Source: Geodermatophilus pulveris (GTDB lineage Bacteria > Actinomycetota > Actinomycetes > Mycobacteriales > Geodermatophilaceae). From it: DNA of 64,000 nt. The notes under the pieces were generated by a model. That model did not search any database, was not told the DNA's origin, and saw nothing but the letters and a program-made list of their open reading frames with translations. This document shows positions 1 to 64,000 of the stretch, piece after piece. Made by a program: the position numbers and the translations under genes. The stretch's first letter is position 1. Each line of letters begins with the position of its first letter. Where the stretch lies: NCBI RefSeq assembly GCF_900188375.1, contig NZ_FZOO01000002.1, forward strand, positions 310,001-374,000. Reading direction: 5' to 3'.

Positions 1-32
1 CGGGAACGGTGTCGCTCCTCGATGACCTCCCG

Positions 33-51
33 CCCGGTGCTGGGCACCGGG
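33..51 (-). terminator. Possible terminator hairpin
   Basis: An 8-bp perfect stem (bases 33-40 with 44-51) closes a 3-base loop. It lies about 80 bases past the stop of the deacetylase gene that reads leftward to 133. There is no T-run, so it is only a candidate terminator of the GC-hairpin kind common in actinobacteria. I see nothing else in bases 1-132. Confidence 0.35.
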
Positions 52-132
52 TGACGTCCGTCCGCATCATGCCCGCGCGGGCGGCAGCCATGCGCCCCGG
101 GCACCGATCGACCGGGTCGCCGGTGGCCGCGG

Positions 133-2589
133 TCAGTCCGTGGCGGCGGCGCCGGTGGGCTGCTGCTCCGTCCCCGCGGCGCCGTCCGTCCCCGCGGGGA
201 CCCCCGACCCGACGAGGGTGCCGGCCGGGGCCGGGGGGGTGCCCTCACCCGGCGTCTCCTCGACCGGGGCGCCCCGCACCTGGGCCGGAGCCGACGTGGC
301 CGGCTCGTCCACCGCGGCGTCCGCGGCCTGCGGCTGCGGCGCGACCCCCTCCGCGGGGTCGACGGCCACCGCGGCGGACCCGACCGCGGCGGCGGTGGTC
401 GCCTGGGGGGCGACCGTGCCGTCCGGGCCCTGCTCCAGGACCCCGCCGGCGAACTCCTGCCGGAGGACGCCGTCGCTGCCCGCGGCAGCCGCCGACAGCG
501 GCCGGCCGATGCCGGCGTCGCCCCCCTCGGCCCGCCACGCGGCCGCGAACCCGCCGAGGACGGGGACCGGGCCCTCCGGCGTCGTGTAGAGCACGCCGCC
601 GGTGAACGACGTCCACGTGGTGCCGGCTGCCGCGCCGGTGTGCTGCCCGCTGGTGGGCAGGCCGAGGGCACCGCTCTCGCGGCCCAGCCGGATCCACGCG
701 TCGCGCGCGCCGCCGCGCAGCACCTGCGCGCCCGCGGACGCGGTCCAGGCGACGCTGCCCCCCACGAAGTCCTGCACGGAGCCGGCACCCGTCGTGACGA
801 CGCCCGCCCGCGGGTGGCCCAGCACGCCGTCCTCCGCGCCGAGGGACACCCACCGGTCGCGGATCGGACCGTTCAGGACGGCCTGGGACCCGGTGGCCGG
901 GCTCCAGTGGACGTGGCCGCCCTGGAAGGACTGCACGGCCCCCCCGCTCCCGGGGAGCGCGCGCTGCTCCCCGACCGGGTAGCCCAGCACACCGCCCGCC
1001 GCGCCCAGCGACACCCACCGGTCGTGGATCGTCCCGGGGCGCACGACGTGCGCCCCGGAGCCCGGCGACCAGTAGACGAGGCCCCGCTGGAAGGTCTGCG
1101 CGACGCCGCCACCGGGGAGGAGGCGCTCGGCGCCCGTCGGGTAGCCGAGCGAGCCGGTCTCCCGTCCGGCGCGGACCCACCTGTCCCGGATCGCGCCGCG
1201 CAGCTCCCGGGCACCGGTCGCGGGGCTCCAGTAGACCGCGCCGCGCTGGAACTGCTGGTACACGCCCCTGCCGTCGGCGGTGCGCCGCTCGCTGCCCGTC
1301 GGGTAGCCCAGGCCGCGCTCGGCACCGAGCCGGCCCCAGCGGGTCCGGATCGCGCCGCGCACCTCGTGGGCGCCCGTCGCGGGGCTCCAGTAGACCGTCC
1401 CCCGCTCGAACACGGTGAAGCGTCCGACCCCGTCCGCGGTGGCGGTCTCCCCGGACACCGGGTAGCCCAGACCGCGCTCCCGGCCTAGTTCGGCCCAGCG
1501 GCGCCGGATGCCGCCGAACACCTCCCAGGCGCCCGTCCTCGCCGTCCAGTAGATCGAGCCGCCCTGGAAGTGCTGGTACACGCCCCGCCGGTCGGCGGTG
1601 AGGGCCTCGTCGGCGACCGGCATGCCCAGGGGACCGGTGGCGTGCCCGAGCTGCTGGTGGCGCTCCCAGATGGCGCCCCGGACGGTGCGGACGCCGGTGG
1701 CTCGGCCGTGGTGGATGCTGCCGCGCTGGTACGTCGTGACCCAGCCCCGGCCGCCCGGCAGCCGGACCTCCCCGGAGACCGGGGCCCCCAGGGTCCACTC
1801 GCCGTTGGTGCGCTCGTAGTGGTCGGAGATCCACGTCCCCGACCACCGTCCGGTCACGTCGGTGAAGTAGTACCCGTGCCGCCGGTAGTGGTCGATGATC
1901 GGCTGGACGGCGTCGACGGTGTTCTGCCGGAAGCCGCCGTCGGAGCCGTCGTGCATCAGGACGTCGGCGTGGTCGTGCCACGGCACGGTGGCCCGCGCGA
2001 CGAGCTGCTGCCGGAACCCCGCCGAGCGGTGCCCCGGCGTGTCGTAGTCCGCGGTGTCGTGCGTCCAGTTGGCCACGTTCATCCCCCGCTCGCGGGCCAC
2101 GGACAGCGTGACGTCGGAGGCCTGGCCGTAGGGCGCGCGGAACGAGCACGGCGTGACGCCCGTGGTCCGGCGGATGACCTCCGTGGTGCGGTCCATCTGC
2201 CAGGCCTGGTCCTGCCGGGACGACCCCGCGAAGTGGGGGTGGTCCCAGGAGTGGTTGCCGATGGTGTGCCCCTCCGCGGCGATCCGCCGGGCGAGCTCCG
2301 GGAACCTCTCGACCTGGGCCCCGACCAGGTAGAACGTGGCCTTGACCCGGTTCCGGCGCAGGACGTCCAGCACCTGCGGCGTCCACCGGGGGCTGGGGCC
2401 GTCGTCGAAGGTGAGCGCCACCGTCCGCGGGGCGGTGGCCGGCGTGCCGGTCAGGACGTGGTCGTACGTCGGCCCGCAGGGGGCGGTCCGAGGAGCGGCG
2501 GCGGCAGCCGAGGGGACGGCCACCACTGACCCGGCCAGGACGGCGAGCACCAGGGTGCGGACGGCCCCGGAGGGCTTCCTGGGGTTCAT
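133..2589 (-). CDS. Secreted polysaccharide deacetylase (NodB) with LGFP repeats
   Basis: 818 aa. Residues 1-32 are a clear Sec signal peptide ending near an AAAAA-P cleavage zone. Residues 55-240 form a NodB/CE4 domain: TFDDG (Asp62, Asp63) supplies the catalytic base and a metal ligand, HSWDH gives His113 and His117, RAPYG starts at Arg151, and LMHDG gives His213. All the key residues are present, so it is probably an active metal-dependent de-N-acetylase acting on peptidoglycan or another N-acetylated glycan. From about residue 250 to 740 there are eight to nine LGFP-type repeats (LGYP, LGHP, LGLP cores), which in this phylum associate with the cell envelope. The last 80 residues are Ala/Pro-rich and unstructured. 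It is transcribed alone. The exact substrate cannot be told from sequence. Confidence 0.93.
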   Translation of the reverse strand: MNPRKPSGAVRTLVLAVLAGSVVAVPSAAAAAPRTAPCGPTYDHVLTGTPATAPRTVALTFDDGPSPRWTPQVLDVLRRNRVKATFYLVGAQVERFPELARRIAAEGHTIGNHSWDHPHFAGSSRQDQAWQMDRTTEVIRRTTGVTPCSFRAPYGQASDVTLSVARERGMNVANWTHDTADYDTPGHRSAGFRQQLVARATVPWHDHADVLMHDGSDGGFRQNTVDAVQPIIDHYRRHGYYFTDVTGRWSGTWISDHYERTNGEWTLGAPVSGEVRLPGGRGWVTTYQRGSIHHGRATGVRTVRGAIWERHQQLGHATGPLGMPVADEALTADRRGVYQHFQGGSIYWTARTGAWEVFGGIRRRWAELGRERGLGYPVSGETATADGVGRFTVFERGTVYWSPATGAHEVRGAIRTRWGRLGAERGLGYPTGSERRTADGRGVYQQFQRGAVYWSPATGARELRGAIRDRWVRAGRETGSLGYPTGAERLLPGGGVAQTFQRGLVYWSPGSGAHVVRPGTIHDRWVSLGAAGGVLGYPVGEQRALPGSGGAVQSFQGGHVHWSPATGSQAVLNGPIRDRWVSLGAEDGVLGHPRAGVVTTGAGSVQDFVGGSVAWTASAGAQVLRGGARDAWIRLGRESGALGLPTSGQHTGAAAGTTWTSFTGGVLYTTPEGPVPVLGGFAAAWRAEGGDAGIGRPLSAAAAGSDGVLRQEFAGGVLEQGPDGTVAPQATTAAAVGSAAVAVDPAEGVAPQPQAADAAVDEPATSAPAQVRGAPVEETPGEGTPPAPAGTLVGSGVPAGTDGAAGTEQQPTGAAATD

Positions 2590-2697
2590 GCGGCCTCCTG
2601 TGGTGAGGGTGACTTCCTACACCGACAGTGCCTGTTCAGTTCCCCAGCGTTGCCGTGTCCCGCGTGTCGTCGATCGCCGCACGCCCGGCAGGCGGAC

Positions 2698-3837
2698 TCA
2701 GCGGGCGAGGGAGCGGCTGATCACCAGCCGCTGGATCTGGTTGGTGCCCTCGAAGATCTGCATGACCTTGGCCTCGCGCATGTACCGCTCCACCGGGAAG
2801 TCGCGGGTGTAGCCGTAGCCGCCGAGCACCTGGACGGCGTCGGTGGTCACCCGCATCGCGGCGTCGGTGGCGACCAGCTTGGCCACGCTGGCCTGCCGGC
2901 CGTAGGGGCGCCCGGCGTCCCGGCGGCGGGCGGCGTCGAGGTAGGTGGCCCGGGAGGTGTCGACGGCGGCGGCCATGTCGGCGAGCAGGAAGCCCAGCCC
3001 CTGGTGGTCGATGATCCGGCGGCCGAAGGTGCTGCGCTCGTGGGCGTAGTCGACGGCGGTGTCCAGCGCGGCCTGGGCCAGCCCGGTGGCCACCGCGGCG
3101 ATGCCGAGCCGGCCGGAGTCCAGCGCGGAGAACGCGATGGACAGCCCCTGGCCCTCCGCGCCGAGCAGCCGGTCGGCCTCCAGCAGCGCGCCGTCCCAGT
3201 TGGCCATCGCGGTGGGGATCGCGGACAGGCCCATCTTGTCCTCGGGCCGGCCGAAGGACAGCCCGTCGACGTGGCCGGGTGCCAGGAAGCAGGAGATGCC
3301 GCGGGAGCCCTCGCCGGTGCGGGCGAACAGCGCGTAGAAGTCCGCCCTGCCCGCGTGGGTGATCCAGGACTTGGTGCCGGTCACCCGGTAGCCGCCCTCG
3401 GTGCGCTCGGCCCGGCAGGCCAGCGCGGCGGCGTCGGACCCGGCCTGCGGCTCGGACAGCGAGTACCCGCCGACCACCTCCCCGGCCAGCATCGCGGGCA
3501 GCCAGCGCTCCCGCTGGGCGTCCGTGCCGAACGCGGCCAGCGGGTGGCAGGCCAGCCCGTGCACCGACACCGCGACCGCCACCGCCGCCCAGCGGGCGCC
3601 GAACTCCTCCAGCACCTGCAGGTACACCTCGTAGGGCTGCCCGCCGCCGCCGAGCTCCTCGGGGTAGGGCAGGCCGAGCAGGCCGAGCTCGCCGAGGGTC
3701 GCGAACAGGCCCTCGGGGTAGGTCTCGGCGCGCTCGTGCTCGTCCACCCGCGGGGCCAGCTCCTTGTCCGCGACGTCGCGGGCGAGGGCGAGCAGGTCGT
3801 GCGCCTCCTCGCTGGGCAGCAGGCGGTCGACGGTCAC
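2698..3837 (-). CDS. Acyl-CoA dehydrogenase
   Basis: 379 aa, the usual length for a soluble tetrameric FAD acyl-CoA dehydrogenase. It catalyses alpha,beta-dehydrogenation of an acyl-CoA and passes electrons to ETF. The N-terminal helical domain, the middle beta domain (GGYSLSEPQAGSDAAAL and the TGTKSWITHAG flavin-contact motifs) and the C-terminal helical domain are all there. The catalytic glutamate sits in FEGTNQIQ (Glu363), and DAVQVLGGYGYTRDFPVERYMREAK is intact. It lies 24 bases downstream of an acyl-CoA synthetase on the same strand, so the pair probably activates and oxidises one carboxylic acid class. Chain length or branching of the substrate cannot be called. Confidence 0.95.
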   Translation of the reverse strand: MTVDRLLPSEEAHDLLALARDVADKELAPRVDEHERAETYPEGLFATLGELGLLGLPYPEELGGGGQPYEVYLQVLEEFGARWAAVAVAVSVHGLACHPLAAFGTDAQRERWLPAMLAGEVVGGYSLSEPQAGSDAAALACRAERTEGGYRVTGTKSWITHAGRADFYALFARTGEGSRGISCFLAPGHVDGLSFGRPEDKMGLSAIPTAMANWDGALLEADRLLGAEGQGLSIAFSALDSGRLGIAAVATGLAQAALDTAVDYAHERSTFGRRIIDHQGLGFLLADMAAAVDTSRATYLDAARRRDAGRPYGRQASVAKLVATDAAMRVTTDAVQVLGGYGYTRDFPVERYMREAKVMQIFEGTNQIQRLVISRSLAR

Positions 3838-3861
3838 GGCGGGTCCTCCGGGGGTCGCAGG

Positions 3862-5565
3862 TCAGCTCTTGAGCTCGGGGAACTGGTCGTCGCGCCACTC
3901 CACGCCGGGGCGGGTGCCGCCGGCGGCCAGCTGCTCCTCGCGGGCCCGCAGCTCGACCCGCCGGATCTTCCCCGAGACGGTCTTGGGCAGCTCGGCGAAC
4001 TCGATCCGACGCACGCGCTGGTAGGGGTTCAGGTGCGCGCGGGCGTGCCGCAGGATGGACAGCGCCGTCTCCTCCGTCGCCTCGTGCCCGGCCACCAGCG
4101 TGACATAGGCCTTGGGCACCGCCAGCCGCAGCGGGTCCGGCGCCGGGACGACGGCGGCCTCGGCGACCGCCGGGTGCTCGATGAGCACCGACTCCAGTTC
4201 GAACGGGCTGATCTTGTAGTCGCTGGCCTTGAAGACGTCGTCGGTGCGGCCGATGTAGGTGATGTAGCCGTCGGCGTCCACGCTGGCGACGTCCCCGGTG
4301 TGGTAGTAGCCGCCGGCCTTGGCCTCGGTGTCCCGCTCGGGGTCGCCCCGGTAGCCGGTCATCAGCGGGAGCGGGCGCTCCGCGAGGTCCAGGCAGATCT
4401 CCCCCTCGCCGGGCCCCTCGACCGGCCGGCCGCCGACCGGGTCGACCAGCACCACGGGCACCCCGGGCAGCGGGCGGCCCATCGACCCCGGCACGACGCG
4501 CGACCCCGGGGTGTTGCCGACCTGGGCGGTGGTCTCGGTCTGCCCGTAGCCGTCGCGGACGGTCAGCCCCCAGGCGCGGCGGACCTGCTCGATGACCTCC
4601 GGGTTGAGCGGCTCGCCGGCCGCGAGGACCTCGCGCAGCGTGCCCGGCCCGGCGGACAGGTCGGCGTTGACCAGCATCCGCCACACCGTGGGCGGGGCGC
4701 AGAAGGAGGTGACGCCGTGGGTGCGGAGCAGGCCGAGCAGCACGGCGGGGTCGAAGCGCCGGTAGTCGTGGACGACGGCGGTCGCCTCGGCGGTCCACGG
4801 GGCGAAGAAGCAGGACCAGGCGTGCTTGGCCCAGCCGGGCGAGGAGATGTTGAGGTGCACGTCCCCGGGCTGCAGGCCCAGCCAGTACACCGTGGACAGG
4901 TGCCCGACCGGGTAGGAGACCTGGGTGTGCTCCACGAGCTTGGGCCGCGACGTCGTCCCGGAGGTGAAGTACAGCAGCAGCGGGTCGCCGGGCGCGGTGC
5001 CCGGGTGCGGCACGGGCGCGTGCTCGAGGTCGGCGGCCGCGCGCAGGTCGGCCCACCCCGGCGCCTCGCCGACGCTGATCCGCGCGTAGTCGCCGGCGAC
5101 GCCGTCGAAGCGGCCGACGTCGGAGGCGTTGCAGACGACGTGCCGGGCCCCGGTCCGGGCGATCCGGTCGGCCAGGTCGGCCGGCCCGAGGGCGGTGGTG
5201 GCCGGCATGATCACCGCGCCGAGCTTCATCACCGCCAGCATCGACTCCCACAGCTCGACCTGGTTGCCCAGCATGAGCAGCACCGGGTCGCCGCGGCGCA
5301 CGCCGCGGCCGGCCAGCCAGGCGGCCAGCCGGTCGGAGGCCCGGGACAGCTCCGCGTAGCTGCGCCGGGTCGCCGTCCCGTCCTCCCCCACCACCACCAG
5401 GGCCGGGCGGTCGCTGTCCCGGGCCACCGCGTCGAACCAGTCGACCGCCCAGTTGAACCGCTCCCCCAGCTCCGGCCAGCGGAACTCCGCCACCGCCCGG
5501 GGGTGGTCGCCGCGCAGCGCCAGCAGCTGGTCCCGGGCGGCCCGGTAGGCCTCGGTGACGTCCAT
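3862..5565 (-). CDS. AMP-dependent acyl-CoA synthetase (medium-chain/ACSM type)
   Basis: 567 aa. It activates a fatty or aromatic acid to acyl-CoA through an acyl-adenylate. The ATP loop YFTSGTTSRPK is at about 199-209, the GYGQTETT adenylate motif near 335, the YYHTGD hinge motif near 435, and the C-terminal catalytic lysine is in VSGKIRR. The N-terminal stretch FNWAVDWFDAVA resembles medium-chain (ACSM-like) synthetases more than long-chain FadD proteins. The ATG at 5565 is followed closely by the conserved N-terminus. It is co-directional with the acyl-CoA dehydrogenase and divergent from the hydrolase at 5723. The substrate is unknown. Confidence 0.92.
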   Translation of the reverse strand: MDVTEAYRAARDQLLALRGDHPRAVAEFRWPELGERFNWAVDWFDAVARDSDRPALVVVGEDGTATRRSYAELSRASDRLAAWLAGRGVRRGDPVLLMLGNQVELWESMLAVMKLGAVIMPATTALGPADLADRIARTGARHVVCNASDVGRFDGVAGDYARISVGEAPGWADLRAAADLEHAPVPHPGTAPGDPLLLYFTSGTTSRPKLVEHTQVSYPVGHLSTVYWLGLQPGDVHLNISSPGWAKHAWSCFFAPWTAEATAVVHDYRRFDPAVLLGLLRTHGVTSFCAPPTVWRMLVNADLSAGPGTLREVLAAGEPLNPEVIEQVRRAWGLTVRDGYGQTETTAQVGNTPGSRVVPGSMGRPLPGVPVVLVDPVGGRPVEGPGEGEICLDLAERPLPLMTGYRGDPERDTEAKAGGYYHTGDVASVDADGYITYIGRTDDVFKASDYKISPFELESVLIEHPAVAEAAVVPAPDPLRLAVPKAYVTLVAGHEATEETALSILRHARAHLNPYQRVRRIEFAELPKTVSGKIRRVELRAREEQLAAGGTRPGVEWRDDQFPELKS

Positions 5566-5709
5566 CCGGTGGTCTCCCTCCTCGGCGGCCCGGCACCGGC
5601 GCGGCGGCGCCGTCGCGTGACCCCCGCCACTGTGCCCCGCGGGGCCGACCGGGCGCCAGCGACCCTCCGCTGCAGGTCACGGCGGTGGGCGCCGGCCGGG
5701 GTGCCGACG

Positions 5710-5715
5710 TATCGT
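5710..5715 (+). promoter_or_regulatory. -10 box for a leaderless transcript
   Basis: TATCGT lies exactly 7 bases before the GTG at 5723, so transcription would begin at or next to the start codon. No Shine-Dalgarno sequence or convincing -35 box is visible, which is typical of leaderless actinobacterial genes. Confidence 0.5.
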
Positions 5716-5722
5716 CCGCCAG

Positions 5723-6640
5723 GTGACCGGGGACGGCGTCGACGCGGCCGGGCCGGGGCTGTCCGCCGCGGCCCCGCCCGCCGTCCCGTGGCCGCCGGAG
5801 TACTCCCGGGTCCGGGTCGGCCCGGCCAGCGTGCGGGTGGCGGTGGCCGGCGAGGGGCCGCCGCTGCTGCTGCTCAACGGCATCGGCGCCAACATCGAGA
5901 TGTGGGAGCCGGCGGTGCGCCGGCTGCCCGGCCGGCAGCTGGTGATGCTCGACGTCCCGGGCACCGGCGGGTCCCCGGCCCTGCGCAGTGGGCTGCGGAT
6001 GTCGGGCTACGGGCGGCTGGTGACCGGGGTGCTCGACGCGCTGGGGCACGTCCGGGTGGACGTGCTCGGCTACTCGTGGGGCGGCGCGCTGGCCCAGCAG
6101 GTGGCCCACCAGGCGCCGGCGCGGGTGCGCAACCTGGTGCTGGCCGCGACCACCCCCGGCCTGGGCGGGCAGCCGCCGGCGCCGTGGGTGCTGGCGATGA
6201 TGGCCTCCCCGACGCGGTACTACTCGCGCCGCTACCTGCGGCTGACCGCGCCGCTGCTGTTCGGCAGCGACCCGCGGGCCGCCGCCGACTCCGCCCACGG
6301 CGAGGCGCGGCTGCGCCGTCCGCCGAGCCTGCTCGGCTACACCCAGCAGCTGTACGCCATCTCCGGCTGGTCCAGCCGCTGGTGGCTGGACCGGGTGCAG
6401 CACCCGACCCTGGTCATCGGCGCACGGCGGGACCCGCTGGCGCCGCCGCGCAACGCGCGGATCATGGCGACCGCGCTGCCGCACGCCCAGCTGCGGATGG
6501 TCGACGGCGGGCACCTGTTCCTCTTCGAGGACCCGGAGGCCGGCTGCGCCCTGGTCGAGCAGTTCCTGCGGCGGCAGGAGGACGAGCTGGCCGGCGCGCG
6601 CGGGCCGCGCCGGGCCGAGGGCGTCCGGCGCGGGACGTAG
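5723..6640 (+). CDS. Alpha/beta hydrolase, PHA-depolymerase-like
   Basis: 305 aa. It is a standard alpha/beta-hydrolase fold protein: LLLNGIGANIEMW forms the oxyanion turn, GYSWGG gives nucleophile Ser118, an Asp is in VIGARRDPLAPP, and the catalytic His is in DGGHLFLFED. The GIGAN and YSWGGALAQ wording is typical of intracellular poly(3-hydroxyalkanoate) depolymerases and related esterases, but no PHA synthase is in this window, so that function is only a lean. It sits between two acyl-CoA synthetases, so it could release an acyl group for the downstream synthetase. GTG start, probably leaderless. Confidence 0.85.
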   Translation: MTGDGVDAAGPGLSAAAPPAVPWPPEYSRVRVGPASVRVAVAGEGPPLLLLNGIGANIEMWEPAVRRLPGRQLVMLDVPGTGGSPALRSGLRMSGYGRLVTGVLDALGHVRVDVLGYSWGGALAQQVAHQAPARVRNLVLAATTPGLGGQPPAPWVLAMMASPTRYYSRRYLRLTAPLLFGSDPRAAADSAHGEARLRRPPSLLGYTQQLYAISGWSSRWWLDRVQHPTLVIGARRDPLAPPRNARIMATALPHAQLRMVDGGHLFLFEDPEAGCALVEQFLRRQEDELAGARGPRRAEGVRRGT

Positions 6641-6662
6641 CCGGCGGCCCCCGGCGGGGCGG

Positions 6663-6683
6663 GGCGCACTACCTTTGTGCGCC
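6663..6683. promoter_or_regulatory. Inverted repeat before acyl-CoA synthetase gene
   Basis: A perfect 7-bp inverted repeat (6663-6669 with 6677-6683) with a 7-base spacer that contains a TANNNT -10-like element (TACCTT, 6670-6675). Its place, 31 bases before the GTG at 6715 and over the likely promoter, fits an operator for a dimeric repressor of fatty-acid genes. It could instead be a weak terminator of the gene ending at 6640. Confidence 0.4.
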
Positions 6684-6714
6684 GGCTCACCCACCGCCGC
6701 ACCAGGAGCACCCC

Positions 6715-8307
6715 GTGTTCGACGAGGCACTGACCCAGACCGTCGCCCGGGCCCGCGGGCACGCCCTCGGCGACCTGCTGCGGCGCTCGGCGGCCCGTGT
6801 CCCGGACCGGACGGCGCTGCGCTTCCGCGACCGGTCGCACACCTACGCCGAGCTGGACGCCGCCGTGGACCGGACCGCCAACGCGCTCACCGCGCGCGGG
6901 GTGGCGCGCGGCGACCGGGTGGCCCTGCTGTCGCACAACGACGACGGGTACGTGGTGCTCACCTTCGCCCTGGCCCGACTGGGCGCCGTCGCCGTCCCGG
7001 TGAACTTCATGCTGACCGCCGGCGAGGTGGCCTACATCCTCGAGCACTGCGGGGCGACCGGCGTCGTCGCGGAGGCGGCGCTGGTGCCGGTGGCGCAGGA
7101 GGCGCTGCGGCTGGCCGGGCGGGAGGAGGCCGTCGCCGTCCGAGGGGTCCTCGGCGGCGGGCCGGACGGCGGGCCCGCGGGCTGGGAGGCGTACGAGACC
7201 TGGGCGGCGCACCCGGACGGCGCACCGCCGGAGGTGGACGTGGCCGACGACGACGTGCTGCAGCTGATGTACACCAGCGGCACCGAGTCCCGGCCCAAGG
7301 GCGTGATGATGACCAGCCGCAGCCTGGTCACCCAGTACGTCAGCTGCATCGTCGACGGCCGGTACGCCGCCGACGACGTCGCCCTGCACGCGCTGCCGCT
7401 GTTCCACGTCGCCGCCCAGCACGTGTTCCTCGTGCCCAACCTCTACCTGGGCGGCACGAACGTGGTGCTGGACGGGCCGGACCCGGCCACCGTGCTGGCG
7501 ACCGTGGAGCGGGAGCGGATCACCAGCCTGTTCTGCCCGCCGACGGTGTGGATCGGCCTGCTGCGGCACCCCGACTTCGACCGCCGGGACCTGTCCTCGC
7601 TGGCCAAGGGCTACTACGGCGCGTCCATCATGCCGGTGGCCACCGTGGAGGAGCTGAGCCGCCGGCTGCCCGGGATGGCGCTGTTCAACTGCTACGGGCA
7701 GACCGAGATGTCCGCGCTGGCGCTGGTGCTCTCCCCGGAGGACCAGCTGCGCAAGCTCGGCTCGGCCGGCACCCCGGCGCTGAACAGCCAGACCCGCCTG
7801 GTCGACGACCTCGACCGCCCGGTCGGCCCCGGCGTCGAGGGCGAGATCGTGCACCGCAGCCCGCACGCCACCGTCGGCTACTGGAACGACCCGGCGAAGA
7901 CCGCGGAGGCCTTCCGCGGCGGCTGGTTCCACAGCGGCGACCTGGGCGTGATGGACGAGGACGGCTACATCACCGTCGTCGACCGCAAGAAGGACGTGAT
8001 CAAGACCGGCGGGGAGAACGTGGCCAGCCGGGAGGTGGAGGAGGTGCTCTACCAGCACCCGGCGGTCGCGGAGACCGCCGTCTTCGGCATCCCGCACCCC
8101 CGGTGGATCGAGGCGGTCGCCGCCGTCGTCGTCCCCCGGGACGGGCAGCGGGTGGACCCCGACGAGCTGGTCGGCTTCTGCCGGGAGCGGCTGGCCGGCT
8201 ACAAGACGCCGCGGTACGTCGCCGTCGTCGACGGGCTGCCGAAGAACGCCAGCGGCAAGATCCTCAAGCGCGAGCTGCGCACCACCTTCGCGCACCTGGC
8301 CGGCTGA
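6715..8307 (+). CDS. Long-chain-type acyl-CoA synthetase
   Basis: 530 aa AMP-binding enzyme of the FadD class. The P-loop YTSGTESRPKG begins at Tyr186, CYGQTE at Cys326, GWFHSGD ends at Asp409, DRKKDVIKTGGENV follows, and the catalytic lysine is Lys515 in SGKILKR. The start is set by an AGGAG at 6704-6708, six bases before the GTG at 6715; the longer open frame upstream lacks any homology. The wording LPLFHVAAQH and CPPTVWIGLLRHP is that of fatty-acyl-CoA synthetases common in actinobacteria. It probably works with the neighbouring dehydrogenase and synthetase, although it is on the other strand. Confidence 0.93.
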   Translation: MFDEALTQTVARARGHALGDLLRRSAARVPDRTALRFRDRSHTYAELDAAVDRTANALTARGVARGDRVALLSHNDDGYVVLTFALARLGAVAVPVNFMLTAGEVAYILEHCGATGVVAEAALVPVAQEALRLAGREEAVAVRGVLGGGPDGGPAGWEAYETWAAHPDGAPPEVDVADDDVLQLMYTSGTESRPKGVMMTSRSLVTQYVSCIVDGRYAADDVALHALPLFHVAAQHVFLVPNLYLGGTNVVLDGPDPATVLATVERERITSLFCPPTVWIGLLRHPDFDRRDLSSLAKGYYGASIMPVATVEELSRRLPGMALFNCYGQTEMSALALVLSPEDQLRKLGSAGTPALNSQTRLVDDLDRPVGPGVEGEIVHRSPHATVGYWNDPAKTAEAFRGGWFHSGDLGVMDEDGYITVVDRKKDVIKTGGENVASREVEEVLYQHPAVAETAVFGIPHPRWIEAVAAVVVPRDGQRVDPDELVGFCRERLAGYKTPRYVAVVDGLPKNASGKILKRELRTTFAHLAG

Positions 8308-8319
8308 CCGGCCCGGGGG

Positions 8320-8697
8320 TCAGCGGCGGTGCCAGCGGACCGCCCCGGCCGCGGCGGTGCCCAGCACCACGAGCGAGGTGACGGCGCTGCGCGGCGCCAC
8401 CTCGCCGCCGCGGCGGGCGGCGAGCACGGCCGCGGCGTCCAGGGCGGTCAGCAGCAGCGTCACCTCGGTGGTGCGGCGGGCCTGCGGGGCGGGGGTCACG
8501 AGCAGCGCCGCCCCCATCGCGATGTTGCGCGCGGCGGCCAGGCGCACCAGCAGCGGGAGGAGGACGTCGGTCCGCGTCGCCCGCTCCGCGGCCCCGAGCA
8601 GCCGGGGCAGCGCCCGCGGGGCGAACAGCGCCGCGGTCCCGACCCAGATCGACAGCGTCCCGACGGTCTTGCGGGTGACGTCCCAGTCCCTGGCCAT
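8320..8697 (-). CDS. Small membrane protein, unknown function
   Basis: 125 aa with about four hydrophobic segments (roughly 12-32, 42-65, 74-92, 99-118) separated by short basic loops. No catalytic motif is visible. The layout resembles small DUF4267-like integral membrane proteins, but I do not recognise it firmly. It lies 6 bases after the membrane protein at 8704 and completes a three-gene leftward unit with a methyltransferase. It converges on the acyl-CoA synthetase with 12 bases between stop codons. Confidence 0.7.
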   Translation of the reverse strand: MARDWDVTRKTVGTLSIWVGTAALFAPRALPRLLGAAERATRTDVLLPLLVRLAAARNIAMGAALLVTPAPQARRTTEVTLLLTALDAAAVLAARRGGEVAPRSAVTSLVVLGTAAAGAVRWHRR

Positions 8698-8703
8698 GGC
8701 CGG

Positions 8704-9270
8704 TCACTGCCCGCCCGGGCGCGCGGCGAACCGGTCGCCCGCCGCGACGACCAGCACGAACGCCAGGAAGGGCAGGGTGACCACGCTGGCCACCACGTCG
8801 CTGGCGGTGGCGACGGCGAAGGCCCCGGCGCCCGGGGAGCCCAGCGGCCCCAGCACGCCGTCCGCGCCGAGGGCGGCCACCGACGCCGGCACGGTGAGCA
8901 GCGCGGACACCACCCCCCCGAGCACCACGCCCGCGGCGACCGCGGCCGGCGCCCGCCGCAGCGCCCCCCCGGCCAGCGCGGTCCCGCGGCGCAGCGCCCC
9001 GGACCAGGACGGCGCCCCGCGCGCGGCCAGGCCGGCCACCGCGCCGGTCACCCACAGCTGGGCGAGCAGGCCGGTCGCGAACCCCACGGCGTCGACGGCG
9101 AGCGCGGCGCCCACCCGCGGGTCGTCGAGGACCAGCAGCTGCCGGGCGACGTCGGGCACGCTGTTGACCAACGTGGCGGCCAGCGCGGCCAGGTAGGCCG
9201 GGCGCCGGTGCCGGGCCAGCAGCGCCAGGGCCGCGCGGACGGTGGCGCCCGGGGGGTGCCCGGCGCTCAC
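8704..9270 (-). CDS. Hypothetical polytopic membrane protein
   Basis: 188 aa, with about five predicted membrane helices ([67 protein letters not shown]). I chose the GTG at 9270 because it overlaps the methyltransferase stop by the GTGA pattern used throughout this window; longer frames upstream read through the methyltransferase in another frame. Its family is unknown. The coupling suggests co-production with the methyltransferase and the small membrane protein at 8320. Confidence 0.72.
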   Translation of the reverse strand: MSAGHPPGATVRAALALLARHRRPAYLAALAATLVNSVPDVARQLLVLDDPRVGAALAVDAVGFATGLLAQLWVTGAVAGLAARGAPSWSGALRRGTALAGGALRRAPAAVAAGVVLGGVVSALLTVPASVAALGADGVLGPLGSPGAGAFAVATASDVVASVVTLPFLAFVLVVAAGDRFAARPGGQ

Positions 9271-9893
9271 GGCCGGGTCGCGACCAGCGCCGTCCAGCAG
9301 CCGGCCAGCCGGGTCTCCTGGTCGGTCACGGTGAGCCCGGCCGCCCGGCAGGCCTCCGCCAGGCCGTCCGGCGTCGGCCGGTCGCCGTCGGCGGGGTGGT
9401 GGGAGACCGCGCGCAGCGGGCGGCTGTCCACGATGCGAGCCGTCATCTCGCAGGAGTAGAACCGCCCGCCCGGGCGCAGCACGCGAGCGGCCTCCCGGAC
9501 GGCGGCCCGCCACGCCGGGCTGTGGTGCAGCACGTGGTGGGCGAACACCGCGTCGTAGGACGCCGACGCCGCGGCCAGCGCGGTCGCGTCGCCCTCCTGC
9601 ACGTCGACCCGGTCGCCCAGGTCGCGCAGCGCGGCCCGGCAGGCCGCCACGCTCGCCGGGAACCGCTCCACGCCGTCGGCGCGCCCGGCGCCGAAGACCT
9701 CCAGCGCCAGGCGCAGGCCGGTGCCGCGGCGCCCGGTGCCCAGCTCCAGCACCCGCCCGCCGGTCACCGGCCCGCCCAGCCGCAGCAGGACGGGCGCCTC
9801 GACACGGCGCTGCACCAGCGCCCGGACGCGGGAGTCGACCCAGAGCCGGTTGGCGTCGACGAGGGTCGGCGGGACGGGGCGGCTGCTCGGCAC
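9267..9893 (-). CDS. Class I SAM-dependent methyltransferase
   Basis: 208 aa. Motif I (RVLELGTGRRGTG) binds S-adenosylmethionine, an acidic loop GVERF follows, then EGDATAL and the motif IV region YDAVFAHHVLHHSP, and a post-motif LRPGGRFY strand. This is a Methyltransf_11/25-type small-molecule or lipid methyltransferase. The N-terminus DANRLWVDSRVRALVQRRVEAPVLLRL is shared by phospholipid or ubiquinone-like methyltransferases. Its gene heads the leftward unit with two membrane proteins, which makes a lipid substrate plausible but unproven. Confidence 0.87.
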   Translation of the reverse strand: MPSSRPVPPTLVDANRLWVDSRVRALVQRRVEAPVLLRLGGPVTGGRVLELGTGRRGTGLRLALEVFGAGRADGVERFPASVAACRAALRDLGDRVDVQEGDATALAAASASYDAVFAHHVLHHSPAWRAAVREAARVLRPGGRFYSCEMTARIVDSRPLRAVSHHPADGDRPTPDGLAEACRAAGLTVTDQETRLAGCWTALVATRP

Positions 9894-9951
9894 CCTGCCC
9901 TCCTGCCCCGGCCGGACCCGCCGTAACCGGGCTGGCCGGGGACCGGGCGGA

Positions 9952-10863
9952 TCAGCCGAGGTAGTTCACGTGCGGGTGGTCCATGTGGTTGGCCGTGGCG
10001 CTGCCGCGGTCGGCCATCGCCTTCCACGCGCCGGTCGGCGAGGACAGCATCCGCTGCTCCCAGATGACGTAGTCCACGCCGAGCTCGTCCCAGTGCTCGA
10101 CGTGGTAGGCGACGATCGCGTCCCCGAGCGCGGAGTTCGAGCCGACCATGTAGTCCAGCGCCAGGCCCGAGGGGTGACCGCCCGGGTCGGCCGCGCTGGC
10201 GCGGGTGCCGCCGAGGGTGATCCCGGCCGCGCCGGGCACGTTGCTCACCACCGCGTTCGCGGCGGCCTGCACGACCGGCTTGACCGGCCCGGCGTTGTTG
10301 GTGATCTCCGCGACCGCGCCGGACGCCGCCGGTGCCGCGGCCCGCGCGGCGGCCGGCGCGGGTGCGGCCGCGGACGGGGCCGCCGCCCGGCTCTGCTCGG
10401 CGGCGGCCTGGGCGGCCTGCGCGGCCTGCGCCGCCTGCGCGGCCTGGGCCTCGGCGGCGGCGCGGGCGGCGGCCTCCGCGGCGGCCGCGGCCTCGGCGGC
10501 CGCGCGCGCCTCGGCCTCGCGGCGGTCCAGCTCGGCCCGGTCGGCGGCGGCCTGGACCTGCTGGGCGGCGGTCTCGGCGGCCTCGCGGCTGCTGCGGCTG
10601 GCCGCGAGGTCCTGCAGCGGCTGCAGCTCCTGCACCGCGTCGACGGGGGCCGGCGCGCCGGTCAGCCCCAGCGCCCGGGCGACGCTGACCGTCTCCGCGG
10701 GGGCGGGGCGGGCGGCCTCGGCCTGTGCCGCCGGCTCGGCGCCGAGGACGACGCCGACCAGGACGGCGCCCGCGGTGGCCATCCCCAGGTAGACGGCGGG
10801 GCGGCGGACGGGTGCGGGCGGGCGGCGGGCGGCGCGGCCGGGGGGCGGGGTGCGTCGGTCCAT
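9952..10863 (-). CDS. Secreted coiled-coil wall hydrolase with LAS-like C-terminal domain
   Basis: 303 aa from the ATG at 10863, chosen because a GGAG lies about 12 bases upstream and a membrane/signal segment (VYLGMATAGAVLVGVVLG) follows a basic N-terminus. Residues 90-180 are an Ala/Gln/Glu-rich coiled coil, as in NlpC/P60-type wall hydrolases. The last 115 residues form an ARB_07466-like domain with GHPSGLALD (His-x6-Asp) and HPH near the end. I infer a LAS/VanY-like zinc peptidase layout. The same domain ends the Rpf protein at 11746, differing at only 7 of the last 71 residues. A c-di-AMP riboswitch lies in its leader. It is probably a peptidoglycan peptidase. Confidence 0.85.
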   Translation of the reverse strand: MDRRTPPPGRAARRPPAPVRRPAVYLGMATAGAVLVGVVLGAEPAAQAEAARPAPAETVSVARALGLTGAPAPVDAVQELQPLQDLAASRSSREAAETAAQQVQAAADRAELDRREAEARAAAEAAAAAEAAARAAAEAQAAQAAQAAQAAQAAAEQSRAAAPSAAAPAPAAARAAAPAASGAVAEITNNAGPVKPVVQAAANAVVSNVPGAAGITLGGTRASAADPGGHPSGLALDYMVGSNSALGDAIVAYHVEHWDELGVDYVIWEQRMLSSPTGAWKAMADRGSATANHMDHPHVNYLG

Positions 10864-11149
10864 GGGGGTGCGGGTTCTCCGGGGGTCGGGCGCCGCGGCG
10901 CCGTGCGGGCGCACGGGAGCTGCGGGCAGCGGGGACCGCGGCCGGGCGGGGACGCCGGGGCGCGCCGGGGGGCAGCGGCGGGGTGCCGGTCGAGCCGGGG
11001 TGCTCGGACCCGGGGCGCGGCGCGCCGGCCGCGGGCGGCGGCGGGCGGTCGGGCGCGGGCGGTCGGGTGCGCGAGGTCAGGTGCGGTCGGGCACCCGGGT
11101 GCGCAGCCGGTGGGGTGGTGCAGGGCAGCGGCACGCCATCCGGCGGCTC
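10864..11149 (-). other. Long leader between riboswitch and start codon
   Basis: About 286 bases with no supported gene separate the aptamer from the ATG at 10863. The sequence is extremely C-rich on the transcribed (minus) strand, which would suit Rho loading. It probably holds the expression platform. I could not pick out one convincing terminator/antiterminator pair by eye. Confidence 0.45.
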
Positions 11150-11290
11150 TCCGTTTCTCCCGATGGCCGCCTACCGGGTTAGCTGACGGGTTCGGGCGGG
11201 AAGCGGCCCTACCCCTCCCGGACACGGGTCCAGGAGCGGATTCACCCCAGTGCTGCGGTGGGTCCCCGGCTCGCCCGGAGGGCGACTCGG
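11150..11290 (-). promoter_or_regulatory. c-di-AMP riboswitch (ydaO/yuaA type)
   Basis: All the hallmark blocks of the ydaO aptamer are present in order on the minus strand: GGGGACCCACC (11257-11267), GGGGTGAAT (11240-11248), an AGGGC block, and the long 3' consensus CCGAACCCGTCAGCTAACCC...GGCGG (11167-11195), followed by GGGAGA. In actinobacteria this class binds cyclic di-AMP and usually turns off wall-hydrolase genes. Here it stands before the coiled-coil LAS-like hydrolase at 9952, about 290 bases from its start codon, so control by transcription termination is more likely than direct RBS masking. Confidence 0.92.
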
Positions 11291-11341
11291 CGGCGTCCGC
11301 TCGGGCCTCCTGGTGGAGGTGACGACCGACCGGACCGGGCC

Positions 11342-11370
11342 ACCATAAGGGCGTCACCCGACCGTGACAA
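11342..11370 (-). promoter_or_regulatory. Sigma-A-type promoter for riboswitch transcript
   Basis: On the minus strand TTGTCA (11365-11370) and TATGGT (11342-11347) are separated by 17 bases, a near-consensus housekeeping promoter. The predicted transcription start, about 11335, is some 45-50 bases before the aptamer core, as expected for a ydaO leader. Confidence 0.6.
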
Positions 11371-11400
11371 TCCGCCGCCGACCCGCCGTGACCAGGGACA

Positions 11401-11442
11401 CGTCGCCGCACCCCGCCGGGGACGGCGGGGGTGCGGGCGACG
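11401..11442 (-). terminator. Long GC hairpin behind the Rpf gene
   Basis: Arms 11401-11417 and 11424-11442 form about 17 base pairs with two single-G bulges and a 6-base loop. The hairpin lies about 300 bases past the Rpf stop and just upstream of the next promoter (-35 at 11365-11370), so it may insulate the two riboswitch units. There is no U-tract; bidirectional use is possible. Confidence 0.45.
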
Positions 11443-11583
11443 GGAGCTGGCGGGCGGGGCTGCGCCCGGGTCGACTCCCAGGGCCCCGCCCGCAGGGAGC
11501 ATGCGGCGGACCGGCCGGTCCCGCAACCGGTGGACGTGCGCCCCCGGGCGGTTCCCCGGGCCCGGGCCGGGCACTGGGCACCC

Positions 11584-11736
11584 ATGACCGAGACCGACCC
11601 GCGCGACCCGGACACCCTGTACGCCGAGGGGCCGGTCGAGCCGGAGCCACCCGCCGACGACGTGCCCGAGACCTCGCCGCTGCGGGACTCCGGGGGCACC
11701 GGCCCGGGACCGGACGACCTCGACCGGCTGCTCTGA
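11584..11736 (+). CDS. Small acidic protein, unknown function
   Basis: 50 aa, strongly acidic and Pro/Asp-rich (TDPRDPDTLYAEGPVEPEPP... ending DDLDRLL). It has no membrane segment or known domain. Bias toward Asp, Glu and Pro in one clean frame, an ATG start and its position in the gap between the two convergent-to-it hydrolase genes support a real short gene. No good Shine-Dalgarno is visible. It may be a false call; homologues in relatives would decide. Confidence 0.45.
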   Translation: MTETDPRDPDTLYAEGPVEPEPPADDVPETSPLRDSGGTGPGPDDLDRLL

Positions 11737-11745
11737 GCGTCGGGC

Positions 11746-13173
<1,428 letters not shown>

Positions 13174-13192
13174 TTAGCTGAACGCACACGAA

Positions 13193-13221
13193 ACGCTACT
13201 GCCAGTGATGTGAACTGTCGC
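13193..13221 (-). promoter_or_regulatory. Promoter of Rpf gene
   Basis: On the minus strand GCGACA (13216-13221) and TAGCGT (13193-13198) are 17 bases apart. The -10 fits the actinobacterial TANNNT rule and the -35 keeps GACA. The predicted start, about 13186, leaves roughly 75 bases before the aptamer core. Confidence 0.5.
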
Positions 13222-13237
13222 CGTGACGGCCGTCACA
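13222..13237. promoter_or_regulatory. CRP/GlxR-type operator
   Basis: CGTGACGGCCGTCACA matches the TGTGA-N6-TCACA consensus of cAMP-CRP family regulators at 9 of 10 positions, and its core is a perfect palindrome. It abuts the -35 box, placing its centre about 43 bases before the predicted transcription start, a class II activator position. CRP control of rpfA is known in Mycobacterium and Streptomyces; here it is inferred. Confidence 0.6.
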
Positions 13238-13322
13238 TCTCGTCGCCGGGACGGCGGGTCGCAGGTCGGCACGGCGTGTCCGGGGGCGGCGGGCGCCCCA
13301 CCCGTCACACCCGTCCCACCGG

Positions 13323-14171
13323 TCAGTCGGTCGTGCGGTGCGCCTCCAGCCAGGCGACGACCTCGCCCAGGACCTGGTCGCGCTCGGGCTCGTTGTGCGG
13401 CTCGTGGAAGAGGCCGGGGTAGGTGCGCACCGTGAGATCCGGCGAGCCGGCGTGCGCGCGCACCACCTCGCTGGCCGCCGGCGGCACCAGCCGGTCGGCG
13501 GTGCCGTGCAGCACGAGCAGCGGCAGGGTCAGCGCGGGCAGCCGGCGCGGCATGGCCAGCGCGGTGGCCATGAGCTCCGCGCCGGTGCGGGCGACCATCT
13601 TCCCGGCGTGGTTGAGCGGGTCGGTGCGGTAGGCGCGCACCACCTCCGGGTCCCGGCTGATCGCGTCGGCGTCCAGCTGCAGCACGCCCAGGCCGGGGAG
13701 CAGGCGGGACAGCAGCGGCACCACGGCGCGCTGGACCGGGCTCGCGGCACTGGTGTCCAGCGCCGCCGCGGACAGCACCGCGCCGGCGACCCGGGCGTCC
13801 GGCGTCCCGGTCAGGTACTGCAGCGCGATCAGCCCGCCCAGGCTGTGCCCGTAGACGAACAGCGGGACGCCGGGGTGCTGCTCCCCCGCGTGCCGCACCA
13901 GCTCGGCGGCCCCCGCGACGGTGGCGGCCATGCTGCCGATGTCGCCGCGGCGGCCCGGGGAGCGGCCGTGCCCGGGGTGGTCGGCGGCGTGCACCGCGTA
14001 CCCGGCGCCGGCCAGCCGCCCGGCGACGTGGGCGTACCGGCCGCCGTGCTCGTGCGCGCCGTGCACCAGGACGACGGCGCCCACCGGGTCCGCGACCGTC
14101 CAGGCCTGGCGGTACTGGCCGGAGGCCAGCGTGCCCTCGGCGTGCGCGGGCTGGGGACGGGCGGCGGTCAT
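13323..14171 (-). CDS. Monoacylglycerol-lipase-like alpha/beta hydrolase
   Basis: 282 aa from the ATG at 14171. The Hydrolase_4/lysophospholipase signature is strong: VLVHGAHEHGGRYAHVA, the DHPGHGRSPGRRGDI loop, YGHSLGG with nucleophile Ser110, LLVLHGTADRLVPP with the acid, and the His in YPGLFHEPHNEPERD. This family hydrolyses monoglycerides or lysophospholipids. The gene stands alone, between the Rpf control region and a divergent helix-hairpin-helix gene. Upstream in-frame sequence to 14765 lacks homology, so the shorter start is preferred. Confidence 0.92.
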   Translation of the reverse strand: MTAARPQPAHAEGTLASGQYRQAWTVADPVGAVVLVHGAHEHGGRYAHVAGRLAGAGYAVHAADHPGHGRSPGRRGDIGSMAATVAGAAELVRHAGEQHPGVPLFVYGHSLGGLIALQYLTGTPDARVAGAVLSAAALDTSAASPVQRAVVPLLSRLLPGLGVLQLDADAISRDPEVVRAYRTDPLNHAGKMVARTGAELMATALAMPRRLPALTLPLLVLHGTADRLVPPAASEVVRAHAGSPDLTVRTYPGLFHEPHNEPERDQVLGEVVAWLEAHRTTD

Positions 14172-14251
14172 CGGCGGGCCTCCGGGTCGGGTGCGGTGCC
14201 CTGCGCATCCTGCAGCAGGGGCCTGGGCCGGTGCCCTCCGGCGGCGCGTCC

Positions 14252-14257
14252 TAGGTT
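14252..14257 (+). promoter_or_regulatory. -10 box for a leaderless transcript
   Basis: TAGGTT lies 7 bases before the ATG at 14265 with no Shine-Dalgarno between, so the transcript probably begins at the start codon. Confidence 0.5.
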
Positions 14258-14264
14258 GGACGCC

Positions 14265-14816
14265 ATGCCGACCACGTCGCCGGGCACCGGGCCCGGGGGG
14301 ACCATCAGCGAGCTGGGCCTGCCCACGCGCGCGGTGACCGCGCTGACCCGGGCCGGGATCACCACGACCGCGCAGCTGGCCGCCCTGACCCGGGCGGAGC
14401 TGGCCGCGGTGGACGGGCTGGGGCCGGGCAGCGTGGCCGCGATCCGGCGCGTCGTCCCCGAGCCGCCCGGCCGCCTGCCCGCGGCACCGCCGCTGCCGGA
14501 GGAGGAGCGGGAGTCCCCGGCGGCGCCGGCCATCCCGTCCTTCGCGTCGCTGCGCTCCCCCCGCCGCCGGACGGCGGTCGACCTGATCGTCCCGGCCACG
14601 CCGCCCCCGCAGGACCCCCCGTCCCAGGCACCCCGGCCCGACGCACCCTGGCCCGACGCACCCCGGCCCGCGGCGCCCCGTCCCCCGGACTACGCGGACC
14701 TGTGGCGCCTCGGCGTCCGGGTGGGGTCGGCCGTCGCGACCCTGCCGCTGCGGCTGACGCTGCACGTCGTGCGGGCACCGGCGCGCCGGCTGCGGCAGCT
14801 GCTCACCCGGCCCTGA
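14265..14816 (+). CDS. Helix-hairpin-helix / RNAP-alpha-CTD-like protein
   Basis: 183 aa. Residues 14-65 (ISELGLPTRAVTALTRAGITTTAQLAAL...VDGLGPGSVAAIRRVV) read as two helix-hairpin-helix units like the RNA polymerase alpha C-terminal domain, a non-specific DNA-binding fold. A Pro/Ala-rich linker follows, with a repeated RPDAPWPDAPRPAAP segment. The C-terminal 45 residues are basic with a hydrophobic stretch (LWRLGVRVGSAVATLPLRLTLHVV). Exact role unknown: it could be a nucleoid-associated or membrane-edge DNA-binding protein. It is followed 29 bases on by a quinone oxidoreductase. Confidence 0.75.
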   Translation: MPTTSPGTGPGGTISELGLPTRAVTALTRAGITTTAQLAALTRAELAAVDGLGPGSVAAIRRVVPEPPGRLPAAPPLPEEERESPAAPAIPSFASLRSPRRRTAVDLIVPATPPPQDPPSQAPRPDAPWPDAPRPAAPRPPDYADLWRLGVRVGSAVATLPLRLTLHVVRAPARRLRQLLTRP

Positions 14817-14845
14817 CCCCCGCCCCCACCGCTGCAGGAGGACCC

Positions 14846-15814
14846 GTGCGCGCCGCCCAGATCGCCAGCCTCGACGGCCCCTCGGCCATCTCCGTCGTCG
14901 ACGTCCCCGAGCCCACCGGCGCCGACGGCGAGGTGCTGGTCGACGTGCACGTCGCCGGCGTGACCTTCCCCGAGGTGCTGCTCAGCCGCGGCCAGTACCA
15001 GCTCAAGCCGCAGCTGCCGTTCGTACCGGGCAGCGAGGTCGCCGGGACGGTGCGCAGCGCCCCGGAGGGCAGCGGCCTGCGCCCCGGCCAGCGGGTGGCG
15101 GCCTTCCCCGGCTTCGGCGGGTTCGCCGAGGCGGTGGCCGTCGACCCCGGCCTCGTCTTCCCGCTCCCCGACGGCCTCTCCCTCGAGCAGGGCGCGGCGC
15201 TGCCGATGAACTACCTGACCATGCACTTCGCGCTGGCCCGCCGCGGCCGGCTGCAGCCGGGCGAGACCGTGCTGGTGCACGGCGCCGCCGGCGGCCTGGG
15301 GACGGCGGGCGTCCAGCTGGCCAAGGCGTACGGCGCCCGGGTGCTCGCGGTGGTGTCCGGCGAGGCCAAGGGCGAGGCGGCGCGGGCCGCCGGCGCCGAC
15401 GAGGTCGTGCTCGCCGACGGCTTCCTGCAGCGGGTCCGGGAGCTCACCGGGGGCCGCGGCGTGGACGTGGTGGCCGACCCGGTGGGTGGGGACCGGTTCA
15501 CCGACTCGCTGCGCAGCCTGGCCCGCGAGGGGCGGCTGCTGGTGCTCGGCTTCACCGGGGGGGAGATCCCCACGGTCCGGGTGAACCGGCTGCTGCTGAA
15601 CAACGTCTCGGTGGTCGGCGTCGGCTGGGGCGCCTTCTGGTCCGGCGAGCCCGGGTACGTGCAGGAGCAGTGGCGGGACCTGGCGCCGCTGCTGGAGCGG
15701 GGCGCGCTGCAGCCGGTGCTCGGCTCGGTGCACGACCTCGCCGACGCCGCCGCGGCGGTCACCGAGCTCGACGAGCGCCGCGCCACCGGCAAGGTGCTGA
15801 TCCGCGTCCGCTGA
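14846..15814 (+). CDS. NADPH:quinone oxidoreductase (MDR family)
   Basis: 322 aa. It is a zinc-free medium-chain dehydrogenase/reductase: an N-terminal GroES-like domain (VPEPTGADGEVLVDVHVAGVTFPEVL, FVPGSEVAGTV) and a Rossmann domain with VHGAAGGLGTAGVQLAKAYGA for NADPH. The Cys ligands of alcohol dehydrogenases are absent. It would reduce quinones or enones. The GTG at 14846 is preceded by CAGGAGGA, which fixes the start. The substrate cannot be told. Confidence 0.92.
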   Translation: MRAAQIASLDGPSAISVVDVPEPTGADGEVLVDVHVAGVTFPEVLLSRGQYQLKPQLPFVPGSEVAGTVRSAPEGSGLRPGQRVAAFPGFGGFAEAVAVDPGLVFPLPDGLSLEQGAALPMNYLTMHFALARRGRLQPGETVLVHGAAGGLGTAGVQLAKAYGARVLAVVSGEAKGEAARAAGADEVVLADGFLQRVRELTGGRGVDVVADPVGGDRFTDSLRSLAREGRLLVLGFTGGEIPTVRVNRLLLNNVSVVGVGWGAFWSGEPGYVQEQWRDLAPLLERGALQPVLGSVHDLADAAAAVTELDERRATGKVLIRVR

Positions 15815-15890
15815 CGGAGGACCCCGCTGCCCCCGCCGCTCGCACACTCGCGGCGGGACCCTGCAGCGGGGCCACCGGGGTGGCCGCGGG

Positions 15891-16361
15891 TCAGTCGGTG
15901 GGCGGGGCGGGCCGGGCCTCCTCGGTGGGCACGGCCTCCCCGGTCGGGGCGACGCTCCCGGTGGGCAGCGCACCGGTCGCCTCGCACTGGGCCGTGCCGT
16001 CCTGGAGACGCTGCTGCAGCGGCTGCAGCCGGCGGACCACCTCGTCGAGCCGGGCCGCGTCCAGGGCCGCCGCCGCGGCACCCAGGTCGTCGGCGGTCGC
16101 CGCGATGTCCTGCGCGGCGTTGATCGCCCGCAGGCACGCGGTGTTCAGCTCGACGCCGCCGGTCGTCGCGTCCGGACCCGCCGGTGCGGCCGTCCCGGGC
16201 GCCGTCGCCTCCCGCGCGGTCGGCGCGGGCGGGTCCTGACCCAGCAGCCCCAGCAGCAGCACGCCGCAGAGCAGGCCGACGACGAAGGTCCCGGTGGCCA
16301 GCCAGCGCTCCCAGCCGCGGTCCCGCCGGCCCCCCTGCTCCCGGGGACGGGGTCGTGTCAT
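15891..16361 (-). CDS. Membrane-anchored hypothetical protein
   Basis: 156 aa. A basic cytoplasmic N-terminus (PRPREQGGRRDRGWERW) is followed by one membrane helix at about 21-43 (LATGTFVVGLLCGVLLLGLLG), then an extracytoplasmic region with two cysteines (ACLRAINAAQDI... and TAQCEAT) that could form a disulfide around a helical DDLGAAAAALDAARLDEVVRRLQPLQQRL segment. The tail is Pro/Thr-rich. I do not recognise the family. It is divergent from the MMPL gene with 91 bases between starts. Confidence 0.72.
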   Translation of the reverse strand: MTRPRPREQGGRRDRGWERWLATGTFVVGLLCGVLLLGLLGQDPPAPTAREATAPGTAAPAGPDATTGGVELNTACLRAINAAQDIAATADDLGAAAAALDAARLDEVVRRLQPLQQRLQDGTAQCEATGALPTGSVAPTGEAVPTEEARPAPPTD

Positions 16362-16398
16362 CGGTCGTCCTCCCACCCGGCGGTCCGGCGGGTGCGGA

Positions 16399-16423
16399 CG
16401 TACCCTGCGCAGATCGCGGTACG
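16399..16423. promoter_or_regulatory. Inverted repeat in divergent promoter region
   Basis: CGTACC (16399-16404) and GGTACG (16418-16423) form an inverted repeat with 13 bases between. It overlaps a TANNNT -10-like TACCCT (16401-16406) upstream of the MMPL gene. It is a possible regulator site; arms are short, so confidence is low. Confidence 0.3.
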
Positions 16424-16452
16424 CACGAGACCAGGCAGGGCAGGAGGCCGCC

Positions 16453-18777
16453 TTGTCCCCACGGCGCCGGGTCGGTCCGCTGGTCCGCGCGCCGGCCGCC
16501 GCTCTCCGTGCGGCGGGCAGGCTCGCCCGGAGCGCCGTGGTGGCCGGGCGGTGGGTGGTCGTGGCCGGGTGGCTCGCCCTCGCCGTGGCGGCGCTCCTGG
16601 TGCCGGCCCCGAGCGGCGGGGGCGGCGGGGACGACGTCGGCGGGCTGCTGCCGCCGGGCAGCGAGGCGGTGGCCGTCCAGGCGCGCAGCCTGGAGCTGTT
16701 CCGGGTGCCGGTGCTCTCCGAGACGACGGTCGTCGTGCACGACCCCGCGGGGCTGGACCCGCTCACCAGGGCCGACGTCGCCCTGTGGGCGCTGGCGCAC
16801 ACCCAGGCCACCCTGGAGGGCGGCGTGTCGCCGACCGGCGAGCAGGTGGTGGCGGCGGTCCCCATCCCCACCTCGACGCCCGACACCGCGGTCACCTACC
16901 TGTACGTCACCCGGGGGACGTCGCTGGCGGAGGCCACCGCGCTGGGCCGCCAGTACGCCAGCCACTTCGACAACCAGGCCTCGGTGCAGACCCACGTCAC
17001 CGGGCTCACGCCGGCCCGCGTGGCCCAGGCGGAGTACCTGGAGTCCCGGCTGCTGGTGTTCGAGCTGGCGACCCTCGTCCTGATCGCGGTCGTGGTGGGC
17101 TTCACCTTCCGGTCGGTCGTCGCGCCCGTCGCCGTCCTGTTCGTCGCCGGACTGGGCTATCTGGTGGCGGTGTACGTCCTGGCCGTCGCCGCCGGTGCGC
17201 TGGGCTTCGCACTGCCCGAGCAGCTGCGGCCGCTGACCGCCGCGCTGCTCATCGGGGTGGTCACCGACTACTGCGTGCTGTTCTTCTCCGGGTTCCGGCG
17301 GCAGCTGGACCGGGGCCTGCACCGGCACGAGGCGGCCCGCCGGGTCGTGCTCACCGAGGGCCCGATCGTGGCGGTCGCCGGGGTGACCGTCGCGGCGGGC
17401 ACGGCAGCCCTGCTGGTCGCCGACTTCGCCCTGTTCCGCGCGTTCGGGCCGGCCCTGGCCCTGACCGTGGTGGTGGGCCTGCTGGTGTCGCTCACCCTCG
17501 TCCCGGCCCTGCTGGCCGTCCTCGGCGCGTGGCTGTTCGCGCCGTCCCGGGTCAGCGGCGGGCGGGCACTGGAGGAGAGCGCGGGGCGGGGCACGCGCTG
17601 GCTGGCGCGGGTGCTCGCCGGCCGGCGGGGGGCCCTCGCCGGGCTGGTGCTGGGCGTCGCCGTCCTGCTGCCGGCGGTGGTCCCCCTCTCCGACATGCGG
17701 CTGGGCGTGTCCTTCGCCGGCGCGCTGCCGGGCGACGACCCGGTGCAGCGCGGCGCGCAGGTCCTCGAGGACACCGGCGTGCGCGGCATCACCGCGCCGA
17801 CCGAGGTGGTGCTGGAGGGCGAGGGCGTCGCCGCGCAACGGGACGCGCTGATCCGGCTCCAGGGGCTGCTGGCCGCGCAGCCCGGGGTCGCGGAGGTGCT
17901 CGGGCCGGCCCAGAACCCGCTCCCCGAGGGGTACGGCATCGTCTTCTCCCAGGACGGGGACGCCGCCCGGTTCGTCGTCGTCCTCGACAGCGACCCGCTG
18001 GCGGCCACCGCCGTCGCGGACCTCCGGTCGCTGCAGGAGCGGCTGGCCGGGCTGGTCGCCGAGGCCGGCGTCGAGGACGTGACCGTCGGGGTGACCGGCC
18101 AGACCGCGATCGCCGGCGAGCTGGACCGGATCACGCGGGAGGAGCTGACGCGCACGCTGCTCGCGGTGCTGCTGGTCGAGCTGCTCATCCTGGTGCTGTT
18201 CCTCCGCGCGCTGCTCGCCCCGGTGGCGCTGCTCGCGCTCAGCGCGCTCTCGGTGGCGGCCACCCTGGGCCTGACGGTGTTCGTCTTCCAGGGCCTGCTC
18301 GGGGAGCCGGGCCTGACCTTCTACGTGCCCTTCGCCACCGCCGTCCTGCTGCTGGCGCTCGGCGCCGACTACAACGTCTTCGCGGTCGGCGCGATCTGGG
18401 ACCAGGCCGCCCGCCACCCGCTGGCCCGGGCCATCGCGGTCGCCATGCCCGCGACGGCGCGGGCGATCAGCGCCGCCGGCGTGATCCTGGCCGCCACCTT
18501 CGCCATGGTGGCGATCATCCCGCTGTCCACCTTCCGGCAGATCGCCTTCACCATGGCGGTCGGTCTGCTCGTCGACACCTTCCTCGTCCGGCCGGTGCTC
18601 ACCCCCGCCGCGCTCACCCTCCTCGGCCGGGCCGGGGGCTGGCCCGGCCGGCGGATCCGGACCACCGAGGACCGCCCCGGCGCCGAGGAGCAGCGCGGCC
18701 TGCTGGCGGAGGAGTCCCGGCGGCAGCGCAGCGACGCGACGCCACCCGCCGCCGTGGGGACCGGCGGGCCGCCGTGA
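16453..18777 (+). CDS. MMPL/RND-family transporter
   Basis: 774 aa. The TTG at 16453 is set five bases after AGGAGG (16442-16447). Two halves each have one membrane helix, a periplasmic domain, and a five-helix bundle: helix 1 near residues 35-50, periplasmic part with LLPPGSEAVAVQARSLELF, helices from ELATLVLIAVVVGFTFRSVV to about residue 360, then a second half ending in FRQIAFTMAVGLLVDTFLVRPVLTPA. Conserved acidic/proton-relay wording GVVTDYCVLFFSGF and LGADYNVFAVG is intact. It probably exports a lipid or other hydrophobic molecule with proton motive force. It overlaps the LmeA-like gene downstream by GTGA. Confidence 0.93.
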   Translation: MSPRRRVGPLVRAPAAALRAAGRLARSAVVAGRWVVVAGWLALAVAALLVPAPSGGGGGDDVGGLLPPGSEAVAVQARSLELFRVPVLSETTVVVHDPAGLDPLTRADVALWALAHTQATLEGGVSPTGEQVVAAVPIPTSTPDTAVTYLYVTRGTSLAEATALGRQYASHFDNQASVQTHVTGLTPARVAQAEYLESRLLVFELATLVLIAVVVGFTFRSVVAPVAVLFVAGLGYLVAVYVLAVAAGALGFALPEQLRPLTAALLIGVVTDYCVLFFSGFRRQLDRGLHRHEAARRVVLTEGPIVAVAGVTVAAGTAALLVADFALFRAFGPALALTVVVGLLVSLTLVPALLAVLGAWLFAPSRVSGGRALEESAGRGTRWLARVLAGRRGALAGLVLGVAVLLPAVVPLSDMRLGVSFAGALPGDDPVQRGAQVLEDTGVRGITAPTEVVLEGEGVAAQRDALIRLQGLLAAQPGVAEVLGPAQNPLPEGYGIVFSQDGDAARFVVVLDSDPLAATAVADLRSLQERLAGLVAEAGVEDVTVGVTGQTAIAGELDRITREELTRTLLAVLLVELLILVLFLRALLAPVALLALSALSVAATLGLTVFVFQGLLGEPGLTFYVPFATAVLLLALGADYNVFAVGAIWDQAARHPLARAIAVAMPATARAISAAGVILAATFAMVAIIPLSTFRQIAFTMAVGLLVDTFLVRPVLTPAALTLLGRAGGWPGRRIRTTEDRPGAEEQRGLLAEESRRQRSDATPPAAVGTGGPP

Positions 18778-19517
18778 GCACCGGCGCGCCCGCCGCCGGT
18801 CCGGACCGGCGGCCCACCGCCGTGCTCGCGGTGGTCGTCGTCGCGGGGACCGCGCTGCTGCTGTGGGGGGCGGAGTGGCTGGCCCGCACCGGCGCGGAGT
18901 CGGTACTGGCCCGCACCGTGCAGGAGCGGACCGGCGTCCTGGAGGCCCCCCCGGTGGACGTGGGCGACGGGCCGGTCCTGCTGCAGGCCCTGCGGGGCCG
19001 CTACGACGACGTCACGGTCGACCTGGAGGTCGTGTCGTCCGGACCGGTGCGGCTGCGGGACCTCTCGGCCGACCTCGGCGGCGTGTACCTCGCCTTCCCC
19101 GACCTGCTCGACGGCACCACCAGCGGCGTGTACGTGGAGCGGTCCGCCGAGCAGGCCCTGCTCACCCACGACGACCTGGACCGCTACCTGCGCTTCACCG
19201 GCCGGCCCCTCGACGCCGAGCCGGCCGGCGACGGGCAGCTGCGCCTCACCGGGAGCGTCGACGTGGGCGGTGCGGTCCGGCCGGTGTCCGCCCTGGTCGG
19301 CGTCGCCGCCGAGGACGGCGCGCTGCTGCTCGAACCCACCCGGCTGGACACCCCCGACCCGCTGGAGGGGGTCGAGGAGCTGCTGGTCCGCCAGCGGTTC
19401 ACCGTCCCGGTGCCCCTGGACCCCCTGCTGTTCGAGGGCCGCGGCGTCGACGTCGCCACGCGGCCGGACGGCCTGGCGGTCGGGGCCTCCGGGGAGGGCG
19501 TCGTCCTGGGCTCCTGA
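18774..19517 (+). CDS. LmeA-like phospholipid-binding protein (DUF2993)
   Basis: 247 aa with one N-terminal membrane helix (about 15-32) and a periplasmic DUF2993 domain: VLEAPPVDVGDGPVLLQALRGRYDDVTVDLEVV...VRLRDLSADLGGVYL. In mycobacteria LmeA binds phospholipid and supports lipomannan elongation. The GTG at 18774 sits inside the MMPL stop region (GTGA overlap), so the two are translationally coupled. I infer that the pair works on one envelope lipid: one exports it and the other handles it outside. Confidence 0.85.
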   Translation: MSTGAPAAGPDRRPTAVLAVVVVAGTALLLWGAEWLARTGAESVLARTVQERTGVLEAPPVDVGDGPVLLQALRGRYDDVTVDLEVVSSGPVRLRDLSADLGGVYLAFPDLLDGTTSGVYVERSAEQALLTHDDLDRYLRFTGRPLDAEPAGDGQLRLTGSVDVGGAVRPVSALVGVAAEDGALLLEPTRLDTPDPLEGVEELLVRQRFTVPVPLDPLLFEGRGVDVATRPDGLAVGASGEGVVLGS

Positions 19518-19595
19518 CCCGGCCGCCGCATGACGAGACGATGACGATCCCGCGCCCGCGGCATGGGCGGCGGCCGGCCTGCCTACCGACAGGAC

Positions 19596-20063
19596 ATGGG
19601 AACACAGACCACCCCCACCCGCCGGGTCGCCGCCGGCGTGTTCGCCGCCGGGCTGCTGCTGGCCGGCTGCGGGGGCACCGCCGACGAGATCGACGCCGCC
19701 CCCGAGGCCACCGCGACCGAGTCCTCCCCCGCGGACGGCACGGCCGACCCCACCGCGACCGCCGGGGCGGAGGACACCACCGCGACGGAGACCGGGGCCG
19801 CGGGGACCGACGGCGGCACGGACGCCGGAGTCAACTGCTCGGGCACCTCCTGCGAGGTGACCCTGACCGGGGACGGCGCGGAGGCGGACATCCTGGGGAC
19901 GCCGATCACCCTGGGCACCGTCGCGGACGGCCGGGCGAGCATCCAGGTCGGCGACCAGGAGCTCGCCTGCAGCCAGGGCGAGAGCGTCTCGGCCGGCCCG
20001 CTCACCGTCGAGTGCACGACCGTCACCGAGGACTCCGTCACCATGACGGCCTCCCTGGGCTGA
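19596..20063 (+). CDS. Lipoprotein, unknown function
   Basis: 155 aa. A signal peptide with lipobox LLLAGC (Cys near 24) predicts lipid anchoring. A Thr/Ala/Asp/Glu-rich linker leads to a compact domain with two Cys pairs (NCSGTSCEVTL and ELACSQG...TVECTTV). The start at the ATG 19596 is chosen because the basic n-region and hydrophobic core follow at once. The domain is not one I can name; the disulfide-rich beta layout resembles small actinobacterial surface lipoproteins. Confidence 0.75.
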   Translation: MGTQTTPTRRVAAGVFAAGLLLAGCGGTADEIDAAPEATATESSPADGTADPTATAGAEDTTATETGAAGTDGGTDAGVNCSGTSCEVTLTGDGAEADILGTPITLGTVADGRASIQVGDQELACSQGESVSAGPLTVECTTVTEDSVTMTASLG

Positions 20064-20124
20064 GAGAGGACCACCCTCCCCCCACGGTGGCGCCACCCGG
20101 CCGTGGTCACGGAGAGTGGGTCGG

Positions 20125-21633
20125 GTGACCACCGAGCAGCCACCCGTGGAGCACCTCGACGTCATCGTCGTCGGGGCCGGGATCTCCGGCATCGGCGCCG
20201 GGCGGTACCTGGCCACGGAGCTGCCCGGGAAGACCTCCGCCATCCTGGAGGCGCGGGCGACGTCCGGCGGCACCTGGGACCTGTTCCGCTACCCCGGCAT
20301 CCGGTCGGACTCAGACCTGCACACCTTCGGCTACGCGTTCAAGCCGTGGCGCGACGAGCAGTCCATCGCCGACGCGCCGCGGATCCTCGCCTACCTGCGC
20401 GAGACGATCACCGAGAACGGCCTCGACGACCGGATCCGCTACTCCCACCGGGTGCTGTCCGCCGCCTGGTCCACCGCGGAGGCCCGCTGGCTGGTCGACG
20501 TGGAGCGCACCGACACCGGCGAGCGGCTGCAGCTGTCCGCGGGCTGGCTGTTCTGCGCCGGCGGCTACTACCGCTACGACGAGGGCTTCACCCCGGCCTT
20601 CCCCGGCCGTGACCGCTTCCGCGGCCCGGTGGTGCACCCGCAGCACTGGCCGGAGGACCTGGAGTACGCCGGCCGGCGGGTGCTGGTGATCGGCAGCGGC
20701 GCCACCGCCGTCACGCTGGTGCCCGCGATGGCCGGGACCGCCGGCTCCGTGACGATGCTGCAGCGGACGCCGTCCTACGTCGTGCCGGTGCCGCGCTCCG
20801 ACGCCCTCGCGGCGCGGCTGTGCGCCCTGTTCGGCGAGGAGCGCGGGTACGCGCTCGCCCGGCGCAAGAACATCGCCGTGGGCACGGCGACCTGGCGGTT
20901 CTGCCGGCGGTACCCCCGCGCGGCACGGCGGCTGATCCGCTGGGTCACCGCCCGGCAGCTGCCCGCGGGCTATCCGGTCGACGAGCACTTCAACCCGCCG
21001 TACGACCCGTGGGACCAGCGGCTGTGCGCCGTCCCCGACGGCGACCTGTTCCGCGCCATCCGGGAGGGCCGGGCCGAGGTCGTCACCGACCGGGTCGCCA
21101 CCTTCACCGAGGACGGGGTGCTGCTGGAGTCCGGCCGGGAGCTGGCCGCCGACGTCGTCGTCACCGCCACCGGCCTGGACGTGCAGGCGATCGGCGGCAT
21201 CGCGCTGACCGTCGACGGCGAGCCGGTGCACCTGCCCGACACCGTCGTCTACAAGGGGATGATGCTGTCCGGCGTCCCCAACCTCGTGCTGGCCATCGGG
21301 TACACGAACTCGTCCTGGACGCTCAAGACCGGCCTGGTCTGCGAGCACTTCTGCCGGCTGCTGGCGCACCTGGACGCGCACGGGTACGACGTCGCCCGGC
21401 CGGAGCCCGCCGACCCGGACATGCCGACCCGGCCGCTGCTCGACCTCGCCGCCGGCTACGTCCGGCGCGCCGCCGACCGGCTGCCCCGCCAGGGCGACCG
21501 GGCGCCGTGGCTGACCTCGACGAGCTACCCCGCCGACGTCCGGCTGCTGCGCGCCGGCAGCGTCACCGACCCCGAGCTGCACCTGTCCCGCGCGGCCAGC
21601 CCCGCGGCGGTCCCGGCGGGCGCGGCCCGGTGA
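20125..21633 (+). CDS. Baeyer-Villiger-type flavin monooxygenase
   Basis: 502 aa. It has an FAD Rossmann motif GAGISGIGAG near residue 17, the type I BVMO fingerprint FRGPVVHPQHWP near 165, and a second dinucleotide motif VIGSGATA for NADPH. It would insert oxygen into ketones to give esters, or oxidise heteroatoms. The GTG at 20125 follows GGAGA by nine bases; the GTG at 20116 is an alternative. It overlaps the SDR gene by GTGA, a common pairing in which the SDR makes the ketone that the monooxygenase uses. Confidence 0.92.
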   Translation: MTTEQPPVEHLDVIVVGAGISGIGAGRYLATELPGKTSAILEARATSGGTWDLFRYPGIRSDSDLHTFGYAFKPWRDEQSIADAPRILAYLRETITENGLDDRIRYSHRVLSAAWSTAEARWLVDVERTDTGERLQLSAGWLFCAGGYYRYDEGFTPAFPGRDRFRGPVVHPQHWPEDLEYAGRRVLVIGSGATAVTLVPAMAGTAGSVTMLQRTPSYVVPVPRSDALAARLCALFGEERGYALARRKNIAVGTATWRFCRRYPRAARRLIRWVTARQLPAGYPVDEHFNPPYDPWDQRLCAVPDGDLFRAIREGRAEVVTDRVATFTEDGVLLESGRELAADVVVTATGLDVQAIGGIALTVDGEPVHLPDTVVYKGMMLSGVPNLVLAIGYTNSSWTLKTGLVCEHFCRLLAHLDAHGYDVARPEPADPDMPTRPLLDLAAGYVRRAADRLPRQGDRAPWLTSTSYPADVRLLRAGSVTDPELHLSRAASPAAVPAGAAR

Positions 21634-22478
21634 GCGGCGTGCGCGGCAAGGTCGCCGTGGTCACCGGCGCCGCCTCCGGCATCGGCCGGGCCCTGGCCCT
21701 CGAGCTGGCCCGCCGCGGCGCGCGCCTGGCGCTGTCCGACGTCGACGAGCCCGGCCTCGGCGAGACCGCCGGCCGGGCCCGGTCGCTGGGCGCCCAGGTG
21801 CACACCGCCCGACTCGACGTCAGCGACCGCGCCGCCGTCGAGGCGTACGCGGCCGCGGTGGCCGAGCACTCCGGCGTCGTCCACCAGGTCTACAACAACG
21901 CCGGGGTCGCCGGCGGCGGCACCGTGCTGGAGACCGACTGGGCCGAGTACGACCGCGTCCTGTCGGTCAACCTGTTCGGCGTCATCCACGGCACCAAGGC
22001 GTTCCTGCCGCACCTGGTCGCCTCCGGCGACGGGCACGTCGTCAACGTCTCCAGCCTCAACGGGATCATGGGCCAGGGCCGGATGACGGCCTACTGCACC
22101 AGCAAGTTCGCCGTCCGCGGCTTCACCGAGAGCCTGCGCGCGGAGCTGCTGGCCGCCGGGCACCCGGTGCGGGTGACCGTCGTGCACCCCGGCGGGGTGC
22201 GCACGAACATCGCGACGGCGGCGCTGGAGCACGCGCGGGCGTCCGGCCGGGAGGTCACCGCGGACGAGGAGGCCCGCACCCGGACCTACACCGAGAAGCT
22301 GCTGCGGATGCCGCCCGAGCGGGCCGCCCGGACCGTCGTCGACGGCGTGGAGGCCGGCCGCCCGCGCATCCTCGTCGGCACCGACGCCCGGGTCGTGGAC
22401 CTGCTGGTGCGGCTCGCGCCCCGGCTCTACCCGGTGCTGGCCGCGCGCGCCGAGCGCCGGTTCACCGGCGGCGGCTGA
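21630..22478 (+). CDS. Short-chain dehydrogenase/reductase
   Basis: 282 aa classical SDR. The cofactor motif TGAASGIG is at 12-19, NNAG follows, and the catalytic set includes Ser in NVSS and Tyr155/Lys159 in YCTSK. An acidic residue after the second strand (LSDVDEPG) suggests NAD(H) preference. It is translationally coupled to the monooxygenase, so an alcohol to ketone to ester route is likely. The C-terminal extension (PRILVGTDARVVDLLVRLAPRLYPVL) is amphipathic, as in actinobacterial SDRs linked to BVMOs. It converges on the protease gene with four bases between stops. Confidence 0.93.
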   Translation: MSGVRGKVAVVTGAASGIGRALALELARRGARLALSDVDEPGLGETAGRARSLGAQVHTARLDVSDRAAVEAYAAAVAEHSGVVHQVYNNAGVAGGGTVLETDWAEYDRVLSVNLFGVIHGTKAFLPHLVASGDGHVVNVSSLNGIMGQGRMTAYCTSKFAVRGFTESLRAELLAAGHPVRVTVVHPGGVRTNIATAALEHARASGREVTADEEARTRTYTEKLLRMPPERAARTVVDGVEAGRPRILVGTDARVVDLLVRLAPRLYPVLAARAERRFTGGG

Positions 22479-22482
22479 CCGG

Positions 22483-23673
22483 TCAGGGCCGGCCGCCGTC
22501 CGGCAGCCGGGACACGTCGGCCCCGCCGCCGGCCGACGGGTACCGGTCGAAGGCGGCCAGGTCGGCCAGCTGCAGGGTGCGGGCCACGTCGCTCGGCGAC
22601 ACCACGCCGACGACCCGGCCGCCGTCGAGCACGACCGCGCGCCCGTCGCTGCAGCCCTGCAGGCGCGGCAGCAGCTCGGTCAGCGGCTCGCCGGGCGCGG
22701 CGACCGGCACCTCCGGCAGCGGGCAGGCGACCTCCCGCAGCCGCGTGGTCGCCCGCGCCGCCGGGGGCACGGTGCGCAGCCGGTTGAGCGTCACCAGGCC
22801 CACGAGCGCCCCGGAGCGGTCGACGAGCGGGTAGGTGCTGAACCGCCGCACCAGGGCCACCTCGTGCAGGAAGGTCTCGACGGTCGCCTCCGGGTCGGCG
22901 ACCAGCGCCGGGCTGCTCATGACCGCCCCGACGGGCAGCCCGCCCAGCCGGCCGGACACCCGCGCGTGCTGCTCCTCGGCGGTCGCGGCGTTGACCACGA
23001 ACAGCCCGACCAGCGCCAGCCACAGCCCGCCGAACCCGGAGCCGGTGACCAGCTGCAGGAACCCCAGCGCGATCAGCGCGAAGCCGAACAGCCGCCCGGC
23101 GCGGGCCGCGGTCACCGCCGAGGACCACGCGTCGCCGCGGAGCCGCCAGAGCAGCGCGCGCAGCAGCCGCCCGCCGTCCAGCGGCGCGGCCGGGACGAGG
23201 TTGAACACGGCCAGCGCCACGTTGATGCCGGCGAGGTAGTCCAGCACGGCGACCGGCAGCCCGTCGGCCCCGGCCAGCCGCGCGGCGAGCGCGGCGGCGC
23301 CGAACAGGACGCCGAGGACCAGGCTGGTCAGCGGGCCCACGCCGGCGATGCGGAACTCCGCGCCCGGGGTGCGGGCCCCGCCGCGGAGCCGAGCCACGCC
23401 GCCGAGCAGCCACAGGGTGATGCCCTCCACCTCGACGCCGTTGCGCCGGGCCACCAGCGCGTGCGCCAGCTCGTGGGCCAGCAGCGAGGCGAGGAAGGCC
23501 ACCGCGGCCGCCACGGCGGCGGTCAGGTACGCCGCCGCGCCCCGGCCGGGCAGCACGAGCGGGAACCGGCCGAACGCCAGCCCCCCGGCGATGATCGCCA
23601 CGATCACCAGCACGCTGGCGTTGACGCCGACGCGGATGCCGGCGATCCGGCCCAGGCTGAAGGTCTCGCTCAC
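22483..23673 (-). CDS. Site-2 protease family (M50) with CBS pair
   Basis: 396 aa. The metalloprotease core has HELAH (His67, Glu68, His71) inside a membrane helix and PLDGGR with Asp166 as the third zinc ligand, plus about six helices. Residues 250-375 carry two CBS domains (VMSSPALVADPEATVETFL and LPEVPVAAPGEPLTELLPRL...GRAVVLD). CBS-fused S2P proteases of this length cleave membrane-anchored regulators; the CBS pair may sense adenine nucleotides, and c-di-AMP is an attractive untested ligand in this window. It is divergent from spo0M with 147 bases between. Confidence 0.93.
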   Translation of the reverse strand: MSETFSLGRIAGIRVGVNASVLVIVAIIAGGLAFGRFPLVLPGRGAAAYLTAAVAAAVAFLASLLAHELAHALVARRNGVEVEGITLWLLGGVARLRGGARTPGAEFRIAGVGPLTSLVLGVLFGAAALAARLAGADGLPVAVLDYLAGINVALAVFNLVPAAPLDGGRLLRALLWRLRGDAWSSAVTAARAGRLFGFALIALGFLQLVTGSGFGGLWLALVGLFVVNAATAEEQHARVSGRLGGLPVGAVMSSPALVADPEATVETFLHEVALVRRFSTYPLVDRSGALVGLVTLNRLRTVPPAARATTRLREVACPLPEVPVAAPGEPLTELLPRLQGCSDGRAVVLDGGRVVGVVSPSDVARTLQLADLAAFDRYPSAGGGADVSRLPDGGRP

Positions 23674-23820
23674 GGTCCTCCTCGAGGACGGGCCCCGCGG
23701 CCGGCGTCCTCAGCAGCGGGGGTCTCCACCGTCGGGGTGCCCGGCCGGCGGGCCGGTGACACGTGCTCGGCGGCCGTGCCAGGCTGCCTGCACCGACCCC
23801 ACCCGCGAACAGGAGGAGCG

Positions 23821-24600
23821 ATGGCCTTCCGCGGCATCATGGCGCGCCTGGGCCCCGGCGGCGCCGCCGTCGAGACCGTGCTGGACCGGCCGGACACGAC
23901 CCCCGGCGGCACGGTCACCGGCACCGTGCACGTCACCGGCGGGACGGTCGCCCAGGACGTCGCCGAGGTGCGGGTCGCGCTGCAGGCCACCGTCGAGGTG
24001 GAGAGCGGCGACTCCTCGTGGCGCGAGGAGGTCACCTTCGGCACGGTCGCCGTCGCCGGGGCCGCGCGGGTCGATCCCCGCGCCCGGCACGCGCTGCCCT
24101 TCCGCCTGCCGGTGCCCTGGCAGTGCCCGGTCACCGCGATCGACGGCTGGCACCTGCGGGGCATGCGGGTGGGGCTGCGCACCCGGGTGGTCATCCCCGG
24201 CTCGGTCGACCCCGGGGACCTGGACCCGGTGACGGTGCTGCCGCTGCCGGTGCAGCGCACCGTGCTGCAGGCGCTGGACGGTCTGGGCTTCGCCTTCCGC
24301 GGCGCGGACGTGGAGAAGGGCCGCATCCGCGGCAGCGAGCTGCCCTTCTACCAGGAGGTCGAGTTCGCCCCGCCGCCCGGCCTGCGTGGCCGGGTCCGCG
24401 AGCTGGAGGTCACCTTCCTCGCCGACCCGCAGGGGGTGGACGTCGTCCTCGAGGTGGACCGGCGCGGCGGGCTGCTCAGCGAGGGCCGCGACGTCGGCGG
24501 CCGGCTGCGGCTGGCGCACACCGACACCGACGTCCGCGCGGTCGCGGCGCAGCTGGACGCCGCCGTCCGGCAGCTCGGCGCCCGCCGCGGCTGGTTCTGA
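23821..24600 (+). CDS. Spo0M-like arrestin-fold protein
   Basis: 259 aa. It matches the sporulation-control protein Spo0M: VETVLDRPDTTPGGTVTGTVHVTGG opens a beta-sandwich of arrestin type, HALPFRLPVPWQCPVT and GLRTRVVIPGSVDPGDLDPVTVLPLP follow, then FYQEVEF and the Spo0M_C part LEVTFLADPQGVDVVLEVDRR. It is cytoplasmic; in Bacillus it modulates Spo0A activation, and in actinobacteria the role is unclear. An AGGAGG stands just before the ATG. It may share a transcript with the two-component genes 17 bases downstream. Confidence 0.9.
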   Translation: MAFRGIMARLGPGGAAVETVLDRPDTTPGGTVTGTVHVTGGTVAQDVAEVRVALQATVEVESGDSSWREEVTFGTVAVAGAARVDPRARHALPFRLPVPWQCPVTAIDGWHLRGMRVGLRTRVVIPGSVDPGDLDPVTVLPLPVQRTVLQALDGLGFAFRGADVEKGRIRGSELPFYQEVEFAPPPGLRGRVRELEVTFLADPQGVDVVLEVDRRGGLLSEGRDVGGRLRLAHTDTDVRAVAAQLDAAVRQLGARRGWF

Positions 24601-24616
24601 CCCGGCGCCGTCCGGC

Positions 24617-25294
24617 ATGCGGCGCTCGGTGCTGTTCATCGAGGACGACGAGCGCATCCGGCGTGTCGTCTCGCTGGCCCTGCGCCGGGAGGGCCTCGAG
24701 GTGGCCGAGGCCGGCTCGGGCGAGGAGGGCCTGGCCCGGCTCGCCGAGCGGCCCTACGACGTGGTGCTGCTGGACCTGGTGCTGCCCGGCCGCGACGGGT
24801 TCGAGGTCTGCCGGGAGATCCGCCGGGTCTCCACCACCCCGGTGATCATGGTGACCGCCCGCGCCGACAGCCGCGACGTGGTCGCCGGGCTGGAGGCCGG
24901 GGCCGACGACTACGTCACCAAGCCGTTCGTCGCCGAGGAGCTCTCCGCCCGCATCCGCGCCCTGGCCCGCCGCACGCGGTCCCCCGGTGCCCGCCCGCGC
25001 GTCGTCGTCGGCGACCTGGAGATCGCCCCGGCCGACGGCGTGGTCACCCGCGGCGGGGAGGTCGTGCCGCTGACCCGGACGGAGTTCAAGCTGCTCGCCG
25101 AGCTGGCCGCCGAGCGCGGCCGGGTGCTCAGCCGCGAGGAGCTGCTGGAGCGGGTGTGGGGCTACGACTACTTCGGCGACTCCCGGCTGGTGGACGTGCA
25201 CGTGCGCCGGCTGCGGGTGAAGGTGGAGGCCGACCCGGCCAACCCGACGATCGTGACGACGGTGCGCGGCATGGGCTACCGTCTGCCCGGGTGA
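24617..25294 (+). CDS. OmpR-family response regulator
   Basis: 225 aa. Receiver domain with the acidic pocket EDDE, phospho-acceptor Asp53 and switch Lys102 (YVTKPF), then a winged-helix DNA-binding domain (LTRTEFKLLAELAAERGRVLSREELLERVWGYDYFGDSRLVDVHVRRLRVKVE). The YFGDSRLVDVHVRRLR wording is close to MtrA/CseB regulators. It is coupled to the sensor kinase by a GTGA overlap. With the kinase and the GerMN lipoprotein it recalls mtrAB-lpqB, but the missing WD-like half of LpqB makes it a paralogous system. Confidence 0.95.
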   Translation: MRRSVLFIEDDERIRRVVSLALRREGLEVAEAGSGEEGLARLAERPYDVVLLDLVLPGRDGFEVCREIRRVSTTPVIMVTARADSRDVVAGLEAGADDYVTKPFVAEELSARIRALARRTRSPGARPRVVVGDLEIAPADGVVTRGGEVVPLTRTEFKLLAELAAERGRVLSREELLERVWGYDYFGDSRLVDVHVRRLRVKVEADPANPTIVTTVRGMGYRLPG

Positions 25295-26754
25295 GCCTGA
25301 CGGCCGTCCCGGCCGCGCCCTCCGCCGACGGCCCGGCCGTCGAGGGTCCCCGTCGGCGGCGGGCTCCCCGGACCCCCTCGCTGCGGGGGCGGGCCACCCT
25401 GGCGCTGACCGCCGTCGCGGTCGCGCTGACCGTCGCGCTCGCGGTCGGCGTCTGGGTCGCCGCCACCCAGTACCTCCTGTACACCCGGCAGAACGTCACG
25501 CTCGCGCAGGCGGTCGCCAACGCGGCGCAGGTGCAGCGGGGGCTGTCGGCCGAGGGGCTCCCGCCCGCGGAGCTGCTGTCGCAGCTGCCGCGGGAGACCG
25601 GGTCGGTGTCCCTGCTGGCCGACGACGGCGAGTGGAGCACCACCTCGCTGCGGATCGGCCGGGAGGAGCTGCCCGAGGCGCTGCGCGGCGCCGTGGCCGG
25701 CGGCCAGCCGTCCCGGCAGCGCATCGCCGTCGACGGCGAGCCCTACCTGGCCGTCGGCGTGCCGCTGGCCGGGCTGCAGGACGCCTACTTCGAGGTGTTC
25801 CCCCTGCACGAGCTCGACGACACGTTCCGGGTGCTCGGCGTGGTGCTCACGTCGTCGGTGCTGGCCGTCGCGCCGCTGTCGGCCGCCGTGGGGTGGTGGG
25901 TCACCCGGCCGGCGCTGCGACCGCTGGAGCGCATCTCGGCCGCGGCGGCCGCCATCGCCGGCGGGGACCTCGGCGCGCGCATCGACCCGCGCGGCGACCC
26001 GTCGCTGGTGCCGATCGCCGCGTCGTTCAACGCCACCGCGGCCGCGCTGGAGCAGCGGGTGCGCGCCGACGCACGGTTCGCCTCCGACGTCAGCCACGAG
26101 CTGCGCAGCCCGCTGACCACCATGACCACGGCGATGAGCCTGGTGGGGTCCTGCGCCGACGCGCTCCCCCCGGACGGCCGCGAGGCGCTGGAGCTGCTGC
26201 GCTCGGAGGTGCGGGACTTCGAGCAGCTGGTCGACGACCTCCTGGAGATCTCCCGCGCCGACGCGGGCAGCACCGACCTGGCGCTGGAGGACGTGCGGCC
26301 GGCCGCGCTGGTCCGCGAGGCGCTCGCCCGGCGGACGGCGGCGGGCGGGGGCACCGTCGAGGTCACCGTGCGCGCGGACGCCTCCGACGTCGTCGTGCGG
26401 GCCGACAAGCGGCGGCTGGAGCGGGTGCTGCGCAACCTGATCGACAACGCCGACACCCACGGCGGCGGGCTGACCGCCGTCACCGTGGAGCGCTCACCGG
26501 ACCACGCCTGCATCGTCGTCGACGACTCCGGCCCGGGCGTCCCGGAGGCCGAGCGCGGCACGGTCTTCGAGCGCTTCGCCCGGGGCAGCGGCAGCACCCG
26601 GAGCAGGACCCCGGGCAGCGGGCTGGGCCTGGCACTGGTCAGCCGGCACGTGCAGCTGATGGGCGGCAGCGTCGTCGTGACCGACGCCTCCGGCGGCGGC
26701 GCCCGGTTCGTCGTCCGGCTGCCGGTGGCCGGCGGGACGGACGGCGGCGCGTGA
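25291..26754 (+). CDS. Sensor histidine kinase
   Basis: 487 aa. Two membrane helices (about 36-62 and 186-210) flank an extracytoplasmic sensor part of about 120 residues. A HAMP segment (RPALRPLERISAAAAAIAGGDL) is followed by the dimerisation H-box DVSHELRSPLTT with His269, then N-box NLIDNADTHG and glycine boxes DDSGPGVPE and GSGLGLALV. All catalytic residues are present. It is the cognate partner of the regulator at 24617; the envelope-type neighbours (Spo0M, GerMN lipoprotein, PAP2) suggest it watches the cell surface. Confidence 0.95.
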   Translation: MSLTAVPAAPSADGPAVEGPRRRRAPRTPSLRGRATLALTAVAVALTVALAVGVWVAATQYLLYTRQNVTLAQAVANAAQVQRGLSAEGLPPAELLSQLPRETGSVSLLADDGEWSTTSLRIGREELPEALRGAVAGGQPSRQRIAVDGEPYLAVGVPLAGLQDAYFEVFPLHELDDTFRVLGVVLTSSVLAVAPLSAAVGWWVTRPALRPLERISAAAAAIAGGDLGARIDPRGDPSLVPIAASFNATAAALEQRVRADARFASDVSHELRSPLTTMTTAMSLVGSCADALPPDGREALELLRSEVRDFEQLVDDLLEISRADAGSTDLALEDVRPAALVREALARRTAAGGGTVEVTVRADASDVVVRADKRRLERVLRNLIDNADTHGGGLTAVTVERSPDHACIVVDDSGPGVPEAERGTVFERFARGSGSTRSRTPGSGLGLALVSRHVQLMGGSVVVTDASGGGARFVVRLPVAGGTDGGA

Positions 26755-27383
26755 GGCGGGTCGTGCTCGCCCTGGCCGCCGTCCTGGCGCTGACCGGCTG
26801 CGGGGTGGACCCGCAGGACGCCCCGGAGCCGGTCAGCATCCCGCCGCCGCCGGCGCCGGCGCCGGACCCCAGCGCCGCGCCGGGCGGGCCGAGGGTGACC
26901 GTCTGGTTCGTCCGCGGCACCGGGCTGGAGGCGGCCGAGCGGGTCACCGCCCGCCCCGGCGTCGACGCCGCGCTGGAGGCCCTGCTGGGCGGGCCGACCC
27001 GGGCCGAGGTGCTGGGCGGGCTGCGCACCGCGCTGGCCCCGCAGAGCGTGCTGCCCGGCCCGCCCACCCCGGCCGGGCCGGTGGTCACCGTCGAGGTCGC
27101 CCGCGGGTTCACCGAGGTGGCCGGCGGCGACCAGCTGCTGGCCACCGCGCAGGTGGTCTTCACGGTGACCGGGTACCCCGGCGTGCAGGCGGTGCGGATC
27201 ACCAGCGAGGGCGCGCCGGTGGAGGTGCCCACCGACGCGGGGCTGACCGCCGGGCCCGTCGACCGGGACGACTACGCGTCGGTGGCGCCCGACCCGCCCC
27301 CGCCTCCGGCCGGCCCCCCGGCGGCACCGACGCCGGGCAGCACCGCGCCGTCCACCCCCGGCCGGCGGCCCGCGCGCCGGTGA
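26751..27383 (+). CDS. GerMN-domain lipoprotein
   Basis: 210 aa. Lipobox ALTGC near residue 18 predicts a lipoprotein. Residues 45-155 form a GerMN domain (VTVWFVRGTGLEAAERV...ALEALLGGPTRAE...VTVEVARGFTEVAGGDQLLATAQVVFTVT). The tail is Pro/Thr-rich. It overlaps the kinase by GTGA. LpqB, also GerMN-bearing, modulates the MtrB kinase in mycobacteria, so this shorter protein may likewise tune the coupled kinase (inference). Confidence 0.87.
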   Translation: MRRVVLALAAVLALTGCGVDPQDAPEPVSIPPPPAPAPDPSAAPGGPRVTVWFVRGTGLEAAERVTARPGVDAALEALLGGPTRAEVLGGLRTALAPQSVLPGPPTPAGPVVTVEVARGFTEVAGGDQLLATAQVVFTVTGYPGVQAVRITSEGAPVEVPTDAGLTAGPVDRDDYASVAPDPPPPPAGPPAAPTPGSTAPSTPGRRPARR

Positions 27384-27446
27384 TGTCACGGGACCGCAAG
27401 GCGTCCGCGCGTCGCCCCGCCGCCCGCCGCGGGTAACCCGATCCCG

Positions 27447-28922
27447 ATGACACGGGACAGCGCAGTGCGCACGCCGGCCCCCGGCGGGGTGGGCACGGAC
27501 ACCACCGGGGTGGGCCGCTTCGGCCTGCGGGCCCTGCTCGGCTGGGTCGCGCTGCTCGCCGGCGCGGTGCCCTTCCTGCTGCTCTGGCTGCTCGTGCAGC
27601 GCTCCTGGTCGCCGCTCGGCTCGCTGGACGGGGAGGTGGCCGCGGCGCTCAACGCGGAGGTCAGCGGCTCCCCCGTGCTGGTGTCGGTGCTGCGCTGGGT
27701 GACCGACCTGGGGGGTGCCGGCGCCGCCGTGCTCGCGATGGTCCTGGCCACGGCGTTCCTGCTGGTCCGGGGACAGCGGCGGCTGGCGGCGTTCGTGGCC
27801 ACGACCGGGATCGGGCTGGCCGTCCTCGGTCCGCTGGCCAAGGCCGTCGTCGACCGGGCCCGCCCGGTGGTCGCCTCCCCCGTCGTCGAGACGCCGTCGA
27901 ACGCCAGCTTCCCCAGCGGGCACGCGATGACGGCGGTCGTCGTGTACGGCGCGCTGCTGCTGGTCGCGCTGCCGTCGGTGCGCCGCCGCGCCCGGCCGTG
28001 GCTGGTGGCGGCGACGGCGCTGCTGGTGGTCGTCGTCGGGGCCACCCGGCTGGCGCTGGGCGTGCACTTCGTCTCCGACGTGCTCGCCGGGTGGGCGCTG
28101 GGCGCCGGCTGGCTGGCGGTGACCGCGGCGGCGTTCCGGGGCTGGCAGCACGACCGCGCCGGGCCGGTCGAGGAGCCGCTGGACCCGCTGGACGTGCCGC
28201 CCGCGGAGGTGGTGCCCCTGGCGCCGTCCGCCGACCCGGCCCTGCCCCGCGGCCGGGCCACGGCGCTGCGGCTGGTGGCCGTCGCCGCCGGCCTGTTCGC
28301 CGTGCTCGCCGCGCTGGGGCTGGTCGTCACCGCGGTGCTCCCCGACACCCTGCTGGGCCGCCTCGACCGGTCCGTCGTCGGGTGGGCCGCCGAGCTGCGC
28401 ACCCGGTGGCTCACCACGGTCATGGAGACGGTGGGCCTGCTGGGCGGCACCCGGACGGTCATCGCGGTCGGCGTGTCGCTGGCCGTGCTGGGGCTGGCGG
28501 TCGCGGCGAGCTGGCGACCGGTGGCCTTCGTGGTGGTCACCCTGCTCGGCGAGGTCGCCCTCTACTACCTGACCTCCCAGGTGGTGTCACGGGCCCGGCC
28601 GGCGGTGGCCGACCTGACCTCCGGGCTGCCGGTCGCGGCGAGCTGGCCGTCGGGGCACGCGGCGGCCGCGGCCGCCCTGTACGGCGCGCTGGCCGCGCTG
28701 GTGGTGGTGTACGCCCGCGTGCCGCGGCGCTGGCTGGTCCTCGCCGTCGCGCTGCTGCTGGCGGCGGCGACCGGCGCCTCGCGGGTCTACGTCGCGGCGC
28801 ACCACCCGACCGACGTGCTGGCGGGCCTGGCGCTGGGCGGCCTGTGGGTGTGGGCCTGCGCCCGGTGGCTGCTCCCCCCGCCGGGGCAGGGCGTGCGCGC
28901 CGGGACGGCGGCCGGCCGGTGA
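27447..28922 (+). CDS. Tandem PAP2 membrane phosphatase
   Basis: 491 aa, two PAP2 domains in one chain with about twelve helices. The first has KAVVDRARP, PSGHAM and TRLALGVHFVSDVLAG; the second has SQVVSRARP, PSGHAA and SRVYVAAHHPTDVLAG. The Lys of the first phosphatase motif (K-x6-RP) is replaced by Ser in the second, and the Ser of SR-x5-H is Thr in the first, so neither half is fully canonical. A role in dephosphorylating phosphatidic acid or polyprenyl diphosphate is likely. The first domain may be the stronger catalyst. It is coupled to the hydrolase gene by GTGA. Confidence 0.92.
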   Translation: MTRDSAVRTPAPGGVGTDTTGVGRFGLRALLGWVALLAGAVPFLLLWLLVQRSWSPLGSLDGEVAAALNAEVSGSPVLVSVLRWVTDLGGAGAAVLAMVLATAFLLVRGQRRLAAFVATTGIGLAVLGPLAKAVVDRARPVVASPVVETPSNASFPSGHAMTAVVVYGALLLVALPSVRRRARPWLVAATALLVVVVGATRLALGVHFVSDVLAGWALGAGWLAVTAAAFRGWQHDRAGPVEEPLDPLDVPPAEVVPLAPSADPALPRGRATALRLVAVAAGLFAVLAALGLVVTAVLPDTLLGRLDRSVVGWAAELRTRWLTTVMETVGLLGGTRTVIAVGVSLAVLGLAVAASWRPVAFVVVTLLGEVALYYLTSQVVSRARPAVADLTSGLPVAASWPSGHAAAAAALYGALAALVVVYARVPRRWLVLAVALLLAAATGASRVYVAAHHPTDVLAGLALGGLWVWACARWLLPPPGQGVRAGTAAGR

Positions 28923-29833
28923 GCGCGCTGCGGGCGGGGGCCGCCGTCCTCGGCGGGGCGCTCGCGCTCCGGCTGTGGGCGGCCCGGCGCGCCGCACGGG
29001 CGCGCCCCGGCGACCCCGCCGGGCTGCGCACCGACGACGGCGTGTCCCTGCACGTCGAGGTCACCGGCCCCACGGACGCGCGGGTGACCGTCGTCCTGGT
29101 GCACGGGTTCGCGGCCCGGTCGGCGATGTGGGACCGCCAGTGGGCGGCGCTGCGCGAGCACGCCCGGGACCTCGCGCTGGTCGTGGACCGGTGCGCCGGG
29201 CCGGGGCCGGTCGTGCTGGTCGGCCACTCGATGGGCGGCATGGCCGTGCTCGCGCTCGCCGGTGCACGGCCGGACCTGTTCGGCAGCCGGGCGACCGGCG
29301 TCGGGCTGCTGTCCACGCTGGCCGGCCCGCTGGCCGTCGCCGGCACCGGCGGTCGCGCTCCCCTGCGGCGGGCGCTGACGCGCGCCGCGGCCTGGGCCGT
29401 GTGGCTGGCGGCGCCGCTGGCGCACGCCGTGCATCCCTTCCGCACCGGCCCGGTGCAACGGCTGCTGCGCCGCCGGCTGTTCGCCGACGACCCGCCGCCC
29501 GACGCCGTCCGCCGGATGACCGATGCCTGGATCGGCACACCGGCCGCGGTCATGACGGCGCACCTGCCGGGGCTGGCGCGCTACGACCGGCGCGGCACGC
29601 TCGACCCGCTGCGCGGCGTGCCGGTGCTGGTGCTCGTCGGCACCGACGACGCCACCGTCCCGCCCACCGCCGCCGAGCGCCTGGCCCGGCGGATCGGCCC
29701 GCGGGCACGGCTCCACCTGGTGCCGGGGGCCGGGCACGTGGTGCCGCTGACCCACGCCGGGACCGTCACGTCAGCGCTGCTGGACCTGCTGGCCCGGTCC
29801 CGGGCCGGGGGCGACGGAGGGAGGGTCTCGTGA
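28919..29833 (+). CDS. Alpha/beta hydrolase with shortened core
   Basis: 304 aa, N-terminal hydrophobic segment. HGFAARSAMWDRQWAALREHAR, VGHSMGG (nucleophile Ser), LVGTDDATVPP and PGAGHVVPL with the catalytic His are visible. Between REHAR and RDLALVVD the usual strand and loop (the RVVAYDQRGHGRS-type segment plus the following helix start, some 25-30 residues) is missing, leaving an in-frame join near 29153-29180. Such a loss should damage the fold. It is either an in-frame deletion or an assembly collapse. Members of this family are often annotated as lipases. It overlaps the PAP2 gene and the phosphoesterase reading frame. Confidence 0.8.
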   Translation: MSALRAGAAVLGGALALRLWAARRAARARPGDPAGLRTDDGVSLHVEVTGPTDARVTVVLVHGFAARSAMWDRQWAALREHARDLALVVDRCAGPGPVVLVGHSMGGMAVLALAGARPDLFGSRATGVGLLSTLAGPLAVAGTGGRAPLRRALTRAAAWAVWLAAPLAHAVHPFRTGPVQRLLRRRLFADDPPPDAVRRMTDAWIGTPAAVMTAHLPGLARYDRRGTLDPLRGVPVLVLVGTDDATVPPTAAERLARRIGPRARLHLVPGAGHVVPLTHAGTVTSALLDLLARSRAGGDGGRVS

Positions 29834-29877
29834 GGCACTGGCTCGCCCGCACCGGCATCGCGCTCGGCGTCCTGTAG

Positions 29878-30699
29878 GTGCTCCTGGTGGTCTACGGCGT
29901 GTTCGTCGAGCCGCGGTTCGTCCTGGACGAGGAGCGCGCCGAGGTGGCGATGCCCCGGCTCGGCGAGGAGCTGGCCGGCACCGAGGTCGCCGTGGTCAGC
30001 GACCTGCAGATCGGCATGTGGTTCGCCAACGAGGGCATGGTGCGCACCGCGGTGGAGACCATCGTGGCCGCCGAGCCGGACGTGGTGCTGCTGGGCGGGG
30101 ACTTCGTGTACAGCACCGACCCGGACGTCGAGACCCAGGTGGACACGCTGCTGGAGCTGCTGCAGCCGGTGCTCGACTCCGGCATCCCCACCTACGCCGT
30201 CCTGGGCAACCACGACCACGCCGTCGACGCGGCCGAGGAGCTCCGCACCGCGCTCGAGGACGCCGGGGTCCCGGTGCTGCGCAACGAGGCGGTGACCGTC
30301 CCGGGGCTGGGCGGCGAGCTGTACGTCATCGGCGTCGGGCCGGAGACCCCCGGCCTGGCCGACGTCGACGAAGCGCTGGCCGACGTCCCGGACGAGGCGC
30401 CCCGGGTGGTGCTCATGCACAACCCGACGGTGTTCGACCGGTTCCCGGCCGGGACCGCCCCGCTCACCGTGGCCGGGCACACCCACTGCGGGCAGGTGGC
30501 CCTGCCGGGGACCCCGGACTGGGCCTACCTCGCGCTCACCGCGGAGGAGCGGATCGTCGCCGACGGGTGGGCGCCCGAGGGTTACGGGGCCGAGGGCAAC
30601 CGGATGTTCGTCACCTGCGGGATCGGCTTCAGCGTCGCCCCGATCCGGGTCAACGCGCCGCCGCAGGTCGCCTTCTTCGAGCTCATCCCGGGCGGCTGA
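29878..30699 (+). CDS. Metallophosphoesterase with upstream amber codon
   Basis: 273 aa from the GTG at 29878. Calcineurin-like motifs: VVSDLQIG, LLGGDFVY, LGNHDH and AGHTHCGQ supply the metal ligands, as in YkuE-type phosphoesterases. The frame continues upstream to a GTG at 29830 that overlaps the previous stop by GTGA and encodes the expected N-terminal membrane helix (RHWLARTGIALGVL), but a TAG at 29875-29877 breaks it. The protein may be made by reinitiation at 29878, with a shorter hydrophobic lead, or the gene may be a fresh pseudogene, or the TAG may be a base error. It overlaps the convergent MscS gene by 17 bases. Confidence 0.85.
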   Translation: MLLVVYGVFVEPRFVLDEERAEVAMPRLGEELAGTEVAVVSDLQIGMWFANEGMVRTAVETIVAAEPDVVLLGGDFVYSTDPDVETQVDTLLELLQPVLDSGIPTYAVLGNHDHAVDAAEELRTALEDAGVPVLRNEAVTVPGLGGELYVIGVGPETPGLADVDEALADVPDEAPRVVLMHNPTVFDRFPAGTAPLTVAGHTHCGQVALPGTPDWAYLALTAEERIVADGWAPEGYGAEGNRMFVTCGIGFSVAPIRVNAPPQVAFFELIPGG

Positions 30700-31654
30700 C
30701 CCCGTCGGGCGAGGTGACCAGCAGCGGTGGCAGCCCGACCACCTCGAAGGTGGCCGAGGCCAGCCCGATGCCGGCGGCGTCGAGCCCGGCGAGGACCTCG
30801 CGGGACATGGCGTCCTTGACGTCCCGGACGCCGTACACGCCGGTGAGGAACCGCACGGTCAGCTCCAGCCAGTTGTCGGTCAGCCGCCAGTACACCCGCG
30901 GCTCCAGGTCGGCGCCGCGGACGAAGTAGCGCTGCTTCATCCGCTCCAGCGCGGCGGCCGGCATCTCGTCGGCGGCGACGCTGTGCCGCCGCGCGGCGGC
31001 CAGCAGGACCTGCTCGGCGCGGGCCCGGTCGTCGGTGTACTTGACCGGCAGCGTCATCTCCTCCCAGAGGTACGGGAAGTCCCGGGTGTAGTTGTAGACC
31101 GGCTCGTCGAACACCTTGTCGTTGGTCACGGTCACGACCCGGCCGGTGTACTGCCGGCTGCGCACCCACTGCGCCGGGTCGGCGGGCAGGACGGCCGGCG
31201 GCTGGCCCATCTCCATGATGGTGGTGCGCACGAAGCCGAGCGCGATCACGTCCCCGCGGACGCCGCCCATGGTGATCCGGTCCCCCACGTTGAACGTGTC
31301 CCCGCGCAGGATCACCACGTAGCCGGCGAGCGCGGTGATCACCTTCTGCAGGGCGAACGCCAGACCGGCGGTGACCAGGCCGATGCCGGTCGCCAGCCGC
31401 GCCGGGTCGTCGAACCAGATGGACAGGACGCCGAGCAGCAGCACGACGGCGACGACCAGGTTGATCCCCTGCCGGGTCCAGAACCGGGTGCGCTCGTTGT
31501 GCAGGCCGCGCAGCACCAGCCGGGACAACCCGCGGGCCAGCCACCGCAGCAGGAGGAGGGCGAGCACCAGCCCCGCCGTGAGCAGGAGCTTGAGCCCGTT
31601 CTCCTCGGAGAGGAACAGCAGGCGGATCTCCTGGCCGAGGACCTCGATCGTCAT
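30683..31654 (-). CDS. MscS-family mechanosensitive channel
   Basis: 323 aa from the ATG at 31654. Three hydrophobic helices (about 20-40, 62-82, 88-115), the last with the Gly/Ala-packed pore pattern TGIGLVTAGLAFALQKVITALAGYVVI, then a beta domain starting LRGDTFNVGDRITMGGVRGDVIALGFVRTTI, the family hallmark, and a C-terminal alpha/beta region. It would release solutes during osmotic downshock. It may act opposite the BCCT osmolyte importer 4 kb away. Sequence before 31654 in frame is unconvincing. Confidence 0.92.
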   Translation of the reverse strand: MTIEVLGQEIRLLFLSEENGLKLLLTAGLVLALLLLRWLARGLSRLVLRGLHNERTRFWTRQGINLVVAVVLLLGVLSIWFDDPARLATGIGLVTAGLAFALQKVITALAGYVVILRGDTFNVGDRITMGGVRGDVIALGFVRTTIMEMGQPPAVLPADPAQWVRSRQYTGRVVTVTNDKVFDEPVYNYTRDFPYLWEEMTLPVKYTDDRARAEQVLLAAARRHSVAADEMPAAALERMKQRYFVRGADLEPRVYWRLTDNWLELTVRFLTGVYGVRDVKDAMSREVLAGLDAAGIGLASATFEVVGLPPLLVTSPDGVSRPG

Positions 31655-31798
31655 TCCCGCCAGTGTGCCGACGCCGCGCGGGCGGCGAGATGACGGTCCC
31701 GTGACGAACCGTCCGGCGGCGGGTCGGTCCCGGCGTCGCGGGCAGGAGACGCTGAGCGGGGCCGCGCCCGGCCCGCCCGGAGGAGAGGGGATCCCGTC

Positions 31799-32311
31799 GT
31801 GCGCGCGTACCGCCGCCGGCCGCTGGCCGGGACCACACTGGCTGCCGTCCTGGCGCTGGCCGGCGTCGGCCTGTCCGGCTGCTTCGTGACGGCGGAGGAG
31901 GCGCGGGAGCCCACCACCCCCGTGGAGGTCCCCGACATCCGCGGGGAGTCCGACCTCGCCGACCCGTACAGCGGCGTGTTCGACGCGGACTTCGCCGACG
32001 ACCTGCCCGCCTACACGGGGACCGAGGTCACCCTGCGGGCCGAGGTCGCCGAGGTGGTCTCGCCGCGGGTCTTCACCATCACCTCCCCCGACGGCGGGGA
32101 GGTGGGCCCGGTGCTCGTGGTCGCCACCGAGGAGGCCGGGGACGTCGACCCGCAGCCCGGCACACCCCTGGTCGTCGCCGCCACGCCCGTCGCCTCCTTC
32201 GACGCCGGGGTGGTGGCCGAGGAGCTCGCCCTCGACGTGGGGCCCGAGCAGCTCGCGGAGTGGGACGGGCAGACCTTCCTCGTCGCCGAGGTGCTCGCAC
32301 CCGCGCCCTGA
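31799..32311 (+). CDS. Lipoprotein, unknown function
   Basis: 170 aa with a signal peptide and lipobox LSGC (Cys near 29). The mature part is acidic and includes a small beta-rich domain (TGTEVTLRAEVAEVVSPRVFTITS... EVGPVLVVATEEAGDVDPQPGTPLVVAATPVASF) resembling OB-like or DUF-type folds seen in actinobacterial surface lipoproteins. A GGAGGAGAGGG stretch precedes the GTG at 31799. It is followed 45 bases later by another lipoprotein gene. No function can be named. Confidence 0.78.
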   Translation: MRAYRRRPLAGTTLAAVLALAGVGLSGCFVTAEEAREPTTPVEVPDIRGESDLADPYSGVFDADFADDLPAYTGTEVTLRAEVAEVVSPRVFTITSPDGGEVGPVLVVATEEAGDVDPQPGTPLVVAATPVASFDAGVVAEELALDVGPEQLAEWDGQTFLVAEVLAPAP

Positions 32312-32356
32312 CGCCGGCGCTCCTCCCCCACCCGACCGCACCCCCAGGAGTCCCCG

Positions 32357-32974
32357 ATGACCGACCGCACGACGACCCGCTCCCCTGCCCGCCGGGCCCT
32401 GGCCGCCGTCGGCGCGGTGCTGCTGCTCACCGCCTGCAGCGACACCGACCTGCAGGAGGCCGCGCCCCTGGAGGACCCCGGTCCCGAGGTCGACGGCGGC
32501 GCGGTCGGCCCGAGCGTGCGGATCAACGACGACGTCGAGCTCCAGCAGGTGCAGCTGGCCTACCCGCCGGACGGCGTCTATGCGGTCGGCGAGGACGCCC
32601 GGCTGTACATGGCGATCACCAACACCGGCACCGACCCGGTCACGCTGACCGACATCTCCGGTCCCGACTTCGGCGGGGTGGACGTCGAGACCGAGGGCGG
32701 CGGGGGGCTGCCGCTGGTCGTCGACCCGGACGGCAACCTCTACCTGGGCGCGGAGGGTCCGCCGGTCGTGACGCTGCAGGACCTGGGCCGGGACCTGCGC
32801 TCGTCGCAGTCCATCCCGGTGACCTTCACCTTCGCCGGGACCGACGAGGTGACGGTCGACGCGATGGTCTCCGCGGAGGAGGACCCGGGCACGCCGTTCG
32901 ACTTCCCGAACGAGGACCCCGAGGTGCGGCCCGAGGAGCAGGGAGCCACCGAGGGCGCCCCGGCGACCGGCTGA
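32357..32974 (+). CDS. Lipoprotein with PCuAC-like beta domain
   Basis: 205 aa, lipobox LLTAC. The mature domain (VRINDDVELQQVQLAYPPDGVYAVGEDARLYMAITNTGTDPVTLTDISGPDFGGVDVE) has the cupredoxin-like strand order of copper-chaperone PCu(A)C or DUF461 lipoproteins, but the Met/His copper ligands (H-x-M, M-x-M) are not evident, so metal binding is doubtful. The C-terminus is acidic and flexible. It probably shares a transcript with the lipoprotein at 31799. Confidence 0.78.
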   Translation: MTDRTTTRSPARRALAAVGAVLLLTACSDTDLQEAAPLEDPGPEVDGGAVGPSVRINDDVELQQVQLAYPPDGVYAVGEDARLYMAITNTGTDPVTLTDISGPDFGGVDVETEGGGGLPLVVDPDGNLYLGAEGPPVVTLQDLGRDLRSSQSIPVTFTFAGTDEVTVDAMVSAEEDPGTPFDFPNEDPEVRPEEQGATEGAPATG

Positions 32975-33067
32975 GCCGGCGGTGCGGCACGGGACCCGGG
33001 GTGTCGGCGGCCGGGTGCCTGCGGCGGCCGGCGGGGACAGCCGGACGGGAGAACGCCCGCCGCACGC

Positions 33068-33097
33068 TTGTGTGCGCCGGTGGGCCCCTCCTAGCCT
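33068..33097 (+). promoter_or_regulatory. Promoter of dha operon
   Basis: TTGTGT (33068-33073) and TAGCCT (33092-33097) are 18 bases apart. The predicted start, near 33104, falls at the edge of the palindrome at 33106. Confidence 0.5.
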
Positions 33098-33105
33098 CCA
33101 GACCA

Positions 33106-33119
33106 GTGACCCCCGTCAC
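33106..33119. promoter_or_regulatory. CRP-like palindrome at dha transcription start
   Basis: GTGACCCCCGTCAC is a perfect 5-bp inverted repeat with a 4-base centre and fits the CRP core GTGA-N6-TCAC. It lies just after the -10, a position at which a bound regulator would block initiation. Confidence 0.45.
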
Positions 33120-33145
33120 CAGGTACGCCGAGGTCAGGAGCCAGT

Positions 33146-34147
<1,002 letters not shown>

Positions 34148-34149
34148 CG

Positions 34150-34788
34150 GTGGTCGACGCCGAGGCGCTCACCGCCTGGGTGCGCGAGTTCGCCCGCCTC
34201 GTCCACGAGCAGCGCGACGAGCTCACCCGGCTCGACTCCGCCATCGGGGACGCAGACCACGGTGCCAACCTCGACCGCGGCATGACCGCCGCCGTCGCCG
34301 CGCTGGACGCCCAGTCGGCCGCCGGGCCGGCGGCGGTCCTGAAGACCACCGCGACGACGCTGATCAAGACGGTCGGCGGGGCCAGCGGCCCGCTGTACGG
34401 CACCTTCTTCCTGCGCGCGGCCGGCGCCCTCGACGGTGTCCCCGACCCGACCGACCCTGCCGCGCTGGCCCGGGCGGTGCGCGCCGGGCTGGACGGCGTG
34501 GTCGCCCGCGGCAAGGCCGAGCGCGGGGACAAGACGATGCTCGACGCGCTCGGCCCGGCGTGCGACGCCCTCGACGAGGCCCTCGCCGCCGGCAAGCCGC
34601 TGGACGAGGCCCTGGGCGCGGCGGCGCAGGCGGCCGCGGACGGGCGGGACGCCACCGAGCCGCTGGTCGCCCGCAAGGGCCGGGCCAGCTACCTGGGCGA
34701 GCGCAGCGCCGGCCACGTCGACCCGGGCGCGGCCTCGGCGACGCTGCTCGTGCAGGCCGCCGCGACCGCGCTGGCCGGCAGGGGCTGA
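34150..34788 (+). CDS. dhaL: Dihydroxyacetone kinase subunit DhaL
   Basis: 212 aa. The ADP/Mg-binding aspartates are in SAIGDADHGANLDRGM, with the TTLIKTVGGASGPLYGTFF loop and GDKTMLDAL following; RSAGHVDPGAASATLL ends the domain. DhaL holds ADP that is re-phosphorylated by DhaM and passes the phosphate to DhaK-bound dihydroxyacetone. The GTG at 34150 comes two bases after the dhaK stop, and dhaM begins four bases after this stop, so a single transcript is clear. Confidence 0.96.
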   Translation: MVDAEALTAWVREFARLVHEQRDELTRLDSAIGDADHGANLDRGMTAAVAALDAQSAAGPAAVLKTTATTLIKTVGGASGPLYGTFFLRAAGALDGVPDPTDPAALARAVRAGLDGVVARGKAERGDKTMLDALGPACDALDEALAAGKPLDEALGAAAQAAADGRDATEPLVARKGRASYLGERSAGHVDPGAASATLLVQAAATALAGRG

Positions 34789-34792
34789 CGGC

Positions 34793-35203
34793 GTGCCCGT
34801 CGGGCTGGTGGTCGTGTCGCACAGCCGCGCCCTCGCCGACGCCGCGGTCGAGCTGGCCCGCGGCATGCTGCCCGGCCGGGAGCAGGTGATCGAGGTGGCG
34901 GCCGGCGACGTGGACGGCGGCCTGGGCACCGACGCCACCGCGATCGCCGATGCGGTCACCGCGGCCGACAGCGGGGACGGCGTCGTCGTGCTCATGGACC
35001 TCGGCAGCGCCGTGCTGTCCGCCGAGACCGCCCTGGAGCTGCTGGACGACGACGTCCGCGAGCGGGTGGTGCTGTCCCCCGCGCCGCTGGTCGAGGGGCT
35101 GGTCGGCGCGGCGGTCACCGCGGCGGCGGGCGCGGACCGCGACCGGGTCGCCGCCGAGGCGCTGCGCGGGCTGGCGCCCAAGCAGGCGCACCTCGGCGGC
35201 TGA
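34793..35203 (+). CDS. dhaM: PTS-dependent phosphotransferase subunit DhaM
   Basis: 136 aa, only the EIIA-mannose-type domain. The phospho-acceptor is His10 in VVSHSRALADAAVELA; LMDLGSAVLSAETALELL is the conserved loop. Unlike the E. coli protein it lacks the fused HPr and EI domains, as usual in actinobacteria, so phosphate must come from general HPr and EI encoded elsewhere. It makes this a PEP-dependent, not ATP-dependent, dihydroxyacetone pathway. Confidence 0.95.
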   Translation: MPVGLVVVSHSRALADAAVELARGMLPGREQVIEVAAGDVDGGLGTDATAIADAVTAADSGDGVVVLMDLGSAVLSAETALELLDDDVRERVVLSPAPLVEGLVGAAVTAAAGADRDRVAAEALRGLAPKQAHLGG

Positions 35204-35229
35204 CCGGCCCTCCTGCAGGCAGCGGGCGG

Positions 35230-35279
35230 CCCCGTCCAGGGCACCGCCCCCGAGCCTGCGAGGGGTGGGGAGGACGGGG
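35230..35279 (+). terminator. Possible terminator between dhaM and BCCT gene
   Basis: CCCCGTCC (35230-35237) pairs perfectly with GGACGGGG (35272-35279), followed by the pyrimidine run TCCTTCCTC. It sits between convergent stop codons at 35203 and 35287. The loop is long (34 bases) but may fold further. Confidence 0.4.
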
Positions 35280-35286
35280 TCCTTCC

Positions 35287-37368
35287 TCAGTCGCGGGTCC
35301 GCCGCTCGGCGCTCGGCCGGCGGGACGCGGGGATCGACTCCTGGAGCCCGAGGAGCTCGAGGTGCCGCCCGTACTGGTGCAGGACGTCGTCGATCAGCTG
35401 TGAGTGGGTGTAGCCCAGGACGTCGTGGCTCAGCGCTCCCTCCCCGACCTGGACCTGCAGGCGCGGGTACGTGTCGCCGTGCGCCCGCGCCCGACTCCCG
35501 TGGCCGAGGACCGGCAGGGCCCGCAGGCGCAGCCGGTAGTGGAACGGGTGCTCGCCACCGAGGTCCGCCGTGAGCTCGACACTCGACTCGTCCGGGGCGC
35601 CGTCCGACCGCCGCACCTGGGCGCCGATGCCCTGGCCGCGCAACTCGCCGGCGACCTCGCGGAGCGCCGGCACCGCCACCTCCTCGAGGTACTCCTCGGC
35701 GGAGTTCTCACCGGCGAACGCCATGGCCCGCCCCCGCCGCACCCGCCGCCCCGACGGTCGGCGCCCTGCCGCAGGCGCGCCCAGCACCCGGTTCGACAGT
35801 CCGGGGAGGGCCTGCAGGCGACCGGGCCCCAGGAGGGACTCCAGCCGCAGGGCCCGGTGGAGGCCGACCATGACCAGCACCATCACGAACGCGAACGGCA
35901 GCCCCATGATGATCGTGGCGTTCTGCAGGGCGGGGACACCGCCCACGACGAGCATCGCGGCGGTGAGCAGTCCGGTCGCCACTGCCCAGAAGATGCGCAG
36001 GCCCGGGCCGGCGTCGTCCTTCGGCCTGGCCAGGTGGGACGAGAGGTTGGCCATCACCAGGGCGCCGGAGTCGGCAGAGGTGACGTAGAAGAGCAGGCCG
36101 ATGAAGGTGGCGACCGCGCCGATGAACGGGAAGGCCGGGTAGTCCATGAGGAGGGTGTAGAAGCCCTGCTCAGGGGTGTTCGCGGCCAGCTGACCGAAGG
36201 CCGCGTCCCCGCTGCGCACCCGGTCGATGGCGCTGTTCCCGAAGATCGAGATCCACATGACGATGTAGCTGAAGGGGATGAGCATCGTCCCGGCCACGAA
36301 CTGTCGGATCGTCCGCCCCCGGGAGATGCGGGCGAGGAACAGGCCGACGAAGGCCGCCCACGCGGTCCACCAGGCCCAGAAGAACAACGTCCAGCCGTTC
36401 AGCCACTCGACGGGGCGGTCGAAGGCGAAGGTCTGCATCGTCAGGCTCGGGAAGGTGCTGACGAAGTCCCCGATGTTGAGGACGAGCGCGTCGAGCAGGA
36501 AGGTCGTCCTCCCGGCCACGAGGACGAAGAGGGCCAGGCCGATGGCCAGCAGGACGTTCAGCTGCGACAGCCGCTTGATCCCCCTGTCGATGCCGCTCAC
36601 CGCCGACACCGTGGCCGCCCCGACGGCCAGGACGATGAGCCCGATCTGTGCCGCACGCCCCTCGGGGATGCCGAAGAGCACACTCAGGCCGAAGTTGAGC
36701 TGGACGACGCCGATGCCCAGCGACGTGGCCACCCCGAAGATCGTGCCCAGGATCGCGGCGAGGTCGACGCCGTGCCCGAGGGCGCCGTGGATCCGTTTGC
36801 CGAAGACGGGGTAGAGCGCGGACCGGATCGCCAACGGCAGGTTCCGGCGGTAGGCGGCGTAGGCCAGCGCCATCCCCATCAGGGCGTACATCCCCCACCC
36901 GGTGATGCCGTAGTGGAAGAGCGTCCAGACGGTCGCCTCGCGCGCCGCTGCCACGGTCTCCCCCTCGCCGACCGGCGGAGCGAGGTACTGCGTCACCGGC
37001 TCGGCGACCGCGAAGAACATCAGGTCGGTGCCGATGCCGGCGGCGAAGAGCATGGCGGCCCAGGCGAAGGTGCTGTACTCCGGGGTGGAGTGCTCCGGCC
37101 CCAGCTTGGTCGTGCCGTAGCGGGAGACGCCCAGGAACAGCACGAACACCAGGACGGCGGTCGCGAACAGGATGTAGAACCAGCCGAACCACTCCGAGGT
37201 CCAGCCCACCAGCGTGCCGATGGTGTCCCCCGCCGCGGCCGGGGACACCACCGCCCAGAGTGCGATCGCCACCACACCGGTCGCCGCACCGTAGAAGACC
37301 GGGCCCTTGATCCGGGTCGGCGGCTCGGGCTCGGTGGTGGCCTCCGGGGAGGCCGCTGGTTCACTCAT
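35287..37368 (-). CDS. BCCT-family transporter with C-terminal extension
   Basis: 693 aa from the ATG at 37368, placed by GGAG seven bases upstream. Twelve helices of the betaine/choline/carnitine family occupy residues 30-530, with the aromatic substrate region FFWAWWTAWAAFVGLFLARISRGRT. The import is sodium- or proton-coupled uptake of glycine betaine, choline or similar. About 160 cytoplasmic residues follow (from GRLQALPGLSNRV to the end), including a compact acidic/basic domain with SHDVLGYTHSQLIDDVLHQYGRHLELLG, like BetT-type osmosensory tails. It is transcribed alone. Confidence 0.94.
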   Translation of the reverse strand: MSEPAASPEATTEPEPPTRIKGPVFYGAATGVVAIALWAVVSPAAAGDTIGTLVGWTSEWFGWFYILFATAVLVFVLFLGVSRYGTTKLGPEHSTPEYSTFAWAAMLFAAGIGTDLMFFAVAEPVTQYLAPPVGEGETVAAAREATVWTLFHYGITGWGMYALMGMALAYAAYRRNLPLAIRSALYPVFGKRIHGALGHGVDLAAILGTIFGVATSLGIGVVQLNFGLSVLFGIPEGRAAQIGLIVLAVGAATVSAVSGIDRGIKRLSQLNVLLAIGLALFVLVAGRTTFLLDALVLNIGDFVSTFPSLTMQTFAFDRPVEWLNGWTLFFWAWWTAWAAFVGLFLARISRGRTIRQFVAGTMLIPFSYIVMWISIFGNSAIDRVRSGDAAFGQLAANTPEQGFYTLLMDYPAFPFIGAVATFIGLLFYVTSADSGALVMANLSSHLARPKDDAGPGLRIFWAVATGLLTAAMLVVGGVPALQNATIIMGLPFAFVMVLVMVGLHRALRLESLLGPGRLQALPGLSNRVLGAPAAGRRPSGRRVRRGRAMAFAGENSAEEYLEEVAVPALREVAGELRGQGIGAQVRRSDGAPDESSVELTADLGGEHPFHYRLRLRALPVLGHGSRARAHGDTYPRLQVQVGEGALSHDVLGYTHSQLIDDVLHQYGRHLELLGLQESIPASRRPSAERRTRD

Positions 37369-37615
37369 GAAGGAACTCCAGGGCAGGTCGTGCGGCACGG
37401 GCGGATGGAGTGGCGGGCGGTCGGCGGACGGCGTCCGGACGTCGAGGACGTCAACTGCTCGTCACCGAGGACCGGTCGGCATCCTCTCCCGACGGACGGC
37501 AGCCGGGCCACCAGGGGGACGTCGGGGCCGGACCGGCCACCGCCTGGACGCCGGGGTCGCCGCCGGGTCCCCCGTTCGGCCGCTGACCGTCGGACCCGGC
37601 TGCGATCATGGCGCC

Positions 37616-39160
37616 GTGCTGCTCGCCGACGTCGTCGCCGCCTCCGCCGGGGTGGCGGCCACCCGCTCGCGCACGGCCAAGGCCGCGGCGATCGCCGGAC
37701 TGCTGCGCCGGGCCCGGGACGACGAGGTGCCCGCGGTGACCGCCTGGCTGGCCGGCGACACCCTGCAGGGCCGGGTCGGCGTGGGCTGGCGGACCCTCAC
37801 CCGGCCGGCGCCCGACCCCGCCGGGGAGCCGCGGCTGGCCGTCGGCGACGTCGACCGGGCGCTCGGCGAGCTGGCGGGCACCACGGGCACCGGGTCGGCG
37901 GGCCGGCGGGAGGCGCTGCTCGCCGGGCTGCTCGGCGCGGCCACCGCCGACGAGCAGCGGTTCCTCGGCCGGCTGCTGACCGGGGAGCTGCGGCAGGGGG
38001 CGCTGGAGGGCGTCGTCCTCGACGCGATCGCCGCCGCCGCCGAGGTCCCGGCCGCCGCCGTGCGGCGGGCCTTCATGCTGGCCGGCAGCCTGCCGGCCAC
38101 GGCCGCCACCGCGCTGACCGGGGGCGTCCCGGCCCTGCAGGCCGTGCGGCTGCGGGTCGGCCGGCCGGTGCGGCCGATGCTCGCCGCTCCCGGCTCCTCG
38201 CTGGACGCCGCGCTGGCCGACCTGGGCGCGGAGGTCACCGTCGAGCACAAGTTCGACGGCGCCCGCATCCAGGTGCACCGCGACGGCGACGCCGTCCGCG
38301 TCTGGACCCGCACGCTGCGCGAGGTCACCGACGGGGTGCCCGAGGTGGTCGCGCGGGTGCGGTCGCTGCCGTGCCGCACCGCCGTCCTCGACGGGGAGAC
38401 CCTCGCCCTGGACGACGACGGCCGCCCGCGCGCCTTCCAGGACACCATGAGCCGCTTCGGCAGCCAGCTGATCGAGGGCCGGGCCGACGAGACCGTGCTG
38501 CTCAGCCCGTTCTTCTTCGACCTGCTGCACCTGGACGGCCGGGACCTGCTCGACGAGCCGCTGGCGGCCCGTCTCGACGCGCTGGCGGGCCTGCTCGCCG
38601 ACGGGGAGCACGCCGCGCTGCGGATGCCCGGCGTGCGCCGGCCGACGCCGGAGCAGGCGGCCGGCGTGCTGGCCGACGCGCTCACCGCCGGCCACGAGGG
38701 CGTCGTGGTCAAGGCGCTCGGCTCGCCCTACGCCGCCGGCCGGCGCGGGCGGGCGTGGCAGAAGGTCAAGCCGGTGCACACCCTGGACCTGGTGGTGCTC
38801 GGCGCGGAGTGGGGGTACGGGCGCCGGGCCGGGAAGCTCTCCACCATCCACCTCGGCGCGCGGGACCCCGACGGCGGGGAGCCGGTGATGGTCGGCAAGA
38901 CCTTCAAGGGCATGACCGACGAGCTGCTGGACTGGCAGACGCGCACCTTCCCGGCGCTGGCCCGGGAGCGGCCCGACTGGGGCGTCGAGCTGCGGCCGGA
39001 GCTGGTCGTGGAGGTGGCCCTGGACGGCGCCCAGCGCAGCCCCCGCTACCCCGGCGGCCTGGCGCTGCGCTTCGCCCGGGTGCTGCGCTACCGGCCGGAC
39101 CGCTCGCCGGCCGACGCGGACATCCTGGACGCCGTCCGCGCGCTGCTCGCCGGCTCCTGA
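37616..39160 (+). CDS. ATP-dependent DNA ligase
   Basis: 514 aa. Residues 1-185 are a DNA-binding domain; the nucleotidyltransferase domain has the adenylated Lys212 in EHKFDGARIQVH, then VLDGETLAL, FFFDLLHLDG, GHEGVVVKAL and WQKVKP (motifs III, IIIa, IV, V); an OB domain ends it with TFKGMTDELLDWQ and YPGGLALRFARVLRYRPD. All motifs needed for nick sealing are present. The length and order match actinobacterial LigB, a non-essential accessory ligase separate from NAD-dependent LigA. GTG start. It is unlinked to Ku or LigD here. Confidence 0.95.
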   Translation: MLLADVVAASAGVAATRSRTAKAAAIAGLLRRARDDEVPAVTAWLAGDTLQGRVGVGWRTLTRPAPDPAGEPRLAVGDVDRALGELAGTTGTGSAGRREALLAGLLGAATADEQRFLGRLLTGELRQGALEGVVLDAIAAAAEVPAAAVRRAFMLAGSLPATAATALTGGVPALQAVRLRVGRPVRPMLAAPGSSLDAALADLGAEVTVEHKFDGARIQVHRDGDAVRVWTRTLREVTDGVPEVVARVRSLPCRTAVLDGETLALDDDGRPRAFQDTMSRFGSQLIEGRADETVLLSPFFFDLLHLDGRDLLDEPLAARLDALAGLLADGEHAALRMPGVRRPTPEQAAGVLADALTAGHEGVVVKALGSPYAAGRRGRAWQKVKPVHTLDLVVLGAEWGYGRRAGKLSTIHLGARDPDGGEPVMVGKTFKGMTDELLDWQTRTFPALARERPDWGVELRPELVVEVALDGAQRSPRYPGGLALRFARVLRYRPDRSPADADILDAVRALLAGS

Positions 39161-39232
39161 CCCCCGCGGCGGCGCGCGGCGCGACCTCGCGCAGCCGGTG
39201 CGCGGGCACCCCGGCGGGAGTAGACACGTCGC

Positions 39233-40579
39233 ATGACGGACCAGGCTGCCGGCGCCGACCACCGCACCCCCCGCCCCGCCGACCCGCACCACCTCGACGG
39301 ACTGCGGGCGGCGACGGACCGCGCGGCCGCGACCGCCGAGCCGCTGTCCTCCCCGCACGACGGTGCGCCCGAGGAGCTGCTGGCCCGGGCCGAGCAGGCG
39401 GTCGAGGCGGTCGGGCAGGACCTGCTGGCGCTCAGCCGCGACCTGCACGCCCACCCCGAGGTGGGCTACGAGGAGCACCGCTCGGTGCGCGCCGTCGCCG
39501 ACCTGCTCGCCCGGCACGGGGTGCCGGCCGAGGTCGGGGTGCACGGCCTGGACACCGCGCTGCGGGCCGGCACCGGCAGCGGCGGGCCGACGGTGGCGGT
39601 GCTGGCCGAGTACGACGCGCTGCCCGGCATCGGGCACGGCTGCGGGCACAACGTCATCTGCGCCTCCGCCGTCGGGGCCTTCCTCGGGCTGCACGCCGTC
39701 CTGTCCGCCGGCGGGGTGCCCGGCACGGTGCTGCTGCTCGGCACCCCGGCCGAGGAGGGCGGCGGCGGCAAGGAGCTGATGGCCCGCGACGGCGCCCTCG
39801 ACGGGGTCGACGCCGTGGTGATGCTGCACCCGTTCACCTACGACGCCGCGGTGCAGCCCTTCCTGGGCCGCCGCCAGCTGCAGGTGACCTACACCGGCAT
39901 CGCCGCGCACGCCTCGGCGCAGCCGTTCATGGGGCGCAACGCCCTGGACGCGGTGGTGGCCGGCTACCAGGGGGTGGCGATGCTGCGCCAGCACGTCCCC
40001 GACACCGACCGCGTGCACGGGGTGATCACCGACGGCGGGCAGCGCCCGAACGTCGTCCCGGAGACGGCCTCGGCGCTGTACTACGTGCGCTCGGCGACGC
40101 CGGAGACCCTCGCCGACCTCTGCTCGCGGGTGGAGGCGATCGCCGTGGCCGCCGCGGCGATGACCGGCTGCGGCTACGAGCTGCGCTGGGACGAGCAGCC
40201 GGCCTACCTGCCGGTGCGGGCCAACCTGGAGCTCGCGGCCCGGTGGACCCGCCACCAGGCCCGCCGCGGGCGCACCGCGCTCCCGCCCGGGGTGACACCG
40301 GCGTCGCTGGCCGGGTCCACCGACCTGGGCAACGTGAGCGTCCGGGTGCCGGCCATCCACCCGATGATCGCCATCGCCGGCCCGGACACCTCCCTGCACA
40401 CCACGGAGTTCGCCGCCGCGGCCGCGTCGGCGGCCGGCGACGCGGCGGTGCTGGACGGGGCGGTCGGCCTCGCCCTCACCGCGCTGGACGTCCTGTGCGA
40501 CGAGGCCGTGCTGCAGGCGGTCAGGGCGGAGTTCGAGGCGGCCGGCGGCGTGCTGGACCTCGCGGGGGTCCTGCGGTGA
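39233..40579 (+). CDS. M20-family amidohydrolase (AbgB-like)
   Basis: 448 aa. After a flexible N-terminus of about 50 residues comes an M20D hydrolase: RDLHAHPEVGYEE, LAEYDALPGIGHGCGHNV (metal ligand region), TPAEEGGGGK with the catalytic Glu, and a dimerisation domain with TYTGIAAHASAQPFMGRNALDAVV. The wording matches p-aminobenzoyl-glutamate hydrolase subunit B-type proteins. It overlaps the AbgT-type transporter by GTGA, so the substrate is probably an amide such as a folate breakdown product taken up by that transporter. A lone B-type subunit may act as a homodimer. Confidence 0.93.
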   Translation: MTDQAAGADHRTPRPADPHHLDGLRAATDRAAATAEPLSSPHDGAPEELLARAEQAVEAVGQDLLALSRDLHAHPEVGYEEHRSVRAVADLLARHGVPAEVGVHGLDTALRAGTGSGGPTVAVLAEYDALPGIGHGCGHNVICASAVGAFLGLHAVLSAGGVPGTVLLLGTPAEEGGGGKELMARDGALDGVDAVVMLHPFTYDAAVQPFLGRRQLQVTYTGIAAHASAQPFMGRNALDAVVAGYQGVAMLRQHVPDTDRVHGVITDGGQRPNVVPETASALYYVRSATPETLADLCSRVEAIAVAAAAMTGCGYELRWDEQPAYLPVRANLELAARWTRHQARRGRTALPPGVTPASLAGSTDLGNVSVRVPAIHPMIAIAGPDTSLHTTEFAAAAASAAGDAAVLDGAVGLALTALDVLCDEAVLQAVRAEFEAAGGVLDLAGVLR

Positions 40580-42141
40580 CCGACACGGGCAGCCGCACCC
40601 GCACCGACCGGGTGCTCGGCGGCATCGAGCGGGTGGGCAACAAGATCCCCGAGCCGTTCGTGCTGTTCGTGGGGCTGTTCGCGGTGCTGGCGGTCATCTC
40701 CACCGGGATGGCGCTGGCCGGGGTGCAGGCGCAGGTGGAGGGGGCCGACGAGCCCACCGTCGTCCGCGGCCTGTTCACCGTCGAGGGGCTGCGCTGGCTG
40801 ACCACCACGCTGGTCGACAACTTCGTCGGCTTCCCGCCGCTGGGCACCGTCGTGGTCATCCTGCTGGCGGTCGGCATCGCGCAGAGCAGCGGCCTGCTGT
40901 CGACGCTGATCAAGCGGTCGTTCTCCGGCTGGCCGTCCTGGGCGCTGCCCTACGCCGTCGCGCTGGTCGGCACGATCGGCAGCGTCATGGCCGACTCGGT
41001 GATGATCGTGCTGCCGCCGCTGGCCGCGATGGTCTTCGCCGCCGCCGGGCGGCACCCCGTCGCCGGGCTGCTCGGCGCCTTCGCCGCCGCGGGCGCCGGC
41101 TACTCGACCTCGATGGTCGTGACCAGCCTGGACGCGCTGTTCGCCGGCATCACCTCGGCGGTGACCGGCTCGCTGCCCGACCCGGGGACGCCGGTCACCC
41201 CGGTGTCCAACTGGTACTTCAACATCGCCAGCTCCCTGGTCCTCACCGTGGTCTGCGGGCTGCTGATCACCCGGGTGCTGGAGCCCCGGCTGCAGCGGCT
41301 GGGCGTGCCCCGGCACCAGAGCGAGAGCGACGACGGCGACACCCTCGGCGCGGTGGAGGACGTCGACGACCTCACCGTGGACGACACGGCCCGCCGCGGC
41401 CTGCGCCTGGCCGGCATCGCGGCCCTGCTGACCGCCGTCGCGCTGCTGCTGCTGACGCTGCCGCCGGGCGCGCCGCTGCGCAACGAGGACGGCGGCTACC
41501 TGCCGGAGTCCCCGCTGCTGGACTCCGTGGTCTTCATCGTCGTGGCGATGCTGGCCGTGCCCGGCCTGGTCTACGGCCGGGTGACCGGCACCTTCCGCCG
41601 GGTGCGGGACGTGCCGCGGGCGATGGCCGACGCGGTCAAGGACATGAGCTCGTTCATCGTGCTGGCCTTCGTGCTGGGCCAGTTCATCGCACTCTTCAAC
41701 TGGTCCGGCGTGGGCACCTGGCTGGCGGTCACCGGCGCCGCGGGGCTGACCGCGCTGGACTTCACCGGCTTCGGCGCCATCCTGGCCTTCGTCCTGCTGT
41801 GCTCGCTGCTGAACCTGTTCATCGTCTCCGGGTCGTCGATGTGGACGATCATGGGCGCGGTGTTCGTGCCGCTGTTCGCCCTGGTCGGCTACGAGCCCGG
41901 GTTCACCCAGGCGGCGTTCCGCATCGGCGACTCGGCCACCCAGATCCTGACCCCGCTCAACCCCTACCTGGTGATCGTCCTGGCGATGCTGCGCCGCTAC
42001 GAGCCGTCCGCCGGGTTCGGCACGCTGATCTCCCGGTTCCTGCCGTTCACCGTCTGCTTCTGGCTGGCCTGGGCCGGCGTGCTGGCCGTGTGGTTCTTCC
42101 TCGACCTGCCCTTCGGCCCCGGCCAGTACGCCCGGCTCTAG
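40576..42141 (+). CDS. AbgT-family transporter
   Basis: 521 aa, about eleven to twelve helices including two re-entrant loops. IPEPFVLFVGLFAVLAVISTGMA opens it, and VDNFVGFPPLGTVVVILLAVGIAQSSGL, SVMADSVMIVLPPLAAM and LNLFIVSGSSMWTIMGAVFVPLF are family hallmarks. AbgT proteins import p-aminobenzoyl-glutamate, and some export sulfonamides. The GTGA coupling to the M20 hydrolase supports import and cleavage of one substrate. Its stop shares the CTAG palindrome with the decayed cupin gene on the other strand. Confidence 0.93.
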   Translation: MTDTGSRTRTDRVLGGIERVGNKIPEPFVLFVGLFAVLAVISTGMALAGVQAQVEGADEPTVVRGLFTVEGLRWLTTTLVDNFVGFPPLGTVVVILLAVGIAQSSGLLSTLIKRSFSGWPSWALPYAVALVGTIGSVMADSVMIVLPPLAAMVFAAAGRHPVAGLLGAFAAAGAGYSTSMVVTSLDALFAGITSAVTGSLPDPGTPVTPVSNWYFNIASSLVLTVVCGLLITRVLEPRLQRLGVPRHQSESDDGDTLGAVEDVDDLTVDDTARRGLRLAGIAALLTAVALLLLTLPPGAPLRNEDGGYLPESPLLDSVVFIVVAMLAVPGLVYGRVTGTFRRVRDVPRAMADAVKDMSSFIVLAFVLGQFIALFNWSGVGTWLAVTGAAGLTALDFTGFGAILAFVLLCSLLNLFIVSGSSMWTIMGAVFVPLFALVGYEPGFTQAAFRIGDSATQILTPLNPYLVIVLAMLRRYEPSAGFGTLISRFLPFTVCFWLAWAGVLAVWFFLDLPFGPGQYARL

Positions 42142-42450
42142 TCCGCGTGCTCCGGGGCGTGCGGGTGCCCGGTCACCGGGACGACGATCGCCTCCTGGGT
42201 GCTGCGCACGGACGTCGTCCAGCCGGTCGCCCACCCACCACCGGGTCACCCCGCTGATGACGTGGATCGCCGTCTCGGACTCGCCGTGGTGGTGGACGCC
42301 GGTCGTGCCGCCCGGCTCGAGGACGGCGTAGCCCCTCCACATCCGCTGCGAGCCGGTGATGCCGGCGGAGACCGCCGCGAACCGCTGCAGCCCAGGCGTC
42401 TGCGCCGTCCCCGGGCCGCGCTCGTCGGGGCCGACGACCCGCACGTCGAG
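42138..42450 (-). pseudogene. Cupin-protein remnant
   Basis: On the minus strand from about 42450 a good cupin N-terminal half reads LDVRVVGPDERGPGTAQ...GVHHHGESETAIHVISGVTRWWVGDRL, with the metal-binding HHHGE. Near 42200-42215 the frame breaks. A different frame then supplies a plausible C-terminus QEAIVVPVTGHPHAPEHAD and a stop at 42138. About 40 codons of the second cupin strand set are missing between them. No start codon with RBS is left. It is a deleted and frameshifted gene. Confidence 0.7.
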
Positions 42451-42464
42451 GGGGCAGGTCTCCG

Positions 42465-42604
42465 GTCGACGTAGTCCTCCTCCCGGCTGGTCGGCTCGAC
42501 CAGCGCGGTCAGGGCGTCCCGCAGCCCGTCCTCCTGGCCGGGCCCGGCCCGCATGTGGGGATGACCGTCAGCAGGTCCCGGCGGTCGTCGGCGGGGGTGG
42601 GCAT
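42465..42604 (-). pseudogene. Antibiotic-biosynthesis-monooxygenase (ABM) remnant
   Basis: The ATG at 42604 opens PTPADDRRDLLTVIP, then a one-base loss near 42557 moves the frame, after which HMRAGPGQEDGLRDALTALVEPTSREEDYVD continues, the typical first half of an ABM-domain protein. The second half (the usual YFYENW part) is gone and the sequence runs into the cupin remnant. Two genes have thus been fused and broken here. Confidence 0.68.
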
Positions 42605-42654
42605 CCGCGTCTCCTGTCGACGGGCGGCGTCCCGGCCGGGGCACCGCCATCAGA

Positions 42655-42683
42655 CGGACAGACGTGCACCACTGCCCTAGCGT
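42655..42683 (+). promoter_or_regulatory. Promoter of leaderless gene
   Basis: CGGACA (42655-42660) and TAGCGT (42678-42683) are 17 bases apart, and the ATG at 42690 follows six bases later. This is the clearest leaderless promoter in the window. Confidence 0.55.
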
Positions 42684-42689
42684 CGACGC

Positions 42690-43295
42690 ATGGCGATCAT
42701 CCACCGGGCCGACCTGCGACCGTCCAAGCTGGAGCTGCTGGCCGGGTGGGTGCCCGGCCGCCCGTGGGGCACCCCGGCCGGGCTGGCGCAGGCCGGCGCC
42801 TACCGGTTCGACGACCCGGCCGGCGAGGTCGGCGTCGAGACGATCGTGCTGCGGGCCGGGGAGGCGCTGCTGCACGTGCCCCTGACCTACCGCGGCGCCC
42901 CGGCGCCGGCGCAGGAGGCGCACCTGGTCGGCACGCTCGAGCACTCGGTGCTCGGCCGGCGGTGGGTCTACGACGCCTGCGGCGACCCGGTGTACGTGGC
43001 CGCGGTGCTCGCCGGCGCGGCGCAGGCCGAGGAGCTCGTCGTCACCGGCGGCGGGCAGGAGCGGCGCGAGCCGACCGCCCGGGTGACCGGCCAGGGGGTC
43101 ACCGGGGACGCCGGGCCGCTCGGCGGGCTCACCGTCACCGACTCCGCCGAGGCCACGACCGTCCGCGCCGGGGACCTGGAGCTGGTCGTGCACCGGGTGC
43201 TGGACCCGGCGGCGACGGTGGACGGCGCGACGCTCACCGGCACCTGGGCCGGGCAGGACCGGTCGGTCCCGCTGGCGGCCGCGCGCCGGCTCTAG
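42690..43295 (+). CDS. Maltokinase N-terminal-cap-like protein
   Basis: 201 aa. The N-terminal 105 residues (AIIHRADLRPSKLELLAGWVPGRPWG...YRFDDPAGEVGVETIVLRAGEALLHVPLTYRGAP...GTLEHSVLGRRWVYDACGDPVYVAA) match the cap domain that precedes the kinase in actinobacterial maltokinases. Here the kinase domain is absent, and a beta-rich C-terminal part follows. Such stand-alone cap proteins are common in actinobacteria and are sometimes misnamed glucan branching enzyme. Role unknown; a GH13 enzyme is 14 kb away but not linked. Confidence 0.85.
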   Translation: MAIIHRADLRPSKLELLAGWVPGRPWGTPAGLAQAGAYRFDDPAGEVGVETIVLRAGEALLHVPLTYRGAPAPAQEAHLVGTLEHSVLGRRWVYDACGDPVYVAAVLAGAAQAEELVVTGGGQERREPTARVTGQGVTGDAGPLGGLTVTDSAEATTVRAGDLELVVHRVLDPAATVDGATLTGTWAGQDRSVPLAAARRL

Positions 43296-44320
43296 GCGTC
43301 CGCGACGCGGGGGGCCACCTCGGTGCCCAGCAGCTCGATGCCGCGCAGCAGGTCCTCGTGCGCCAGCCGCGGGTTGGTCATCTGCAGCGAGATCCGGTCG
43401 ACCCCGCCGAGCTGCCCGGACACCCGCACCAGCTTCTCGGCGACGGTGTCCGGGTCGCCCATGAAGAAGGCGCCGTCCGGGCCGCTGGTGGCGTCGAACT
43501 GCGCCCGGGTGGGTGGGGCGAAGCCGCGCTCCCGGGAGATCGACGCGAACATCTCGTGCCAGCCGGGGTAGATGGTGTCCGCCGCGGCCTCCGTGCTCTC
43601 CGCGACGAACCCGAAGACGTGCAGCCCCACCTGCAGCCGTTCGGGGGCGTGGCCGGCCTGCGCCCCGGCCTGCCGGTAGAGGTCGACCAGCGGCCCGAAG
43701 CGGCGCGGCTCGCCACCGATGATCGCCACCATGAGCGGCAGGCCCAGCAGCCCGGCGCGGACGAAGGACTGCGGCGTCCCGCCGACACCCACCCACACCG
43801 GCAGCGGGTCCTGCAGCGGCCGCGGGTACACGCCCTGCCCGCGCAGCGCCGAGCGGTGCCGGCCGGACCAGGTGACGCGCTCGGACTCGCGCAGCCGCAG
43901 CAGCAGGTCCAACTTCTCCTCGAACAACTCGTCGTAGTCGGCGAGGTCCAGGCCGAACAGCGGGAACGCCTCGACGAACGAGCCGCGGCCGACCACCAGG
44001 TCGACCCGGCCCCGCGAGATCAGGTCCAGGGTGGCGAACTGCTGGAAGACCCGGACCGGGTCGGCGGCGGACAGCACGGTGACCGCACTGCCCAGCCGGA
44101 TGCGCTCGGTGCGCGCGGCCGCGGCGCCGAGGATCACCGGCGGGGCCGAGTCGTAGTACTCCGGGCGGTGGTGCTCCCCGATGCCGAAGGAGTACAGCCC
44201 GACCCGGTCGGCCAGGGCGATCTCCTCCAGCAGGTGCGCCATCCGCTCCTCGGGGCCGATCCGGCGTCCGGTCGTGGGGTCGGTCACCGCCGCGACGAAG
44301 CTGTCCACACCGACGTGCAC
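43292..44320 (-). CDS. LLM-class flavin-dependent oxidoreductase
   Basis: 342 aa. The GTG at 44320 is set by AGGAGG six bases upstream; the longer frame to 44356 adds no homology. It is a luciferase-like TIM barrel: LEEIALADRVGLYSFGIGEHHRPEYYDSAPPVILGAAAARTERIRLGSAVTVLSAADPVRVFQQFATLDLISRGRVDLVVGRGSF. It would use FMN or F420 to oxidise an unknown compound. Its stop codon shares the CTAG palindrome at 43292-43295 with the convergent maltokinase-cap gene. Confidence 0.92.
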   Translation of the reverse strand: MHVGVDSFVAAVTDPTTGRRIGPEERMAHLLEEIALADRVGLYSFGIGEHHRPEYYDSAPPVILGAAAARTERIRLGSAVTVLSAADPVRVFQQFATLDLISRGRVDLVVGRGSFVEAFPLFGLDLADYDELFEEKLDLLLRLRESERVTWSGRHRSALRGQGVYPRPLQDPLPVWVGVGGTPQSFVRAGLLGLPLMVAIIGGEPRRFGPLVDLYRQAGAQAGHAPERLQVGLHVFGFVAESTEAAADTIYPGWHEMFASISRERGFAPPTRAQFDATSGPDGAFFMGDPDTVAEKLVRVSGQLGGVDRISLQMTNPRLAHEDLLRGIELLGTEVAPRVADA

Positions 44321-44518
44321 GGCTGTCCTCCTCGATCCGGTTGCGCGTTCAACCACCAGTGAACCACCCCGCCACCCCGCTCACGCCCCGGGGCGGGTCG
44401 CCGACCCCTGCGTCACGGCACGCACGGTCGGTCACCCGGTCGGTCCGCGGGACCTCGCGCCGTCACGGGTCCCCGGCACGATCGGCCCCCGACCCCCGAC
44501 CCCGGACCTGGAGGCCGC

Positions 44519-47104
<2,586 letters not shown>

Positions 47105-47284
47105 CCGGTCCCCCGGCCGAGCCGTCGCTGTCAGGTCCTGGTCGCGCACTGCGCCGGGACGATCCACGGCTCCCCCGCCACGGGCGCTGCGTCACCGGCC
47201 GCGCGGGCCGCCGTCGAGGAGCGCCGCACCCGTTCCGGAAGCTGCCGGGTCACTGGTCGGGGGCGGCACTACGGTGGACCGGCC

Positions 47285-47983
47285 ATGCGGAACCCCACCG
47301 GCTCGCTCGCCCTGCTCGTCGCCGAGGACCTCGCCGTCGGATACGGCGACGCACCGGTGTGCGCCCCTGTCGACGTGCGCCTGGCCGCGGGCCGCGCCCT
47401 GGCCGTCGTCGGCCCGAACGGATCGGGCAAGTCCACGCTGCTGCGCACGCTGGTCGGGCTGCTGGAGCCACTGGCCGGTGCCGTGACGTTCGACGGCCTG
47501 CCGGTCGACGAGCGGTCGGCCGGGTTCCGCCGCGACGTCGCAGCCGTCCTGGACGACGACGCCTTCTTCGCCTCGCTCACCGGCCGCGAGCACCTGCTGC
47601 TGGCCGCGCTCGGGCACGGTGTACCCGCGGCCGCGGACGTCGTGGACGCCGAGGTGGCGGCGTTCGGGCTCGGTGACCGGGCCGACGCCCTGCCCTCGGC
47701 GTTGTCGTCCGGTCAGCGGCGCCGGCTGGCGCTGGCCGCCGCCTTCGTCCGACCCGCGCGGCTCCTGGTCCTCGACGAACCCGAGCGCCGCCTCGACGCC
47801 GGCATGCGCGTCCGGCTGGCCACCCGGCTGGCCGCGCTGCGCGACGCCGGCACGGCGGTGCTGTTCGCCAGCCACGACGCCGAGGTGGTCGGGTCGGTCG
47901 CCGACCAGGTGCTCGTCGTGGACGACGACGCATGCCGGCTGCTGGCCCCCGCCGAGGCCGCCGGCCGGATCCCGGAGCTCTGA
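47285..47983 (+). CDS. ABC transporter ATP-binding protein
   Basis: 232 aa. Walker A VGPNGSGKST, signature LSSGQRRRL (a variant of LSGGQ), Walker B LLVLDEP with catalytic Glu, D-loop RRLDAG and switch His in FASHD. A -10-like TACGGT (47270-47275) is nine bases before the ATG. It is followed three bases later by a DUF6297-like membrane gene, the usual partner in actinobacteria. Such systems are probable exporters of unknown cargo; because the partner is frameshifted here, the complex may not form. Confidence 0.92.
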   Translation: MRNPTGSLALLVAEDLAVGYGDAPVCAPVDVRLAAGRALAVVGPNGSGKSTLLRTLVGLLEPLAGAVTFDGLPVDERSAGFRRDVAAVLDDDAFFASLTGREHLLLAALGHGVPAAADVVDAEVAAFGLGDRADALPSALSSGQRRRLALAAAFVRPARLLVLDEPERRLDAGMRVRLATRLAALRDAGTAVLFASHDAEVVGSVADQVLVVDDDACRLLAPAEAAGRIPEL

Positions 47984-47986
47984 ACG

Positions 47987-49580
47987 GTGGCGTCTCCCGC
48001 GGTGACGCCACTGGACGGCGCCGCGGTGCGCCGGCTGACCCGCCGGGCGACCGCGGCCCGGGCGCGGACCACGCTGGCCGCCCGCATCGGCGACGCCTGG
48101 GGCGTGCTGGTCTCGGTGGCGACCGGTGTCGCGGTCGCCGGGAGCGGCCTGGTGTCGCTGCGCGAGGAGATCGCGCTGGCAGGGGCGCCGGTGACCGAGC
48201 CGGCGCTGTCGCCGGCGCTCGCCTCGGCCGCGCTGGCCGTGGTCGCGGTGGCGGGCACCGTCGTCGTCCTGGCCCGCCTCGGTCCGGTGAGCGCCACCCC
48301 GGCGGTCGCCGCGTGGTGGCTGCCGCTGCCGGCCGACCGGCGCCGACTGCTGCGTGCGGAGCTGCTGCGGCTGACCGCCGTGGTCGCCGCTGGCGCCGCG
48401 CTGCTGACCCTCCCGCTGACGCTCGGTGGTGCGTCGAGCCCCACCCTGGGGCTGGTCCTGCAGGGAGTGGGCTGGGCCACGTCGCTGTCCGGCGCCGCAG
48501 TCGGCGGCACCGCGCTGCTGCAGACACGCCGCCGAGGCGCCGTGGGCCGCACCGCGCAGCCACCGAGTCGACGCCGCGGCCCGGGCGTGGTGGCCGGGAC
48601 GGCCGGCGCGGTGGCAGCCGCCGCGGCGGTGCTCCCGGCGGTCGCCGGCACGCTCGCGGCCGCAGGCGGCGGTCGGCTCGACGTCCCGGTCACCGCTGCG
48701 CCGCCGGCGTGGGTGCTCGGCGCGGCGGCGGCCGCGGCGCTGGTGTTGCTCGTGCGGGCCGACCGGGGCCTGGGCCGGCTGCACGCCGGGAGGCTGCTCG
48801 CCCACGGCACCACGGCCGGGCACGCCGGCGCCTCGCTGCTGTCGCTGGACACGCGGCAGCTGGGGCGGGCGCTGTCGGAGCAGGACCGGGCGCCGCGGCG
48901 CAGCCGGCGTTTCGGCCGGGTGCGGCGTCCGTGGCGAGCGGTGGTGGCCGGTGACCTCGCCGTCCTGGCCCGGAGCCGGTGGCAGCTCGGGCAGCTCGCG
49001 GTCGCGGTGGCCGTCCCGGTGGTCGTCGCCCGGACGGAGGGACTCGGCGCGCTGCCCGGCGGTGTGGGCCGGCTGCCTGCTCGGATGGGGTCTGGCGGCC
49101 ACCGCGGCGGGCCGCCCGGCCCGGGAGGCGTACGCGGCCCCGGAGGTGGACCGGTCCTTCGCCCTGTCGGCGGCGGCCGTGGTGCGCAGCCGGGCCGTGC
49201 TGCCGCTGGCGGCCGCCGCGCTCGTGTGCCCGCTGAGCGCGCTGCTGCTCGGCGTGGGCACCGGGGCGGCGGGCACCTGGGCGCTGTTCGGCCTGGCCGT
49301 GGCGCCGGCGTGGGCGGCCGCCGTGCTGCGGGGGGCGTACCGCCCGGAGGTGGACTGGGCAGGGCCGGTGGTCTCCACCCCGATGGGCGTGGTGCCGGCA
49401 GGGGTGGGCGCCACACTCCTGCAAGGGCCGGACGTCGGCGTCGTGGGCAGCCTGCCGCTGCTGGCCGCGCTGGTGACCGGCGGACCGACGCTGCTGCTGG
49501 CCGCCGTCCAGGCCGGCTGGTCGCTGCTGCTCGCTGCGGCGGTCCTGGCGCACCTGGGCGGGCGGCGACCCCGGCGATGA
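47987..49580 (+). pseudogene. DUF6297-like ABC permease, frameshifted
   Basis: The GTG at 47987 starts a multi-helix membrane protein that reads well for about 360 codons (to ARTEGLGALPGG near 49060). The frame then shifts: the following text WAGCLLGWGLAATAAGRPAREAYAAPEVDRSFALSAAAVVRSRAVLPL...LRGAYRPEVDWAGPVVSTPMGVVPAGVGATLLQGPDVGVVG is in the next frame and runs to the stop at 49580. One extra base (or two lost) in the G-rich stretch 49057-49066 explains it. The joined protein would be about 530 aa with ten to twelve helices, matching DUF6297 permeases. It is either a real mutation or a homopolymer error. Confidence 0.82.
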
Positions 49581-49625
49581 GCGGGCGCGCTGGACCGCGC
49601 GGCCGGGACGGGACAGGATCGCGGG

Positions 49626-49910
49626 GTGAGCCGCATCAACGACGTCGGCGGCATGGTGGGGTTCCCCGCGATCGTGGAGGAGCCGGACGAGCCGGCCTTC
49701 CACGCCGACTGGGAGGCGCACGTGCTCGCCCTCAACGCCGCCCTCATCCGGCGCGGCGTCTACAACCTCGACGAGTTCCGCGACGCCATCGAGCGGATGC
49801 CGCCGGAGGCCTACCTCGCCAGCTCGTACTACGAGAAGTGGTTCACGGCGATCACCACGCTGCTGGCCGAGAAGGGTGTGGCGACGCCGGAGGAGCTCGC
49901 CGGTGCCTGA
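49626..49910 (+). CDS. Nitrile hydratase beta subunit, N-terminal half
   Basis: 94 aa. SRINDVGGMVGFPAIVEEPDEPAFHADWEAHVLALNAALIRRGVYNLDEFRDAIERMPPEAYLASSYYEKWFTAITTLLAEKGV is the N-terminal helical half of nitrile hydratase beta. It ends where the SH3-like half would begin, and that half is the next gene, overlapping by eight bases. Split beta is known in thiocyanate hydrolase (beta and alpha subunits) and toyocamycin nitrile hydratase. GTG start with a -10-like CAGGAT about seven bases before it. It begins the operon to 53248. Confidence 0.93.
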   Translation: MSRINDVGGMVGFPAIVEEPDEPAFHADWEAHVLALNAALIRRGVYNLDEFRDAIERMPPEAYLASSYYEKWFTAITTLLAEKGVATPEELAGA

Positions 49911-50193
49911 CCGCTTCGCGCCCGGCGACGCGGTGCGCACCAGCACCGCCGACCCGGCCTGGCACACGCGGCTGCCGCGGTACGCCCGCGGCGCCGTCGG
50001 GCGGGTGGTCGAGCTGGCCGGGCACCACCCCCTCGCCGACGACCGGGCGCGCGGCCGGGCGGGGACGACGCAGGCCGTCTACCACGTGCGGTTCGCCGCG
50101 GCGGACCTGTTCGGCGACGGCGACCACGACGTGACCGTGGAGCTCTGGGAGGACTACCTGGAGCCGGCAGACCAGCAGGGAGGCACACCGTGA
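49903..50193 (+). CDS. Nitrile hydratase beta subunit, C-terminal (SH3-like) half
   Basis: 96 aa. DRFAPGDAVRTSTADPAWHTRLPRYARGAVGRVVELAGHHPLADDRARG...AVYHVRFAAADLFGDGDHDVTVELWEDYLEP is the SH3-like barrel half of nitrile hydratase beta, with the HTRLPRYARG motif that contacts the alpha subunit. It overlaps the previous gene by eight bases and the alpha gene by GTGA, so the three subunits are made together. An activator (p14K/p15K-type) is also SH3-like, but this gene's place and length fit a structural subunit. Confidence 0.92.
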   Translation: MPDRFAPGDAVRTSTADPAWHTRLPRYARGAVGRVVELAGHHPLADDRARGRAGTTQAVYHVRFAAADLFGDGDHDVTVELWEDYLEPADQQGGTP

Positions 50194-50783
50194 GCGGGGA
50201 CCACCACGGCAGCTCGGCGATCTCCGAGCGGGTCCGGCACGTCGAGGCGCTCCTGGAGGAGCGCGGCCTCGTCGACGCCGGCGAGATCGACCGCCGCATC
50301 GACGAGTTCCTCGCCGGGGGCTCCCCGGCCAACGGCGCCCGGATCGCCGCCCGCGCCTGGGTGGACGACGGCTTCCGCGACCGGCTGCTCGCCGACGCCA
50401 ACGCGGCGATCAGGGGGGTCGGCCTGTCGATGGCCGGCGGGCTGCAGGAGCAGCGGCTGAAGGTGGTCGCCAACACCGACGACGAGCACAACGTGGTGGT
50501 CTGCACGCTGTGCTCCTGCTACCCGATCGCGCTGCTCGGCCCGTCCCCGGCCTGGTACAAGAGCGAGGCCTACCGGTCCCGGGTCGTCCGGGACCCGCGC
50601 GGGGTGCTCGCGGAGTTCGGCCTCGAGCTGCCGGCGGACGTGCGCATCAGCGTCTGGGACGCCAGCGCCGAGTCGCGCTACATGGTCGTCCCGCGGCGGC
50701 CCGACGGCACCGACGGGATGTCCGAGGAGGAGCTCGCCGGCCTGGTGACCCGCAAGGGCCTGATCGGGACCGCCGCCGTCTGA
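50190..50783 (+). CDS. Nitrile hydratase alpha subunit, cobalt type
   Basis: 197 aa. The metal-binding claw VCTLCSCY gives Cys105, Cys108, Ser109 and Cys110; the Thr after the first Cys and the final Tyr mark the cobalt class. RVVRDPRGVLAEFGLELPADVRISVWDASAESRYMVVPRRPDGTDGMSEEELAGLVTRKGLIG is typical. It hydrates a nitrile to an amide, or a related C-N or N-C-S substrate if the enzyme is thiocyanate-hydrolase-like. It is coupled to the split beta genes upstream. The two claw cysteines need oxidation for activity. Confidence 0.96.
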   Translation: MSGDHHGSSAISERVRHVEALLEERGLVDAGEIDRRIDEFLAGGSPANGARIAARAWVDDGFRDRLLADANAAIRGVGLSMAGGLQEQRLKVVANTDDEHNVVVCTLCSCYPIALLGPSPAWYKSEAYRSRVVRDPRGVLAEFGLELPADVRISVWDASAESRYMVVPRRPDGTDGMSEEELAGLVTRKGLIGTAAV

Positions 50784-50861
50784 CCCACCCCGCGGGACAC
50801 CGAGGTGCGCCGCCCGCACCGCCGTGGTCACCTGTGCTCGACGGGAGCGCGAGGAGGTGTC

Positions 50862-51824
50862 GTGGCACGGGTCCACCTGCTGGCGACCGGCGGCACCATC
50901 GCCAGCCGGCGCACGGACGGCGGGCTGTCGGCCACCACGCCGGCGGCCGAGCTGCTCACCGCGGCCGGGCCGCTGCCGGGTCTCGAGGTCACCGTCAGCG
51001 ACCTGACGACGGTGCCGAGCTTCGCGCTCACCGAGGCCGACGCCCGCGCGCTGGTCCGCGCGGTGCGCGAGCAACTGGCCGGCGGCGTGGACGGCGTCGT
51101 CGTCACCCACGGCACCGACACCATGGAGGAGTCGGCGTTCCTCGCCGACCTGGTGCACGACGACCCGCGGCCGGTCGTGTTCACCGGCGCCCAGCGGCCC
51201 TTCGACGCGCCGGCCCCCGACGGCCCGGCCAACCTCGCCGACGCGCTGCGGGTGGCCGCCGACCCCGCGGCGCGCGACCTCGGCGCGCTGCTCGCCTTCG
51301 ACGGGCTGGCCTTCGCCGCCCGCGGGGTGCGCAAGCTGGACACGCTGCGCAGCGCGGCCTTCGGCGCGCCCGGGCGCGGACCGGTGCTGCGGGTCGCCGC
51401 CGGCGCCGTCCTCCCCCTGGCCCGCCCGCCGCGACCGCCGGCCCTGCCGCTGGACCTGGGTGCCGCCCTGCCGCGCGTCGACGTCGTCGCCTGCCACCAG
51501 GGGTCGGACGACGCCCTGCTGCGCGCCGCGGCCGCGGCCGGCGCGGCCGGGGTCGTGCTGGAGGCGCTCGGCGTCGGCAACGTGCCGCCGCCGGTGGCCA
51601 CGGCGGCCGCCGAGCTGGTCGCCGGGGGCGTCCCGGTGCTGGTCTGCTCGCGGGTGCCCGCCGGCCCAGTCGCGCCGCTCTACGCCGGCGGCGGGGCGCG
51701 CCTGGCCGGCGACGGCGCCCTGTTCGGCGGCGACCTGAGCCCCTGGCAGGGCCGGCTGCTGCTGTCCGCCGCGCTCGCGCTGGACCCGCGCGACCCGGCC
51801 GGGGTGCTCGCCGGCCGGCTGTGA
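50862..51824 (+). CDS. Asparaginase
   Basis: 320 aa from the GTG at 50862, four bases after AGGAGG. Both catalytic threonine motifs are present: ATGGTIAS with Thr12 and THGTDTMEE with Thr82/Asp86 regions; VVFTGAQRP and [15 protein letters not shown] follow. No signal peptide is seen, so it is cytoplasmic. It hydrolyses asparagine or a similar amide to acid and ammonia. Its place after the nitrile hydratase suggests it takes the amide product. A 78-base gap separates it from the alpha gene. Confidence 0.94.
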
Positions 51825-51855
51825 CCGGCGACCGTTCGAGAGAGGGGAACGCAGC

Positions 51856-52752
51856 GTGGCCAGCTCGTCAGGGAACAAGGAGATCTTCGTGTCCTTCGGC
51901 GTCGACATCGACGCCGTCGCCGGGTGGCTGGGGTCCTACGGCGGTGAGGACTCCCCCGACGACATCTCCCGCGGGCTGTTCGCCGGCGAGGTCGGGGTGC
52001 CGCGGATCCTGGAGCTGTTCCGCCGCGAGGGGCTGACCCAGACGTTCTTCTGGCCGGGGCACTCGGTCGAGACGTTCCCCGAGCAGTTCGACGCGTGCGT
52101 GGCCGCCGGCCACGAGATCGGCGTGCACGGCTACAGCCACGAGAACCCGATCGCGATGAGCCGCGAGCAGGAGTCCGCGGTCCTCGACCGCTGCATCGAC
52201 CTCATCGGCGAGCGGGCGGGCCGACGTCCCACCGGCTACGTCGCGCCGTGGTGGGAGTTCTCACCCGTCACGAACGAGCTGCTGCTCGAGCGGGGCATCA
52301 CCTACGACCACTCGCTCATGCACCGGGACTTCGAGCCCTACTACGTCCGCGTCGGCGACAGCTGGACGAAGATCGACTACTCGCAGCCGGCCGAGACGTG
52401 GATGCAGCCGCTGGTGCGCGGCCGGGAGACCGAGCTGGTGGAGATCCCGGCGAACTGGTACCTCGACGACCTGCCGCCGATGATGTTCGTCAAGACCAGC
52501 CCGAACAGCCACGGGTTCGTCAACCCGCGCGACATCGAGCAGATGTGGACCGACCAGTTCGACTGGGTGTACCGCGAGCAGGACTACGCGGCCTTCACGA
52601 TGACCATCCACCCCGACGTGTCCGGCCGGCCGCAGGTCCTCATGGCGCTGGAGCGGGTCATCGCGCACATCAAGGCGCACGACGGCGTGCAGTGGGTGAC
52701 CTTCGACGAGATCGCCCAGGACTTCCTGCGCCGCTCGCCCCGCCCGGCCTGA
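51856..52752 (+). CDS. Polysaccharide-deacetylase-fold hydrolase (PgdA/imidase-like)
   Basis: 298 aa. [96 protein letters not shown] and [17 protein letters not shown] show close kinship to Helicobacter PgdA, whose subgroup also contains cyclic-imide and allantoin (PuuE-like) hydrolases. There is no signal peptide, so it acts in the cytoplasm, which speaks against cell-wall deacetylation. The nitrile/amide operon instead suggests hydrolysis of a cyclic imide or ureide C-N bond (inference). It starts 31 bases after the asparaginase. Confidence 0.9.
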
Positions 52753-52756
52753 CCCG

Positions 52757-53248
52757 GTGTGCGGCGCCTGCGGCGGCGCCCGGGGTCCCGCGGCCTGGGA
52801 GGACGTGCTGGCCGGCGCCGGCCCGGCGCAGCGGGCCGCCCGGGCCGCGGCGACCGGCCGGCTGCTGACCGGCGGGCGGCTGCGGGTCACGCCCTGGCGC
52901 GGGGGCTACCTGTTGACCACCGCGACCGGCGCCGCCCGCCCGGTGGCCTCGCTCGGCGAGCTGTGGGCGGCCGCCCGGCCACCGGTGCCGGCGCCCGGCG
53001 GGCGGCGGTGGTGCCGGGCGCCCGCGCCCGCAGTCTGGGACCCGCAGGCGGCGGCCGCCTGGCTGGCCGCCGCCGCACGGGCCGGCACGGTGACCGCGGC
53101 CGAGCTGCCCGCCGGCGGGGTGGTGGAGTTCGCGCCGGAGGGGACGGCGCGCGCCGTGCCCGCCCCGGAGCTGGCGCGGGTCGGCGTCCGCGGGCCGGAC
53201 CCGGAGGCCGCGCTGGCCGGCCTGCTGGCCTTCGCCGCCCGGCCCTGA
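52757..53248 (+). CDS. Cys-motif protein of nitrile hydratase operon
   Basis: 163 aa. The N-terminus reads Met-Cys-Gly-Ala-Cys-Gly-Gly, a CxxC pair right at the start. The middle (GRLRVTPWRGGYLLTTATGAARPVASLGELWAAA) resembles a small beta domain; the C-terminal half is Ala-rich with a possible helix-turn layout. It lies four bases after the deacetylase-fold gene and closes the operon. I do not know a characterised family. A metallochaperone or activator for the cobalt enzyme is a reasonable guess but has no direct support. Confidence 0.75.
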   Translation: MCGACGGARGPAAWEDVLAGAGPAQRAARAAATGRLLTGGRLRVTPWRGGYLLTTATGAARPVASLGELWAAARPPVPAPGGRRWCRAPAPAVWDPQAAAAWLAAAARAGTVTAAELPAGGVVEFAPEGTARAVPAPELARVGVRGPDPEAALAGLLAFAARP

Positions 53249-53580
53249 GGACGACGCCCCGCCGGCCCCACCGTGAGGACGACTGCGTGGGCCGGCACCA
53301 GCGCCACCGGCAGCGACCGCACCGCCAAGACCGTCGACCAGGCCACGTCCCCCGCGGCCGGGTGCTTCGCCGCCGTCGAGACGGGACTCGCAGGAGTCCT
53401 CCTCGAGTGGGTCCTCGCGGTGCCCGACTCGCGGCGCCATCACAGGAACTCGGACCACGCACCGCCCGCCGCCCTGAAGGCGGCTCCGGACCGGATGCAG
53501 CCCCATCAGGGACGGTCCTGCGAGACGACCTGGTACATCGGCGCGGTCGGCTACGGCTGGAATCGCCACGGCTCCGCCAC

Positions 53581-53607
53581 TGTCCCCCAGTGGGCCACTC
53601 AGAGACA
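53581..53607. repeat. 27-bp imperfect palindrome, copy 1
   Basis: TGTC...AGTGG-G-CCACT...GAGACA: 5-bp inner arms are perfect around one centre base and the outer arms are mostly complementary. It is the best-conserved copy of a local family. Confidence 0.6.
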
Positions 53608-53626
53608 CGCGCCGCCGCGGTCGGAC

Positions 53627-53646
53627 GACGTTCCCGCGGGAACGTC
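53627..53646. repeat. 20-bp perfect palindrome, copy 1
   Basis: GACGTTCCCGCGGGAACGTC is its own reverse complement. An identical copy occurs at 53845. Each copy is followed within 8-9 bases by a member of the 27-bp family, so the two repeats form one module of about 54 bases. Confidence 0.85.
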
Positions 53647-53653
53647 TCTCCCG

Positions 53654-53680
53654 TGTCTCCCGGAGTGGCCGCTTGGGGAC
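53654..53680. repeat. 27-bp imperfect palindrome, copy 2
   Basis: TGTCTCCCGGAGTGG-CCGCTTGGGGAC, related to the copies at 53581 and 53873, with one base lost at the centre. Confidence 0.5.
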
Positions 53681-53844
53681 GCCACCGCCAGCCCGCCCCC
53701 GAAGGCGGCCTCAGGGCCACCTCTGTCCGGAAGAGTGTGCGCTGAGGATCAGTTCTCAAGGGGGAGATCGGTCCTCGGCGCACACTGTTCGGCCGCTCTC
53801 CAGGTCCACTCACCTGCTGCTCCGAACGCCTCGACCCATGGCCT

Positions 53845-53864
53845 GACGTTCCCGCGGGAACGTC
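53845..53864. repeat. 20-bp perfect palindrome, copy 2
   Basis: Identical to 53627-53646, 218 bases further on, and 37 bases before the stop codon of the glycosyltransferase gene on the minus strand. Confidence 0.85.
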
Positions 53865-53872
53865 CTCGCAGC

Positions 53873-53898
53873 TGTCCTCGAGTGGGCCGCTCCGGGAC
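53873..53898. repeat. 27-bp imperfect palindrome, copy 3
   Basis: TGTCCTCGAGTGGGCCGCTCCGGGAC, 8 bases after the second 20-bp palindrome and 2 bases before the glycosyltransferase stop. Confidence 0.5.
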
Positions 53899-53900
53899 GG

Positions 53901-55763
53901 TCAGGGGAGTTCCTCGACCGGGCTGCCCACCGCGTCGGGCGCCCAGCCGCCGCCGTCCACCCGCGCCCAGGCCTGCCCCGGCCGCAACAGCTCCACCCGG
54001 GTCCCGCCGTCCACGCTGCGGTGCACGACCCGCCGCTCCCAGCTGTCGCCGGGCCCGTCGTCCCCCGGCGAGCGCACGGTCAGGCCGACGGCGAGCACCC
54101 CGTCGGCGGCCGGCACCACCGCCCCGGGGCCGGCCGCCGAGCCGGGCGCGGCCACCGTCCAGGTCACCTCGCCCGAGCCGTCCAGCGGCTGCCGGTACGT
54201 GCGGTCCCCCGCCCGCAGGTACGCGACGGCGGAGGACGCGCCGGCCGGGACGGTCAGCCGCAGCCGCAGGCTGACCTGCGCACCGGCGTCCACCCGCAGC
54301 GGCTGGACCACCGGCGGGGCCTCGCCGTCCTCGGCCAGCCGGTGCAGGGAGCGCCCGGGGAAGCGCGCGGCCAGCGCGAGGTCGGCCGCCCCGCGCTCCG
54401 CGGCGTAGAGCACCGGCTGCCGCAGCGCCGGGTCGTTCTGCAGGAACGGGCTGTCGCTGAGGAAGCCCAGGTCGCCGCGGCGCGGGAGGAACAGCAGCGC
54501 GTCGTCGAGGCCGGCGTCCTGCACCACCCGCTGCACCGCCCGGTACTCCGCGGTCACCTCCCGGTGGCCGGCGACCGGGCCGGGCACGGCGAGCGCGGTC
54601 AGGGCGACCATCGCGGCGGCGACCAGGACGGCGGCCGGCCCGCGCCGGCGCGCGAGCCGCACCAGGCCCGCCGCGCCGAACACCGCCAGCGGGACGACGA
54701 CCGGCAGCCAGTAGAACGGCCCGAACAGCACCAGGCCCTCCCACTGGGTGCCCATCGCCCACGGCCCCCAGAACGGCAGGTAGCCCAGCGGGACGACGAC
54801 GGCCAGCGCGGCGACCGCCCACCGCGCGGCACCGGCGGTCCGGCCCAGCCCGAGGGCAGCGAGCGCCACGAGCACCAGCCCGCCGGCCACCCAGCCCGGC
54901 GTCCCCCGCAGGTTGGCCAGCAGGCCGGAGGCGGCGTCGGCCGGGGTGAACGGCGACGTGTGCTGCGGGAAGACGCCCCGGTCGCCGAAGCCGAAGGTGT
55001 CCTGGGGGCCGGTGACGGTGAACGGCAGCCGCAACGGCCCCCCGACCACGAGGGCGTTGTAGACCAGCGTCAGCGCCAGCACCGGCAGCGCGCCGGCCGC
55101 CACCCGCACGACCACCCCGGGCCGCGACAGCCCGCCCCGCTCGCGGGCCAGCAGGACGGCGATGCCGAACGGGGCCACGGTGAGCAGCGCGTCGAAGGGG
55201 CGGGCGAAGGCGGCCACCCCGGCGACGACGCCGGCCGCGACCAGCCGCGGCGTCGACCCCAGCCGCGCCCCGGACAGCAGCAGCAGCGCCGCGGCCAGGC
55301 CCAGCGCCAGGGCGGGCAGGTAGGGCAGGTAGGTGCCGCTCTGCACCACCACGACCGGCGAGAGCGCGAACAGCGCGCCGGCGGTGACCGCGGCGACCCG
55401 GTCGCGCAGCACCTCGGCGGCCAACAGCGCGACCAGCACCGCGGCAGCCGCGGCACTGACCGCCAGCGCCGCCCGCGGTGAGCCGGTGAGCAGGTCGGCG
55501 GCCGCGATGACCGCCGGCCAGGGCGGGGTGTACTTCAGCACGACCCGGTCGCCGACCACCGCCGACGCCCAGGGCCGGAAGGCGTCGGCGTCGGCGGGTA
55601 GGGTGACCGCGCCGGTCTGCAGCAGCTCGGCCATGGCGACGTAGACGGAGTCGTCGCGGTTGAGCGAGTAGAGCGGGAAGAGCGCTGCGTTGGTCAGCAC
55701 GGCCGCCGCGCCGGCGAGCAGGGCCAGGACGGCGAGCGCTGCCCGCCACCTCGCCGTCGTCAT
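53901..55763 (-). CDS. Membrane glycosyltransferase (GT-C, ArnT/PMT-like)
   Basis: 620 aa from the ATG at 55763. About eleven to twelve helices fill residues 8-410; FPLYSLNRDDSVYVAMAELLQTG carries the acidic pair of the first extracytoplasmic loop typical of GT-C enzymes, and ALFALSPVVVVQSGTYLPYLPALAL follows. Residues 420-620 form an extracytoplasmic beta-rich domain. It would move a sugar from a polyprenyl-phosphate carrier to an acceptor outside the membrane. It lies 11 bases after a CPBP protease gene on the same strand. The acceptor is unknown. Confidence 0.88.
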   Translation of the reverse strand: MTTARWRAALAVLALLAGAAAVLTNAALFPLYSLNRDDSVYVAMAELLQTGAVTLPADADAFRPWASAVVGDRVVLKYTPPWPAVIAAADLLTGSPRAALAVSAAAAAVLVALLAAEVLRDRVAAVTAGALFALSPVVVVQSGTYLPYLPALALGLAAALLLLSGARLGSTPRLVAAGVVAGVAAFARPFDALLTVAPFGIAVLLARERGGLSRPGVVVRVAAGALPVLALTLVYNALVVGGPLRLPFTVTGPQDTFGFGDRGVFPQHTSPFTPADAASGLLANLRGTPGWVAGGLVLVALAALGLGRTAGAARWAVAALAVVVPLGYLPFWGPWAMGTQWEGLVLFGPFYWLPVVVPLAVFGAAGLVRLARRRGPAAVLVAAAMVALTALAVPGPVAGHREVTAEYRAVQRVVQDAGLDDALLFLPRRGDLGFLSDSPFLQNDPALRQPVLYAAERGAADLALAARFPGRSLHRLAEDGEAPPVVQPLRVDAGAQVSLRLRLTVPAGASSAVAYLRAGDRTYRQPLDGSGEVTWTVAAPGSAAGPGAVVPAADGVLAVGLTVRSPGDDGPGDSWERRVVHRSVDGGTRVELLRPGQAWARVDGGGWAPDAVGSPVEELP

Positions 55764-55774
55764 CGGCGGCGAGT

Positions 55775-56503
55775 CTAGGGAACCGGCTGCCCGAGCCGGT
55801 GAGCAGTCGCCGCCGCCAGCAGGCCCAGCGAGTTCGTGGCCAGGTGCAGCAGGGCCGGGGCGAGCAGGCTGCCGCTGCGCTCCCGCAGTGCGGCGAACAG
55901 CACGCCGGCCGCCGCGGTGGCCAGGCAGGCCAGCAGGACGGCCCCGGCGCGGGCCAGGGGCGGCCCGGCGAGGTCGTTGGCCGCCAGCGCGCCGAGCGTG
56001 GGCCGCACGTGCCACAGCCCGAACACCGCGGCGGACACCCCCACCGCGCCGGCCCGCGGCAGCAGCCGGGCCAGCGCGGCCAGCAGCACCCCGCGGAAGG
56101 CGACCTCCTCCCACAGCACGGTGCCGAGCGGGATCCGGACCAGCGCCTGGCCGGCCAGCTCCGCGGCGTCGAGCCGGGCGACGCGGCCGTCGGCGAGCAG
56201 CGGCCGCAGGGCGGGCAGCGCGAGCGCCACCGCGTACCCCGCGGCGACGGCCGCGGCGCAGCCGCCGCCCCACCGCGCGCCCGGGGCCAGCCGGCGGCGG
56301 TCCAGGCCCAGCTCGGCCCAGGACAGCCCGGCGGCCCGGGCCGCCGCGAGCAGCACGCCCGCCGCGGCGACGTTGGCCACGACGTAGGACCCCGGCCGGC
56401 CGGGCAGCCGGTGCACGAGCAGGTTGTTCCAGGCGAGCAGCACGGGCAGCAGGACGCCGGTGAGCACCAGCACCCTGCGGCGGTCGGCTGCGCCAGCATG
56501 CAC
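55775..56503 (-). CDS. CPBP-family intramembrane metalloprotease
   Basis: 242 aa, seven to eight helices. The Abi/CAAX-protease motifs are complete: EEVAFRG with Glu132, Glu133 and Arg137, FGLWH with His165, and HLATN with His220 and Asn224. Members cleave prenylated or membrane-bound peptides, and some give self-immunity to bacteriocins. The GTG at 56503 is only two bases from the divergent start at 56506, so one of these starts may lie further inside. It precedes the glycosyltransferase on the same strand. Confidence 0.9.
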   Translation of the reverse strand: MHAGAADRRRVLVLTGVLLPVLLAWNNLLVHRLPGRPGSYVVANVAAAGVLLAAARAAGLSWAELGLDRRRLAPGARWGGGCAAAVAAGYAVALALPALRPLLADGRVARLDAAELAGQALVRIPLGTVLWEEVAFRGVLLAALARLLPRAGAVGVSAAVFGLWHVRPTLGALAANDLAGPPLARAGAVLLACLATAAAGVLFAALRERSGSLLAPALLHLATNSLGLLAAATAHRLGQPVP

Positions 56504-56505
56504 GG

Positions 56506-56886
56506 GTGGGGTGTGCCCGGGGACGACGCCGGCTCACCCTCGTCGCGGCCGCCCTCGGCTGCGCCGCCGTGGTCGCCGTCTCCGGCCAGCTGTCCGCGGG
56601 CGCGCTGGTCGCCGTGGCCGCCGCCGGTGCCGCCGTCACCGCCACCGGCCTGGCCCGGCGCGCCGGGGCGGGCGCGCCGCCGGTCGGGCGGCGCGGGCTG
56701 CCGTGGCTGGTCTGGCTGGCGGCGGCCCTCGGCTGGGAGCTGGTCACCCTGGCCGACGCCGACCTGCCGACGCTCAGCGACCTGGCCGACCCGGTGCTCG
56801 CCGTCCCGCTGGTGCGCGGCGCGGCCACCCTGGCCTGGCTGGCGGCCGGCGCCTGGCTGCTCACCCGTCCGCGGCGGCCCTCGTGA
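56506..56886 (+). CDS. Hypothetical membrane protein
   Basis: 126 aa, four hydrophobic segments (LTLVAAALGCAAVVAV, GALVAVAAAGAAVTATGL, WLVWLAAALGWELV, GAATLAWLAAGAWLL). No catalytic motif. It overlaps the next small membrane gene by GTGA. Together they are a common two-gene unit in actinobacteria, of unknown role. The start is uncertain because of the divergent gene two bases away. Confidence 0.65.
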   Translation: MGCARGRRRLTLVAAALGCAAVVAVSGQLSAGALVAVAAAGAAVTATGLARRAGAGAPPVGRRGLPWLVWLAAALGWELVTLADADLPTLSDLADPVLAVPLVRGAATLAWLAAGAWLLTRPRRPS

Positions 56887-57068
56887 CCGCCGCCGCGGGG
56901 TTCGCCGTCCTGCTGGTCGCGGCGCTGCTGCTGGAGACCGCCGCCCGCCGCGGCGCCGGGCCGGCCACGGCCGCGGAGGCGGTCGGCGCCGCGATGCGGA
57001 CGACGCCCGGCCGGCTGGCCGTGCTGTTCGCCTGGGTGTGGCTGGGCGTGCACTTCCTGGCCCGCTGA
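56883..57068 (+). CDS. Small membrane protein (DUF6186-like)
   Basis: 61 aa. A first helix (AGFAVLLVAALLLETAARR), a linker with AEAVGAAMRTTPGRL, and a second helix (LAVLFAWVWLGVHFLAR). The ETAARR...AAMRTxxGRLxVxxAWxWLGxHFLAR pattern is what I recall of DUF6186 proteins. Coupled by GTGA to the gene before it; function unknown. Confidence 0.72.
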   Translation: MTAAAGFAVLLVAALLLETAARRGAGPATAAEAVGAAMRTTPGRLAVLFAWVWLGVHFLAR

Positions 57069-57144
57069 CCGGCACGCCGGTGACTCGCCGGCGGGGAGGC
57101 GGGGTAGGGCCGCGCGGTCCGTCCGTCCCACCCTGGAGGTCGCC

Positions 57145-58725
57145 GTGGACCACCGCACCGACGAGGAGGCGCCGCCGTGGTGGCAGCGCGGCGCGGTCTA
57201 CCAGGTCTACCCGCGGTCGTTCGCCGACTCCGGCGGCGACGGCATCGGCGACCTGCGGGGCCTGCGCGCGCACCTGGACCACCTCGCCGGGCTGTCCGTC
57301 GCCGCGGTGTGGCTGTCCCCGATCTACCCCTCCCCCATGGCCGACTTCGGCTACGACGTCGCCGACCACTGCGACGTCGACCCGCTGTTCGGGACCCTGG
57401 CCGACCTCGACGACCTGGTCGCCGACTGCCACGCGCGGGGCATCCGGGTGGTGCTGGACTGGGTGCCCAACCACACCTCCGACCGGCACCCGTGGTTCCT
57501 CGCCTCCCGGTCCTCGCGGACCGACCCGAAGCGCGACTGGTACGTGTGGCGGGACGGCGCCCCCGACGGCGGCCCGCCCAACGACTGGCGCTCGGAGTTC
57601 GCCGCGGTCGGCCCGGCCTGGTCCTTCGACGAGGGCACCGGCCAGTGGTACCTGCACTCGTACACGCCGCAGCAGCCCGACCTGGACTGGGAGAACCCGG
57701 AGGTCGTGGCGGCGATGCACGACACGGTCCGGTTCTGGCTGCGCCGCGGGGTCGACGGGCTGCGCATCGACGCCCTGCAGCGGCTGGCCAAGGACCCGCT
57801 GCTGCGCAGCAACGCCGGCTCCGACCGCCGCCACGACCAGGACTGGGAGACCGCCCACGAGCGGCTGCGCGGCATCCGGCGGGTGGTCGACGAATTCCCC
57901 GACCGCATGATCGTCGGCGAGGTGTACCTGCTCGACCTGCGCCGCGTGCTGGCCTACCTGGCCGGCGGCGACCAGCTGCACCTGGCGCACAACTTCGTGT
58001 TCGTCCACCTGCCCTGGGACGCCGGCGCCTTCCGCACCGCGATCGAGGAGTTCGAGGCGCAGGCCGAGCCGGAGGCCTGGCCGGCCTGGTTCCTCGGCAA
58101 CCACGACCACCCCCGCATCGCCACCCGGTACGACGCCGCCGCGGGCGAGGGCGGGCACGGACCGGCGCGGGCGCGGGCGGTCGCGCTGCTGCTGACCGCC
58201 CTGCGCGGCACGCCGTTCCTGTACCAGGGCGACGAGCTGGGCCTGCCGGACGCCGTCGTCCCCCCGGACCGGGTGGTCGACGTGGACGGCCGCGACCCCG
58301 AGCGGGCGCCGATCCCCTGGCGGCCGCCGTCGGTCGCCGGCCCGGGCGCGGGGTTCACCACCGGGGAGCCCTGGCTGCCGCTGGTCGATGACGCGGAGCG
58401 GCTGTGCGTCGAGCGGCAGTCCGCCGACCCGTCGTCCACGCTGTCGCTGGTGCGCCGGCTGACCGCGCTGCGGGCCACCTCGCGGACGCTGCAGACCGGC
58501 CGGCAGCAGATGGTCGACGCCGGGCCGGGCGTGCTGGCGTGGCTGCGCGAGGGGGACGGCGAGCGGCTGCTGGCGGCGGTGAACTTCACCGCCGAGCCGC
58601 GGGTGGCCCCCGTCGGCGCGGACGCCACGCTGCTGGTGTCCACCGACCCGGAGCGGACGGCGGACCCGGCCGGGGAGGTCCACCTGGGGCCGGACGAGGC
58701 CGTGCTCGTCCGGCTGGCGGGGTGA
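57145..58725 (+). CDS. GH13 alpha-glucosidase (oligo-1,6-glucosidase type)
   Basis: 526 aa. The GH13 barrel is complete: WWQRGAVYQVYPRSFADSGGDGIGDLRG, the nucleophile Asp209 in GVDGLRIDAL, the acid/base Glu259 in IVGEVYL, and Asp321 in LGNHDH. LSPIYPSPMADFGYDVADHCDVDPLFG is typical of GH13 subfamilies 17, 23, 30 and 31. It hydrolyses terminal alpha-glucosides such as maltose, isomaltose or sucrose in the cytoplasm. A GGAGG lies eight bases before the GTG at 57145. It is transcribed alone. Confidence 0.95.
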   Translation: MDHRTDEEAPPWWQRGAVYQVYPRSFADSGGDGIGDLRGLRAHLDHLAGLSVAAVWLSPIYPSPMADFGYDVADHCDVDPLFGTLADLDDLVADCHARGIRVVLDWVPNHTSDRHPWFLASRSSRTDPKRDWYVWRDGAPDGGPPNDWRSEFAAVGPAWSFDEGTGQWYLHSYTPQQPDLDWENPEVVAAMHDTVRFWLRRGVDGLRIDALQRLAKDPLLRSNAGSDRRHDQDWETAHERLRGIRRVVDEFPDRMIVGEVYLLDLRRVLAYLAGGDQLHLAHNFVFVHLPWDAGAFRTAIEEFEAQAEPEAWPAWFLGNHDHPRIATRYDAAAGEGGHGPARARAVALLLTALRGTPFLYQGDELGLPDAVVPPDRVVDVDGRDPERAPIPWRPPSVAGPGAGFTTGEPWLPLVDDAERLCVERQSADPSSTLSLVRRLTALRATSRTLQTGRQQMVDAGPGVLAWLREGDGERLLAAVNFTAEPRVAPVGADATLLVSTDPERTADPAGEVHLGPDEAVLVRLAG

Positions 58726-58758
58726 CCCGCACCGGCGCACCCCGGGCGGGCGGGCCGG

Positions 58759-59649
58759 TCACGGGCGCAGCGCGGCGTGGACCTCCGCGGCGTGGTCGAA
58801 GACCGCGAAGTGGCCCTCGCCGGGCAGCCAGTGCGGCGTGCAGCGCGGCAGCATCGCCGCCAGCACCCGGCCCAGGGCCACCGGCACCTGCCAGTCCTGC
58901 GTGCCGTGCCAGAGGTGCACCTGCTGGCGCACCTCGGTCAGCGGGAACCCCCAGGGGCGGAACAGCAGTGCCCGGTCCTCCGCCACCGGGCCGGTCCCGT
59001 TGCGCAGCGCCTCGGTGAACATCTCGACCAGCACCCTTCGCACGCCGGGCCGGCCGAGCACCCGCCGGTCGGCCGCGTTGAGCCGGGTCTGCAGGTAGCG
59101 CGGGATCGCCTCCGGACGCCGGACCGCCGGGGCGAACACCGGCCGCAGCAGCGAGGCCACCGGCGAGGGCCGGTGCGCCACCGCCCGCAGCCGCCGGGGC
59201 ACCCACCCCGGCCAGGCCCACGGGACGTCCGGCGGCGGCGCCCCGCCGAGGACGCCGACGCCGACCACCCGGGTGTCGAAGGCGTGCGCGCAGGCCAGCG
59301 CGTAGGCGGCGCCGCCGGACAGGCTGAGGACGGCGAACTCGCCGATCCCCAGGTGGTCCACCAGCCGGGCGACGTCCTCGGGCCAGTCGGCCACCCGCCG
59401 GCCCGGCTGCGGGTCGGAGCCGCCGAAGCCGGGCCGGTCGGGCACCACGAGGCGCACGCCCCAGCGCCGGTAGTCCTCCGGGTCCTCGGCGTGGCGCTCC
59501 CGCCGCGAGCTCGGCGAGCCGTGGCAGCCCAGCACCGGCCGCCCGGCGGGGTCCCCGTACTCGGCTCAGGCCAGGGTCCGCCCGTCCGGCAGCCGCAGCT
59601 CCCCGTCGCGGGGTCCGGCGGACGCGGGGTGACCTGGCTGCTCCGGCAT
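58759..59649 (-). pseudogene. Alpha/beta hydrolase with premature TGA
   Basis: From the ATG at 59649 the frame reads PEQPGHPASAGPRDGELRLPDGRTLA, then TGA (59568-59566), then AEYGDPAGRPVLGCHGSPSSRRE and on through RPGFGGSDP, LSLSGG (nucleophile Ser), GTQDWQVPV and GEGHFAVF to the stop at 58759. Family members have Trp at the stop position (LAWAEYGDP), so TGG to TGA explains it. The part after the stop could start at a GTG near 59535, giving about 258 aa that lack the first strands. It is a nonsense-mutated gene or a base error. Confidence 0.82.
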
Positions 59650-59693
59650 GACCGCCCGCTACCCCGCCCCGGGGCCGCCGCACCCGGCCGCGG

Positions 59694-59861
59694 TCAGAAG
59701 TCGTGCGCCTCGTCGTAGCCGAGGTCCCCGCCGGTGGCGCCGTCCCCGCCGGCCGGCTCCGCCGGGGGTGCGGCCCCCGCGGGCGGCGGGGTGGCCGCGG
59801 CCAGGTCCGCGTGCACCGTGTCGTACCCGTGGTCACCGGACTCGTCGCGCGGTTCGTGCAC
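59694..59861 (-). CDS. Small acidic protein with GYD motifs
   Basis: 55 aa from the GTG at 59861, nine bases after GGAGG. The sequence is HEPRDESGDHGYDTVHADLAAAT, a Pro/Ala/Gly linker, and GGDLGYDEAHDF, so a GYD-x2-H element occurs near each end. It has no membrane segment. The good ribosome-binding site and the clean frame favour a real gene. The two GYD-x2-H elements could bind a metal or a partner. No known family. Confidence 0.55.
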   Translation of the reverse strand: MHEPRDESGDHGYDTVHADLAAATPPPAGAAPPAEPAGGDGATGGDLGYDEAHDF

Positions 59862-59972
59862 CGTGTCCGACCTCCCGTCCGCGCCCGCCCGGGCGCGGGG
59901 TGCCCGGCCCGCCGGCGGCGTACGAGCAGGGTCCCACCGCCGGCCTCCGGCGGCCTCCCGGACGGCGACGGC

Positions 59973-60806
59973 TCAGCGGCTGCGGTACAGGCGCGTGGTG
60001 ACCGGCAGGAACACCGCGGCCAGCCCCGCCGCCACGGCCAGGGAGACGGTGATCGCGGTGCCGTCGGGGGTGCCGGCCATGAGCGATCGGGCCGCCGTGG
60101 CCAGCACCGAGATCGGGTTGACGTCGACGAAGGCCCGCAGCGGCCGGGGCAGCGTGCCGGGGTCGACGAAGACGTTGGACAGGAAGGTCAGCGGGAACAG
60201 CACCATGAAGCCCCCGTTGAGGACCGCGCTGGGCGAGCGCAGCACCAGCCCGACCGCGGAGTACACCCAGGACAGCCCGAAGGAGAAGACGACGACCAGG
60301 GCGAGCGCCGCCAGGGCGCCGACCGCCCCGCCCTCGGGCCGGTAGCCCAGCACGACGCCGAGCACCAGGATCACCGTGCCGGCGAGCACGTACCGGACGC
60401 TGTCGCCGAGCAGGGCCCCCAGCAGCGGCGCCGGCCGCCAGATCGGCAGCGAGCGGAACCGGTCGACGACGCCCTTGGTGAGGTCGGTGTTCAGCGCCAC
60501 GCCGGAGTAGACGGTCGTGAACACCACCGACATGACCAGGATCCCGGGCAGCACGTACTGCAGGTAGGCGCTGGTCGACCCGGCCAGCGCACCGCCGAAC
60601 AGGTAGGTGAACATCAGCACGAACAGCACCGGCGTGATGGTGACGTCGATCAGCTGCTCGGGCACGTGCTTGATCTTCAGCATGCCGCGCCAGCCGAAGG
60701 TCAGCGCCGTCGACAGCGGGCCGGGGCGTGGCGGGCGCGCCGTGGAGGCGATGGCGCGGCGGACGGCGGCGGTGTCGGCGTCGGTCGCGGGTGCGGTGGC
60801 GGTCAT
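59973..60806 (-). CDS. ABC-2 transporter permease (DrrB-like)
   Basis: 277 aa, six helices. [59 protein letters not shown] and [25 protein letters not shown] match daunorubicin-resistance DrrB-type permeases. With the ATPase, which it overlaps by ATGA, it forms an exporter, probably of a hydrophobic drug or lipid. Confidence 0.94.
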
Positions 60807-61780
60807 GACGCCTTCCCGGAGGTGGGTGCCGGCTCCTCGGCGAGGTGACCGGTGAGCGACAGGAACACCTCGTCCAGGCTGGGCTGGTCGAGGGAGAAGT
60901 CGGCGAGGCCGACGCCGGCCCGCCCCAGCTCGCCGACCGCGGTCGCCGCGCGGTCGGCGTCGCTGCAGGCTGCCGACAGCGCGGCCGGGTCCGGCTCCAG
61001 GGTCACCGTGCCGACGACGGCCTCCAGGAGCCGCGCGGCCTCGGCGCGGCGGGCCGGGTCGAGCAGCCGCACGTGCAGCGCCCCGGTGCCGATGGACGCC
61101 TTGAGCTGGCCCGGCGTGCCCTCGGCGATCACCCGGCCGCGGTCGATGACCACGATGCCGTCGGCGAGCTGGTCGGCCTCCTCCAGGTACTGGGTGCACA
61201 GCAGCACCGTCGTCCCCTCGGCCACCAGCGCCCGGACGATCTCCCAGACCTGGTTGCGCGAGCGCGGGTCCAGCCCGGTGGTCGGCTCGTCGAGGAAGGC
61301 CAACCGCGGGGTGACGACGATGCTCGCGGCGATGTCCAGCCGCCGGCGCATGCCGCCGGAGTAGTGCTTGACCAGCTTCCCGGCGGCGCCGGCGATGCCG
61401 AAGGCCTCCAGCAGCTCGTCGGCGCGGGCGCGCGCGGCGGCCCGGCGGTGGCCGAGCAGCCGGCCGATGAGCACGAGGTTCTCCCGGCCGGTGAGCTCCT
61501 CGTCGACCGAGGCCAGCTGGCCGGTGAGGCTGACCAGCCCGCGGACCGCGTCGGCCTCGGCGACGACGTCGTGGCCGAGCACCCGGGCGGTGCCGGCGTC
61601 GGGCGGGACGATCGTGGCCAGCATGCGGATGGTCGTCGTCTTCCCGGCGCCGTTGGGCCCCAGGACGCCGTAGATGGCCCCGGCCGGGACGGCGAGGTCG
61701 ACGCCGGCCACGGCGCGGGTCTCCCCGTACGACTTGGCCAGGCCGGTCGCCTCGATGGCGAGCGTGCTCCCTGATGTCAT
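60803..61780 (-). CDS. ABC transporter ATP-binding protein (DrrA-like)
   Basis: 325 aa. Walker [12 protein letters not shown]-loop [18 protein letters not shown], signature [10 protein letters not shown], Walker [13 protein letters not shown], switch His replaced by Gln in [11 protein letters not shown], as in DrrA. The C-terminal 100 residues form the regulatory extension ending in [15 protein letters not shown], also DrrA-like. It is coupled to the permease gene. The ATG at 61780 fits the conserved N-terminus. Confidence 0.95.
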
Positions 61781-61875
61781 CCCGACTCCCTCGAGCGGCG
61801 GTGTCGCGCAGCGTCCTCCACCCCTACGACGGACTGTGCGCGCCGGGCTCATCGGTGCGCCACCGCTTTTCCGGC

Positions 61876-62868
61876 TCAGGGGCGCGGCGCCGCGTCGTCC
61901 CCCGTCTCGAAGCGGACGTCGATCTCCTGGTGCTTCACGGCGCGCTGGGCCCGCGCGGCGTCGGTGAACACCCGCTCGTCGCCCTCGGTCAGGTCGGTGT
62001 GGTCGACGAAGGGGGTGAGCAGCGACCGCGGGTGGAGCCGGTCGACGCGGACGGCGTCGATCTCGACGCAGAGCACCAGCCCGACCGCGGCCAGGTAGAC
62101 GAAGGCGATGAGGCCGAGCACCAGGGCGAAGACGGCGTCCACGGCGCTGGCGTTGGCGACCACGCGGGCCACGTAGATGCCGCCGAAGGACTGCAGCAGC
62201 TGCCAGAGCACCGCGGCGGTGAGCGCGCCGGGGAGCACCTGCCGGGTGGTGAGCCGGCGGGCCGTGGTGATGCGGAAGCCGAGCACGAACACCGCGGCGT
62301 TGGCGACCACGGAGGCGGCGGTGACCAGCACCGTGAACCACCCGGTGGAGCCCCCGCTGTAGGCCGCGACGCCCGTGCCCACCGCGGACAGGACGGTGCT
62401 GGCGAGCAGCAGCAGGCCGAGGGTGAACAGGAGCAGCAGGCTGCGGCCGCGGGAGGTGACCGGGTCGGGGCGGCTGTGCCGGGGCACCGCCCAGATGTTG
62501 TTCATGGCGTGCTGCATCGCCTGGCCGAGGCCGGTGGCCCCGTAGAGGGCGACCAGCCCGCCGACCACGATCCCGGTGAACCCGCCGCCGAGCCCCTCCG
62601 GGCGGGCCAGCTGCGGGCCGATCACCGGGAACTCGCCCAGCGCGGAGTCCAGCAGCTGCTGCTGCAGCTGCGGGTCCCCGGCCAGCAGCAGGCCGAGCAC
62701 GGTGGCCAGCAGCAGCAGCGTCGGGAACAGCGCGAGGAAGCCGTAGTAGGTGATCAGCGCGGCGAGGAAGTGGCCGTCGTCGTCCAGGAACTTGTAGACC
62801 ACCGCGATCGGGAACCCCGCTCCCGGGTGCCGCCGCTGGTACCGGTCCAGCCGCTCGGTCCACCTCAT
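61876..62868 (-). CDS. YihY/BrkB-family membrane protein
   Basis: 330 aa. [29 protein letters not shown] is the family opening, followed by about five more helices and a cytoplasmic tail ([32 protein letters not shown]). Once called RNase BN in error, these are inner-membrane proteins of uncertain, perhaps transport, function. I prefer the ATG at 62868 over the GTG at 62874. It is divergent from the UPF0303 gene by 65 bases. Confidence 0.92.
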
Positions 62869-62933
62869 GGCCACCCCTGTCGCCTGCCCGCCCTGCCCGG
62901 TGCCCGGGTACCCCGCCCGGTAGGAAGGGCGCC

Positions 62934-63434
62934 ATGACCGATGCCCCGTCGTCCGGTGCCCTACCGTCCCGTGCAGTGCCCACTGTGGCCCAGCTCGCCA
63001 CCGAGGAGGCGGAGCTGGTCCTCGACGGCTTCACCAACGACGACGCCTGGGACCTCGGTTCGGCGCTGGTGGCGGCCGCCCGGCGCGACGGCGCCGCGGT
63101 GACCGTCGACGTCACCCGGCACGGCCACCAGCTCTTCCACGCCGCCCTGCCCGGCACCAGCCCGGACAACGACTCCTGGGTGCGGCGCAAGACCCGCGTC
63201 GTCGACCGGTTCGGGCACAGCAGCCTCCACGTCCGGCAGGCCAGCATCGAGCGGGGCACCACGTTCGAGGCGGAGTTCGGCCTGGACCCGGCGCGCTACG
63301 CGGCCCACGGCGGGGCGTTCCCCGTCCTCGTCCGCTCCGTGGGCCCGGTCGGCGCGGTCGTCGTCTCCGGGCTGCCGCAGCTGGACGACCACCGGATGGT
63401 CGTCGCGGCCCTGCGGGCGCACCTGCGCCGGTGA
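62934..63434 (+). CDS. UPF0303 / heme-degrading-domain protein
   Basis: 166 aa. [73 protein letters not shown] matches the UPF0303 (YBR137W-like) subgroup of the GlcG/HbpS heme-binding fold. The C-terminal [38 protein letters not shown] strand-helix pair is also typical. Cytoplasmic; role not settled, with heme or cofactor binding suggested for relatives. Confidence 0.9.
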
Positions 63435-63643
63435 CCGCCGTCCCCCCGGCGGCCGTACCCCGGCCAGCCGGATCGGGTGCGGCGGACCCGGTCGCGCCGC
63501 CCACGGGCGGGGCCGGCCGCCCCAGACCGCCGTAGCCGCGGCGCCGGCCTGGCACGGGACGGGCCGGCTGCCCTCGACCCGGACCCGCAGCACCCCTGCC
63601 ACGCGCCGCCGGGGGCGCTGTCCGCCACCCCGACGACGCTGGA

Positions 63644-64000
63644 TCAGGGTGCCGCCTCGACCTCGCCGGAGCGGGAGCGCGCGACCAGCACCGGCACCAC
63701 CTCGGCGCCCGCCGTGCCGGCAGCCGCGCAGCCGAGCACGACCAGCCAGGCCAGGGGGTCCAGCGGCGTGCAGCCGAAGAAGTGGCTGAGCCCCGGCGTC
63801 TGGACGACGGTGGCGAGGACGGCCAGCGAGCCGGCGACGGTGACCAGCACCAGCGGGCTGCGCCGGCCGGCCCACGCGGTCTGCCCCAGCTGGGTGGTGA
63901 TCAGCGCGGCCAGGCCCATCGTCCCGGCCCGCCCGCGGAACCCGGTGAGCCGCCCGGTGGCCCAGGCGGCGGTCGCCCCGGCGGTGGTGGCCGCCCCGCG
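63644..64000 (-). CDS. Cation-transporting P-type ATPase, C-terminal end (partial)
   Basis: The frame is open to the window edge, giving the last 118 residues of a longer protein. TMGLAALITTQLGQTAWAGRRSPLVLVTVAGSLAVLATVVQTPGLSHFFGCTPLDPLAWLVVLGCAAAGTAGAEVV matches the final helices of actinobacterial CtpI/CtpH-type P-type ATPases. The phosphorylation and ATP-binding domains lie beyond base 64000. The 209 bases between this stop and the gene ending at 63434 show no feature. Confidence 0.87.
   Translation of the reverse strand, partial: RGAATTAGATAAWATGRLTGFRGRAGTMGLAALITTQLGQTAWAGRRSPLVLVTVAGSLAVLATVVQTPGLSHFFGCTPLDPLAWLVVLGCAAAGTAGAEVVPVLVARSRSGEVEAAP

Follow-up and report, generated by a model that had tools for sequence, protein, structure and literature searches.

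The six tightly packed genes at positions 49,626 to 53,248 of the window (the whole stretch of 64,000 nucleotides of Geodermatophilus pulveris DNA analyzed here) are best read as two independent units lying side by side. Genes 1-3 encode a nitrile hydratase (NHase), while genes 4-6 encode an asparaginase-fold enzyme, a metal hydrolase resembling HP0310 (HpPgdA) of Helicobacter pylori and a small protein with an MCxxC start. We give about even odds (a probability of roughly 0.5) to the reading in which the NHase works independently of a C-N hydrolysis module, with ring opening by the HP0310-like enzyme, amide hydrolysis by its partner and an accessory role for the MCxxC protein.

Gene layout and the nitrile hydratase

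The six open reading frames are all located on the forward strand (Table 1). The spacing claimed by the sequence-only reading was confirmed, with overlaps of 8 and 4 bases and gaps of 78, 31 and 4 bases, and the gene identities it predicted (NHase subunits, asparaginase fold, deacetylase fold) were borne out by Pfam matches. Two starts depart from the mechanical list of open reading frames: gene 2 starts at the GTG at 49903, which gives the 8-base overlap with gene 1, and not at the GTG at 49876, and gene 4 starts at 50862 and not at 50805.

Table 1. Features of the six-gene region (coordinates in the window).
Feature	Coordinates	Strand	Assignment	Supporting match or property
Gene 1	49626..49910	+	NHase beta-N half, separate 94-aa subunit, AnhD-like	PF21006 (NHase_beta_N), 3e-31
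Gene 2	49903..50193	+	NHase beta-C half, separate 96-aa subunit, AnhE-like	PF02211 (NHase_beta_C), 9e-25
Gene 3	50190..50783	+	NHase alpha, VCTLCSC claw	PF02979 (NHase_alpha), 7.5e-78
Spacer between triads	50784..50861	no strand		78 bases
Gene 4	50862..51824	+	Asparaginase-fold amidohydrolase	PF00710, 2.5e-49 (N); Asparaginase C, 3.1e-26
Gene 5	51856..52752	+	HP0310/HpPgdA-like metal hydrolase, polysaccharide deacetylase/PuuE fold	Polysacc_deac_1, 9e-16
Gene 6	52757..53248	+	MCxxC protein, N-terminus MCGACG	Companion of HP0310-like enzyme

Genes 1-3 are a three-subunit cobalt-type NHase with a split beta subunit. Gene 3 is the sole PF02979 match in the genome; it passes the Pfam NHase_alpha cut-off (260.6 versus 27.2 bits) and scores slightly under that of the NCBIfam alpha equivalog (246.7 versus 249.85 bits). 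Its best PDB match is the alpha chain of a cobalt-type NHase (2.9e-62), and the segment VVVCTLCSCYP, containing the CTLCSC metal claw, aligns to cobalt-type chains in the PDB sequence search. We take VCTLCSC to be the claw motif of the cobalt type. Thiocyanate hydrolase was ruled out, with a score of 175.1 bits against the gamma-subunit equivalog cut-off of 291.45. The order beta-N, beta-C, alpha was found in 33 of the 40 related regions fetched.

A comparable organization is described for Streptomyces canus, whose cobalt NHase consists of three subunits, AnhD-AnhE-AnhA, with the same split beta subunit and gene order (PMC7329996). The likeness rests on this order, on the masses (10.40, 10.45 and 21.18 kDa for genes 1, 2 and 3 versus 10.41, 11.35 and 21.33 kDa for AnhD, AnhE and AnhA) and on the start encoded by the published anhD primer (M-A-R-I-N-D-V-G, compared with M-S-R-I-N-D-V-G in gene 1). 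As in S. canus, the set described here has no separate activator gene among its six members. Gene 6 was ruled out as an NHase activator: a tblastn search with gene 6 gave no match in the NHase regions (L067-L101), and its genome-wide matches, one marginal match excepted, adjoin an HP0310-like gene.

Relationship between the two triads

An opposite-strand ligase-like gene lies between the triads in all five other genomes of the genus found to carry both (5/5), and a single six-gene operon was rejected on this ground. Within the window's genome, the best match of this separating gene reaches only 42%. The spacer of the window can be aligned with the upstream region of two sister loci that have other genes between the triads; the match falls in the portion nearest the asparaginase gene. 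NHase alpha was found near the HP0310-like gene in three of 80 named loci (stored flanks of up to 8 kb), all of them from Geodermatophilus, and was absent from the other 77; these loci are the best 80 of at least 593 matches and are skewed to near relatives. Conversely, in 28 of the 33 NHase regions the fetched sequence (up to 13 kb) has neither an asparaginase nor an HP0310-like match. Four of the remaining five contain both, and the fifth is a short contig.

These observations make it highly improbable that all six genes form one operon salvaging beta-cyanoalanine or related nitriles via asparagine to aspartate and ammonia. In favor of such an operon are the tight packing in the window's genome, the enzyme chemistries, which would fit in series, and the fact that gene 4 is the sole asparaginase-fold gene (PF00710) in the genome. 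In addition, a promoter and terminator scan found no sites in the six-gene region and hence no terminator-like site between the genes, but the method is ill-suited to GC-rich DNA. The separation in the congeners and the rarity of the association in both directions oppose it, as do the scores of gene 4, which lie under the NCBIfam cut-offs for type II (151.9 versus 314.3 bits) and type I asparaginases (107.4 versus 260.5 bits).

The place that the sequence-only reading gave the NHase in the unit is not supported, and the six-gene order showed no conservation beyond close strains, an outcome named in advance as refuting that reading. Since the congeners carry an opposite-strand gene between the triads, the nitrile-to-asparagine pathway is unsupported. 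The proposed chain from beta-cyanoalanine to asparagine and aspartate has lost its contextual support, with gene 4 under every NCBIfam asparaginase cut-off scored. From the postulated salvage unit, the pair of asparaginase-fold and deacetylase-fold genes survives and is widely conserved, while the membership of the NHase does not.

Genes 4-6 and their conservation

At 57 of the 80 named loci and 26 of 30 phylum loci, the HP0310-like gene has an asparaginase-fold gene no more than 1.5 kb away, so that the pair is real and widely conserved. An amidase within 300 bp was found in a further 10 named loci and one phylum locus, bringing the named loci with an amide-hydrolase neighbor (asparaginase fold, or an unrelated amidase in Pseudomonadota) to 67 of 80. 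The other 13 have neither within these distances, and four of them have an amidase within 6.5 kb. The asparaginase-fold gene is co-stranded with the HP0310-like gene in 57/57 cases of the named set but in 6/26 of the phylum set; the linkage thus outlasts changes of orientation. Other neighbors include amidases, an amidohydrolase and an M20 hydrolase, and an NCS1-family permease was found in 5 of 87 loci; NCS1 is a class of cytosine, uracil and allantoin permeases. Of the named and plasmid loci, roughly half also carry MFS and dehydrogenase genes with the module, and no such gene adjoins the module of the window. One Bacillota locus encodes the HP0310-like enzyme, an MCxxC protein and COG0523, with no amide hydrolase found there. 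The neighbor clusters are lower bounds, as the rough gene calling recovered the HP0310-like gene itself in 76 of 87 loci, and at least two named loci are duplicates (L154 and L155 are the same contigs as L063 and L064). No published description of the module was found in the open-licence literature, most subscription papers lying outside the search.

Gene 4 retains the catalytic Thr, Thr-Asp and Lys positions in a residue survey over the Pfam asparaginase fold and thus shares both the fold and the catalytic positions (T12, T89, D90, K162) of AnsB, the type II L-asparaginase of Escherichia coli. The position of AnsB Gln59 differs: among 89 asparaginase-fold proteins from HP0310-like loci, it is occupied by Tyr or Phe in 63 and by Gln in one. 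Being the only gene of its fold in the genome, gene 4 could also serve as the cell's ordinary asparaginase.

Gene 5 matches HP0310 (PDB 3qbu) over residues 8-296, nearly its full length, with an E-value of 1.4e-152. Its metal-site and catalytic residues (Asp/Asp/His/His) and the pocket-closing Trp/Tyr/Leu residues, transferred from the HP0310 numbering (PMC3084791), are all kept (positions 17, 19, 91, 95, 252, 28, 132, 201 and 206 in the window's protein), identical to those given for HP0310 in that paper at an offset of five. The pocket residues show no variation wherever they are aligned. The solved relatives of gene 5 include PuuE allantoinase (9.4e-15 in the PDB search). Gene 5 scores well under the NCBIfam cut-off for this allantoinase (76.3 versus 424.6 bits) and under those for peptidoglycan N-acetylglucosamine deacetylases (29.8 and 20.3 bits for NF045821 and NF045822, both with a cut-off of 400).

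According to the structure paper, HP0310 has a closed pocket, and a small molecule was put forward as its substrate; PuuE shares its fold, a small cyclic substrate and a similar tetramer, but differs from HpPgdA in metal binding (PMC3084791). The same paper reports HP0310 as inactive on allantoin, GlcNAc, chitotriose, N-acetyl polyamines and N-acetyl dipeptides, describes it and its close homologues as lacking a signal peptide, and cites a deacetylase activity on crude peptidoglycan (PMC3084791). A separate paper describes an acetyl-esterase/deacetylase activity on p-nitrophenyl acetate, acetylated xylan, chitin and chitosan. By analogy with the location stated for HP0310, the product of gene 5 is presumed to be cytoplasmic. 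With the closed pocket of HP0310 and its pocket residues kept, an imide- or ureide-type ring-opening hydrolase is a reasonable assignment for gene 5. The gene context differs from that in H. pylori: gene 5 is paired with an asparaginase-fold enzyme and an MCxxC protein, whereas the listed H. pylori genes HP0309, HP0311 and HP0312 are annotated as N-carbamoyl-D-amino acid amidohydrolase, hypothetical and ATP-binding, respectively (PMC3866246).

Gene 6 has no Pfam or NCBIfam match up to an E-value of 0.1. When 35 members of the MCxxC family were compared with Pfam, six families were matched by one member each (best E-value 0.0027). A profile of the family gave no convincing match to PDB sequences (best E-value 0.078), and the predicted model of one member, in which a folded core is distinct from a low-confidence tail, matched no family among PDB folds (best E-value 0.34). 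The distribution of the protein follows that of the enzyme: in 396 Actinomycetota genomes, MCxxC is present in 29 of 34 with the HP0310-like enzyme and in one of 362 without. A strict search recovered it at 57 of the 80 named loci, leaving 23 without it, and at 24 of the 30 phylum loci, the M-C-x-x-C start being in part conserved by construction, as the search demanded such a start; dropping this rule added only L152. Both in Pseudomonadota and in those Actinomycetota that fall outside the window's class, a CobW/COG0523 GTPase is usually near the module; over all loci, the counts are 15 of 80 named and 24 of 30 phylum loci. COG0523 proteins are metal-delivery GTPases. All 44 COG0523-associated members of a 118-protein set also have MCxxC, and 41 loci, including the window, have an asparaginase-fold gene and MCxxC with no COG0523 nearby. 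As the window's genome has MCxxC and only weak PF02492 matches (30, 29 and 22 bits), MCxxC has no general need for a COG0523 partner.

Proposed mechanism and significance

In the reading we favor, the NHase would turn nitriles into amides, apart from genes 4-6, which would be how a widespread module for C-N hydrolysis is represented in Geodermatophilus. We infer the substrate class and the order of the reactions as follows. The HP0310-like enzyme, with a single metal bound by Asp19, His91 and His95, would hydrolytically open the ring of a small amide, imide or ureide intracellularly, and the free amide of the resulting open-chain compound would then be hydrolyzed by the asparaginase-fold partner (or the unrelated amidase in Pseudomonadota), releasing ammonia. 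The cyclic imide hydrolase and half-amidase pathway proceeds in the same way, with the ring opened and the amide then hydrolyzed. The MCxxC protein would be an accessory factor devoted to the HP0310-like enzyme, most probably supplying its metal or helping to assemble its active site, in cooperation with the COG0523 GTPase where present. What was observed are the family assignments, the conserved neighborhoods, the co-occurrence and the retained catalytic residues, and the NCS1 permease at a few loci also fits this reading. Opposed to it are the inactivity of HP0310 on allantoin and its reported acetyl-esterase/deacetylase activity, the 13 named loci with no amide hydrolase within the distances given and the 23 with no MCxxC, the weak PF02492 matches of the window's genome, the possible role of gene 4 as ordinary asparaginase and the lack of MFS and dehydrogenase genes beside the window's module.

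Two other explanations of genes 4-6 were weighed. The triad may instead remove acetyl groups from cell-wall fragments or from small N-acetylated compounds, with the asparaginase or amidase cutting another amide of the same molecule. We consider this rather unlikely: the polysaccharide-deacetylase fold with its intact metal site and the published acetyl-esterase and deacetylase activities of HP0310, including the cited one on crude peptidoglycan, speak for it, but the closed pocket, the inactivity on small N-acetylated substrates and the lack of a signal peptide reported for HP0310 (PMC3084791) speak against it, together with PuuE among the solved relatives and with the neighboring genes for amidases, an M20 hydrolase, an amidohydrolase and, at a few loci, a permease of the NCS1 family. 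The other explanation concerns the MCxxC protein, which might be a subunit of the HP0310-like enzyme with a structural or regulatory function, or itself an N-terminal-cysteine enzyme, in either case unrelated to metal delivery. The 41 loci without nearby COG0523 and the predicted folded core apart from the tail are in line with this, and the start MCG-x-CG presumably resembles those of N-terminal-cysteine enzymes. However, a nearby COG0523 gene is always accompanied by MCxxC (44/44) and COG0523 proteins deliver metals, and this role, too, appears rather unlikely to us.

A more far-reaching version of the favored reading is tentative: MCxxC would be a new metal-delivery class loading the metal of an enzyme that is widely misannotated as a polysaccharide deacetylase, and this intracellular ring-opener with a swappable amide hydrolase would constitute an undescribed catabolism of a small N-heterocycle. 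Under this version, MCxxC would have a flexible N-terminal cysteine tail and act alone or with the COG0523 GTPase, and the pathway would span Actinomycetota and Pseudomonadota. If true, it bears on the substrate of HP0310 in Helicobacter.

More generally, a tight six-gene ‘operon’ in a single genome may represent two juxtaposed units. With the MCxxC family, a new candidate factor in the maturation of metalloenzymes comes into view. For HP0310, whose structure is solved but whose biochemistry is conflicting and whose substrate is not agreed on, the conserved partner enzyme, the small companion protein and the frequent transporters and dehydrogenases offer a testable route to the substrate.

Nitrile hydratase genes and their arrangement beside genes 4–6

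The six open reading frames, their strand and every spacing agree with the sequence-only reading. For genes 2 and 4, the best starts give this spacing and the mechanical ORF list begins the frames earlier.

Features of the window with coordinates and family assignments
Feature	Position	Strand	Best start	Assignment	Pfam
Genes 1–3	49626–50783	+		nitrile hydratase beta-N, beta-C, alpha	
Genes 1 and 2		+	GTG 49903 (gene 2)	split nitrile hydratase beta	PF21006, PF02211
Gene 3		+		nitrile hydratase alpha	PF02979
Genes 4–6	50862–53248	+		asparaginase-fold, HP0310-like, MCxxC	
Gene 4		+	GTG 50862	asparaginase	PF00710, PF17763
Gene 5		+		polysaccharide deacetylase 1	PF01522
Gene 6		+		MCxxC protein	
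Distant deacetylase-fold match	2074–2382	-			
861-aa ORF	44519–47104	+			

Judged by sequence, genes 1–3 are a three-gene cobalt-type nitrile hydratase; thiocyanate hydrolase was ruled out for them by a curated cut-off. The closest described layout is anhD-anhE-anhA of Streptomyces canus, for which an activator gene was not found (PMC7329996). The subunit masses calculated for the window are 10.40, 10.45, and 21.18 kDa, compared to 10.41, 11.35, and 21.33 kDa in S. canus (PMC7329996). An alpha-chain match is present in 47 of the 96 genomes searched of the window genome's family (window genome counted). Regions were fetched around 40 of the 54 matches listed outside the window, and 33 of them show the order beta-N, beta-C, alpha, with an alpha identity of 72–92%. 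Of the other seven, L095 has the same order with beta halves 38% identical, and the remainder are arranged otherwise. No conserved amidase partner of this triad stood out in the 33 family regions. Two glucan-synthesis-like clusters (by inspection) lie near the triad in 14 and 13 of the 33 regions, several of them among L069–L087. The 861-aa ORF upstream of gene 1 has a membrane-transporter-like first half (by inspection) and a long Thr-Pro-rich repeat tail at its end.

The six genes had been proposed to form one operon, converting a nitrile via asparagine to aspartate and ammonia, with additional imide ring opening. Both triads are present in four of the 33 nitrile hydratase regions (L062, L063, L064, and L066). 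In another 28, the fetched stretch shows neither an asparaginase nor an HP0310-like match; the last one (L065), a contig of 5.2 kb, breaks off before a second triad could appear. An opposite-strand AMP-binding-ligase-like gene lies between genes 3 and 4 in all four regions, joined in three by a ferredoxin-reductase-like gene (both named by inspecting the sequences rather than by family search). The ligase also lies between the triads in Geodermatophilus sp. DF01-2 (L153), a fifth genome; L154 and L155 are repeats of L063 and L064 and add nothing to the count. With the triads apart in five out of five other genomes found with both, and seen contiguous in the window alone, the six genes do not make up a conserved operon, and the data do not support a pathway shared with nitrile hydratase. 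No nitrile hydratase match was found in the stored flank of the asparaginase and HP0310-like pair in four Geodermatophilus loci (L152, L156, L175, and L212). The ligase has matches of 83–100% in 10 of the 26 genus genomes searched and a best match of 42% in the window genome. In two sister loci, the part of the upstream region nearest the asparaginase gene aligns with the 78-base spacer between genes 3 and 4. On the simpler reading, the separating genes would have been lost in the window lineage. In Geodermatophilus sp. TF02-6 (L158), the same upstream block (ABC, DUF6297, and, by inspection, a gamma-glutamyltransferase-like gene) precedes the HP0310-like gene, near which no nitrile hydratase or asparaginase match was found.

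Genes 4 and 5 as a conserved pair

Joined by gene 6, genes 4 and 5 make up a real conserved module, of which no description was found in the literature searched. Gene 5 encodes a near full-length relative of Helicobacter pylori HP0310 (PDB 3qbu, 1.4e-152). We analyzed two sets of its relatives. The named set, made up of the 80 best out of at least 593 matches, thus leans to close relatives; going by record titles, 66 loci are from Actinomycetes, 13 from Pseudomonadota, and one from Bacillota. The phylum set holds 30 of the 34 matches of at least 62% identity outside the window from 396 Actinomycetota genomes, short fragments excluded; it represents 27 genomes, three with two loci each. The HP0310-like gene has an asparaginase-fold gene at most 1.5 kb away in 57 of these best 80 named loci (same strand in 57/57) and in 26 of the 30 phylum loci (same strand in 6/26), so the pairing seen in the window is real and widely conserved. 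An amidase within 300 bp takes this place in a further 10 of the best 80 named loci, all Pseudomonadota, and in one of the 30 phylum loci. The other three Pseudomonadota are Halomonas with a more distant amidase. Neither partner was found at these distances in 13 of the best 80 (L158, L169, L173, L179, L182, L185, L187, L191, L195, L204, L214, L227, and L229); in four of them, L195, L204, L214, and L227, an amidase lies no more than 6.5 kb away.

Annotations of seven plasmid regions show the gene immediately upstream to encode an asparaginase in Rhodococcus erythropolis and Rhizobium sp. ACO-34A and an amidase in Paraburkholderia and Leisingera; in Shinella an amidase is encoded three genes downstream, and in Pantoea and Acidiphilium neither adjoins the HP0310-like gene. 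The plasmid matches listed also include five Klebsiella records, 75% identical to gene 5, and the organism tally contains Haladaptatus (five records) and Halocatena (three).

The three partner states (asparaginase in 86; amidase in 19, by a less strict distance criterion; none in 15) were mapped on a tree of 120 HP0310-like proteins, including two distant outgroup rows. They require 15 changes, fewer than in any of 200 shuffles (mean 31.9). Clustering of this kind comes easily with near relatives, and of the 116 inner branches 49 have poor support. Since unrelated amide hydrolases occupy the same place, the data suggest that what counts is amide hydrolysis beside the HP0310-like step.

Gene 4 lies far under the NCBIfam asparaginase cut-offs and is the sole PF00710 gene in the window genome. 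The catalytic AnsB positions T12, T89, D90, and K162 are retained in 88–89 of 89 asparaginase-fold proteins (loci and window, some loci repeating one genome), and Ser58 in 82. Gln59 is replaced by Tyr/Phe in 63 of the 89 and kept in one, Glu283 is kept in 21, and Tyr25, in a poorly aligning loop, is unmatched in at least 88. The differences at 59 and 283 are only suggestive, because E. coli AnsA, a true asparaginase, also departs there (Ser and Gly, respectively). Being the only PF00710 gene of this genome, gene 4 may still serve as the cell's asparaginase.

Gene 6 and a proposed metal role

Gene 6 is a member of a family of small proteins accompanying gene 5. It has no family match in Pfam or NCBIfam, and no Pfam home was found for the other members. 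ORFs starting M-C-x-x-C, taken from 131 loci plus the window, gave 92 members from 92 sources (window counted) in an iterative profile search. The HP0310-like gene has a member nearby in 57 of the best 80 named loci (of at least 593) and 24 of the 30 phylum loci; a search without the start rule in 29 loci lacking one gained only L152. The family model matches 30 of the 396 Actinomycetota genomes, 29 of which fall among the 34 with an HP0310-like match of at least 60% identity (among the matches listed; two are fragments and one is in two pieces), while the 30th (G186) is marginal (E 8e-4). The two whole-genome searches agree in how many genomes they covered and in the handles used. Fisher's exact test gives 1e-37 for this co-occurrence, whose events are not independent (27 of the 29 genomes come from one bacterial family), and seven sequences of the 35-sequence model were drawn from the same genome set. 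The enzyme occurs without an MCxxC match to the family model in the whole genomes G213, G246, G267, G180, and G413. A PDB search with the profile gave a best E of 0.078. The predicted structure of a Cohnella member (mean pLDDT 81.5) contains a helix, three strands, and two helices, with a low-confidence N-terminal tail carrying the MCxxC and a His-Trp motif, and matched no solved fold at E 0.001.

A COG0523/CobW GTPase gene (family confirmed on one representative per set) is nearby in 24 of the 30 phylum loci and 15 of the best 80 named loci, including all 13 Pseudomonadota. Among 118 HP0310-like loci, window counted, COG0523 occurs in 44, always with MCxxC; another 44 have MCxxC alone, and 30 lack both. 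In the window genome, PF02492 gives three weak matches (30, 29, and 22 bits, over a 20.7-bit cut-off). COG0523 proteins are described as metal-delivery GTPases whose clients include Fe-type nitrile hydratase, the cobalt type apparently needing none (PMC2770081; PMC9164220). Given this context, the MCxxC protein may have a metal role.

Residues and neighborhood of gene 5

Wherever they align in the 118 HP0310-like sequences, the residues of the metal site and pocket do not vary: Asp19 (112/112), Tyr28 (116/116), and His91, His95, Trp132, Trp133, Trp201, Leu206, His252, and Asp254 (118/118). Position Asp17 is Asp in 109, His in three, and a gap in six. Residues of HP0310 named in PMC3084791 correspond to those of gene 5 shifted by five. 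The same paper describes a closed pocket, no signal peptide, and inactivity on GlcNAc, chitotriose, acetylated polyamines, acetylated dipeptides, and allantoin; a small-molecule substrate was proposed and a relation to PuuE allantoinase remarked. By contrast, p-nitrophenyl acetate, acetylated xylan, chitin, and chitosan are reported in PMC3688963 as substrates of an acetyl-esterase/deacetylase activity. The window has a second, distant deacetylase-fold match (33% over ~100 residues, E 2.8e-13) within an open frame of 827 aa.

Genes for MFS, dehydrogenase, LacI-type, and NCS1-type proteins are absent beside genes 4–6 in the window. In four Nesterenkonia loci (L194, L196, L207, and L210), a gene of one cluster, with polyphosphate kinase 2 as representative, follows the HP0310-like gene and replaces the MFS and dehydrogenase genes. 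Clusters in 87 loci (the best 80 named of at least 593, and the plasmid loci), based on rough gene calls and identified from one representative each, comprise an MFS transporter (51), a short-chain dehydrogenase (49), a LacI-type regulator (40), and an NCS1-type permease (5). In one actinobacterial family, the wider neighborhood encodes an amidase, an M20 hydrolase, a PF04199 cyclase, and an amidohydrolase that is dihydropyrimidinase-like by inspection (Amidohydro_1 in Pfam). These neighborhoods agree with a small nitrogen heterocycle being imported and degraded.
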